Both the position numbers and the translations under genes were made by a program. Below are positions 1 to 39,703 of a stretch of 39,703 nucleotides of DNA, in pieces. The DNA comes from an uncultured Clostridia bacterium (GTDB taxonomy: Bacteria; Bacillota; Clostridia; Christensenellales; CAG-138). The notes beneath the pieces were generated by a model. That model did not search any database. It was not told where the DNA came from and was given only the letters and a program-made list of their open reading frames with translations. Where the stretch lies: the NCBI GenBank assembly GCA_947168565.1, contig CAMVMM010000020.1:1-39703 (forward strand), given 5' to 3'. Positions within the stretch are counted from its first letter, which is position 1, and every line of letters begins with the position of its first letter.

Positions 1-40
1 ATAATATGATTTTATATAACAGAAAAAGCGCCGTTTCCAA

Positions 41-67
41 AAGCCTTCCCCTCCGCGGGGAAGGCTT
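41..67. repeat. Perfect inverted repeat in the intergenic region left of tsf
   Basis: Two 11-base arms (41-51 and 57-67) pair perfectly around a five-base loop. On the minus strand the hairpin is followed, about 15 bases on, by a short T run, so it could be a second terminator behind tsf. The surrounding 1-180 has no credible gene. It contains GC-rich patches, and its TTTTTGTTCTGATGG segment (minus strand, around 160-175) resembles the dispersed intergenic repeats I associate with gut Clostridia. That last point is recollection, not a search result. Confidence 0.5.
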
Positions 68-189
68 GACGAAGCTGACCCGCCGCGCGGAAGTTTCGGG
101 CGAGGGTGCGAAGCAGTCCGAGCCCGAAGCGGAAGTGCGGCGGCTGCGCGTACTCCATCAGAACAAAAAGGTACTTTCTTTAACACAAA

Positions 190-215
190 TTCGGCGACCC
201 TCTCGGGTCGCCGAA
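190..215 (-). terminator. Terminator of the rpsB-tsf operon
   Basis: An 11-bp perfect stem (190-200 with 205-215) closes a GAGA tetraloop when read on the minus strand. It is followed by a T-rich stretch (TTTGTGTT). It lies 74 bases beyond the tsf stop codon, where a rho-independent terminator is expected. Confidence 0.8.
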
Positions 216-288
216 CCTTTATAAAAAGCAATTCGCTTTAAAGCATTATTAAGCTAAATTCAGCATTACAAGGCTTTATTATGCCTCA

Positions 289-1170
289 TTACGCCTTCTT
301 GGTCTGCGCCATAACTTCCTCTGCGAAGTTGTCGCTGCGCTTCTCAAGGCCCTCGCCCATCTCGAAGCGGGTGAAGGAGATGACCTCGAACCTGCCGCCG
401 ATCATATCGGAAACGGACTGGTCGGGATTCTTAACGAAGGGCTGCTCAAGCAGGCAGACTTCCTTATAGTACTTCTGGATGCGGCCCTCGACCATCTTAT
501 CGATGATGGCGGCGGGCTTGCCCTCCTCAAGCGCCTGGGCGCGGAGGATCTCGCGCTCATGCTCGAGCTCGGCCTCGTCGCAATCCGCACGGTTCAGGCA
601 GGTGGGCTTTGCGGCCGCGATCTGCATGGAAACGTCGTGCGCAACGGCGGGATGCTCGTTATTGCTGATGTGAAGCAGAACGCCGATCTTGCCGCCGAGG
701 TGAACGTAGGTATCCACGATGCCTTCGATGCGATTGAAGCGGCGGATGGTGATCTTTTCACCGATCTTGGCAACGGCCTCGTTGATGACCTGGGACACGG
801 TCTTGCTCTCGTCCTCGGAATAGGTCTGCTCCATCATTTCCTCAACGGAAGCGGGGTTTTTCTTGGCAACGTGCTTTGCAAGGTTTGCAACCAGCGCCTT
901 GAAGTCGTCGGTCTTGGCAACGAAGTCGGTTTCGCAGTTTACCTCAATGATGACGCCAACGCCGCACTTTTCGCACACGAAGCAGTCCACAAGACCCTCG
1001 GCCGCGATGCGGGAAGCCTTCTTTGCGGAAGCCGCGAGGCTCTTTTCACGCAGATAGTCCAGAGCCTTTTCGATATCGCCATCGCACTCCTTGAGTGCCT
1101 TTTTGCAGTCCATCATGCCGGCGCCGGAACGCTCACGAAGCGCCATTACGTCTTTTGCGGTGAATTCCAT
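289..1170 (-). CDS. tsf: Elongation factor Ts
   Basis: EF-Ts is the cytoplasmic guanine-nucleotide exchange factor that recycles EF-Tu from GDP to GTP. The protein is 293 residues, in the normal range. It opens with [20 protein letters not shown], the family's UBA-like N-terminus, and continues with DCKKALKE and the [15 protein letters not shown] core that contacts EF-Tu. I start it at the ATG at 1170, because a GGAGG ribosome site sits at 1179-1183. An in-frame TTG at 1185 would place that site inside the coding region. It lies 88 bases behind rpsB on the same strand and ends before a terminator at 190-215, the usual rpsB-tsf arrangement. Confidence 0.97.
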
Positions 1171-1258
1171 TGAATGTTCCTCCAAATTATGATATGAAAT
1201 TTAACAATGTTAGAACGAAAGGGAGCGATATATCCTCCCTTTCGTAAAATTAAGCGAA

Positions 1259-2011
1259 TTAGAAATTATCCTCTTCGTCGGCTTCCTCGGGCTCGCCGCC
1301 GATCTCCACGGCGGAATCGGTCATCTGAACGCCCTGCTTGCCTTCGAGAACGGCATCGGCCATCTTGGAAGCGATGAGCTTGACGGCGCGGATAGCGTCG
1401 TCGTTGCCGGGGATGACGTAGTCAACGTCGTCGGGATCGCAGTTGGTATCGACTATTGCAACGATCGGGATGCCGAGGGTGCGCGCTTCGAGAACGGCGA
1501 TATGCTCCTTGCGGGGGTCAACAACGAACATGCAGCTGGGGAGCTTTTTCATTTCGCGGATGCCGCCGAGGTTCTTGAGGAGCTTTTCGCGCAGAGCGCA
1601 GAGCTGAACGACTTCCTTTTTGGGAAGAAGGTCGAAATCGCCGTCGGCCTCCATCTTGTCGATCTGGTTGAGCTTGGCGATACGGGTCTGGATGGTCTTG
1701 AAATTGGTGAGAAGACCGCCGAGCCAGCGCTGGTTTACGTAGAACATTTCGCAGCGCTTTGCTTCCTGCTCGATGCTCTCCTGAGCCTGCTTCTTGGTGC
1801 CTACGAAAAGCACGGTGCCGTCCGCCATGGCGATGTCACGAACGAAATTATAGGCTTCGTCGATCTTTTTAACGGTTTTGGAAAGGTCGATGATGTAGAT
1901 ACCGTTGCGCTCGGTGAAGATGTATTCCTTCATCTTCGGGTTCCAGCGGCGGGTCTGATGACCGAAATGCACGCCCGCTTCAAGAAGCTGCTTCATAGAA
2001 ATAACTGACAT
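1259..2011 (-). CDS. rpsB: 30S ribosomal protein S2
   Basis: S2 binds the head-body junction of the 30S subunit. The translation (250 residues) has the family hallmarks in order: [20 protein letters not shown] at the N-terminus, [34 protein letters not shown], and [30 protein letters not shown]. The tail is acidic (EEADEEDNF). The start at 2011 is chosen for the AGGAGG site about eight bases upstream; an in-frame extension to 2059 runs through the structured leader and lacks a ribosome site. It is co-transcribed with tsf, and a promoter and leader RNA lie upstream (2041-2150). Confidence 0.97.
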
Positions 2012-2040
2012 GATAAAACCTCCTGTTTTTAAATTTCCGC

Positions 2041-2100
2041 CCCGCGCTTCATCTCCCAAGGGAACCTCAACAGAGGCACAGCCCTCGGGATCGGCGCGGG
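2041..2100 (-). promoter_or_regulatory. Structured 5' leader of rpsB
   Basis: Read on the minus strand, three nested helices stack. CCCGCGC (2094-2100) pairs with GCGCGGG (2041-2047). CCGAGGG (2082-2088) pairs with CCCTTGG (2056-2062), using one G-U. CCTC (2073-2076 side) pairs with GAGG (2065-2068) around a TGTT loop. The element sits between the predicted transcription start (about 2115) and the S2 ribosome site, where ribosomal-protein autoregulatory leaders are found. Autoregulation by S2 is inference from position and structure; I cannot assign it to a named leader family. Confidence 0.55.
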
Positions 2101-2121
2101 TGAGTTATTTCAAGCCTTTAA

Positions 2122-2150
2122 ATATTATCATAAGCGCCTGCATTTTTCAA
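2122..2150 (-). promoter_or_regulatory. Promoter of rpsB-tsf
   Basis: On the minus strand there is TTGAAA (2145-2150), a 17-base spacer, then TAATAT (2122-2127), preceded by an extended -10 TGA. The predicted start near 2115 gives a leader of about 100 bases before rpsB. The sigma-A consensus match is good at -35 and moderate at -10. Confidence 0.65.
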
Positions 2151-2223
2151 GCTTTTTTTGCGGTTTTGCAAGCCGAAAAAGCAATATATTTAACCGTTTT
2201 CATATCGAAAAGCGGCGAATGCG

Positions 2224-3198
2224 TCACCACGGGAACGAGGCAAGCGCGTTTTCCGTTTTTTCAGCGGAATCCGTGCCTCCCGTGCGCTCCTCATACAGCG
2301 CGAGCGAAACCGCTTCCGCAAGCTGCGCAAGCGCCGCGGCGCTGTATTTTTTTGCGGCGGCGCAGGCCTTTTCGTTTGGATAGCTCTTGCCCGGAAGCTT
2401 TGCGGCGGCCGCCTTCACGCTCAGGCCCGCGTCCATAAGCCGCCTTCCCTCAAGCATTTTTCTGAAATTTGAAAGCAACGCGCCTATCACAAGGGGTATG
2501 TCGTCCTTTTCCGAAAGCAGGGAGTGCAGCGCACGGATGCCGTCCGCGCTCTTGCCGGCGCTCAGGCAGTTTATAGCGTCGAACACCTTGAACTCAATGC
2601 TGCTGACCGTGGAGCCGGAAACGGTTTCGGCGGTTATCACGCCGCCCTCCCCAACCCGGTCTATCGCCTTTTGCAGCTCGTTGTTCAATCGCACCATATC
2701 CGTGCCCACAAGGCCCACAAGCGTGGCTGCCGTGGCTTTATCCAGCACCGCGCCCCTGCGCGAAGCGGTAACCACGCACCACGCGGCGGCCTCGGCCTGA
2801 TCCGGCTTTGTGAAAAGCACCTCTCTGCCCCTGCCTGAAAAGAAGGCGAGCAGCTTGGATTTTGAGTCAAGCTCCCCCTTCACTCCGATAAAAAGCGCGG
2901 TGGTCTCCGGCACATTTTCAAGGTATTCCGCAAGCGCCTTATCCGCCCCCTGCTCGACGCCCTTTGCCACCACAACGGATCTCGAGCTTAAAAGCGGCAG
3001 CATCTCGCACGCCTCCATCACGGCCTCCGCGCCCGCATCGTGGATAATGCGCAGATCAAACACCCTTGCATCTTCGGGAATTAGCTCCTCGCACGAGCGC
3101 AGGCAGGCCTCCTTGAAAAACTCGTCCTCGCCGTGCAGAAGATACGCGCCGGAGACGGTTTCGATATTCAGCTTTTTTAAAAATTCTCTGTAATTCAT
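2224..3198 (-). CDS. holA: DNA polymerase III delta subunit
   Basis: Delta is the wrench subunit of the clamp loader that opens the beta clamp on DNA. The 324-residue length is typical. The N-terminus (NYREFLKKLN..GAYLLHGEDEFFKEACLRS) matches the family's start. FKVFDAINCLSAGKSADGI and KDDIPLVIGALLSNFRKML match the domain II/III region, although the family is poorly conserved. Its ATG overlaps the comEC stop codon by four bases (ATGA) and has no clear ribosome site, so translation is probably coupled. comEC followed by holA is a familiar gene pair in Bacillota. The next gene, rpsB, has its own promoter, so holA is probably the end of the recD2 operon. I saw no convincing terminator. Confidence 0.9.
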   Translation of the reverse strand: MNYREFLKKLNIETVSGAYLLHGEDEFFKEACLRSCEELIPEDARVFDLRIIHDAGAEAVMEACEMLPLLSSRSVVVAKGVEQGADKALAEYLENVPETTALFIGVKGELDSKSKLLAFFSGRGREVLFTKPDQAEAAAWCVVTASRRGAVLDKATAATLVGLVGTDMVRLNNELQKAIDRVGEGGVITAETVSGSTVSSIEFKVFDAINCLSAGKSADGIRALHSLLSEKDDIPLVIGALLSNFRKMLEGRRLMDAGLSVKAAAAKLPGKSYPNEKACAAAKKYSAAALAQLAEAVSLALYEERTGGTDSAEKTENALASFPW

Positions 3199-4712
3199 GC
3201 TTTGATTATACCCGTAATGTATGCAAAAGTAAACAGTATCAGCAGCGGAAGCGCAAATTCAAGCCGCTTTTTGAAGGGCCTTAAAACGTATTCCGAAAGC
3301 GCGAACAGCAGCACAAGATAGATAAGGCAGCAGACGGAGGAGGGCGGAGAAAGCTCCACCGAAGCAAGCGGCAGCTTTGAAAGAAGCCGCAGCGCACTCT
3401 CCACCGCGAAAAGTATGCCCCTTGGCACTATCGCAGCAAGCTGCGCCGCGCCCGGCAGAACGAAGGCGAGAAGCGTGCAGACGAGCGCAAGCATCACGAC
3501 CGCAGAGAACGCGGGAACCGCGATAAGATTGGCTATGAGCGTATAGGGAGCGAGCGAGGAATAATAGCGAAGCTGAAGCATCAGCGTGCCGGCCGTGGCG
3601 GCAAGGCAGACCGAGATCGCCGAGGCGAGCGCCGAAGGAAGCCTTGCTTTATTGAGCCCTTCGGTGAACGAGCGGTAGAAAAGCGCGATACCGAACACCG
3701 CCGAAAAAGAAAACTGAAAGCCGAGGGAATAGATTTGAAACGGATTGAAGCCGAGAATGATCATGGCCGCAAGCGAAAGCGCGGAAAGCGTGTCCGCCCT
3801 CCTTTCAAGCGCGCCCGAAGCAAGCACGCACACCGTCATTATTGCCGCGCGAACTATTCCCGGCGTGTACGCCGCCACGGTGCAGTAGAGCCCCGCGGCA
3901 AGCGCCACAACTATAAGCTTGAGAACGCGCCTTCTTTTTGGCACAAGCGCCGACACCGCGCCCGCGATTATCCCCATGTGAAAGCCGGATATTGCAAGCA
4001 GATGCGCCGTTCCGCTTGCGCGGTATGCCTCGGCGCGCTCCTCGGACAGCTCGGTTCTCACTCCGAGAAGCAGCGCGGAGAAGATGCCGCTGTCCTCCCC
4101 AAAGGCAAGGCGGATGCGCTGCTCGGCTGCATCCCGAATCCCATGCACGAGCTCCGCAAGCGGCAGGGCGTGTTCACCCTTTACGCTGAAGCTTTCGGCG
4201 GAGGCGATGCAGCCTATGCCCGAGGCGAGCATGGATTTGCGTTCATCGTAGGTGCCGAAGCGCCGATCCGGCTTGCGCACGAAGGCATCCGCTTCGATGA
4301 TATCGCCAATGCGCGGCGCCAGAGCCGAACCTGCTTTCACCTTCAGCCTCACTCTTTTATTGAAGGGGGCCCCGTTCAGCTTTGCCCGCTCAAGCGTGAG
4401 CAGGCTTTCGCCCTCCCCCGCTTCAATCTCGCATACCGCGCCCTCGACCCTCGCCCTTTCAAAATCGAAATCGGCGGGAAGCGCAATTGCAGCAAAAGCA
4501 AGCCCTGTCAGCGCGGAGAGCGCAAGCAGTGCAAGGCGGTACCTTTTGAAAGCGGCGAGCGCACAGCCTGAGGCCGCAAAAAGTATGACGAGCGGCAGGA
4601 GCAGGCGCTTTGGGATATTCGCGCAAAGCAAAATGCCCGCCATCATACCGAGCGCGAGCTCAAACAGCGGGCGATGATTTATGAGCCTGTTTTCAGCATT
4701 CAAACAGGGCAT
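3195..4712 (-). CDS. comEC: ComEC/Rec2-family DNA uptake channel protein, lacking the C-terminal nuclease-like domain
   Basis: ComEC forms the inner-membrane channel that carries single-stranded DNA during transformation. The 505-residue protein has an N-terminal hydrophobic region, then a soluble beta-rich OB-like segment (about residues 85-175). It then enters the Competence domain (SGTAHLLAISGFHMGIIAG, near residue 240), which has many hydrophobic helices to the C-terminus. Full-length ComEC proteins of about 750 residues end in a metallo-beta-lactamase domain. Here the protein stops after the last membrane helices, the stop overlaps the holA start, and no separate metallo-beta-lactamase gene lies nearby. 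No good ribosome site precedes the ATG at 4712, so the start is less certain than the family call. comF lies upstream in the same operon. Confidence 0.9.
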   Translation of the reverse strand: MPCLNAENRLINHRPLFELALGMMAGILLCANIPKRLLLPLVILFAASGCALAAFKRYRLALLALSALTGLAFAAIALPADFDFERARVEGAVCEIEAGEGESLLTLERAKLNGAPFNKRVRLKVKAGSALAPRIGDIIEADAFVRKPDRRFGTYDERKSMLASGIGCIASAESFSVKGEHALPLAELVHGIRDAAEQRIRLAFGEDSGIFSALLLGVRTELSEERAEAYRASGTAHLLAISGFHMGIIAGAVSALVPKRRRVLKLIVVALAAGLYCTVAAYTPGIVRAAIMTVCVLASGALERRADTLSALSLAAMIILGFNPFQIYSLGFQFSFSAVFGIALFYRSFTEGLNKARLPSALASAISVCLAATAGTLMLQLRYYSSLAPYTLIANLIAVPAFSAVVMLALVCTLLAFVLPGAAQLAAIVPRGILFAVESALRLLSKLPLASVELSPPSSVCCLIYLVLLFALSEYVLRPFKKRLEFALPLLILFTFAYITGIIKA

Positions 4713-4744
4713 GGATGATCAAACGGTAAAGCTTATCTCCGTTT

Positions 4745-5125
4745 TCAGCCGTTCACAACGGCCATTGCCTCTATCTCAACGAGTGCGCCTGCGGGAAGCG
4801 CCGCCACCTCAACGCAGCTCCTTGCCGGGAAGGGCTCGCGGATGAGCATGCCGTAGAGCTTGTTTACCAGCGCGAAATCGGCCATGTTTTTAACAAAAAC
4901 CGTGGTTTTAACGATGCCGTCCAGCGAGGAGCCCGCCGCCTCAAGCACCTCTTTGAGGTTGTTTATAGCCTGAATGGTCTGCGCCTCAACGCCGTTTGCC
5001 ATCTCGCCGGTCTCGGGATTGAGCCCTATCTGACCGGAAGTGAATACCATCTTGCCGACCTTTACGCAGTGGCTGTAAGGGCCGATCGCCTTGGGTGCGT
5101 TTTCAGAGAAAACTGCCTGTTTCAT
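4745..5125 (-). CDS. ridA: RidA-family reactive enamine/imine deaminase
   Basis: RidA hydrolyses reactive 2-aminoacrylate-type intermediates released by PLP enzymes such as serine/threonine dehydratases. The 126-residue length is typical of this trimeric family. Family signatures are AIGPYSHCVKVGKMVFTSGQ near the N-terminus, NLKEVLEAAGSSLDGIVKTT in the middle and FPARSCVEVAALPAGALVEIE near the C-terminus, including the conserved Arg and Glu of the active site. The ATG at 5125 has a GGAGG site eight bases upstream. It sits between rimI and comEC, so its neighbours give no direct metabolic partner. An L-serine dehydratase operon lies about 10 kb away, but that is the iron-sulfur type, not a PLP enzyme. 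Confidence 0.95.
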   Translation of the reverse strand: MKQAVFSENAPKAIGPYSHCVKVGKMVFTSGQIGLNPETGEMANGVEAQTIQAINNLKEVLEAAGSSLDGIVKTTVFVKNMADFALVNKLYGMLIREPFPARSCVEVAALPAGALVEIEAMAVVNG

Positions 5126-5146
5126 TTTGTTGTCCTCCGTAAAAAA

Positions 5147-5626
5147 TTAAATATTGTGTTCGGCGAGAGTTTTGTTTATATCCTCGTTCCAAAGAATAAA
5201 AGCGTTCTCGCCGGTGTCGCTGTAATATTTTTTTCTGATGCCCGCCTTTGAAAAGCCAAGCGAGGCATAGAGCGCCTGCGCACCGAAATTGAATTCGCGC
5301 ACCTCAAGCGTCATTCGCTTCGCCCCGCGCCGCGCCGCGCCCTTCATAAGCGAAAGGATCAGCATGGTTGCCACGCGCTGCCTGCGAAACTCGGGTATTA
5401 CGGCGATATTCGTCATGTGCGCTTCATCATACATGACCCATTCGCCCGCGTAGCCCACTATACGCCCGCCGCACTCCGCCACAACGTAGTACGCAACGTC
5501 GTTTTCCACGACTTCGCCTATGAGCGACTCAACGCTCCACGGCTGCGTGAAGCTTGCGCATTCTATTTCGTATACCTGCTCGATATCGGGCAGCGTCATC
5601 TCTCTGTAAATTACGGTTTCATCCAT
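5147..5626 (-). CDS. rimI: GNAT N-acetyltransferase, RimI-like (ribosomal protein S18 alanine N-acetyltransferase)
   Basis: The family transfers acetyl groups from acetyl-CoA to the N-terminal alanine of S18. The 159-residue chain has a RimI-like N-terminus (MTLPDIEQVYEIECASFTQP), HMTNIAVIPEFRRQRVATML (the acetyl-CoA pyrophosphate loop, RRQRVA), and LEVREFNFGAQALYASLGF with the Asn/Tyr positions of the family. I start at the ATG at 5626; a longer in-frame reading to 5758 lies wholly inside comF and looks non-coding. An AGGAGGG site lies about 14 bases upstream, somewhat far. The start overlaps the comF stop by eight bases, so translation may be coupled. Specificity for S18 is by family resemblance only. 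Confidence 0.88.
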   Translation of the reverse strand: MDETVIYREMTLPDIEQVYEIECASFTQPWSVESLIGEVVENDVAYYVVAECGGRIVGYAGEWVMYDEAHMTNIAVIPEFRRQRVATMLILSLMKGAARRGAKRMTLEVREFNFGAQALYASLGFSKAGIRKKYYSDTGENAFILWNEDINKTLAEHNI

Positions 5627-6284
5627 AGCCGTTTGTGTTTCCCTCCTCTGCGCAGCAGGCGGTGAGCGCATAGACCCGCACCGCGCCGCGCTTTTTAAGC
5701 TCCCCGGCGCATTCGGAAAGCGTGGAGCCGGTGGTTTTGATATCGTCCACCAAAACAATGCTCAAGCCCCTGCATTCCTTTGAAGCCAGGAATGCGCCCT
5801 TAAGGTTTTTCAGCCTCTGCTCCCGCGTCATCAGGGACTGCTTTTCGGTTTCCATGACCCTTGCGAGCAGGTCGGTCCTCACCGGCAGAGCGCATTTTTC
5901 GGATACCGCCTCGGCAAGCACCTCGCTTTGGTTATATCCCCTCTGCTTAAGGCGGTTTTCCGAAAGCGGAACCGGCACGATGCAGTCCGCGCTCCATTCG
6001 GGAGGAATTGCCATAAAGTGCGCCAGAAATTCTTTTTTATAAACGGCGCCGTTGAATTTAAAGCTCACAAGCGCCCTGCGCGCCGGCTCCGTGTAGAGCA
6101 GGCCCGCGTCAAAGCCGTCTATATCGCGCAAATTCGGAAGCGCCGGCACAGATTTAAGCTTGCTCTCGCAATCCGCGCATACTCCGTAGGAATTTACTAC
6201 CGACTCACGATTGCAGCAATGGCATTTGAGGTGCTGCGGAAAAAGCACGTCCGCCGCCGCTTTAACCAAAGCCTCAAGCCTCAT
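5619..6284 (-). CDS. comF: ComF-family phosphoribosyltransferase-like protein
   Basis: ComF proteins combine an N-terminal zinc-finger-like segment with a phosphoribosyltransferase fold and help internalised DNA in natural transformation. Here CHCCNRE..CADCE (about residues 22-43 from the chosen start) is the double-CxxC segment. DCIVPVPLSENRLKQRGYNQ is the family's central motif, and SIVLVDDIKTTGSTLSECA is the PRPP-binding loop. The start at 6284 is chosen because the ATG overlaps the recD2 stop (ATGA) and the next residues match the family. The longer frame to 6377 is inside recD2. The 221-residue length is normal. Its position between recD2 and comEC supports a role in DNA uptake or recombination. 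Confidence 0.92.
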   Translation of the reverse strand: MRLEALVKAAADVLFPQHLKCHCCNRESVVNSYGVCADCESKLKSVPALPNLRDIDGFDAGLLYTEPARRALVSFKFNGAVYKKEFLAHFMAIPPEWSADCIVPVPLSENRLKQRGYNQSEVLAEAVSEKCALPVRTDLLARVMETEKQSLMTREQRLKNLKGAFLASKECRGLSIVLVDDIKTTGSTLSECAGELKKRGAVRVYALTACCAEEGNTNGYG

Positions 6285-8482
6285 TGGGCTATCCCCTCTT
6301 TCCTTTCGATAAGGAATCGGCAAAGCGCGCTGTACCGCTTTCTGATATTGCAGTTTTCCACCATCAAGCGGATGCACTCCGCCGTGCCGAGGATTATCAC
6401 GGAATGCCGCGCGCGCGTGATCGCGGTGTAGAGGATATTTCTGTTGAAAAGCATCCTCGGGCCGCTCACAAGCGGCAGTACGACGGTTGGAAACTCGCTC
6501 CCCTGGCTCTTATGCACGGAGATGCAGTACGCAAGCTCCAACTCCTCAAGCTGGGTGAAATTATAATCCGCCGTGCGCTCATCGTCAAACAGCACGGTCA
6601 TGGAGCTCAGCTCGGTGTCTATCTCCATTATGGTGCCTATATCGCCGTTGAAAACGCCCGTGCCCTTGCTGCGCGCCCTGCCGTGAACAAGCTTTACCCA
6701 CTCAAGGTCGTAGTTATTCTTTATCTGCATCACGCGGTCGCCCTCGCGGAAAACGGTTTCGCCGTATCTATACTCGTGCTTTTCCTCGCCGGGCGGGTTC
6801 AGCTCCTGCTGGAGCGCCGCATTGAGATTATATACCCCAAGCGGATTGGATTTCATTGGCGAAAGCACCTGAAGCTCGCTCGATTTGCCGAGGTAGGCGT
6901 AATCGGAGCAAAGGTTCTTCACCGATTCAAGCGCCACGGAGGCATTCGGGCAGGGATAAAACATAAAGTCCTCCTGCATGGAAAGCTCCGGCATCCTGCC
7001 TTCATTCACAAGATGGGCGTTTGTGACTATGCCTGATCTGCCCGCCTGGCGGAATATCTCATCCAGCCTGATCACCGGCACGGTGCCGGAATCGACTATA
7101 TCCTTCAGCACGTTTCCCGGCCCGACGGAGGGAAGCTGATCCACGTCCCCCACCATAATGAGCCGCGTGCCGCTCTCAAGCGCCTTCAAAAGCGAGTGGA
7201 AAAGGGAGATATCCACCATGGACATTTCGTCTATGATAACGGTGTCCGCCTCGATCGGGTCATCCCTGTTTTTATTGAAGCTTTCGGCGCTTGCGTTGTA
7301 TTCAAGCAGGCGGTGGATCGTGCGCGCCTCCCTGCCGGTGGTGTCGCTGATGCGCTTTGCGGCTCTGCCCGTGGGCGCGGCAAGCTCAAATTCAAGCTTC
7401 TGCCGCTCCAAAAGCTCTATTATAAAGCGCAGTATGGTGGTTTTGCCCGTGCCCGGGCCGCCCGTCACCACCAGCACGCCGTCCGAAACGCTTCTGACCA
7501 CCGCCTCGCGCTGCTTTGCGGCAAGCGAGATGCGGTTTTTCTTTTCCATGCGCTCTATCTCGCCCTCAACGTCTATGAGCGGCAGCATTTTCACGCTTTC
7601 AAGAAGCCGCGAGAGCATCAGCGCAGAGTCCGACTCAAGATGGTGCATCACGGGAAGAAAAACCGTTTGCACGCCTTCCACACTCTTTTCTATAAGTTCG
7701 CCTTCAAAGAGCATGGAATCCAAAACGGCGCTCACGAGCTCAAGCTCGATATTCAGCACGTTGTTTGAAGCGAACATCAGCAAAATATCGCGCGGCAGGC
7801 AGGTGTTGCCCTCCGACGCGGCCGCCGAAAGCGCATATTTGATGCCGGAGCGGATGCGGAAGGTGGAATCACGCTCATAGCCCGCCTCTATTGCGATCTT
7901 ATCCGCCGTTTTAAAGCCAATGCTTTCCACGTCGTCTATAAGCATATAGGGATTGAGCTTTATTTTTTGAACGCAGTCCTTGCCGTAAAGCTTATATATC
8001 TTCATGGTCATCGGCAGCGTGAAGCCAAGCTGCTGCATGCCTATCACCATATCCTGCAATTCAAGCTTTTCAACGTAGGATTCGTGGATCTGCTTTGCTT
8101 TTTTGGGGCCGATGCCGTTCAGCTCCGTCAGCTTTTCGGGTGAGGACCTTATGATTTCGAGCGTTTCCGCGCCGAAGGCGTCCACAAGCTGCCTTGCGAT
8201 GGATTTTCCTATGCCCTTTATGAAGCCGCTTGAAAGATAGGCAAGCACCGCCTCCATCGAGGTGGGCGTTTTGAGGGTGCAGGCGCTAATCCTGAGCTGC
8301 TCGCCGTAGATGGGATGCTCGCTCCAGGTGCCTGTCAGCTCCACGCTGTCCCCCTCGTTTATATGCGGAACAACGCCGACAGCGGTGATGGCGTCCCCGT
8401 TCTGATCTCGAACGGAGAGCACCGTCCAGCCGCTCTCGTCGCTGCGGTAGCGTATTGAGTTCACTGTGCCCGAAACGATCAT
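6281..8482 (-). CDS. recD2: RecD2-type 5'-3' DNA helicase (RecD/TraA family)
   Basis: RecD2 is a superfamily 1B helicase that works without RecBC in DNA repair and recombination. The 733-residue chain has the RecD2 architecture. First comes an N-terminal OB-like domain (residues 1-75), then a helix-hairpin-helix region (FIKGIGKSIARQLVDAFG, LNGIGPKKAKQI). The helicase core follows: Walker A GGPGTGKTT at 341-349, APTGRAAKR near 369, the Walker B IIDEMSM near 416-422, GDVDQLPSVG near 445-454, and the C-terminal motif CISVHKSQGSEF. The ribosome site before the ATG at 8482 is weak. A repeat element lies 52 bases upstream (8534-8692). It leads the operon recD2-comF-rimI-ridA-comEC-holA. Confidence 0.95.
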   Translation of the reverse strand: MIVSGTVNSIRYRSDESGWTVLSVRDQNGDAITAVGVVPHINEGDSVELTGTWSEHPIYGEQLRISACTLKTPTSMEAVLAYLSSGFIKGIGKSIARQLVDAFGAETLEIIRSSPEKLTELNGIGPKKAKQIHESYVEKLELQDMVIGMQQLGFTLPMTMKIYKLYGKDCVQKIKLNPYMLIDDVESIGFKTADKIAIEAGYERDSTFRIRSGIKYALSAAASEGNTCLPRDILLMFASNNVLNIELELVSAVLDSMLFEGELIEKSVEGVQTVFLPVMHHLESDSALMLSRLLESVKMLPLIDVEGEIERMEKKNRISLAAKQREAVVRSVSDGVLVVTGGPGTGKTTILRFIIELLERQKLEFELAAPTGRAAKRISDTTGREARTIHRLLEYNASAESFNKNRDDPIEADTVIIDEMSMVDISLFHSLLKALESGTRLIMVGDVDQLPSVGPGNVLKDIVDSGTVPVIRLDEIFRQAGRSGIVTNAHLVNEGRMPELSMQEDFMFYPCPNASVALESVKNLCSDYAYLGKSSELQVLSPMKSNPLGVYNLNAALQQELNPPGEEKHEYRYGETVFREGDRVMQIKNNYDLEWVKLVHGRARSKGTGVFNGDIGTIMEIDTELSSMTVLFDDERTADYNFTQLEELELAYCISVHKSQGSEFPTVVLPLVSGPRMLFNRNILYTAITRARHSVIILGTAECIRLMVENCNIRKRYSALCRFLIERKEGIAQ

Positions 8483-8533
8483 TATTTCTTACCGTGCGCT
8501 GCGGCAGCCTCGCAAACCGCTTTGCCGTATTTA

Positions 8534-8692
8534 TACTATCCTACACCTAAAACCTTGATTCGGACGGCATCTTTTCCGCCGTATCTGCTTCGTCAAATCT
8601 TGATTGGCGCTCCGAGCCAAGCTGCGATTCTCCTCATTGATACAACGAAAAATCTGCTCGCCCGCTCTCAATGTTTTAGATGTACGATAGTA
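8534..8692 (-). repeat. 159-bp terminal-inverted-repeat element, copy 1
   Basis: This is the reverse complement of copy 2 at 28,701-28,859, about 90 percent identical by eye and exactly the same length. The ends are inverted repeats of about 24 bases: TACTATCGTACATCTAAAAC at the right end (minus strand) and TACTATCCTACACCTAAAAC at the left end (plus strand). Flanking triplets are TTA on the left and TCA on the right. No open reading frame of note lies inside. It occupies most of the 347-base gap between recD2 and pyrI, upstream of recD2 and beyond the pyr terminator. It has the look of a miniature inverted-repeat element. Confidence 0.85.
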
Positions 8693-8735
8693 TCATATTA
8701 ACATATTTAAACCGTTATTGCAATTGCCGCGGCGT

Positions 8736-8774
8736 AAAAAAAGCTTCGGCTCCGTAAAGCGGGCGGAGCCGAAG
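8736..8774 (-). terminator. Terminator of the pyr operon
   Basis: On the minus strand an 11-bp perfect GC-rich stem (8764-8774 with 8744-8754) with a nine-base loop is followed by CTTTTTTT. It sits 56 bases after the pyrI stop and ends the pyrCKDFEBI operon. Confidence 0.92.
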
Positions 8775-8829
8775 GCGGGTGCGTTGATCATGCTTGAGCT
8801 TGAATCGTTGCAAAAGCGGCGCAATAAGC

Positions 8830-9249
8830 TCAGTTTGAGGCCTTGGTGTCGCAATAGATGCAGCGATACTCGGCGGTTTCGGGATCGGTGAGCACGAACA
8901 CGTGCTTGATCTCCTGCTCGGTGGTGGTGATGCAGCGCGGGTTCTTGCAGCGCATCACGTTTTCTATCCTTTCGGGCAGCTTGAGGTCGCGCTTTTCGAT
9001 AACCTTGCCGTTGTGGATAATGTTCACCGTTGCGGTGGGGCAGATAACCGCGAGGGCGCCCAGGTCGATATCGATTTCGTCCGCGATCTTGATGATGTCC
9101 TTCGTGCCGTTCTTGTTGCTGCTGGCGTTCTTGATGATGGCGATCTGGCAGTCAAGCGCATCAAGCCTGAGCTGATTGTAGATCTGCATCGCCTTGCCGG
9201 CGGTGATATGGTCGATAACTATGCCGTTGATGATGGAATCTATATTCAT
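8830..9249 (-). CDS. pyrI: Aspartate carbamoyltransferase regulatory subunit
   Basis: PyrI binds nucleotides (CTP, ATP, in some species UTP) and holds ATCase in the allosteric dodecamer with PyrB. The 139-residue chain has the nucleotide-binding N-terminal domain ([19 protein letters not shown]..) and a C-terminal zinc domain. The four zinc cysteines are visible in CKNPRC (101 and 106) and CIYC (130 and 133). Its ATG overlaps the pyrB stop (ATGA), and a GAGGAGG site precedes it. It is the last gene of the operon. Its presence means ATCase activity here is likely under allosteric feedback, unlike the unregulated Bacillus-type ATCase; that is an inference from family knowledge. Confidence 0.96.
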
Positions 9250-10166
9250 TTGTTTGCCTCCTCAAGCAGTTTCATAATGAGCGCCATGCGGATGAATTTG
9301 CCGTAGCGCGCCTGGCGGAAATAGCAGGCCCTCGGGTCGTCGTCCACGGCGACGGAGATCTCGTTTACCCTGGGAAGGGGATGCAGCACGATAAGATCCT
9401 TCTTCGCCATAGCCATCTTTTCGGGGGTGAGCACGTAGCAGTCCTTCAGGCGGAGATAATCCTCCTCGTTGAAGAATCTTTCGCGCTGAACGCGGGTCAT
9501 ATACAGCACGTCCAGCTTGTCGATCACGTTTTCAAGCGCTATGGTCTGCTCATAGGGGATATTCCTGCCCTTGATATAGGCGTTTTTAACGTAGCTCGGC
9601 ACCTTCAGCTCCTCGGGCGAGATCAGCACGAACCTGATGCCGGAATACCTGCTCATGGCGGCGATCAGCGAATGCACGGTGCGGCCGAACTTGAGGTCGC
9701 CGCAAAGACCGATGGTAAGGTCGTTGAACCTGCCCTTCTCGCGCTTGATGGTCAGAAGGTCGGTCAGAGTCTGGGTGGGGTGGTTGTGTCCGCCGTCGCC
9801 CGCGTTGATGATCGGCACGGTGGCTTTAGCCGATGCAACGAGCGGCGCGCCCTCCTTGGGGTGGCGCATTGCGATGATATCGGAATAGCCACAGCAAACG
9901 GCGATGGTGTCCGCAACGCTCTCGCCCTTTGCGGCGGAGCTGGACGAAGCCTCGGAGAAGCCGAGCACCCTGCCGCCGAGCTCAAGCATTGCCGCCTCGA
10001 AGGAGAGCCTGGTTCTGGTCGAGGGCTCGAAGAAGAGGGTCGCAAGGGTCTTATACTTGCAGGCCTCGCGGTAGTTTTCGGGATGGTCGATGATATCGTT
10101 TGCCACTTCTATCATCTCGTCGATCTCCTGAGTGGAAAGATCAAGGATGTCGATAAGGTTTTTCAT
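9246..10166 (-). CDS. pyrB: Aspartate carbamoyltransferase catalytic subunit
   Basis: Catalyses carbamoyl phosphate plus L-aspartate to N-carbamoyl-L-aspartate, the committed step of pyrimidine synthesis, in the cytoplasm. The 306-residue length is typical. Carbamoyl-phosphate-binding residues are in [13 protein letters not shown] (STRTR at 49-53), and [16 protein letters not shown] and VLHPLPR complete the active-site motifs. The ATG at 10166 has a GGAGG site seven bases upstream. pyrE lies 37 bases upstream on the same strand, and the stop overlaps pyrI. Confidence 0.97.
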
Positions 10167-10203
10167 TATGTATCCTCCAAATAATTAGTTACGGATTTGG
10201 TTT

Positions 10204-10860
10204 TCAGCGCTTTATCCAGCTTTCGTCCGAAGGGTTGCTCCTAAAGGCAAGCAGCCGCTCAACATCCTGAGGCGCGATGTAGCCCGTTTCGGCGGCGATA
10301 CGCACGATGGTATCGAAATCGGAAAGGCTGACGTTCTTCACGTTCGCGTCCGCAAGGCGGTCAAGCCCCTTCTTCATGCCGTAGGTGAAGATGCTGACTA
10401 TGCCGAGCACCTCCGCGCCCGCTTCACGAAGCGCTTCGACAACCTCGATGGCGCTGCCGGCGGTGGAGATAAGATCCTCGATAACCACGACCTTCTGCCC
10501 CGCCTCAAGCTTGCCCTCGATGCGGTTCTGCCTGCCGTGATCCTTGTTTCCGGAGCGCACGTAGCCCATGGGCATTCCAAGGATATGCGCGGCGATGGCG
10601 GCATGGGCGATGCCTGCGGTGCTGGTGCCCATAAGCACCTCCGCCTCGGGAAATTCACGCTTCACGGTTTCGGCGATCGCGTTTTCAACGTGGTTTCGCA
10701 CCTCGGGCGCGGTGAGGGTGAGCCTGTTGTCGCAATAGATGGGGCTTTTGATGCCGCTTGCCCATGTGAAGGGCTGATCCGGCTGAAGGAACACGGCGCC
10801 GATGGAAAGAAGATCCTTTGCTATAAGCGCCTTAATTTCGTTAATGCGATCGGTTTGCAT
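10204..10860 (-). CDS. pyrE: Orotate phosphoribosyltransferase
   Basis: Converts orotate and PRPP to OMP. The 218-residue chain has the PRPP-binding motif VVVIEDLISTAGSAIEVVEA and family segments FTWASGIKSPIYCDNRLTL and MGTSTAGIAHAAIAAHILG. An AAGGA site lies about nine bases before the ATG at 10860. It sits between pyrF (85 bases upstream) and pyrB. Together with PyrF it performs the last two steps to UMP. Confidence 0.96.
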   Translation of the reverse strand: MQTDRINEIKALIAKDLLSIGAVFLQPDQPFTWASGIKSPIYCDNRLTLTAPEVRNHVENAIAETVKREFPEAEVLMGTSTAGIAHAAIAAHILGMPMGYVRSGNKDHGRQNRIEGKLEAGQKVVVIEDLISTAGSAIEVVEALREAGAEVLGIVSIFTYGMKKGLDRLADANVKNVSLSDFDTIVRIAAETGYIAPQDVERLLAFRSNPSDESWIKR

Positions 10861-10945
10861 GGTTCTGTCCTTTCTGTTGATTTGATTGTATTACGGGTAG
10901 TTTTTTTGTTTTCCGCACTCCTGCGGTTTTTCTTCGGTTTGCCTT

Positions 10946-11650
10946 TCAGCCCACAAATTCACGCACGCAGCGCTCGTAGGCGGCAGCGGGATCGGCGGCC
11001 TCGGTTATCGGGCGGCCGACAACGATATAATCCGAGCCGATGAGCCTCGCCTGCTCCGGCGTCATAACGCGCACCTGATCGCCCTTTTCGCCGTCCGCAA
11101 AGCGCACGCCGGGGGTGATGGTCAAAAAGCCTTCGCCGCAGACGGAATGCACGCGCTCCGCCTCAAGGGGAGAGCAGACCACGCCGTCCAGCCCCGCCGC
11201 CTTCGCGTTTTCGGCATAGTGCATAACGGTTTTTTCCATATCCTCGGTTATGAGCAGCTCGTTTTTCAGGCTTTCGCCGCTCGTGGAGGTGAGCTGAGTT
11301 ACGGCGATAAGCAGCGGGCGCGTGCCGTCCTCGCGTGTCAGCCCCTTTATAGCGGCCTCCATCATGGCACGGGTGCCTGCGGCGTGAACGTTCGTCATAT
11401 CAATATCCAGATTTGAAAGCACTCTCATCGACTTCATCACGGTATTGGGAATATCGTGCAGCTTGAGGTCCAGAAAGATCTTATGCCCTCTTGCCTTGAT
11501 CTCTCGAACGATCTGCGGACCCTCAGAATAGTAAAGCTCCATGCCTATCTTGACGAAGGGCTTTCTGCCCGTTCCCTTGAATTTATCAAGAAACTCAAAA
11601 ACAGCTTCCTTGCTTGCAAAATCGCAGGCTACGATAACGTCCTTACCCAT
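10946..11650 (-). CDS. pyrF: Orotidine 5'-phosphate decarboxylase
   Basis: Decarboxylates OMP to UMP. The catalytic motif FLDLKLHDIPNTV carries the Asp-Lys-Asp network. VIVACDFASKEAVFEFLDKF opens the barrel, and TPGVRFADGEKGDQVRVMTP followed by GSDYIVVGRPIT is the phosphate-binding end. The 234-residue length fits the short bacterial type 1 enzyme. The start at 11650 has AGGAGGAG eight bases upstream and overlaps the end of pyrD by eight bases, suggesting coupled translation. Confidence 0.97.
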   Translation of the reverse strand: MGKDVIVACDFASKEAVFEFLDKFKGTGRKPFVKIGMELYYSEGPQIVREIKARGHKIFLDLKLHDIPNTVMKSMRVLSNLDIDMTNVHAAGTRAMMEAAIKGLTREDGTRPLLIAVTQLTSTSGESLKNELLITEDMEKTVMHYAENAKAAGLDGVVCSPLEAERVHSVCGEGFLTITPGVRFADGEKGDQVRVMTPEQARLIGSDYIVVGRPITEAADPAAAYERCVREFVG

Positions 11651-12572
11651 TGTGTGCTCCTCCTATAATATCCTTAAGATTTTTAATGCCGTATTTATCC
11701 ATGGTTTGCGGCAGTTTTTCTATTATTGTTTTGCAGATGAGCGGATCCACAAGGTTCGCCGCGCCGATCTGAACGGCGCTTGCCCCAGCGAGCATCATTT
11801 CGATAACGTCCTCCGCGCACGAAACGCCGCCCATGCCTATTATCGGCAGCTTCACCGCCTCATACACCTGATACACCATGCGCACCGCTACGGGGAAAAC
11901 CGCCGGGCCGGAGAAGCCGCCCATTTTATTTGCAAGGATGGGCTTTTTGCTCCGAAGGTCTATGCGCATCCCAAGCAGCGTGTTTATAAGGCTGATGCCG
12001 TCCGCGCCCGCGTCCTCGCACGCCTTAGCGATGGAAACGATATCCGAAACGTTCGGGCTGAGCTTCATAAAAACGGGCTTTTTCGTGACCCTTTTCACAG
12101 CGGAGGTGACCTGCGCGGCGGCTTTGGGGTCGGTGCCGAAGCTCATTCCGCCGTTATGCACGTTCGGGCAGCTTATATTGACCTCGATAAGCCCCACCTG
12201 CCCGCATTCGTCAAGAAGAGCGGCGGTTTCGGCGTATTCTTCAACCGAGAAGCCGCCCACGTTCGCTATCACCTTTTTATTGAAAACCTTTTGAAGCCTC
12301 GGAAGCTCGGTTTCTATCACGGCATGAACGCCCGGGTTTTGAAGCCCGATGGAATTGAGCATACCCGAAGGGCATTCCGCGATGCGCGGCGTGGGGTTGC
12401 CGAAGCGCGGCTCAAGCGTGGTTCCCTTAAAGGAGAAGGAGCCGAGAATATTTATGTCGTACAGCTCGGCAAATTCACAGCCGTAGCCGAAGGTGCCGCT
12501 TGCGGGGATTATCGGGTTTTCAAGGCAGAGCCCGCAAAGCTCGACTCCAAGCCTGTTTTCGCTCTTATTCAT
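11643..12572 (-). CDS. pyrD: Dihydroorotate dehydrogenase, class 1B catalytic subunit
   Basis: Oxidises dihydroorotate to orotate on FMN, passing electrons through PyrK to NAD. The 309-residue chain carries NPIIPASGTFGYG, LNSIGLQNPGV, and IEVNISCPNVHNGGMSFG, in which the cysteine is the class 1 catalytic base. FMKLSPNVSDI and PIIGMGGVSCAEDVIEM complete the FMN barrel. The start at 12572 is set by a GGAGGAG site and by the ATGA overlap with the pyrK stop; a longer frame to 12587 would include that site. The adjacent pyrK supports the 1B assignment. Confidence 0.96.
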   Translation of the reverse strand: MNKSENRLGVELCGLCLENPIIPASGTFGYGCEFAELYDINILGSFSFKGTTLEPRFGNPTPRIAECPSGMLNSIGLQNPGVHAVIETELPRLQKVFNKKVIANVGGFSVEEYAETAALLDECGQVGLIEVNISCPNVHNGGMSFGTDPKAAAQVTSAVKRVTKKPVFMKLSPNVSDIVSIAKACEDAGADGISLINTLLGMRIDLRSKKPILANKMGGFSGPAVFPVAVRMVYQVYEAVKLPIIGMGGVSCAEDVIEMMLAGASAVQIGAANLVDPLICKTIIEKLPQTMDKYGIKNLKDIIGGAHNG

Positions 12573-13318
12573 CGCAGCTCCTCCCAAAGAATATCGGATG
12601 AGTCAAACACCGGGCCGTCCTTGCAGATGCGCCTTGCGCCGGTGCGCGTTTTCATGGAGCAGCCCATGCACGCGCCGAAGCCGCAGCCCATGCGCTCCTC
12701 AAAGCTGTACTGCCCCTCGGTTTTCACCGTTTCGCGGATGGCTTTATACATGGGAAGCGGGCCGCAGGCGTAAAAGAAGCTGTATTCGGGCGCGATTGCG
12801 CGTAAAGCGTCCGTCACAAAGCCCTTTTCGCCAAAGCTGCCGTCCGCCGTGGCGCAAAGCACCCTCACGCCGAGCGCGGAAAGCTCGTCCACAAGGTAAA
12901 CGTCCTCCCTGCGGTTGAAGCCGAGCGCGGCGGTGACGGCTTTGCCTTCATTCACAAGGGCTTTGGCAAGCGCGTACATCGGCGGCACTCCGCTTCCGCC
13001 CGCGATAAGAAGGGGCTTATCGCCGCTCTTTTCGGTGTTGTAGCCGTTTCCGAGCCCTGTGAGAATATCGAGCTCGGCGCCCTCGCGGATTGCGCTCATT
13101 TTATCCGTGCCATGCCCAACGGTTTTATAGATAAGCGTGAAGCCGCCATTATCAAAATCGCAGACCGAGATGGGGCGGCGAAGGTAGAAGCCCTCAAGCT
13201 TCACGTTCGCAAACTGCCCGGGGAAGCCAAACGAATGCTCCCCCTCAAGGCGCATTTTGAAGATCGAATCCGCGATGCGCCCGTTTTCCTTAACTTTAAA
13301 AATGCTTTGCTTTAACAT
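12569..13318 (-). CDS. pyrK: Dihydroorotate dehydrogenase electron transfer subunit
   Basis: PyrK is a ferredoxin-reductase-like partner carrying FAD and a 2Fe-2S cluster that links PyrD to NAD. The FAD domain is seen in LEGFYLRRPISVCDFD (RxxS-type motif), the NAD domain in KPLLIAGGSGVPPMYALAKA, and the cluster in CGFGACMGCSMKT followed by a fourth cysteine in RRICKDGPVF. The 249-residue length is typical. No good ribosome site precedes the ATG at 13318, which lies 20 bases after the pyrC stop; re-initiation may be used. The stop overlaps pyrD. Confidence 0.95.
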   Translation of the reverse strand: MLKQSIFKVKENGRIADSIFKMRLEGEHSFGFPGQFANVKLEGFYLRRPISVCDFDNGGFTLIYKTVGHGTDKMSAIREGAELDILTGLGNGYNTEKSGDKPLLIAGGSGVPPMYALAKALVNEGKAVTAALGFNRREDVYLVDELSALGVRVLCATADGSFGEKGFVTDALRAIAPEYSFFYACGPLPMYKAIRETVKTEGQYSFEERMGCGFGACMGCSMKTRTGARRICKDGPVFDSSDILWEELR

Positions 13319-13338
13319 ATTGTTTTACTGCCCAATTC

Positions 13339-14580
13339 TTATTTAGCAGAACCCGTTTCCGCATTCGATCGAACCGATCCGTCCTGCCACACTATCTTGC
13401 CCGCGCAGACCGTCAGCAGGCATTTTCCGAAAACCTGCATGCCCACGAACGGCGAGGACTTGCCCATTGAAAGAAAATCGTGATCGTCGATACGGTAGAT
13501 TCGCTCAAGGTCGAACACGGTGAAATCATCCTCGATATCTATGCCGAAGCGCCTTGCGGGGTTGACGCTCATAAGCTCCACAAGCTTTTCAAGCGTTATC
13601 ACGCCGCCGCGCACAAGGGTGGTGTAGAGGACCGGGAACGCCGTTTCAAGCCCGACTATTCCAAAGGCGCTCTTTTCAAGCCCCTTTGATTTTTCCTCCT
13701 TTGAATGCGGGGCGTGGTCGGTGGCGATCATATCTATGGTGCCGTCCGCTATGCCCGCAAGCAGCGCCTCGCGGTCGCGCCTCGCGCGAAGCGGGGGATT
13801 CATTTTGAACCTGCCGTCCTCAAGAATATCGGCATCGGTAAACACGAGATAGTGCGGCGCGGTTTCGCAGGAAACGTCCACCCCCTCGCGCTTCGCGCTT
13901 CTGATAAGCTCCACCGATTCCGCCGTGGAGATATGGCACACATGGTATTTGCAGCCGGTTTTGCGCACAAGCCCCAGATCCCTTTCGATCTGCCTCCATT
14001 CGCTTTCGGAGCATATTCCTCTGTGGCCGTGCGAGCGCGCATATTCGCCATCGTGAATATAGCCGCCGCGCAGCAGGGAATTATCCTCGCAATGAGCGGC
14101 GATTATCCTGCCAAGGCGCTTTGCTTCGAGCATGGCGCGCAGCATCAGCTCATCACTCTGCACTCCCCTGCCGTCGTCCGAAAAGCCCGCCACGTAGGGC
14201 GCCATCGCCGCCATGTCGGCAAGCTCCCTTCCGCCCTCGTTTACGGTAATTGCTCCGTATGGAACGGTGCGGATGCAGGCGTCCCGCTCGATTATATCAA
14301 GCTGGGCGCGAAGGCTCGCCATGCAGTCCGGCACGGGATCAAGATTTGGCATCGGGCAAACAGCGGTATAGCCGCCGTGCGCCGCAGCAAGGGTGCCGGT
14401 TTTGATGGTTTCCTTATAAGAAAAACCCGGCTCTCGAAGATGAACGTGAACATCAACAAAACCGGGAAAAGCTATGCAATTATCGAAAGAATCGGAGGCT
14501 ATATCCGGAAAAGCGCCAAACAAGCCGCCGTTTGCAGCTCCGCAATTCAAGAGCTCAACTCCTTTTTTGAGTTCAGGCAT
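13339..14580 (-). CDS. pyrC: Dihydroorotase
   Basis: Cyclises carbamoyl aspartate to dihydroorotate. It is an amidohydrolase-fold zinc enzyme. DVHVHLREPGFSYKE is the type I metal site; GIVGLETAFPVLYT and MIATDHAPHSKEEK provide the remaining conserved histidine and aspartate. The 413-residue length fits type I enzymes of Gram-positive bacteria. I prefer the ATG at 14580, with AAGGA nine bases upstream, over one at 14598 that has no ribosome site. It is the first gene of the pyr operon, about 60 bases from the promoter. Confidence 0.95.
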   Translation of the reverse strand: MPELKKGVELLNCGAANGGLFGAFPDIASDSFDNCIAFPGFVDVHVHLREPGFSYKETIKTGTLAAAHGGYTAVCPMPNLDPVPDCMASLRAQLDIIERDACIRTVPYGAITVNEGGRELADMAAMAPYVAGFSDDGRGVQSDELMLRAMLEAKRLGRIIAAHCEDNSLLRGGYIHDGEYARSHGHRGICSESEWRQIERDLGLVRKTGCKYHVCHISTAESVELIRSAKREGVDVSCETAPHYLVFTDADILEDGRFKMNPPLRARRDREALLAGIADGTIDMIATDHAPHSKEEKSKGLEKSAFGIVGLETAFPVLYTTLVRGGVITLEKLVELMSVNPARRFGIDIEDDFTVFDLERIYRIDDHDFLSMGKSSPFVGMQVFGKCLLTVCAGKIVWQDGSVRSNAETGSAK

Positions 14581-14642
14581 TATCGTTGATCCTTTCATTG
14601 ATATGATCGGTCAAGAGCGCGAACACTCTGTTAAATCATGGT

Positions 14643-14672
14643 ATTATACCAAAGCGCCGCCCGTATTGTCAA
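14643..14672 (-). promoter_or_regulatory. Promoter of the pyr operon
   Basis: Consensus TTGACA (14667-14672) and TATAAT (14643-14648) on the minus strand are separated by 18 bases. Transcription should start near 14636, leaving a leader of about 55 bases before pyrC. I see no PyrR-binding loop or long terminator-antiterminator pair in that leader, so classical PyrR attenuation at this site is not supported. Confidence 0.85.
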
Positions 14673-14746
14673 CATCAAACTTGCGATATACAAAAGATTG
14701 TTAAATGGCTGAATCGGTATAATTATTCAAGGCTCGACGTTTTCGC

Positions 14747-14774
14747 AAAAGGGAGCGCCGTTTTTGACGCTCCC
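14747..14774 (-). terminator. Terminator behind sdaAA
   Basis: A 7-bp stem GGGAGCG/CGCTCCC (14768-14774 with 14751-14757, minus strand) with a ten-base loop is followed by TTTTGCG. It lies about 60 bases past the sdaAA stop. The T run is short, so strength is uncertain. Confidence 0.65.
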
Positions 14775-14836
14775 CCGGCATTACATCATATTCAGGCGGC
14801 TTCATCCGCATCCGAAGGGCCCGCGGGCTTTCGCGC

Positions 14837-15715
14837 TCAGCCGTCTATATGGATCCTTCTTGCTATCTCAAGTCCGGTGGGGGTCACGGCAAGGCCGCCC
14901 TTCGCGGTTTCGCGCAGATCGGAGCTCATCATTCTGCCCACGCTGCGCATTGCGGACACCACCTCGTCGAAGGGGATTATGCTCGTTATCCCCGCAAGCG
15001 CCATATCCGCGCAGAGCACCGCGTTTGCCGCGCCCATCGCGTTTCGCTTGATGCAGGGGCATTCCACCAGACCCGCCACGGGATCGCACACAAGCCCGAG
15101 TATGTTTTTAAGGGCGATCGCGGCGGCATCGAGCGCGGCTCTTGGCGAAGCGCCGCAAAGCTCCGCAAGCGCAGCGGCAGCCATTGCCGAAGCGGAGCCG
15201 ACCTCCGCCTGGCATCCGCCCGCCGCGCCGGAGATGCTGGCGTTTTTGGCTATGATGATTCCGACGGCTCCGGCGGCGAAAAGACCGTTCACAAGGTCCT
15301 TATCCGTGAAGCCGCGCTTCTCGCTGCACATCACGAGCACCGCGGGAAGCACCCCGCTTGCGCCGGCCGTGGGCGCCGCGACTATCTTGCCCATTGAGGC
15401 GTTTACCTCGGTTACCGCAAGCGCGGCGGCGCAGATGCGCGCCATATCGTAGCCCATATTGGATCTTTCTGCGAAGGCGAGCAGCTTTTCGGCGTTATCG
15501 CCCGCGTTGCCGGTCATGGTTTCCTGATTCTCCTCAAAGCCGATTCTTATGGAGCGCTGCATGGTCATGAGGTTGTCGAACATTTCGTTTTCTAACTCTT
15601 CCCTCGTGCGCTCGTCTATCTCAAGCTGGTGGCGGATCATCACCTCGGCAATGGTCAGCTTCTCGTTTTCGCAGAGCCGCACGAGCTCCGCGCCCGTTGA
15701 AAAAGCGTATTTCAT
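14837..15715 (-). CDS. sdaAA: L-serine dehydratase, iron-sulfur-dependent, alpha subunit
   Basis: Deaminates L-serine to pyruvate and ammonia using an oxygen-sensitive 4Fe-4S cluster rather than PLP. The 292-residue chain (from 15715) has PTAGASGVLPAVL at 115-127. The likely cluster cysteines lie in GGCQAEVGSASAM (Cys168), LVCDPVAGLVECPC (Cys210 and Cys221) and the following IKRNAMGAANA. I prefer the ATG at 15715, with GAGGAG 11 bases upstream, over a GTG at 15724 that is too close to that site. It overlaps the sdaAB stop by four bases. In two-subunit clostridial enzymes alpha and beta are separate, as here. Confidence 0.95.
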   Translation of the reverse strand: MKYAFSTGAELVRLCENEKLTIAEVMIRHQLEIDERTREELENEMFDNLMTMQRSIRIGFEENQETMTGNAGDNAEKLLAFAERSNMGYDMARICAAALAVTEVNASMGKIVAAPTAGASGVLPAVLVMCSEKRGFTDKDLVNGLFAAGAVGIIIAKNASISGAAGGCQAEVGSASAMAAAALAELCGASPRAALDAAAIALKNILGLVCDPVAGLVECPCIKRNAMGAANAVLCADMALAGITSIIPFDEVVSAMRSVGRMMSSDLRETAKGGLAVTPTGLEIARRIHIDG

Positions 15716-16377
15716 ATTGTGCACATCTCCTCTATACCGTCAACTTCGTTTCGGATAAGCGAAAGGCAGCTCTTCGGCACCTGCGCGTCCGTTTCGATGA
15801 CCATGCAGGCGTCGCTCCGCTTGGCGCTTCTGAAAACCTTCATGAAGGCAACGTTTATGCCCTCGAACGCAAGAATGGCGGTCACCTTTGATATTATGCC
15901 CGGCACGTCCGCATAGAAGGCGATGAGCGTTGGATAATCCCCGGTGAAGGAAACCTCCATATCGTTTATCTCGACTATTTCAATATTGCCTCCGCCGACG
16001 GAGCGTCCAACGACCGTAAACGTGCGCCCGTTTTCCGTGCGCACGAATATGCGCGCCGTGTTCGGGTGGTCCATTTCCTCGCCGCCCTTTTTTACCTCGA
16101 CCGTAATATTTTCGCTCTTTGCAAGCAGCAAGGAAAAGCGCACGCGGGAATCGTCCGGCGCAACGCCGAGCACACCGGCAAGCAGCGCCCTGTCCGTGCC
16201 GTGCCCGAAGCCGGTTTCGGCAAAGGAGCCGTAAAGCGTGAGCAGCACCTCCTTCGGGCGCTCTCCGTTCAGCAGTCTATGCGCCACAAGCCCTATTTTG
16301 ACGGCTCCTGCCGTGTGCGAGCTTGACGGGCCCACCATGCGCGGGCCGATTATATCGAAAACACTGAATTCTTTCAT
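15712..16377 (-). CDS. sdaAB: L-serine dehydratase, iron-sulfur-dependent, beta subunit
   Basis: The N-terminal part (FSVFDIIGPRMVGPSSSHTA) is the diagnostic start of serine dehydratase beta chains, followed by GSFAETGFGHGTDRALLAG. The C-terminal 75 residues form an ACT-like domain (YPTLIAFYADVPGIISKVTAILAFEGINVAFMKV), a fold that often senses amino acids. The 221-residue length is standard. A GGGAGGGG stretch lies about 13 bases before the ATG at 16377. It lies 61 bases behind the first P-II-like gene and overlaps sdaAA, so it is probably in the operon starting at 18,966. Confidence 0.95.
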   Translation of the reverse strand: MKEFSVFDIIGPRMVGPSSSHTAGAVKIGLVAHRLLNGERPKEVLLTLYGSFAETGFGHGTDRALLAGVLGVAPDDSRVRFSLLLAKSENITVEVKKGGEEMDHPNTARIFVRTENGRTFTVVGRSVGGGNIEIVEINDMEVSFTGDYPTLIAFYADVPGIISKVTAILAFEGINVAFMKVFRSAKRSDACMVIETDAQVPKSCLSLIRNEVDGIEEMCTI

Positions 16378-16438
16378 GGATTAAACTGTTCCCCTCCCTA
16401 AAGCAATATTTCATATTACCGCTGTGTATCACGGCGCT

Positions 16439-16897
16439 TCAGCTCTCGGAGCTCTTTGCATCGGTCGTCTTCGCTTCGGCAGCGCCGTTCGTGCCGCCGC
16501 AGTTCGCGCCGCCGCCGCTCGTGCCGCCGCCTGCGCCGCCTTCGGAAGCTTGCTCGCTCTCCCGATGCTCCGATTCTGCAGCCGGCTTTATGGAGCGGAT
16601 GCCCGAAACGGCGTCCACCGGCAGCGAGAAGCATATTCCCTTGCCCGGCTTGGAAAGCCCCGCGTCGCGGCAGATCGCCTCGATAATCGGATTGCGCTTT
16701 TCGCGCTCGGTAAGGATCATCACTATTTCCTTTTCGGGCTGGATGACCGTGCCGAAAAACTCCTGAAGCTCGTTCGTGCCGGTTCCGCGCGCGTTCACAA
16801 CGGTGCCGCCGAAGGCGCCCGCCTTTTTTGCCGCGCTCATCACTTCGTCCGCAAAGCCGCGGTTCACTATTGCAAAAATAAGATCATGCTTTATCAT
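16439..16897 (-). CDS. P-II-like (GlnB-fold) protein with a low-complexity tail
   Basis: The first 100 residues read as a P-II-type ferredoxin-like fold. KHDLIFAIVNRGFADEVMSA corresponds to the first strand and helix; GGTVVNARGTG aligns with the GMTVTEVKGFG region before the T-loop. EKEIVMILTE and GKGICFSLPVDAVSGI match the later strands, including the Gly-Lys-Gly nucleotide-binding turn. The T-loop is shorter than in GlnB and lacks its uridylylation tyrosine context. Residues after about 110 form a Gly/Ala/Ser/Glu-rich tail with no predicted fold. The ATG at 16897 has AGGAG eight bases upstream. The neighbours, a second P-II-like gene and a DUF1538 membrane protein, suggest it regulates that transporter-like protein; this is inference. 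Confidence 0.8.
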   Translation of the reverse strand: MIKHDLIFAIVNRGFADEVMSAAKKAGAFGGTVVNARGTGTNELQEFFGTVIQPEKEIVMILTEREKRNPIIEAICRDAGLSKPGKGICFSLPVDAVSGIRSIKPAAESEHRESEQASEGGAGGGTSGGGANCGGTNGAAEAKTTDAKSSES

Positions 16898-16964
16898 GGG
16901 GAATGCTCCTGTGTTAATCAAACTGTAAAGTCAAACCGTGATACGCTTTTACGCAGATACGCTT

Positions 16965-17423
16965 TTACGCATCCGCCGAGCCGCCCGTTTCCGCCGTCAG
17001 CCCCGCGAGCGCGGAGTAGGAATCGAACTGCGAGGCGACGCTTGAAAACGGTATGGACAGGGCTATCCCCCGCCCGGGCTTATTCAGCCGCAGCCTTTCG
17101 GTCGCCTTATCCATTATATAATCGCGCTTTGAGGCGGCCACCGTCACAAGCACTATGTCCTTTTCGCGCTCGTCAAGACCGAGCAGGGAGGCGGTTTTAT
17201 TGTCCACCGTGCCCCTGCCGTGCATCAAAAGATGCCCGAATATGCCCTCCTCGGTGCAGATATCGTCTATCACCCTGCTGTCCCCCCTGTTCACGATGAA
17301 GAGCACGAGCTTTATCGGCTCAAACGCCGGCCGGGGCGCGGGCTGAGCGGCAGTTTGGACTTGGCTTGGGCTTTGCGTCCCATCCATGGCGCTGTTTCTC
17401 ATTATGGCTTTGTTTTTGCTCAT
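16965..17423 (-). CDS. Second P-II-like (GlnB-fold) protein
   Basis: This is a 152-residue paralogue of the preceding gene, with a flexible N-terminus of about 35 residues rich in Gln, Ala and Pro. The core follows: KLVLFIVNRGDSRVIDDIC, FGHLLMHGRGT, EKDIVLVTVAASKRDYIMDKA and NKPGRGIALSIPFSSVAS. VNRG, the GRGT turn and KPG(K/R)GI are shared with its neighbour. I use the ATG at 17423 with a GAGG site rather than a TTG at 17438. It starts two bases beyond the DUF1538 stop, implying tight coupling. A role as sensor or gate of the DUF1538 protein is inferred from position. Two non-identical copies could form separate trimers or a mixed one. Confidence 0.8.
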   Translation of the reverse strand: MSKNKAIMRNSAMDGTQSPSQVQTAAQPAPRPAFEPIKLVLFIVNRGDSRVIDDICTEEGIFGHLLMHGRGTVDNKTASLLGLDEREKDIVLVTVAASKRDYIMDKATERLRLNKPGRGIALSIPFSSVASQFDSYSALAGLTAETGGSADA

Positions 17424-17424
17424 A

Positions 17425-18966
17425 TCAATAATCCTCAAGCTCGAATTCGATGATGGTCACGGAGTCGCTCACCTCGCTCACTGGCTCCACGGCCTTCGCC
17501 TTTTCGACCCTTGCAAGCTTGAGCTTATACACCACGCCGAGTATCTGAATTGTGATAAGCGGAGTGAGCGCAACCATCGCCACAAGCCCGAAAGCATCGG
17601 TGGACACGTCGCCGCCGAGCGCGGCGCAGGCGCCGATCGCAAACGGCAGCATGAACGTGGCGGTCATGGGTCCGGAGGCCACGCCGCCGGAGTCAAACGC
17701 GATCACGGTGAATATCTTCGGGCAAAGGAACGAAAGCTCTATTGCAAGCGCGTAGCCGGGTATCAGAAAATACCAGAGGGAGATGCCCGTTACAACGCGC
17801 AGCATGGATATGCCGAGCGACACCGCCACGCCTATCGACAGGCTGAAGAGCATCGCCCTGTGTGAGATGGCGCCGACGGTTATCTCCTCCACCTGCTTTG
17901 TGAGCACGCGCACCGCAGGCTCCGCCATTACCACCACGAAGCCCAGCACCACGCCGATGGGTATGAGTATCCACGGCCTGCCCGCTCCCGCAAGCGCCTC
18001 GCCGAGATATTTGCCGGCGGGCATGAAGCCCACCTTGACGCCGAGCAGAAACAGCACGAGCCCGATATAGGTATACAAAAGGCCCACGCCCATGCGCGCA
18101 AGCATATTCACGGGAAGGTGCAGGAATATCAGCTGAAACAATCCGAAAAGGAGCACGACCGGCACGAGCGCAAGCGCCACCTCACCGAGGAACTCCGGCA
18201 GGTTTTTGGCAAACTCAACTATGACCGAGCGAAAATCGGTGAATTTGACCGCTTCAGCGCCGTCCGACACAATGCCGCCGTTTTTGGAGGCCATGCCCAG
18301 TATCAGCATGGCAAGGATGGGGCCGATGGAGCAGAGGGCGACTATGCCGAAGCTGTCGTCCTGCGCGCTTCTGCTGCCGCGAACGGAAGCAAAGCCGATG
18401 CCGAGCGCCATAAGAAACGGCACCGTGATAGGGCCGGTGGTAACGCCGCCGGAGTCGAACGCTATCGGCACGAAGCTGCCGGATTCTATCGCCGTGGTGC
18501 CGGCAAGCGCGAACACGAGCACGTAGGACGCGAGCAGAACGCGCGTAAGATCGCCTTTTTTGATAACGCGAACGAGCGCTATAACGAGGAATATGCCCAC
18601 GCCCGCCGCCACGGTAAGCACTATGAGCGGCGTGCTCAGCGATTCAAACTGATCCGCAAGCACCTGAAGATCGGGCTCCGCCACGGTTATCAGCATTCCT
18701 ATGAAGAAAACGAGCGGAATGAACACCGCGTAGCTTTTTGATTTGATTATGTGCGCGCCGATCCTCTCGCCCATCGGCATCATTGCCACGTCCGCGCCGA
18801 GAGTGAAGATGCTCATGCCGAACACGAGCAGCACCGCGCCGATGAAGAACGCCGCAAGCATGGCGGGCGGCATTGGGGCGATGAGCTGAAGCAGAAGCAC
18901 GATTATAAAAACCGGCAGCACTGAAGCGATCGCTTCCTTCAGTTTTTCCCTGAGCTGCTTTTTCAA
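17425..18966 (-). CDS. DUF1538 polytopic membrane protein with internal duplication
   Basis: A 513-residue protein with about a dozen hydrophobic segments and a charged cytoplasmic-looking tail. It is clearly two homologous halves. GADVAMMPMGERIG (57-70) matches GVKVGFMPAGKYLG (309-322), and AEPDLQVLADQ (97-107) matches AEPAVRVLTKQ (348-358). AFDSGGVTTGP (169-179) matches AFDSGGVASGP (423-433), and DDSFGIVALCSIGP matches TDAFGLVAMVALTP. Pseudo-symmetric halves with conserved DSGG motifs in the membrane are typical of secondary transporters; the substrate is unknown. The start is a TTG at 18966 with a GGAGG site seven bases upstream; no ATG fits. It leads an operon with two P-II-like genes and L-serine dehydratase, so an amino-acid or ammonium-related substrate is a reasonable guess only. 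Confidence 0.85.
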   Translation of the reverse strand: MKKQLREKLKEAIASVLPVFIIVLLLQLIAPMPPAMLAAFFIGAVLLVFGMSIFTLGADVAMMPMGERIGAHIIKSKSYAVFIPLVFFIGMLITVAEPDLQVLADQFESLSTPLIVLTVAAGVGIFLVIALVRVIKKGDLTRVLLASYVLVFALAGTTAIESGSFVPIAFDSGGVTTGPITVPFLMALGIGFASVRGSRSAQDDSFGIVALCSIGPILAMLILGMASKNGGIVSDGAEAVKFTDFRSVIVEFAKNLPEFLGEVALALVPVVLLFGLFQLIFLHLPVNMLARMGVGLLYTYIGLVLFLLGVKVGFMPAGKYLGEALAGAGRPWILIPIGVVLGFVVVMAEPAVRVLTKQVEEITVGAISHRAMLFSLSIGVAVSLGISMLRVVTGISLWYFLIPGYALAIELSFLCPKIFTVIAFDSGGVASGPMTATFMLPFAIGACAALGGDVSTDAFGLVAMVALTPLITIQILGVVYKLKLARVEKAKAVEPVSEVSDSVTIIEFELEDY

Positions 18967-19013
18967 GGCATATCCTCCACGCTGTTTATTCCTATTTATA
19001 TTATCCGTATCAT

Positions 19014-19042
19014 ATTATAGCAGACGAAGGCGCTTATGGCAA
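19014..19042 (-). promoter_or_regulatory. Promoter of the DUF1538/P-II/sda operon
   Basis: On the minus strand TTGCCA (19037-19042), a 17-base spacer and TATAAT (19014-19019) match sigma-A well. The start near 19,007 gives a leader of about 40 bases before the TTG start codon. Confidence 0.8.
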
Positions 19043-19221
19043 GCGTTTTTATGGGCATTATTCATTTTATGGATTTTTTGAACATATTTGAAGCTTGTTT
19101 TTTCCTATTTATATGTATATTTTGTATCTTGCGCGCAATCTTCTTGATTTTTCTTTATTTTACTGGATTTTTTGCAAACGATCCAATTTGGGGGATTCCA
19201 TTTTTCTTTGGGAAAAAACTG
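19043..19221. other. AT-rich divergent intergenic region
   Basis: About 180 bases rich in T on the plus strand lie between the two divergent promoters. Open frames here translate to runs of Phe, Ile and Leu and lack ribosome sites, so I treat them as non-coding. The base composition stands out from both flanks. I see no clear operator palindrome. Confidence 0.6.
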
Positions 19222-19250
19222 TTGATATTCACGACATTATATGCTATAAT
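19222..19250 (+). promoter_or_regulatory. Promoter of the membrane protein gene at 19344
   Basis: TTGATA (19222-19227), a 17-base spacer and TATAAT (19245-19250). It is the only strong plus-strand promoter I find before the oligopeptide transporter genes, so it may contribute to their transcription. Confidence 0.8.
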
Positions 19251-19343
19251 CATCCTAATGGATTTTTATGCGCAGCCTATTTTGGCTTGTCCGAATTGCG
19301 GCTGCGGCTGCTGTCCGCATGACTTCACCGGGAGGAAAACCCA

Positions 19344-19934
19344 TTGGCAAAGCTGATTGGCAGGCGTTACCAATACACCAAGGATTATAAAACAACGCCT
19401 TACCTCGGCCCGAACGGCCGCGAGGAAAAGCGCCTTGTGTACGTCGGCAAGTGGATAAATCCGCTGAATGACGAGGCCGAGCTCAAGCGCATCGTGCTTG
19501 TGTCCCGCCTGCTGGTTGCAGCTTCCCTTATAGCGTTCATCTTCGCCATGTTCATCCTTCCCCCGCCCACCGAGGGCAAGTGGTTTCTGCTTCCGCTTGT
19601 CACCGCCGTGTTCCCGCTTGCGTATGAAGTGATGGCAGCGTTCCGCCTTCCAAATAAAAAGGAAAAAATGGAACGCATAAATTTTGACAAAAGCTTCATC
19701 CGTTTAAAGCATTCATCCGTTATATGTATAGTAATGGTTCTTCTGTCGGCTCTCGGGCTCATCGTTTACTGGGCGCTCGCCCTATTCGGGGTGTTTGAGC
19801 CTCCCGCGCCGTTTGCGGCGGGCGATGCGCTGTATGCGCTGGGCGTGGCCGCGCTTGCCGCAGCAAGCTTCATCATCTACCGTCAAATGAAACTTGTGCG
19901 CACGGAGGAGCTTGAAAACAGCACGATGCTTTGA
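19344..19934 (+). CDS. Four-helix membrane protein of unknown function
   Basis: I do not recognise the family. The 196-residue chain has a basic, Tyr-rich N-terminal segment of about 48 residues. Four hydrophobic helices follow, at about 49-71, 80-98, 125-149 and 158-178, then a short charged tail. The loop between helices 2 and 3 is strongly basic (NKKEKMERINFDK). The start is a TTG at 19344 with GGGAGG eight bases upstream; no ATG gives the same match to a ribosome site. It has its own promoter at 19222-19250 and lies 140 bases before the binding-protein gene on the same strand, with no clear terminator between. A link to the transporter is possible but unproven. Confidence 0.75.
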   Translation: MAKLIGRRYQYTKDYKTTPYLGPNGREEKRLVYVGKWINPLNDEAELKRIVLVSRLLVAASLIAFIFAMFILPPPTEGKWFLLPLVTAVFPLAYEVMAAFRLPNKKEKMERINFDKSFIRLKHSSVICIVMVLLSALGLIVYWALALFGVFEPPAPFAAGDALYALGVAALAAASFIIYRQMKLVRTEELENSTML

Positions 19935-19959
19935 TCCTTACCCATGAGGGAAAACCACT

Positions 19960-20034
19960 TTGGAAAAAGATAAGTCGAGGATGCCGCCGCGCTTTTACGG
20001 CGCGAAAGCACTCCGACCACCATCCGGCTCTTAA
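19960..20034 (+). other. Possible 24-codon leader peptide before the oppA-like gene
   Basis: A TTG at 19960 with GAGGG about nine bases upstream opens a 24-codon frame rich in Arg, Lys, Pro and Ser, ending at a TAA 40 bases before the binding-protein ATG. It resembles the TTG-start context of the gene before it. Nothing else supports translation. Confidence 0.2.
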
Positions 20035-20074
20035 AGTGTTTCCATACGCACAATAACTTTTTAGGAGGAAAAAA

Positions 20075-22600
20075 ATGCGTAAACTCAGTAGAATCCTTGC
20101 AGTTCTGCTCGCCATGATCATGGTGCTGGGCGCTTTCGCAGCTTGCCAGCAGCAGAACACAGATCCGACCCCCGCTCCCCAGCCCACTGAGGGTGCGGAA
20201 AAGACCCCCGACTCCCAGGCCACTCCCGGCGGCGAAACCACCAATCCGCCCGAGACCGACAAGCCCGTGGATGTGACCGACGTTCCCGACGTTCCCCTTG
20301 TAGTTGCTTACAGCACCTTCTCCCAGAAGTTCAGCCCCTTCTATGCCGACACCGCATACGATCAGGATGTCGCCGGCATGGTCGGTCTTGGCCTTATGAC
20401 CACTGACCGTATGGGCGGTATCATCTACAACGCGATCGAGGGCGAGACCGTTTCCTACAACGGCACCGATTACAAGTACACCGGCATTGCGAACCTTGAC
20501 GTAAACTACGACAAGACTTCCGACACCACCGTTTACAAAGCTGAGATCCGCAAGGACCTCAAGTTCTGGGACGGCAAGCCGGTTACCGCGAAGGACATTC
20601 TCTTCACCTACTACACCTACCTTGATCCCACCTACGTTGGATCCACCTCCCTCAGCTCCTACGATATCGTAGGTCTCCAGAACTGGCGCACCCAGACCTC
20701 CGACGAGGTTTACACCAAGTACGCCGAGATGGCAAAGAAGATCTACGCGGCGGGCCGCGGCGGCTACACTGCCAACGAGGACTACACCGAGGAGCTTTAC
20801 AACAACTATTGGAAGACCGTTGACGATGCATGGAAGGCAGAGTGCCAGTTCATCGTTAACTACTGCATGAACAAATACCTTGCCACTTACGGCGAGCAGA
20901 TGGTAGGCAAGACCCCCGATGAGATCAAGGCAAACGAAGGCCTCCAGGTCGCTTTCGGTATGGCCGCTTGGGGCTTTGGTGAGCTTGGCGAGGACGGCAA
21001 CTTCACCGACGGCACCAACAGCTGGGATCTTTCCACCACCTTCCCCACCATTGAGGATTACTACAACGCCAGCTTCGCCAAGTACAACGGCGACGCCGAG
21101 GCGTTCTTCACCACCGAAGCCACCGGCGACGAGTCCGCTTCCGTCGTGGCCGCAGCCGATGCCAACTTCATCTCCACCTACGGTCCCCAGGACCCCGACA
21201 TGGGCGGCAAGGGCATCAACTCCATCTCCGGCATCAAGATGGTTGACGATTACACCGTTGAGGTCACCGTTAAGGGTTACAGCGCTCCCGCTGTTTACTC
21301 CATCCTCGGCATCACCATCACCCCGATGCACTACTATGGCGACGAGTCCAAGTGGGATCCCGAGAACGGCAAGTATGGCTTCGATTTCGGCGATCTGACC
21401 ACCCAGAAGGACAAGACCGAGGTTCCGCGCGGTGCGGGCGCCTACATCTTCGAGTCCTACAAGGACAAGGTCGTTACCTTCAAGGCCAACCCCAACTACT
21501 ACAAGGGTGAGCCCATCATCAAGACCATCCTCTTCAAGGAAACCACCTCTGCCGAAGTTGCGACCGCTATCAAGACCGCCGATGCCGATGCGGGCGAAAT
21601 GACCGGCTCCCGTACCCGTTTCCAGGAAGTTGCGGACATCAACGGCAATGGCGAGATCAACGGTCCCGTCATCACCACCAGCAAGGTTGACAACCTCGGC
21701 TACGGCTACATCGGCATGAACGCCGACACCGTGAACGTTGGCGGCAACCCCAGCTCCGATGCTTCCAAGGCTCTGCGTAAGGCTATCGCAACCGTTCTTG
21801 CCGTATATCGTGACGTTGCTTACGAGTCCTACTACGGCGAGGCTGCTTCCGTGATCCAGTACCCCATCTCCAACACCTCCTGGGCGGCTCCTCAGGCTTC
21901 CGACCCGGATTACAAGATCGCTTTCTCCGTTGACGCGGACGGCAAGGATCTCTACACCGCTTCCATGAGCGCTGATGAGAAGTACGACGCCGCTCTGGCG
22001 GGTGCTCTCACCTGGTTCGAGAAGGCCGGCTACACCGTCACCGACGGCAAGCTCACCGCTGCTCCCGAGGGCGCAAAGACCGAATACGAGGTTATCATCC
22101 CCGCTGACGGTAACGGCGACCATCCCTCCTACATGGTTCTGACCATGGCCCGCGAAGCATTCGAGAAGATCGGCTTCACCCTCATCATCAATGACCCCGC
22201 GAACTCCGACATCCTTTGGGACACCCTTGATGCCGGTACTCAGGAGCTTTGGTGCGCGGCTTGGGGCTCCACCATCGATCCCGATATGTATCAGGTCTAC
22301 CATGGCAGCAACATCGTTGGCAAGGACGGCACCGACTCCAACCACTATCATATCGACGATGCACAGCTCAACGAGCTCATCATGGAAGGCCGTACCTCCG
22401 ATGACCAGAGCTTCCGTAAGACCATTTACAAGCAGTGCCTCGATATCATCGTTGATTGGGCAGTTGAGATCCCCGCTTACCAGCGTCAGAACTGCATCGT
22501 GTTCAGCACCGAGCGCATCAACCTCGACACCCTGACCCCCGACATCACCACTTTCTGGGGCTGGACGAACGACCTCGAGGCGCTTCAGATGAACTATTGA
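20075..22600 (+). CDS. oppA: Extracellular solute-binding lipoprotein, family 5 (oligopeptide/dipeptide type)
   Basis: The N-terminus is a lipoprotein signal peptide: MRKLSRILAV, a hydrophobic core, then LGAFAAC with the lipidated Cys at 24. A Gln/Thr/Pro-rich linker follows (about 25-65). The rest is a class C peptide-type binding protein: FSPFYADTAYDQDVAGMVGL, YKAEIRKDLKFWDGKPVTAKDI (the family's hallmark), YTVEVTVKGYSAPAVYSIL, VPRGAGAYIFESYK, and a C-terminal YHIDDAQLNELIMEGRTS. At 841 residues it is much longer than the usual 540-600, with extra aromatic-rich sequence around 190-330. A strong AGGAGG site precedes the ATG. It is the first of five transporter genes; the peptide class bound cannot be told from sequence. 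Codon use is strongly biased, suggesting high expression. Confidence 0.93.
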   Translation: MRKLSRILAVLLAMIMVLGAFAACQQQNTDPTPAPQPTEGAEKTPDSQATPGGETTNPPETDKPVDVTDVPDVPLVVAYSTFSQKFSPFYADTAYDQDVAGMVGLGLMTTDRMGGIIYNAIEGETVSYNGTDYKYTGIANLDVNYDKTSDTTVYKAEIRKDLKFWDGKPVTAKDILFTYYTYLDPTYVGSTSLSSYDIVGLQNWRTQTSDEVYTKYAEMAKKIYAAGRGGYTANEDYTEELYNNYWKTVDDAWKAECQFIVNYCMNKYLATYGEQMVGKTPDEIKANEGLQVAFGMAAWGFGELGEDGNFTDGTNSWDLSTTFPTIEDYYNASFAKYNGDAEAFFTTEATGDESASVVAAADANFISTYGPQDPDMGGKGINSISGIKMVDDYTVEVTVKGYSAPAVYSILGITITPMHYYGDESKWDPENGKYGFDFGDLTTQKDKTEVPRGAGAYIFESYKDKVVTFKANPNYYKGEPIIKTILFKETTSAEVATAIKTADADAGEMTGSRTRFQEVADINGNGEINGPVITTSKVDNLGYGYIGMNADTVNVGGNPSSDASKALRKAIATVLAVYRDVAYESYYGEAASVIQYPISNTSWAAPQASDPDYKIAFSVDADGKDLYTASMSADEKYDAALAGALTWFEKAGYTVTDGKLTAAPEGAKTEYEVIIPADGNGDHPSYMVLTMAREAFEKIGFTLIINDPANSDILWDTLDAGTQELWCAAWGSTIDPDMYQVYHGSNIVGKDGTDSNHYHIDDAQLNELIMEGRTSDDQSFRKTIYKQCLDIIVDWAVEIPAYQRQNCIVFSTERINLDTLTPDITTFWGWTNDLEALQMNY

Positions 22601-22643
22601 TGAATCCTATAGGTTCTGCGGGTCTCTGACCCACAGGGCGACA

Positions 22644-22676
22644 CAGTTGAGCCCACCCATTCGGTGGGCTCAACTG
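22644..22676 (+). promoter_or_regulatory. Intercistronic stem-loop between binding protein and permease genes
   Basis: A perfect 14-bp stem (22644-22657 with 22663-22676) closes a five-base loop. No T run follows, so it is not a standard terminator. Such hairpins commonly stabilise the upstream binding-protein mRNA or limit read-through into the permeases. A smaller imperfect stem lies just upstream (about 22617-22636). Confidence 0.75.
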
Positions 22677-22726
22677 AAATTCCGGCAAAATATACGCGGC
22701 ACCGGAACCGCGAGAGGGTGGTATAC

Positions 22727-23716
22727 ATGTGGAAATTCCTACTTAGGAGAATTCTATTAGGTATCCTGATAGTCATTCTGGGTGCGTTCGTAACCTATAC
22801 GGTTATCCGCCTGCTCCCCACCGACTATCTGAAGAAAATGGCAAGGCAGTTTGCTGCCTCTTCCAACGGACGAATCAAATGGGAAGACATGTACGAGTCG
22901 CTCAAGATTCAGTACGGTATGAACACCAACGTCGTCTTTGGCTACGTTAAATGGCTCGGTGACGCCATTACCGGTAATTTCGGCGATTCATGGATGTACA
23001 TGAAGCCCGTTACCGCAGTTTTCAGCGAGGTTATCTGGTGGTCCGTTCTTATGAACGTTATCACACTCATCGTTGAGGTTCTGATCTCCATCCCCCTTGG
23101 TATCCTTGCGGCACGCAAGCAGTACCACTTCACGGATTACGCGGTCACAGTCTTTGCGCTGGCATGTATCTCGCTGCCATCGTTCTACATAGGCACCGTT
23201 TTCAAATACGTATTCGCGGTCAAGCTCAATATCCTTCCGCTGTACGGCTTGACGGGCCGAATGTATGAGCAGCTCTCCACTCTTGGCAAGATAGGCGACA
23301 TAGCTCAGCATCTTATCATGCCCGTTGCAACGCTTGCCATTCTTTCCATCGGCAGTCTGATGCGTTTCACGCGCACCAATATGCTCGAGGTTCTTAATTC
23401 CGACTACATCCGTACCGCAAGGGCGAAGGGCCTTAATGAAAAGGTCGTTGTAAACAAGCACGCCTTCCGCAACACGCTGATCCCCCTCGTAACGGTATTC
23501 AGCGGACTGCTTCCCAGCTTCTTCGGCGGCGCTATGATCACTGAAACGATCTTCCAGATCCCCGGTATCGGTTATAAATCATTCCAGGCTATGCTCCAGG
23601 GTGATATTCCTTTCGCAATGTTCTACACCACGTTCCTGATGGTTCTGACCCAGGTCAGTCTTATCCTGTCGGACATCATGTACGGCTTGGTAGACCCGCG
23701 CGTTCGCGTCAATTAA
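22727..23716 (+). CDS. oppB: Oligopeptide-type ABC transporter permease, OppB/DppB family
   Basis: First transmembrane subunit of the importer. MWKFLLRRILLGILIVILGA is the typical N-terminal helix. A long extracytoplasmic segment follows, with six helices in total. The coupling-helix (EAA) motif that docks on the ATPase is NSDYIRTARAKGLNEKVVVN, followed by HAFRNTLIPLVT. The C-terminal DPRVRVN is a family signature. I start at the ATG at 22727, with an AGGGTGG-like site about six bases upstream; an in-frame extension to 22664 runs through the intergenic hairpin. The 329-residue length is normal. It follows the binding protein by 126 bases and precedes oppC by 12. Confidence 0.94.
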   Translation: MWKFLLRRILLGILIVILGAFVTYTVIRLLPTDYLKKMARQFAASSNGRIKWEDMYESLKIQYGMNTNVVFGYVKWLGDAITGNFGDSWMYMKPVTAVFSEVIWWSVLMNVITLIVEVLISIPLGILAARKQYHFTDYAVTVFALACISLPSFYIGTVFKYVFAVKLNILPLYGLTGRMYEQLSTLGKIGDIAQHLIMPVATLAILSIGSLMRFTRTNMLEVLNSDYIRTARAKGLNEKVVVNKHAFRNTLIPLVTVFSGLLPSFFGGAMITETIFQIPGIGYKSFQAMLQGDIPFAMFYTTFLMVLTQVSLILSDIMYGLVDPRVRVN

Positions 23717-23728
23717 GGAGGTACTTTT

Positions 23729-25966
23729 ATGGCTAAAGACAATAAGGCTCAAGAGCCGAAGAAGCAGGAAGTGCTCCAGGAAAACGAGCAGATGGCGCTC
23801 GACGACGCGCGCCGAGTCAAAGTTCTGTCCCCCGGTATGCTTGTTTTCAAGCGCTTCATCCGCAACAAGCTTGCCGTGATCGGTATTATCATTCTTGCCG
23901 TAATGTTTATCTTCTCCTTCCTCGGACCGCTCTTCTCCCCCTATTCAAGAGCGCAGATCTTCTTTAAGGACGTTGAAGAGCCCGGCGATTACGCGACCGG
24001 TAAATACGTTGACGGCTCCCTCTTCTACCCCAGCAACAACACCGCGCTGAATTCCGCAGTGCTCAAGACGCTCGGCGCAACGAAGGTTGCCGGCAAGTAT
24101 TCGCTCACCGCCGGTGAGGAGATCCCCTTCGCCGCAGGCACCGAGCACTACACCCTTAAGATTATCAATCCCGATCCTCAGAAGCCGAGCTGCGCCGTTT
24201 ACGGCACCACTCATATCGCCACCGCCGCAAAAGGCGAGGTCACCTGGTATGATGAGTCCTTTGTGGACGATGCTCTGCTCGTTGCGATCAGGGAGAACGC
24301 CGCTCAGGAAAACCCCGGCACCGAGCTTGCGTACAACGGAATGACCATTTCCGTTGAAGCCACCAGGCTTGAGATAAAGTATTACGCTCCCTCCAGCGAG
24401 CCCGTTGCGGTTTCATCCTACAACAGCTACTCCCCCATGCTCGGCCGCGCCGAAGCTCTTTCCGCGAACACCGAATTCCTGCACAACGTTGAAAACGCCA
24501 TCAAGGCCGGTGAAACCTCCGTTGCGCTTGACGGCGAGACCTACACCATCACCGGCGACGTGATGAACGACTACGTTCTTTCCGCGTCCGACGGCACTCC
24601 GCTTTTCAACGTTGTTCGTGAGTTCCAGTCCAAGACCCTCAAGATCGAGGAGGAGGATGCGGACGGCAACCCCGTTACGAGGGATAAGGACTTCCTTTCC
24701 ACCCTCTCCGATCCCACCGCCTTCATCGCCGCAGTTCGCACCGCGATCAGCGAGAAGGCCGAAAGCGTTGATTTCGACGACAACACCTATTCCATCGAGG
24801 AAAACGATACCGACTATCTCGTTTCCAACGTGGACGGTCAGATCGGCATGCAGGTGGTTATCGCGTTCGACCCCGTTGAAACCAAGTATGATTCGCTCAG
24901 CTCCGATTTCAACTTCATCAACCAGATGGAAACCGCCATCGCGGGCGGAGCGGGCAGCTTCGAATACAACGGCGAAACGTATAATCTTACCGCTGAAGAC
25001 GCAGGCTATACCGTGCAGAACCAGGCGGGCGACAATGTCGTGCTTGCTTCCAACATCGTGTACGGCCCCGCGAAGAACGGCATAGAGCTTACTGCGGACT
25101 TTGCAAACAAGCTTCGTGAAGCCATCGTCAATAAGCAGAACAAGTTCTCCTTCGTTGACCAGTACGGCGACAAGACCGACGCCGAGATCGAGCTGAAGGT
25201 CGGCAACTACTACGTCCGCACTCAGCAGAAGACCTCCCTGTTTGACTCAAGGGCTCCCCTTTCCGCCAAGCACTTGCTGGGCACCGACGTAAACGGTATG
25301 GACGTTTTCACCCGTCTGATGTACGGCGGCAGGGTTTCACTTCTGGTCGGCTTCGTGGTCGTTATCTTCGAGATAGTGATCGGCGTTATCATCGGCGGTA
25401 TCTCGGGCTACTTTGGCGGCGTTGTGGATACCATCCTGATGCGTTTCGTTGAGCTTTTCAACGCCATCCCCACCTACCCGATGCTCATCATCATCGGCTC
25501 CGTTATGGACGGTATGCGCGTTGACGCTACCACGCGACTGTTTATGACGATGGTCATCCTCGGCGTTCTGGGCTGGACCGGTATCGCCCGTATCGTTCGC
25601 GGCCAGATCCTCTCCCTCCGTGAGCAGGACTTCATGGTTGCAACCGAAGCGACCGGTATCCGCACAAGCCGCAGGATCTTCCGCCACCTCGTTCCCAACG
25701 TTATGCCTCTGCTCATCGTTAACGCGACCTCCGCTCTCGGCGGCATCATCCTTACCGAGGCGACCCTCGGCTTCCTGGGTCTCGGCGTTAAGTACCCGAT
25801 GGCATCCTGGGGCTCGATCATCAACCAGGTCAACGATATGCAGGTCATGCAGACCAACTGGTGGATCTGGATCCCCGCCGGCTTGCTTATCCTGCTGACG
25901 GTTCTCGGCTTTAACTTCGTTGGCGACGGTCTGAGAGACGCGTTCGACCCGAAGATGAAGCGCTAA
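23729..25966 (+). CDS. oppC: Oligopeptide-type ABC transporter permease, OppC/DppC family, with a giant extracytoplasmic insertion
   Basis: The second permease subunit, but 745 residues instead of about 300-350. Residues 1-75 are the normal OppC N-terminal segment with the first helix (about 48-68). Residues 515-745 are the normal permease domain, beginning HLLGTDVNGMDVFTRLMYGG and including the coupling motif EQDFMVATEATGIRTSRRI and C-terminal GDGLRDAFDPKMKR. Between them lie about 430 soluble residues in the first external loop. They are built of at least four degenerate units (starting near 248, 329, 393 and 457) and perhaps a fifth near 175. Each unit has a helix ending in AI, then a strand pattern like YNGETYNL, then a Tyr-Val pair. 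A GGAGG site precedes the ATG. Reading frame and codon bias are continuous, so this is not a frameshift artefact. Confidence 0.93.
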   Translation: MAKDNKAQEPKKQEVLQENEQMALDDARRVKVLSPGMLVFKRFIRNKLAVIGIIILAVMFIFSFLGPLFSPYSRAQIFFKDVEEPGDYATGKYVDGSLFYPSNNTALNSAVLKTLGATKVAGKYSLTAGEEIPFAAGTEHYTLKIINPDPQKPSCAVYGTTHIATAAKGEVTWYDESFVDDALLVAIRENAAQENPGTELAYNGMTISVEATRLEIKYYAPSSEPVAVSSYNSYSPMLGRAEALSANTEFLHNVENAIKAGETSVALDGETYTITGDVMNDYVLSASDGTPLFNVVREFQSKTLKIEEEDADGNPVTRDKDFLSTLSDPTAFIAAVRTAISEKAESVDFDDNTYSIEENDTDYLVSNVDGQIGMQVVIAFDPVETKYDSLSSDFNFINQMETAIAGGAGSFEYNGETYNLTAEDAGYTVQNQAGDNVVLASNIVYGPAKNGIELTADFANKLREAIVNKQNKFSFVDQYGDKTDAEIELKVGNYYVRTQQKTSLFDSRAPLSAKHLLGTDVNGMDVFTRLMYGGRVSLLVGFVVVIFEIVIGVIIGGISGYFGGVVDTILMRFVELFNAIPTYPMLIIIGSVMDGMRVDATTRLFMTMVILGVLGWTGIARIVRGQILSLREQDFMVATEATGIRTSRRIFRHLVPNVMPLLIVNATSALGGIILTEATLGFLGLGVKYPMASWGSIINQVNDMQVMQTNWWIWIPAGLLILLTVLGFNFVGDGLRDAFDPKMKR
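24470..25228 (+). repeat. Coding repeats inside the OppC extracytoplasmic insertion
   Basis: Four degenerate units of about 50-80 residues are seen at the protein level. They open with TEFLHNVENAI (residue 248), TAFIAAVRTAI (330), NFINQMETAI (395) and DFANKLREAI (457). Each then has a Ser-x-hydrophobic strand and a (D/Y)x(G/D)(E/N)TY-like turn, best seen as LDGETYTI, FDDNTYSI and YNGETYNL, followed by a second strand ending near a Gly or Asp. DNA identity between units is low, so this is an old duplication. Confidence 0.65.
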
Positions 25967-25979
25967 GTGAGGTAATATT

Positions 25980-27134
25980 ATGGCAAAGACAAAAGGCGTA
26001 AATTATATCTCCAGGAAAGAATCCGCAAGGATCTCCCGCGAGAATCGCAGGATCACGCGCGCGATCGAGAAAAAGCGCAATCGCAAGCACGTCGATCCTT
26101 CCGAATACCTGACGAAGATGCGTGATGACAACAACGTCGTCGAGTTCGACAACGTTCACACCTACTTCTTCACCGACATCGGCACCGTGCGCGCTGTTGA
26201 CGGCGTTTCCTTCGACGTTCCCCGTGGAAAGACCGTCGGTATCGTTGGCGAATCCGGCTGCGGCAAGTCCGTTACCTCCCTTTCGCTGATGCAGCTCGTT
26301 CAGCGTCCGCAGGGTCAGACCGTTGAAGGTCAGATCCGCTTCAATGCCGGCGATGGCAACGTGTACGACATTGCAAACACCCCCACCAAGGTCATGCAGA
26401 CCCTGCGCGGCTCCAAGGTCGCAATGATCTTCCAGGAGCCCATGACCTCGCTCAACCCCGTTTTCCGTATCGGCCAGCAGCTCAACGAGGTGCTTGAGCT
26501 CCACTACCCCGATTGGACCGACGAGCAGGTCAAGGCGCGCACCATCGAAATGCTGAAGATGGTCGGCATCGCAAACAGCGAGGGCGTTTACATGATGTAT
26601 CCGCACGAGCTTTCCGGCGGTATGCGTCAGCGCGTTATGATCGCTATGGCGCTTGCCTGCGACCCCAAGCTCATCATCGCAGACGAGCCCACCACCGCGC
26701 TTGACGTTACCATTCAGGCGCAGATCCTCGACCTGCTGCGCACCCTCAAGGACCGCATCAATTCGAGCATCATGCTCATCACCCACGACCTCGGCGTTAT
26801 CGCCGAGATGGCGGACTACGTTGTGGTCATGTACTCCGGCCGTATCGTTGAGCGCGGTACCGCCAGCGAGGTTTTCCACAACCCCTGCCACCCCTACACC
26901 ATCGGTCTGATGGCTTCCAAGCCCGTTGTAAACCGCCGCGTTGACCGCCTTTACAGCATTCCCGGTTCGGTTCCGAACCCGGTCAACATGCCCGACTACT
27001 GCTATTTCCGCGATCGCTGCGAGAAATGCGTTGACAAGTGCAAGGGCGAGTATCCGCACGAGGTTTATGTCAGCCCGACCCACATGGTAGCCTGCTACCG
27101 TTATCAGGACTATAGGGATAAGAAGGAGGACTAA
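25980..27134 (+). CDS. oppD: Oligopeptide ABC transporter ATP-binding protein, OppD/DppD family
   Basis: One of two ATPases energising import. Walker A is GESGCGKS (90-97), the Q-loop [10 protein letters not shown], the signature LSGGMRQR (211-218), Walker B LIIADEP (231-237) and the H-loop His269. The C-terminal peptide-transporter extension holds five cysteines (341, 347, 350, 354, 372) in a pattern like the 4Fe-4S-binding domain described in some peptide-transporter ATPases. Ahead of the ATPase fold is an unusual, strongly basic segment of about 50 residues ([20 protein letters not shown]). A GAGG site precedes the ATG; the gene starts 13 bases after oppC and ends two bases before oppF. 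Confidence 0.95.
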
Positions 27135-27136
27135 CC

Positions 27137-28249
27137 ATGGAAGCTGTTGAAAAAACCAAGAAGGCAGCCGAAAAGGCAAAGGAAGAAGTGAAGGAAACGG
27201 TTCAGGACGCAAGAAAGACCACCTTCGAGCAGCTTGAGGAAAGGATCAAAACCATCAGGGAGGAGCCGCCGATCAAGCACGATCCGGCGAACGTTCTTGA
27301 GGTTCACAACCTGCTCAAGTACTTCCCCATCAAGACCGGCCTCTTCTCCCGCGTAACCGGCTACGTTCGCGCTGTTGACGGCGTTTCCTTCAACATCAAG
27401 CGCGGCACCACGATGGGCCTTGTCGGTGAATCCGGCTGCGGCAAAACCACCGTTGGCAAAACCATTCTCAGGCTCACCGAAAAGACCGCGGGTCAGGTGC
27501 TCTTCAACGGCACCGAGATCCACGATCTGCCCAAGGCGGAGCTTCGCAAGATAAGGCCGAAGATCCAGATGATTTTCCAGGATCCGTACTCCAGCCTTTC
27601 GCCCCGTCTTCCCATCGCGGAGATCATCGGTGAAGCGGTTCGTGAGCACAACATCATCCCCAAAGAGGATATGGACGATTATCTCGATCAGGTAATGAAG
27701 CAGTGCGGTCTGCAGCCCTACCACAAGGACCGTTATCCGCATGAGTTCTCCGGCGGTCAGCGCCAGCGTATCTGCATCGCGCGCTCCATCGCTCTGAAGC
27801 CCGACTTCATTATTTGCGACGAGCCCGTTTCCGCTCTGGACGTTTCCATTCAGGCGCAGATCATCAACCTGATGATGGATCTTCAGAAGGAGCTCGGCCT
27901 CACCTACCTGTTCATTTCGCACGATCTCTCCGTCGTTGAGCATATCTCCGACACGATCGGCGTTATGTACCTTGGCAACATGGTTGAGTATGCCGACAAG
28001 GAATCGCTGTTCGCCCATCCGCTGCATCCCTACACCGAGGCGCTGTTCTCCGCCATCCCGATCCCCGATCCGGACTACAAGATGAACCGCGTTATCCTTC
28101 AGGGAAGCATCCCCTCCCCCGCCAACCCGCCTGCGGGCTGCAAGTTCCACACTCGCTGCTCCAAGTGCATGGGCATCTGCGGAGAGGTTGCCCCCGCTGC
28201 AAAAGAGGTTGAGCCGGGTCACTTCGTTGCCTGCCACCTCTACGATTGA
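27137..28249 (+). CDS. oppF: Oligopeptide ABC transporter ATP-binding protein, OppF/DppF family
   Basis: The second ATPase. Walker A is GESGCGKT (97-104), the Q-loop [12 protein letters not shown], the signature FSGGQRQR (204-211), Walker B FIICDEP and the H-loop SHDLSVV. A Cys cluster in the C-terminal extension (335, 341, 344, 348, 366) mirrors that of OppD. The first 45 residues are a Lys/Glu-rich amphipathic helix ([20 protein letters not shown]), absent from standard OppF proteins of about 320 residues and likely a coiled coil. An AAGGAGG site precedes the ATG. A small membrane-protein gene follows ten bases later. Confidence 0.95.
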
Positions 28250-28258
28250 TTATAAGAA

Positions 28259-28537
28259 ATGGCGAGAAAACCGAAACAATATGATGATGACGACGGCCGC
28301 ACGATAGCCAATATGAACGTCGAGGGCATGCCCTGGTACGACGCCAATATGAAGCGGCAGAACCGCGCCGAGGCGCGCGCGGAGCTTGCGGACAGAGTTG
28401 CGCGAGGCGAAGCGCTCACCGGACGCGAAACCCTGCGGTACACGCTTTATTCCGTTCTTGCGGGTCTCACCGTTGTGGGCTTTATAGCCGGCGGCGTGTG
28501 TATCTTCATCCTCATTTTGTATCTGCTGTGGAAATAA
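28259..28537 (+). CDS. Small membrane protein of unknown function at the end of the opp operon
   Basis: A 92-residue protein. It has an acidic N-terminus (KPKQYDDDDGRTIANMNVEG), a charged amphipathic middle (KRQNRAEARAELADRVARGE) and a C-terminal hydrophobic region at about 63-90 forming one or two helices. I recall similar DDGRTIA..MNVEGMPWY proteins as uncharacterised in Clostridia but cannot confirm that here. The ribosome site is weak (AAGAAATG context). It lies ten bases after oppF on the same strand, and the strong terminator at 28593 follows, so it is very probably in the opp operon. It could be an accessory subunit. Confidence 0.75.
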   Translation: MARKPKQYDDDDGRTIANMNVEGMPWYDANMKRQNRAEARAELADRVARGEALTGRETLRYTLYSVLAGLTVVGFIAGGVCIFILILYLLWK

Positions 28538-28592
28538 GCCGCCACATTCGGTAACCCGATCCGATTTGTTCGCACACATGTGCTACCCTATA

Positions 28593-28626
28593 AAAAGGGC
28601 GGTCATCGCAAGATGGCTGCCCTTTT
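28593..28626 (+). terminator. Terminator of the opp operon
   Basis: A 15-bp stem (28593-28607 with 28612-28626) is capped by a GCAA tetraloop, and its only non-Watson-Crick pairs are two G-U. The 3' arm ends in CCCTTTT. It lies 56 bases past the small membrane-protein gene. The A-rich 5' arm would also make it work, less well, on the other strand. Confidence 0.92.
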
Positions 28627-28700
28627 AGGTTATTTGGATCGTTCAGCTTTGGTTCGTCAGCCCTTCCGCAGAAAAGCGATGCCGCAGAAGCCTTGCTTTA

Positions 28701-28859
28701 TACTGTCGTACATCTAAAACATTGAGAGCGGGCGAGCAGATTTTTCGTTGTATCAACGAGGAGGATCGCTGCTTGGCGCTTGAGCGCCAATCAAGAGCGG
28801 GCGAGCAGATACGGCGGAAAAGATGCCGTCCGAATCATGGTTTTAGACGTAGGATAGTA
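28701..28859 (+). repeat. 159-bp terminal-inverted-repeat element, copy 2
   Basis: Same length as copy 1 and about 90 percent identical to its reverse complement by eye. The left end is TACTGTCGTACATCTAAAAC; the right end is its inverted partner, GTTTTAGACGTAGGATAGTA. Both flanks carry TTA, as a 3-bp target duplication would. The centre holds a 7-bp hairpin, TTGGCGC TTGA GCGCCAA. A GAGCGGGCGAGCAGAT motif occurs twice, where copies 1 and 3 have it once. It fills the gap between the opp terminator and the M3 peptidase gene and touches that gene's stop codon. Confidence 0.88.
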
Positions 28860-30563
28860 TTATTCTATGCCGCTCATATCAAATTTTACGATCCATGCGG
28901 CGGCGGTTTTTGAGATCTCCACAAGGCAGGCGGGATCAAACGGCGTTTTGAGCCCCGCTCCCTCGAGCAGCTCCGTGAAGGTGCGGCTGCCGCCCGGGAT
29001 CGTATACGCCATATAGCGCTCCCACGCCTTATCGGGATCGCGCCGCATCAGCGCCCAGAATTGCAGCGCCACGGTCTGCGCAAGGCAGTAATCGATATAA
29101 TAAAACGGATCGCTGTAGATATGCGACTGGCGCTGCCAATACCTGCCCTCGGAGAAGAACGGGATCTCCCCGTCCAGCCTGATCCACGGCATATAGATGC
29201 CCGTGAGACGCTTCCACTCCTCGTGCCTCTGTGCGCTCGTCAGCTCCGGATGCTCGTACACGATATGCTGAAAATGATCCACCATCGTGCCGTACGGAAT
29301 GAAGGTCAGCGCGTCCGAAAGATGGCTGTACATGAATTTTTTTGCATCCCTGCCGAAGAAGCCCTCAACGTTCCGCCATGCGAAAAACTCCATGCTCATG
29401 GAATGCACCTCGCAGGCCTCCATGCTTGGGAAGGCGTATTCGGCGGGAACCCGCTTGCGGCTGAGCCAATGCGCGAAGGCGTGGCCCGCTTCATGCGTCA
29501 CCACCTCCACGTCGCCCTGTGTGCCGTTGAAGTTCGCAAATATGAACGGCACCTCGTATTCGGGCAGCCCCGTGCAGTAGCCTCCGCCCTGCTTGCCCTC
29601 CCTGCTTTCAAGGTCCATCAGCTCGCTCTCGCGCATCATGCGGAAAAATTCGCTCGTTTCGGGCGAAAGCGCATCGTAGAATCTGCCTGCTTCCGCAACT
29701 ATATCCTCCGCGCTCCCCTGCGGCCTTGGGTTGCCGCTTCTGAAAAACAGCGCGCAGTCCGCATAGCTGAGCGGATAGCTCTTGCCGATGCGCTTTGCCT
29801 GCTGCATGCGGATCTTGCTCGCTATCGGCACTATGTAATCCCGCACCGCCTGCCTGAAGGTCTCCACGTCCTGCTTTGTGTAGCAATTGCGCATCATTCG
29901 GCAGTAGCCAAGCTGCGTGTAGCCGTCATAGCCAAGCTTTCTGCCCATAAGATCGCGCAGCTTCACAAGCTCATCGTAGATCGCGTCCAGCTTTTCAGCA
30001 TTGGAAGCGTACCATTCGCCCGTTGCCTTCCACGCCGCAAGCCTTCGGTCGTCGTCCTCCAGCGTGTTGAAGGCGGACATCTCGGATAGGGTATACACTC
30101 CCCCCTCAAACGGTATGCGCGCGGAGGCAAGCAGCTTTTCGTATTCGCTCTCAAGCTCGTTTTCACGCTTCAGCTCCGGCACTATCTCCGGCGAAAACGC
30201 CTTTTGCGCCAGCTCCGCGTTTATGAACATCAGCTCGCCGAATTCCTCCGAAAGCTGCCTGCGGAAGCTTGAGGCAAGCAGTGCGTCCTTGAATTCCTGC
30301 TCGTACTGCTGAAGCTCCGGTGTGAAGGCATCCCAGAAATCGTTTTCCGCATCGTAGAATTCATCCCGCGTATCGATCGAATGACGGATGCCGCTGAGCT
30401 CCTGCATGGTCGAATAGCTTTTTGTAAATCCTTCCTTATCAAGAAAAACCTTCCGCGCCTGCTCATAGCTTGAAGCGGTGCCGAGCGCCTTCGTCAGCTC
30501 CGTCCATTTAGCCTTCACGGCCTCCGGATCCGGCCTTTTGTACGTAATCTCAGAAAATTTCAT
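28860..30563 (-). CDS. M3-family oligoendopeptidase (PepF-like zinc metallopeptidase)
   Basis: Cytoplasmic zinc peptidase that cuts medium-length peptides. The 567-residue protein has the M3 active site VVTHEAGHAFAHWLSRK (HEAGH at 357-361) and the third-ligand region SMEACEVHSMSMEFFAW about 25 residues on. The preceding FIFANFNGTQGDVE is also typical. The length and the short N-terminal domain fit the M3B PepF group. I start at the ATG at 30563, with AGGAGG about eight bases upstream, not at the adjacent TTG. It is convergent with the peptide transporter operon, which fits a role in breaking down imported peptides (inference). Its stop codon abuts the repeat element copy 2, and no separate terminator is visible. 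Confidence 0.93.
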   Translation of the reverse strand: MKFSEITYKRPDPEAVKAKWTELTKALGTASSYEQARKVFLDKEGFTKSYSTMQELSGIRHSIDTRDEFYDAENDFWDAFTPELQQYEQEFKDALLASSFRRQLSEEFGELMFINAELAQKAFSPEIVPELKRENELESEYEKLLASARIPFEGGVYTLSEMSAFNTLEDDDRRLAAWKATGEWYASNAEKLDAIYDELVKLRDLMGRKLGYDGYTQLGYCRMMRNCYTKQDVETFRQAVRDYIVPIASKIRMQQAKRIGKSYPLSYADCALFFRSGNPRPQGSAEDIVAEAGRFYDALSPETSEFFRMMRESELMDLESREGKQGGGYCTGLPEYEVPFIFANFNGTQGDVEVVTHEAGHAFAHWLSRKRVPAEYAFPSMEACEVHSMSMEFFAWRNVEGFFGRDAKKFMYSHLSDALTFIPYGTMVDHFQHIVYEHPELTSAQRHEEWKRLTGIYMPWIRLDGEIPFFSEGRYWQRQSHIYSDPFYYIDYCLAQTVALQFWALMRRDPDKAWERYMAYTIPGGSRTFTELLEGAGLKTPFDPACLVEISKTAAAWIVKFDMSGIE

Positions 30564-30598
30564 CAAATGCTCCTCCTGTTTGATTCTGGATCGGTGCT

Positions 30599-30627
30599 AT
30601 TTTAACACTAAAGGAACGATTAAACAA
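30599..30627 (-). promoter_or_regulatory. Promoter of the M3 peptidase gene
   Basis: On the minus strand TTGTTT (30622-30627), a 17-base spacer and TAAAAT (30599-30604). The -10 is good, the -35 weak. The rest of the 336-base gap (30,628-30,899) has a TATACT-like box near 30,722 on the plus strand that could serve the next gene, but no clear -35, and no gene. Confidence 0.6.
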
Positions 30628-30899
30628 GTGCATGATAAACAAAAAAACTCGCAAGGCGCGCTCATTCCGCTTTCGCCGGCGCAGCCCGCCGATTTTGCTG
30701 TTTTCAAATTCGCATTTTTGGTGTATACTGATACCGATAAACGCATCCGAAAGGCTTGCTCCTCTGTTTTTCTCCGCGCTGCGGGCTAAACGCTGTGCGG
30801 TGTGCGCTGTGCGGTCGGTTTTTCCGATTTGATGCACCGCTAACAGGAATAAGCTCGCCTTTTGATGCGCCGAATACACGTTTTGAGGTGCTTTTTTGA

Positions 30900-31157
30900 A
30901 TGAAGCTTTGGATCAAAAAAAGAAAAAACAATAGAACCCTTGCACAGTTCACCGTTGAGCTGCCGCAGAAGGATGCCGCCGACGTGCCGGATTGGAACGA
31001 GCCGCTCGGCGAAGCCTGCCACGCACTGAACCTTGCCCGCCCCATCATCATGCAAAAGCACGTGAACGAGCTGCTCAGCTTCGGCCATACCGTGTTCAGA
31101 GCCGATGATTTTATAGAAAGGATAGATTTTGACCGTCTTGATGCGGAGCTTTTCTGA
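30900..31157 (+). CDS. Small cytoplasmic protein of unknown function
   Basis: An 85-residue soluble protein. A basic start (MKLWIKKRKNN) is followed by an apparent fold: FTVELP, WNEPLGEACHALNLARPIIM, QKHVNELLSFGHTVFRADDF and IDFDRLDAELF. The even residue mix, and the proline, His-Val and Arg-Pro spacing, look like a real conserved family rather than a chance frame. I think similar short proteins occur in other Clostridia, but I cannot name the family. GAGGTG lies nine bases before the ATG. No transmembrane segment or metal motif is seen. It stands alone between the peptidase and a DUF378 gene. Confidence 0.7.
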   Translation: MKLWIKKRKNNRTLAQFTVELPQKDAADVPDWNEPLGEACHALNLARPIIMQKHVNELLSFGHTVFRADDFIERIDFDRLDAELF

Positions 31158-31174
31158 AGGCTTGTTTCGATTCG

Positions 31175-31214
31175 GCTTTTTCGTTTTTCGCTTTTTCGCT
31201 TTTTCGCTTTTACG
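31175..31214 (+). repeat. Short CTTTTTCG tandem repeat
   Basis: About five imperfect copies of an eight-base unit (CTTTTTCG) lie just after the 85-residue gene, followed by CGGCGGTTTACG-type repeats to about 31,255. It is the main feature of the 248 bases before the DUF378 gene. Such a tract is prone to slippage. Confidence 0.7.
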
Positions 31215-31405
31215 GCGGTTTACAGAGGTTTGCGGCGAATTTCGGCGGTTTACGTTTATTCTTCAAAGCCATTTTGCTCCGCCTGCTGCCGAGCTTCCGT
31301 TTATTTCCATCAAAAATGCGTATTTATCCGCTCCGCATGCAGATAATAAGCTCATCAAACGGCTATGTTGGCATTTGCCCACCGCCGTAGAAAAGGAGTG
31401 AGAAA

Positions 31406-31624
31406 ATGGATACGCTGTCACTGATCCTTATTGTGGTCGGGGCTTTGAACTGGGGGCTTATCGGCATCTTCCAGTTTGACCTTGTAGCTGCTGTTTTCGG
31501 CGGCATGAGCGGTGTGGTTTCAAGGATAATTTACACACTCGTGGGTCTTGCCGGCATCTGGGGCTTCACAATGCTTTTCAGAAAGCACACGCGCCCCGAT
31601 TTCATGCACGAGCATGATGCCTGA
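31406..31624 (+). CDS. DUF378 family small membrane protein
   Basis: A 72-residue protein with two hydrophobic helices. MDTLSLILIVVGALNWGLIG (with the family's ALNWGL motif) is followed by a GGMSG turn, then RIIYTLVGLAGIWGFTMLF and a short polar His-rich tail. This matches DUF378 (YuzA-like) proteins of unknown function. An AAGGAGTG site precedes the ATG. It is monocistronic as far as can be seen; repeat element copy 3 begins 53 bases downstream. Confidence 0.85.
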   Translation: MDTLSLILIVVGALNWGLIGIFQFDLVAAVFGGMSGVVSRIIYTLVGLAGIWGFTMLFRKHTRPDFMHEHDA

Positions 31625-31676
31625 AACGCGGAAAACCGATACCGGCTTATTTGGCGGCGCACGCGCGCCGCTTTTA

Positions 31677-31845
31677 TACTATCCCGCAGCTAAAGCATTG
31701 GGAGCGGGCGAGCGGGTTTTTCGCCGTATCCGATCCGAAGGATCGCCGCTTGACGCTTGAGCGTCAATCAAGCTTTGACGAGGCGGATTCGGCGCAAAGG
31801 CGCAGTCCGAATCAGGGCTTTAAAGATTTTGTGTGCAGGATGGCA
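31677..31845 (+). repeat. Terminal-inverted-repeat element, copy 3 (diverged, about 169 bp)
   Basis: Alignable along its length to copy 2 in the same orientation, but more diverged. The left end is TACTATCCCGCAGCTAAAGC. The right end has gained about ten bases and ends GCAGGATGGCA. The central hairpin reads TTGACGC TTGA GCGTCAA: the same stem as copy 2, with a G-C pair changed to A-T on both sides. The left flank is TTA and the right flank TCA. The right end directly abuts the yunB stop codon. Confidence 0.8.
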
Positions 31846-32694
31846 TCAATCGTAAGCGCTCTCCGCCTCGGTTGGGATGAGGTTCAGCGCTTCATCCACT
31901 GTTTCAACATTCGTGTAGGCGTTCGGGACCCTGCCGATTATAATGGTTTCGCAGATAGGAGCGCTCATGGACGCACAAACGCTGCTCTGCCTGCCAAACA
32001 GCAGCATCTCCACCTCCGCCTTCATTGTAACGAAGGCGGTGAACCGCGTTTGATTCACGCCCGCATCCTCAAATTTTGAGCTGAGCCTGCTGCTGACCTC
32101 ACCCGCAGGCTCCACCCGGACGACCACTCTGGGACCCATGCCGCTCAAAATCGGAAGATGACAGGCCGAGCCGAGCGGAAAGCTTATGCCCCGCGCGGAG
32201 AGCTCCGCGATCTTCTGCTGCGCTCTCTCCACTATTCCCGCCGCCATCCGATTCAGCTTCACGGAATCCACGTATAAAACCGCGCTTCCGTCCGCGTTCA
32301 GCTCGGTAAAGGCAAGCTCCCTGTCGCCCCTTGAGAGGTATTCATCCATTACCTCCTTCACCGAGGCGTTCAGAATGCTTGACGCGCTTGCCGAAAGCCG
32401 TTTTTTGGCAAGCGCCTCCGCAGGTCCTGCTATAATAAGATTAAAAAGCATGAAGAGCAGCAGAAGCGTCATCAGCGCGGCGGCGGCGAGCAATAGCGCC
32501 CTTTTTGATAAGGCCCTTTTTTTCGCTCTTTTTACGGCCGCCTTCGCCAAGCCTTCCCTCATGCCCTCGCTTGTGTTTTCCTTCGAGCTTTCCCTCACGC
32601 TATCCTTCACGCTATCCTTCATGCTTTCCCTCACACGCTTCCCCTCCACACGCTTCCCCTTCACAAGCTTTCCCTCCGCACGCTTTCCCTCCAC
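31846..32694 (-). CDS. yunB: Sporulation protein YunB
   Basis: YunB is a sporulation-associated membrane protein whose biochemical role is unclear. After one membrane helix (about 67-89), the extracytoplasmic part shows the family pattern. VDSVKLNRMAAGIVERAQQK is followed by ISFPLGSACHLPILSGMGPR, FEDAGVNQTRF and SAPICETIIIGRVPNAY. It is 282 residues. Ahead of the helix is a 60-residue Lys/Arg/Glu/Ser-rich segment encoded by 15-bp tandem repeats (EGKRV units), absent from ordinary YunB of about 250 residues. The GTG at 32694 has GGAGG eight bases upstream, but each repeat unit supplies a similar site and GTG, so several starts are possible. Its stop abuts repeat element copy 3. Confidence 0.88.
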   Translation of the reverse strand: MEGKRAEGKLVKGKRVEGKRVRESMKDSVKDSVRESSKENTSEGMREGLAKAAVKRAKKRALSKRALLLAAAALMTLLLLFMLFNLIIAGPAEALAKKRLSASASSILNASVKEVMDEYLSRGDRELAFTELNADGSAVLYVDSVKLNRMAAGIVERAQQKIAELSARGISFPLGSACHLPILSGMGPRVVVRVEPAGEVSSRLSSKFEDAGVNQTRFTAFVTMKAEVEMLLFGRQSSVCASMSAPICETIIIGRVPNAYTNVETVDEALNLIPTEAESAYD

Positions 32695-32717
32695 ACGCTT
32701 TCCCTCCCCCGCTTTTT
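32628..32717. repeat. 15-bp tandem repeat spanning the yunB start
   Basis: Five to six copies of a 15-base unit (CCTCCACACGCTTTC on the plus strand; GGAGG plus GTG on the minus strand) run from inside yunB to about 23 bases beyond its predicted start. A further run of about 12-base units (GCTATCCTTCAC) continues to about 32,600. Copies differ at one to three bases. Confidence 0.85.
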
Positions 32718-32811
32718 ACCTTCAAGGTATTCGCTTTGCGGCAGAATTGTGAATTGCGGGTGCGGAATCGGATTAAAATCGGTACAATTTTATTAACAAC
32801 GCCGCTAACGT

Positions 32812-32840
32812 TTGTAAATGATGATGAAATGTGCTATAAT
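32812..32840 (+). promoter_or_regulatory. Promoter of the penicillin-binding protein gene
   Basis: TTGTAA (32812-32817), a 17-base spacer and TATAAT (32835-32840). The start near 32,847 gives a leader of about 55 bases to the ATG. Confidence 0.75.
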
Positions 32841-32901
32841 TAAATGGGTTTTTCCGTGCAGGGCTCAAAACCCCATCCAATAACCGAAAGGAACTTGGTA
32901 A

Positions 32902-35823
32902 ATGGAGAATAATATGATCGATAATGCGGGCATTCCCGCAGCGGAGAACGGCTCCGTGACCAAAACCTTCAAGCGGGAGAAAAAGCAATCCGGCAAAAGG
33001 GCCAGCCAGCGCGCGTTCGTTGATAGAAAGCGCCCGCGCAGCACGCTGCTTGCCATACTTTTCACCGTTATAAAGGTGTTTATCATAGTTGCGATAGTCG
33101 GCGTTTTTGCGGGGCTCGGTTTCTTCCTCGGCATAGCCAAGGCGTATGTGGATACCTCTCCCGCGCTGGATACCTCCGCGCTCACCGTGAACGCGCGCAC
33201 CAGCTATATTTACGACCGCAACGGCAATATGATAACCACCTATGCCGGCATGGAGTACCGCGACTGGGCGTCCATAGAGGAAATTCCGGACAGATTGAAG
33301 AACGCGCTTATTTCCATAGAGGACGTTCGCTTTTATGAGCACGGCGGCCTTGATTTCAAGCGCCTTTTTTCCGCCATTGTGAACACGTTCATGAATTCGC
33401 GCACGCACGGCGGCTCCACGATAACCCAGCAGCTTATCAAAAACAAGGTGCTCACCAATATCCAGAGCTATAAGCGCAAGATCCAGGAGGCGTACCTTGC
33501 CTTTGAGCTTGAGCATGAGCTTCCCAAGGATAAGATACTTGAGGCCTATATGAACGACGTGTATCTTGGCGACTCCAATTACGGCTTCAAAACCGCCGCC
33601 AAGGACTATTTCGGCAAGGAGCTGGACGAGCTGACCATCCGCGAATGCGCGATGCTTGCCGGAATGGTGCAAAAGCCGAACGTATTCAACCCCAGGGCAA
33701 ACACCTATAAGCGCTTCTATGAGGACGGCACGAACAAGATGGACGTGACGAACAACCGCACGGACACCGTGCTTGAGGCGATGCGCAACTACAATAAGAT
33801 AACCCTTGAAGAATACGAGCAGGCGCTTGCCGAGAAGGTCACCATACTTGAGGTGAGCGAGCAGAAGCAGCTCTACGATATGGCGTATTTCGTTGAATAC
33901 GGCATTCGTGACGTGGTTACGCACCTTTTGAAGCAGCGCGGCCTGGACGACAACAATTCAAACAGAAACACGATCGAAAAGGAGATCCGCACCGGCGGCT
34001 ACCATATCTATCTCACGGTGGATCCCGAGGTGCAGCATTCCGTTCAGGATCAGATAACCAACTGGGATCATTATCCCGCGCTTCGCAATTCAAACGCCAG
34101 CGAGCTGACCGACCCCACCTCCGGCATCACCTCCGCGCAGCCCCAGGCTGCCGCCGTGATAATAGATCAGCACACGGGCGAGATCATCGCCATGATAGGC
34201 GGACGCGAGGAGCCCGTTCAAAAGCTTCAGTTCAACCGCGCATACAAGAGCTTTATGCCGGTCGGCTCCTCCATAAAGCCCCTTTCGGTTTTCGGCCCCG
34301 CGCTCGACCTTGGGCTTACCCCCGGCTCCTTCATTCTGAATTCCGAAATACCCATCGAGGGCTACGGCGGAGAAAGGGGCTACCCCAAGATCGGCTCAAG
34401 GCGGTACGAGGGCCTTGCAAGCGTTCGCGTGGGCGTTTCCGAATCGCTGAATATAGTTGCCGCGAAGATCCTTTTCGACACGGTGAACCCCGAGCGCGCC
34501 GCAAAATACCTTGAGCAGCTCGGCGTTGACCGCTCCAGGATCAACGTGGACGGCCCCGGTCTTGCGCTGGGTACCTCCGGCATCAGCCCGCTTCAGATGA
34601 GCGCGGCATACGCCTGCATAGCGAACGGCGGCACCTATCTTGAGCCGCTTTCCTTCAGCTACGTTGTGGCGGATGACGGCTCCGTGGTGCTTGATGCGGA
34701 CAAGATCCGTGAAAAGAGGCGCGTTTTCTCCGAAACCACCGCCTATATGCTCACCGACATGATGAAGGACGTTGTGGCTCACGGCACCGGCACGAGCGCC
34801 CAGATCGAGGGCATCACCACCGCCGGCAAAACCGGCACGAACGAGGACTACACCAGCGTTTGCTTCGCCGGCTTCACCGGCTACTACACCGCTTCGCTTT
34901 GGATAGGACACGATAAATACTCCGAAAAGCTCGCCTCCGGCTCCACGGGCGGAAACTCCGCCGCGCCGCTTTGGCAGGCGTTTATGAGCAATATACACAA
35001 GGGCTTTGCCGATAAGCCCATCATCGACCGCTCGCCGGTTGAGCTTGGGCTTGTGAAGGTTGCCATCTGCCCCGTTTCGGGCATGCTTGCCACGGACGAA
35101 TGCATGGGCGATACCTACAACACGCCCATCTACGATTGGTGCAGGGAGGATCAGCTTCCCTCGGGGTACTGCCGCATGCACTGCCTTGCGGATTATTGCA
35201 GCGCCTCAAACACCTTCGCCTGCCCGGAATGCCCCGCCTCGTCGAGGTATCAGAAATGCTTCGTGCTTGTGAATTCCGGCACCGTTTACAATTCGCTCAG
35301 CGACGATAAGCTGTATGACTACATACCGAATGCCGTGCGCACCGATCTTACGCCCTCCGCGTTCATGGCCGCCGTGCTGAACGGCCAGTCCGCCTGCAAG
35401 ATGCACGGCGGAGGCGGTGAAGGCGGTATCGGCTCCATTGACAGCCTGATAGCGCAGGCAAACGAGCTGATGAACACCGTGCGCGCGTATCTGGACACCG
35501 TGCAGACCCTGCCCCTTATCGACAGGGCGCTGCTTGAGGGCGGCATAATCCAGCTTCGTGAGGCGGTTTGGTCGCGTGACGCATCGCGCATATCGAGATA
35601 CACCGCCGAGCTCAGGCGCAACTACACCATTTTGAGCAGCCAGTATCCCCCGCCGCCGGTCAACACGCCCACGCCCATTACGGATAATACGCCCGAGCCG
35701 GTTACAGGCCGGCCGATCGTAACGCCTCCGGGCTCCCGTGTGACGCCGGAGCCGACCTCCGTTCCGGAGATAACGCCCGAGCCCGTGCTGCCCACGCCGC
35801 GCCCAATTCTGCCTTTGCCGTAA
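32902..35823 (+). CDS. Class A penicillin-binding protein (bifunctional transglycosylase/transpeptidase)
   Basis: Builds and cross-links peptidoglycan outside the membrane. A basic cytoplasmic tail and one helix (about 48-78) anchor it. The glycosyltransferase domain has ISIEDVRFYEHGG (Glu140), GGSTITQQLIKN and YMNDVYLGDSNYG. The transpeptidase has SSIK (Ser456, Lys459), SLN (515-517) and KTG (643-645). After the catalytic domain comes a segment with nine cysteines (723-786; CRMHCLADYC, CPECP), then a helical stretch and a Pro/Thr-rich tail ending in LPTPRPILPLP. At 973 residues it is longer than typical PBP1 because of these. AAGGA lies nine bases before the ATG. It is followed by nifS without an obvious terminator. 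Confidence 0.95.
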   Translation: MENNMIDNAGIPAAENGSVTKTFKREKKQSGKRASQRAFVDRKRPRSTLLAILFTVIKVFIIVAIVGVFAGLGFFLGIAKAYVDTSPALDTSALTVNARTSYIYDRNGNMITTYAGMEYRDWASIEEIPDRLKNALISIEDVRFYEHGGLDFKRLFSAIVNTFMNSRTHGGSTITQQLIKNKVLTNIQSYKRKIQEAYLAFELEHELPKDKILEAYMNDVYLGDSNYGFKTAAKDYFGKELDELTIRECAMLAGMVQKPNVFNPRANTYKRFYEDGTNKMDVTNNRTDTVLEAMRNYNKITLEEYEQALAEKVTILEVSEQKQLYDMAYFVEYGIRDVVTHLLKQRGLDDNNSNRNTIEKEIRTGGYHIYLTVDPEVQHSVQDQITNWDHYPALRNSNASELTDPTSGITSAQPQAAAVIIDQHTGEIIAMIGGREEPVQKLQFNRAYKSFMPVGSSIKPLSVFGPALDLGLTPGSFILNSEIPIEGYGGERGYPKIGSRRYEGLASVRVGVSESLNIVAAKILFDTVNPERAAKYLEQLGVDRSRINVDGPGLALGTSGISPLQMSAAYACIANGGTYLEPLSFSYVVADDGSVVLDADKIREKRRVFSETTAYMLTDMMKDVVAHGTGTSAQIEGITTAGKTGTNEDYTSVCFAGFTGYYTASLWIGHDKYSEKLASGSTGGNSAAPLWQAFMSNIHKGFADKPIIDRSPVELGLVKVAICPVSGMLATDECMGDTYNTPIYDWCREDQLPSGYCRMHCLADYCSASNTFACPECPASSRYQKCFVLVNSGTVYNSLSDDKLYDYIPNAVRTDLTPSAFMAAVLNGQSACKMHGGGGEGGIGSIDSLIAQANELMNTVRAYLDTVQTLPLIDRALLEGGIIQLREAVWSRDASRISRYTAELRRNYTILSSQYPPPPVNTPTPITDNTPEPVTGRPIVTPPGSRVTPEPTSVPEITPEPVLPTPRPILPLP

Positions 35824-35844
35824 CGGACTGCGGCTGCATATAAT
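35815..35844 (+). promoter_or_regulatory. Candidate promoter of nifS-thiI
   Basis: TTGCCG (35815-35820), overlapping the end of the penicillin-binding protein gene, an 18-base spacer and a consensus TATAAT (35839-35844). Transcription would start near 35,851, just before the structured leader. Confidence 0.6.
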
Positions 35845-35853
35845 GGTAATAAG

Positions 35854-35928
35854 CAAAGCGGCTTGCCCGGCTTTTAAAGAAGTCGTTTGCGCCTGTTTGA
35901 TCGGCGCACGCTCCCGCAAGCCGCTTTG
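35854..35928 (+). promoter_or_regulatory. Predicted three-way-junction RNA in the nifS leader
   Basis: P1 is a perfect 13-bp helix, CAAAGCGGCTTGC (35854-35866) with GCAAGCCGCTTTG (35916-35928). Inside it are P2 (35868-35873 with 35880-35885, six pairs including one G-U) and P3 TGCGCC/GGCGCA (35888-35893 with 35903-35908). It lies between the candidate promoter and the nifS start, 39 bases before the ATG. No T run follows, so it is not a plain terminator. I do not recognise it as a TPP, SAM or other known riboswitch. Confidence 0.5.
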
Positions 35929-35967
35929 TAACGCTTTAGAAAGGCAGCCTGATTTGGCTATGCAGTT

Positions 35968-37104
35968 ATGATCTATTTTGACAACAGCGCCACAACGCGC
36001 GTTTTCGATGAAGCCGCAGCAACAGCGGTTTCATTCATGAAGGAGGGGTTTTTCAACCCTGCGGCGGCATACGCCCCCTCCGTTTCGATCGAGCGCGAGG
36101 TCAACCTTGCGCGCGGACGGCTTGCATCCTATTTCAAAGCCGATCCTTCGGAGCTTATCTTCACGAGCGGCGGCACGGAGAGCAACAATATCGCCCTCTC
36201 CGGCACGCTTGCCTCAAGGAGGGACAAGTGCCGCGTGATCACCACCGCCGTGGAGCATCCCTCCGTTTTTGAACCCGTGAACGCGCTTAAATCAAGCGGA
36301 TACGACGTGGTTACGGTCGGGGTGGACAGCCTCGGCAGGGTCGATCAAAAGGAGCTTGAAGCCGCGCTGAGCGAGAATACCGGCTTTGTGAGCATCATGC
36401 ACGTGAACAACGAGGTCGGCGCGATAAACGACATCAGCTCCCTCTATTCCCTCGTTAAATCCCGCGCGCCCGGTGCGGTTTTCCATTCGGACGGCGTTCA
36501 GGCATTTTTGAAGATGCCCGCCGTGCGCTGCGATATGTATTCCTTCAGCGGCCACAAGCTTCACGCGCCAAAGGGCGTTGGCGGCTTATTCGTTAAAAAG
36601 GGCGTGCGCTTCGCGGGCGGCCAGATGGGCGGCGGTCAGGAAAACAATCTGCGCTCCGGCACCACGAACGTGCCTGCGATAATGGCGCTGGATTCCGCCG
36701 CTAACGTGTATATGAGGCGGCACGATGAGTTTATGGCGTCCATGCGCGAGGTGAAGCTCAGGCTCTACAACAATCTGACGCGCATCAAGGACGTTTTGCT
36801 GAACGGCCCCTCCCCCGACGACGGCGCGTGCTACATACTTAACATGAGCTTATTAGGCGTTCGCGGCGAGGTGCTGCTCAATTCGCTCAGTGAAAAGGGG
36901 CTGCTGGTGTCCACCGGCTCCGCCTGCGCCGCCCGTCACCGCGGCAAGAACCGCATTCTGAACGCCATGGGCATCACCGGCCCCCGGCAGGAAGGGGCGA
37001 TACGCTTCAGCTTTTCGCCGGAAAACACCGTTTTGCAGGCGGACACGGCGGCTCAAATGATTGAGGACAGCCTGAATATCCTCAGAAGATTCAGAAGAAG
37101 ATAA
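35968..37104 (+). CDS. nifS: Cysteine desulfurase, NifS/IscS family
   Basis: A PLP enzyme that removes sulfur from cysteine as a persulfide. IYFDNSATTRVFDEAA opens the fold, and FTSGGTESNN and EHPSV (His97) contact PLP. SFSGHKLHAPKG carries the PLP lysine (Lys197), and STGSACAARHRGKNRI carries the catalytic Cys320 on a short loop, as in NifS-like group I enzymes. The 378-residue length is typical. The ribosome site before the ATG at 35968 is weak, and the leader is structured. thiI follows after 30 bases, the common arrangement in which the desulfurase feeds sulfur to ThiI for tRNA 4-thiouridine. Confidence 0.94.
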   Translation: MIYFDNSATTRVFDEAAATAVSFMKEGFFNPAAAYAPSVSIEREVNLARGRLASYFKADPSELIFTSGGTESNNIALSGTLASRRDKCRVITTAVEHPSVFEPVNALKSSGYDVVTVGVDSLGRVDQKELEAALSENTGFVSIMHVNNEVGAINDISSLYSLVKSRAPGAVFHSDGVQAFLKMPAVRCDMYSFSGHKLHAPKGVGGLFVKKGVRFAGGQMGGGQENNLRSGTTNVPAIMALDSAANVYMRRHDEFMASMREVKLRLYNNLTRIKDVLLNGPSPDDGACYILNMSLLGVRGEVLLNSLSEKGLLVSTGSACAARHRGKNRILNAMGITGPRQEGAIRFSFSPENTVLQADTAAQMIEDSLNILRRFRRR

Positions 37105-37134
37105 GGTTTATTTGCAAATACGAAAGGTAAAATA

Positions 37135-38322
37135 ATGGAAAGAGTTATACTTGTTCGCTACACCGAGATACACCTCAAGGGGCTGAACCGTCCCTTCTTT
37201 GAGCAGAAGCTCATCGAGAATATTCGCCATGCGCTGAAGGGCATAGGCTGCCGCGTTGAGCGCGAGCAGGGCAGGATCTATATAGTGGGCATACCGGAGG
37301 CGGATTTTGACGAGGCGATAGAGCGCCTCAAGACGGTTTTCGGCATCCACTCCATCAGCCCCGCCTACGCTGTGGACAAGGACTGGCAGACCGTTTGCGA
37401 TACGGCGTTCGCGCTCATGCAAAAGCAGGTCGCCCTCAAGCCCGATCTCAGCTTCAAGGTGTTTGCAAGAAGATCCGACAAGCATTATTTTATGAATTCG
37501 GACGGCATAAACAGGGAGCTTGGGCATCTTGTGCTTGAGCGTTTCCCGAGCGTACGCGTGGATATCCACAAGCCCGAGGTTTCGCTCTGCGTTGAGATAC
37601 GCGAAAAGGCGTATATTTACGCGGAGGAGATCCCCTGCGCGAAGGGCATGCCCGTTGGAAGCTCCGGCAGGGCAACGCTGCTCATCTCCGGAGGCATCGA
37701 CAGCCCCGTGGCAGGCTATTTCATGGCGAAGCGCGGCATAGTGCTGAGCGCCGTTCATTTCTGGAGCTTTCCTTACACGAGCGAACGCGCGAGGGACAAG
37801 GTGATAGAGCTTACGCGCCTGCTTTCGCGCTATGCGGGAAGGATAAGGCTGCACCTCGTGCCCTTTACCGATATTCAGATGACGATACACGAAAAATGCC
37901 CCTCCAAGGAAACCACGGTCATCATGCGCCGCCTGATGATGAAGATAGCCCAGCGCATAGCCGAGAGCGAGGGCGCGAAGGCGCTCATCACGGGCGAGGC
38001 GCTTGGGCAGGTGGCAAGCCAAACGCTTGAAAGCCTTTGCACCACGGATGACGCGGTCACAATGCCCGTTTTACGGCCGCTGATCGGCTTTGATAAGGAC
38101 GACATCATGGATTGGGCAAGGCGCATCGGCACCTATGAAACCAGCATACTTCCCTTTGAGGACTGCTGCACGGTGTTTGTGCCAAAGCACCCTGTCACCA
38201 AGCCGGAGGTTGCGGATATTCGCGCGAGCGAGGCGCTGTTTGACTTCACGGAGCTTATCGATAAGGCGATCGAGCAAACCGTGGTGCAGACCGTAAAATT
38301 TGAGGATCCCAAGCTGATTTAG
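37135..38322 (+). CDS. thiI: tRNA 4-thiouridine synthase ThiI (no rhodanese domain)
   Basis: Adenylates U8 of tRNA and transfers sulfur from the desulfurase. RYTEIHLKGLNRPFFEQKL is the family's N-terminal ferredoxin-like start, followed by a THUMP domain (about 60-165). The PP-loop is LLISGGIDSPVAGYFMAKRG (SGGIDSPVA at 185-193). ITGEALGQVASQTLESL and PLIGFDKDDIMDWARRIGTYE complete the AANH fold. At 395 residues it lacks the C-terminal rhodanese domain of the E. coli protein, as in most Gram-positive ThiI. AAAGG precedes the ATG by about eight bases. It is co-transcribed with nifS. Confidence 0.96.
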   Translation: MERVILVRYTEIHLKGLNRPFFEQKLIENIRHALKGIGCRVEREQGRIYIVGIPEADFDEAIERLKTVFGIHSISPAYAVDKDWQTVCDTAFALMQKQVALKPDLSFKVFARRSDKHYFMNSDGINRELGHLVLERFPSVRVDIHKPEVSLCVEIREKAYIYAEEIPCAKGMPVGSSGRATLLISGGIDSPVAGYFMAKRGIVLSAVHFWSFPYTSERARDKVIELTRLLSRYAGRIRLHLVPFTDIQMTIHEKCPSKETTVIMRRLMMKIAQRIAESEGAKALITGEALGQVASQTLESLCTTDDAVTMPVLRPLIGFDKDDIMDWARRIGTYETSILPFEDCCTVFVPKHPVTKPEVADIRASEALFDFTELIDKAIEQTVVQTVKFEDPKLI

Positions 38323-38354
38323 CGATTCGGCGGCCTAACGGCGCCGCAAAAGGA

Positions 38355-39242
38355 ATGATCGAAGCAAGTGGAAAAAACGCAATAGAGCCTATCGAAAAGA
38401 GCGGCAGGGAGCGCAGCGCACGCTTGTCTGCGGCTCTTTGCCGTTTTATCGCGCTTGCGCTTATGCCCGCGCTTACACTTCTGAACGCCTGCTCCGCACC
38501 CACCGGCGCCGGAGAAGGCAGCGGCGGCGCGCAGAGCGCCGATATGGCAGGCGAAGCCGCGCAGATACACTCAAATTCCATCAGCTTCGAGCCGATAGAC
38601 GTCCGCTCATCAAGCCTTGTGGCTGCGGGCATTCCGTACACCTTCAGCGCGGAGGAGCTTGAGCTGAGCGGCTGCCCCGCCGAAAGGCCGTATTATCTTG
38701 GCCCGAACTCCGCAAGGCTGAATCAGGCGCTGCTTGCGGCGCTGGAGCGCTTTTCCAAAAGAGCGGCGGCAAGCTTCGACGTGCCGCTGCTTATAAGCGC
38801 CGAGCCGGTTTTTTCCCGCGATGGGATACTGAGCTTTTGGCTCTGCGCCTATGAAACGAAGGGCGACGATCTGCCCGTGCGCGAGCTGGAGCGCGAGAGC
38901 TTCACCTACGATATTTACAGGGGAAAGGCGCTTGCGCTCACGGAATGCTTCGGCGGCATCTCGTCCGCTCTTGGCGCGGAGCTTGCCGAAATGCTAACCG
39001 ACGAGGCAAAAAGGCAGGGCTATTCCCTGCTCTCCCCCATCCTGCCGCCGGATGATCGAAACGGCTTCATATTCGACTACGGCGAAAACGGCGCCGTGAT
39101 GCTGTGCTTTTTCTACCATCCATACGAAATAGCGCTGCCCTCGCAGGGCAGTCCGCTGATAGCTCTGCCGGTTGAAAAGCTGATCGGGTACGCAAACGAG
39201 GATGCGGCGATAGCACGGCTTGGCGAAAAAGCAGAAAAATGA
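38355..39242 (+). CDS. Putative lipoprotein with a DUF3298/RsiV-like domain
   Basis: The N-terminus has a charged region, a hydrophobic stretch (about 30-45) and LLNAC, giving a lipidated Cys at 46, then a Gly/Ser-rich linker. The C-terminal 170 residues look like the DUF4163-DUF3298 pair of RsiV and PdaC-type proteins. LLISAEPVFSRDGILSFWL and LERESFTYDIYRGKALAL represent the first part; a C-terminal strand pattern, FHPYEI-like (FFYHPYEIALPSQG) then PLIALPVEKLIGY, represents the second. In RsiV this region binds lysozyme, but no sigma-factor gene is nearby, so that role is not implied. The 295-residue start at 38355 has AAGGA almost touching the ATG, so the start is uncertain. A terminator follows at 39266. 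Confidence 0.75.
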   Translation: MIEASGKNAIEPIEKSGRERSARLSAALCRFIALALMPALTLLNACSAPTGAGEGSGGAQSADMAGEAAQIHSNSISFEPIDVRSSSLVAAGIPYTFSAEELELSGCPAERPYYLGPNSARLNQALLAALERFSKRAAASFDVPLLISAEPVFSRDGILSFWLCAYETKGDDLPVRELERESFTYDIYRGKALALTECFGGISSALGAELAEMLTDEAKRQGYSLLSPILPPDDRNGFIFDYGENGAVMLCFFYHPYEIALPSQGSPLIALPVEKLIGYANEDAAIARLGEKAEK

Positions 39243-39265
39243 AATGATCAAATGCGGCGCAACAG

Positions 39266-39295
39266 GCCCGATTCGGCTTTCGGATCGGGCTTTTT
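39266..39295 (+). terminator. Terminator behind the lipoprotein gene
   Basis: A 10-bp stem with one G-U pair (39266-39275 with 39281-39290), a five-base loop and TTTTT at 39291-39295. It lies 24 bases after the stop codon and closes the nifS-thiI-lipoprotein block. Confidence 0.92.
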
Positions 39296-39327
39296 ATCGG
39301 ATATAATAAGGATCAAAGCGCAAAAAG

Positions 39328-39353
39328 AAAAATCCCGCTTGCACGGGATTTTT
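39328..39353 (-). terminator. Terminator of the tRNA cluster
   Basis: On the minus strand AAAAATCCCG TGCAAG CGGGATTTTT, followed by CTTTTTG. The hairpin starts at the very next base after the CCA of tRNA-Cys. The T run points to the minus strand, matching the tRNA genes. Confidence 0.92.
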
Positions 39354-39427
39354 TGGAGGCACCATCCAGAATCGAACTGGAGATGGCGATTTTGCAGACC
39401 GCTGCCTTACCGCTTGGCTATGGTGCC
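39354..39427 (-). tRNA. tRNA-Cys (GCA)
   Basis: A 74-base cloverleaf: acceptor GGCACCA paired with TGGTGCC, D-arm, anticodon loop CTGCAAA with anticodon GCA, T-loop TTCGATT, discriminator U73 (the cysteine identity base) and an encoded CCA. It is last in the cluster, and the terminator follows directly. Confidence 0.95.
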
Positions 39428-39441
39428 GTATGCTTTTTTCC

Positions 39442-39485
39442 CCACTATGCAAACGCTCCCTAAATGGGGAGCATTTGCATAGTGG
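39442..39485 (-). repeat. 19-bp hairpin between tRNA-Gly and tRNA-Cys
   Basis: Arms 39467-39485 and 39442-39460 pair over 19 bases with a six-base loop (CATTTA). The only non-Watson-Crick pair is U-G as minus-strand RNA (it would be C-A on the plus strand). The 5' arm begins with the encoded CCA of tRNA-Gly. It is followed by GGGGAAAAAAGC, not a T run. Confidence 0.85.
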
Positions 39486-39558
39486 AGCGGGAAACGGGGC
39501 TCGAACCCGCCACCTCCGCCTTGGCAAGGCGGCGCTCTACCAAATGAGCTATTCCCGC
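39483..39558 (-). tRNA. tRNA-Gly (GCC)
   Basis: A 76-base cloverleaf: acceptor GCGGGAA with TTCCCGC, D-arm AGCTCATTTGGTAGAGC, anticodon loop TTGCCAA with anticodon GCC, T-arm GGCGGGTTCGAGCCCCGTT, discriminator U and an encoded CCA. The CCA overlaps the 5' arm of the neighbouring hairpin. Confidence 0.95.
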
Positions 39559-39561
39559 AGG

Positions 39562-39637
39562 TGGTGCCTCAGAGTGGACTTGAACCACCGACACAGGGAT
39601 TTTCAGTCCCTTGCTCTACCAACTGAGCTACCGAGGC
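39562..39637 (-). tRNA. tRNA-Phe (GAA)
   Basis: A 76-base cloverleaf: acceptor GCCTCGG with CTGAGGC, D-arm AGCTCAGTTGGTAGAGC, anticodon loop CTGAAAA with anticodon GAA, T-arm with GGTTCAAGTCC, discriminator A and an encoded CCA. It lies three bases from tRNA-Gly. Confidence 0.95.
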
Positions 39638-39640
39638 AAA

Positions 39641-39703
39641 TGGCGATCCGGAAGGGGCTCGAACCCTCGACCTCCAGCGTGACAGGCTGGCATTCTAACC
39701 AAC
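39641..39703 (-). tRNA. tRNA-Asp (GTC), partial at the window edge
   Basis: The 3' portion of the gene: part of the D-arm (GTTGGTTAGAATGCC), anticodon loop CTGTCAC with anticodon GTC, T-loop GGGTTCGAGCCCC, 3' acceptor strand CCGGATC, discriminator G (expected for Asp) and an encoded CCA. The 5' acceptor strand lies beyond the window; the cluster probably continues. Confidence 0.92.

Follow-up and report, generated by a model that had tools for sequence, protein, structure and literature searches.

The opp operon and its OppC

The window, by which we mean the whole 39,703-nucleotide stretch of DNA analysed here, contains a complete operon-like row of genes, oppA-oppB-oppC-oppD-oppF, arranged around a C-type permease that carries a large insert between its first two membrane helices (TM1 and TM2):

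20075..22600, + strand: oppA, OppA-type binding lipoprotein, 841 aa (SBP_bac_5, E 1.8e-35)
22664..23716, + strand: oppB, OppB-type permease, 350 aa as listed, without a large insert (BPD_transp_1, E 4.9e-37)
23729..25966, + strand: oppC, OppC-type permease with a large TM1-TM2 insert, 745 aa, unbroken frame from ATG to stop
23828..23962, + strand: OppC_N with TM1, residues 34-78 of OppC (Pfam E 1.6e-12, 47.6 bits, cut-off 23.9)
23963..25243, + strand: extracytoplasmic insert, about residues 79-505 (to about 510), between OppC_N and BPD_transp_1
25382..25963, + strand: BPD_transp_1 permease core, residues 552-745 (Pfam E 1.7e-28, 100.1 bits, cut-off 26.4)
25980..27134, + strand: oppD, OppD-type ATPase (Pfam ABC_tran and oligo_HPY)
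27137..28249, + strand: oppF, OppF-type ATPase (Pfam ABC_tran and oligo_HPY)

The OppC core is intact at both ends, as the first-pass annotation had read it, with OppC_N and BPD_transp_1 both recovered by Pfam, and the top matches to the oppC product in a PDB sequence search are OppC/DppC chains covering residues 505-744. Opp4C is the nearest NCBIfam model, its equivalog cut-off of 350 bits being missed at 339.1 bits, and the best NCBIfam model for OppB is Opp4B (222.8 bits, cut-off 450), with residues 22-348 lying on profile positions 1-319. In OppA, residue 24 is a lipobox-like Cys, and the sequence after it is rich in P, T and E. The same genome has one further OppC-like match, weak and at 25% identity. 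Within contig limits, the order oppA-B-C-D-F is common to the window and the repeat-bearing related regions that were read.

A gene for an M3-family peptidase adjoins the operon on the opposite strand (28860-30566, −), and relatives of it occur in 3 of the 42 related opp regions scanned (L082, L099 and L100); as a neighbour it is a circumstantial pointer to peptide import by this system. Upstream of the operon lies a gene for a DUF1538 protein (17425-18966, −). An open frame of 822 aa runs antisense to oppA (19883-22351, −) and more long antisense frames stand opposite oppD and oppF, all of them probably a by-product of codon composition.

By hydropathy, TM1 of OppC occupies residues 42-73 and the next membrane-like segment is at 529, with no membrane-like hydropathy inside the insert (best 19-residue window 1.07). 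The TM1-TM2 loop is outside and free of membrane helices, in agreement with its earlier placement on the side of the binding protein. It measures 438 residues past the TM1 block, compared with 37-47 in the rows without an insert (4 of the 48 in our tree), which bears out the earlier figure of about 40 residues for a normal loop. The insert is acidic (pI 4.27, 66 D+E versus 30 K+R) and has a single cysteine.

Family searches with the insert

No Pfam or NCBIfam family reached its cut-off within the insert and PDB sequence searches with it returned nothing convincing (best E 0.032, 0.1 and 0.095), so in these collections it did not turn out to be a well-characterised OppC subfamily domain, the outcome that had been named as fatal to the first reading. 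We regard several matches below cut-off as short local resemblances: NF047331, a phage head-tail joining protein (in 3 of 16 inserts, at best E 1.8e-5; 16.6 bits in the window, cut-off 33), the spiralin repeat NF038028 (15.2-15.4 bits and E 0.02 for the window insert, cut-off 45; best of 16 inserts E 0.0011), Lsr2 (2 of 16 inserts, best E 0.0015) and DUF3882. RCC1 repeats gave no Pfam match to the window insert at E<=1. Among the matches listed from open-licence papers, titles and the starts of abstracts described neither such an OppC loop domain nor an RCC1-OppC, and the one loop mentioned in the passages of PMC10191383 consulted concerns another protein.

These searches also bear on the proposal that the insert anchors the transporter to peptidoglycan or a surface layer. 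Its size and outside location would suit such an anchor, and one weak S_layer_N match exists (1 of 16 inserts, E 0.02), but no sorting or wall-binding family reached cut-off in Pfam or NCBIfam and OppC is already a membrane protein. Wall anchoring, one of the roles first offered, thus finds no support, and we regard it as very improbable.

A tandem array of degenerate units

Self-BLAST of the single window sequence gives no repeats, so the units are degenerate. They were detected by profile comparison, using nine aligned six-unit sequences and 40 column shuffles per pair as a control. On this and the evidence of relatives, the insert comprises six degenerate units, each 53-80 residues long and the first of them a probable one, where at least four had been claimed (domain E values below are from a unit HMM built partly from the window's own units, a proviso that applies to U3, U4 and U5):

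24026..24244, + strand: repeat unit U1, residues 100-172, tied in via V1 of four-unit relatives
24245..24451, + strand: repeat unit U2, residues 173-241 (against U3, U4 and U5, 0/40 shuffles as high)
24455..24694, + strand: repeat unit U3 and following hairpin, residues 243-322 (unit HMM domain E 3.4e-22)
24695..24892, + strand: repeat unit U4, residues 323-388 (unit HMM domain E 3.1e-22)
24893..25084, + strand: repeat unit U5, residues 389-452 (unit HMM domain E 2.9e-25)
25085..25243, + strand: repeat unit U6, shortened, residues 453-505 (against U3, U4 and U5, 0/40 shuffles as high)

Of the copies that the unit HMM finds in the window, three are strong and one is weak, and the profile scores of U3-U4, U3-U5 and U4-U5 are 59-62 versus a shuffle maximum of 17. 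Units U2 to U6 are related beyond column shuffles except for the pair U2-U6, which is not above chance (18 of 40 shuffles reached the real score).

For U1 the direct comparisons are weaker, since between 1 and 19 of 40 shuffles reached its real score with each of the five other units, and its link runs through relatives with four units (V1-V4). There, V1 matches U1 at 88%, U3 at 92% and V2 at 96% probability, figures without a shuffle control. The four-unit register continues into the window with V3-U5 at 99% and V4-U6 at about 99% (98.9%), and into relatives with three units (T1-T3) with T1-V1 at 99%, T2-V3 at 99% and T3-V4 at 98%; T1 and U1 do not match each other directly (probability 0.4%). 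Given the register of V1, U1 is probably a repeat unit too. V2 resembles U5, U4, U2 and U3 at 96-98% and has no counterpart in the three-unit class, and U3 and U4 look like extra units of the V3 type. We dropped the idea that the last unit descended from the short loop: no-insert loops compared with V4 beat 40/40 shuffles, but at 2.7% probability over 15 columns, and shuffles scored as high in 4/40 cases for U6 and 1/40 for T3.

In the AlphaFold2 model of the insert, every unit has a helix and strands, with low confidence outside U3-U4; U1, in the low-confidence part, has a helix and four strands, as does U5 when modelled alone (pLDDT 76.8, pTM 0.61). The predicted unit fold would be a helix plus three or four strands, confidently so just for U3-U4 and one single unit. 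A repeated unit is predicted, so the absence of any repeated fold, which would have told against the first reading, was not encountered.

A ladder of loop sizes among relatives

The insert is no local oddity, for relatives in the order and class have about 3, 4, 5, 6 or more units by length, and some carry a short loop. If any OppC is counted, a match at E<=1e-30 is present in 86 of the 103 genomes of the family. We examined thirty OppC frames, which come from the best matches and so are no random sample; in this set L032 and L033 represent the corresponding loci of two genomes. With a unit HMM trained on this same set, 25 of the 30 have at least two unit matches (domain E<=1), 4 are short and have none, and 1 appears to carry an RCC1 propeller. 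Farther out, as lower bounds throughout and with the window's genome counted each time, the insert query (E<=1e-3) matches in at least 19 of the order's 396 genomes and the unit profile (E<=1e-6) in at least 7 of the class's 391, the other six of these 7 aligning as OppC of 538-616 aa. A four-unit insert query matches in at least 2 of the phylum's 398 genomes, one being that of the window and the second belonging to its class. Another 20 OppC genes, picked for odd frame length, include 11 with at least two unit matches (domain E<=1, many weak), and 8 of these 11 are 683-725 aa long; five of the eight, when re-read, have loops of 370-391 residues, which we term five-unit by size alone. A scan of viral contigs gave one short-loop OppC, L066.

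Loop lengths past the TM1 block rise in steps across the tree rows (212-214, 272-310, 375, 438-460 and 535 residues), and a loop of exactly 438 recurs in half of the six-unit rows (5 of 10), including that of the window. On a tree of 48 OppC cores, from which the insert was excluded, the 7 loop states, named by our own length bins, require 8 changes versus 26.3 in shuffles. The 6 three-unit rows cluster together (100/99), as do the 7 RCC1 rows (100/100). The four-unit row L073 falls among the six-unit rows, for which two changes are therefore required. Of the four rows lacking an insert, three cluster with one five-unit row (95/95) and are nested among repeat-bearing rows, a placement that suggests loss of the insert there; the fourth is the outgroup, whose branch is long, and the rooting is unsure.

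An unrelated module at the same site, and free-standing copies

In a separate permease clade, RCC1-type repeats were found by Pfam between OppC_N and BPD_transp_1 in all 5 of the OppC proteins tested:

L090:5224-7209; L105:5105-7084; L095:6116-8113: RCC1-loop OppC
L091:3489-5438; L093:3489-5471, − strand: RCC1-loop OppC

These proteins resemble the window OppC in holding a module, with a loop of 329-335 residues, at the same place in an OppC-type permease, and differ from it in the RCC1 repeats themselves and in forming a clade of their own. The unit HMM has no match in the RCC1-type frame L030 or in L126-L128. A 490-residue piece of RCC1-OppC is matched over nearly its full span in 24 of the order's 297 genomes; among these matches, RCC1 content is established by Pfam for those that belong to the five tested proteins. 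The upstream neighbours of three RCC1 systems are SBP_bac_5 proteins of 765-794 aa.

Two side observations concern other enlarged parts of such systems. The OppF proteins of RCC1 systems (L090, L091, L092, L093, L094, L095, L105 and L106) have 513-544 aa, and in L095, the sole one tested, Pfam splits ABC_tran into two stretches, so an insertion in that ATPase is probable. In the OppC proteins L117, L118, L120, L125 and L129 the outside loop is short, but TM1 is preceded by a long N-terminal extension, presumably cytoplasmic in all of them and in L117 rich in K, A and T.

Copies of the insert also occur apart from any permease. In genome G101, a 372-residue protein with a signal-like N-terminus by eye (L097:2660-3775, −) is 39-48% identical to the insert where they match, and a pair of frames that abut (L096, 1109-1771 and 1775-2551, −), one of 259 and one of 221 residues, match most of it at 41-48%, all besides the OppC of that genome (L087), which itself has a large insert.

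If the array itself bound peptides or another extracellular ligand, such as a wall or plant polymer, it could concentrate that ligand near OppA, with the number of units setting capacity or reach. Tandem small acidic units in loops whose size differs between lineages, an RCC1-type propeller at the same spot in a sister clade, the secreted-looking free copies of G101 and the M3-family peptidase gene beside the operon, with its few relatives elsewhere, would all fit such a function, which we rate as possible though on the unlikely side.

Selection on the insert

All 427 insert codons align with those of four relatives (L033, L103, L067 and L068, in that order below). Identity in the insert is 74, 66, 51 and 49% versus 90, 89, 88 and 86% in the core and, as local BLAST figures, 77.7, 77.7, 71.0 and 78.1% in OppA. 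By NG86, and so roughly, dN/dS is 0.21, 0.30, 0.44 and 0.36 in the insert and 0.14, 0.20, 0.12 and 0.15 in the core. The insert is under purifying selection and evolves faster than the core; complete codon alignment at such identities with dN/dS of this size is what a folded, selected domain would be expected to give.

Selection weighs against an error of assembly or gene prediction, as does the presence of the gene, nearly full length and at 64-80% identity, in other assemblies, including the MAG records L032 and L033; the genome is a draft of 54 contigs, and even so we give an artefact next to no credence. It also bears on whether the insert is a stalk with little specific binding, either a spacer keeping the mouth of the permease clear of wall polymers or a shield against proteases or phages. 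Such a stalk would fit the faster evolution than in the core, the differing loop sizes, the unrelated fold that can occupy this position and the lineages without the insert, but the recurrence of one exact loop length in half of the six-unit rows is more constancy than a mere spacer needs, and dN/dS well below 1 likewise exceeds its requirements. We judge a stalk of this kind to be unlikely.

OppA size and anchoring

The insert had been linked to the unusual size of the binding protein, a tie that dissolves on comparison with relatives. Across the tips, OppA length follows loop length (rho 0.66, n=30 repeat-bearing systems), lengths being counted from the first possible start codon so that some (L073, L082 and L098) are too long. 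Independent contrasts, with RCC1 systems left out, give r 0.10 (p 0.60), or r 0.22 (p 0.22) with three no-insert systems included, so the correlation is gone after phylogenetic correction. Three relatives without the insert have OppA proteins of 688, 819 and 826 aa, and the two longer ones speak against the link.

We also considered whether a repeat-bearing OppC holds an OppA that lacks a membrane anchor. In eight repeat-OppC systems (L073, L078, L079, L134-L137 and L145) OppA has a signal-like N-terminus and no lipobox by regular expression, and in two more (L077 and L144) the lipobox is doubtful. As a control, 21 of 28 SBP_bac_5 loci in ten non-window genomes (nine of family f4, one of f1; 28 loci read from 30 fetched, the N-terminus of L157 uncertain) also lack a lipobox, and Lgt and LspA families are present in 11/11 genomes. 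Since such proteins are common in those genomes, their occurrence says nothing about OppC and the idea was rejected.

A possible role at the outer face of the importer

What stands of the first interpretation is a repeat-built extracytoplasmic domain on the docking side of the permease; its ties to an oversized OppA and to the wall do not. The outside loop of OppC between TM1 and TM2 would have expanded to six helix-plus-strand units in a row, an array standing beside the docked, peptide-loaded OppA. There it may act as an outer platform or guide, helping to hold OppA on the permease or shielding the handover of peptide, much as the two extracellular domains of AmiC are modelled to clamp their binding proteins. 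A docking role is plausible because the TM1-TM2 region contacts the binding protein in two studied systems (AmiC/AmiD and DppB), an analogy from which we infer that the array meets OppA and may influence transport. The place of the loop between TM1 and TM2, its lack of a hydrophobic segment, the gene order shared with relatives, the selection on all 427 insert codons and the stepped loop lengths also speak in favour.

Several results count against a docking or guiding platform. OppA length is unlinked to loop length once kinship is removed; the insert evolves faster than the core (whose dN/dS is 0.12-0.20), which a large obligatory interface does not favour; in four relatives it is less conserved than OppA; and in G101 the domain also occurs with no permease attached. 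We therefore hold this reading tentatively, at somewhat less than an even chance. Because lineages differ in the size of the loop and may have a different fold in its place, the array would tune the system rather than form part of an obligatory transport cycle.

More speculatively, the TM1-TM2 loop of OppC could be a plug-in socket in Clostridia that takes either a repeat array of lineage-dependent size or an RCC1 propeller, its modules capturing a class of extracellular ligands and presenting them ahead of OppA, a broader view that we consider doubtful. We know of no peptide ABC importer with a second receptor layer ahead of its binding protein. As far as we are aware, Opp/Dpp importers are usually described as a binding protein and permease in which no more than one outside loop is enlarged, that of the B-type subunit. 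A group of bacteria within one order and class appears to have added an undescribed domain, variable in size, to the outer side of the C-type subunit, and in a sister clade a propeller. If the module contacts OppA or the substrate, it would add a layer to the choice or handover of peptides by these importers, and relatives ranging from no unit to six or more provide a natural series in which its effect could be tested.

Comparison with known systems

One point of comparison is AmiC, which we take to be an OppB-type subunit. By description, AmiC of Streptococcus pneumoniae is like the window OppC in having a large folded extracellular part between TM1 and TM2: it has 498 residues, is the larger partner of AmiD, and its residues 31-278 form ECD1/ECD2, modelled as clamping the binding proteins, with AmiD contributing just a coil (64-99) that touches lobe 2 in AlphaFold-Multimer models (PMC11192437). 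Its enlargement consists of two domains in that account, whereas the window enlarges its OppC-type subunit by tandem units, and the AmiC-type trait of an enlarged OppB-type subunit is absent from the window, where the 350-aa OppB fits the Opp4B profile end to end.

The scoop of E. coli DppB is likewise a periplasmic TM1-TM2 element at the binding-protein interface, sitting in the DppA cleft by cryo-EM, but according to that report it is about 30 residues long, consists of two short helices and belongs to the B subunit (PMC12136057). Also close are Opp4C, OppC and DppC proteins (NF045476; PDB 8z21 and 8z1v), which share OppC_N, the BPD_transp_1 core, the operon setting and oligo_HPY ATPases with the window. 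In the PDB relatives the core match starts at chain residue 57-76, so their loop is short, and it is at this point that they differ from the window OppC with its roughly 430 residues.
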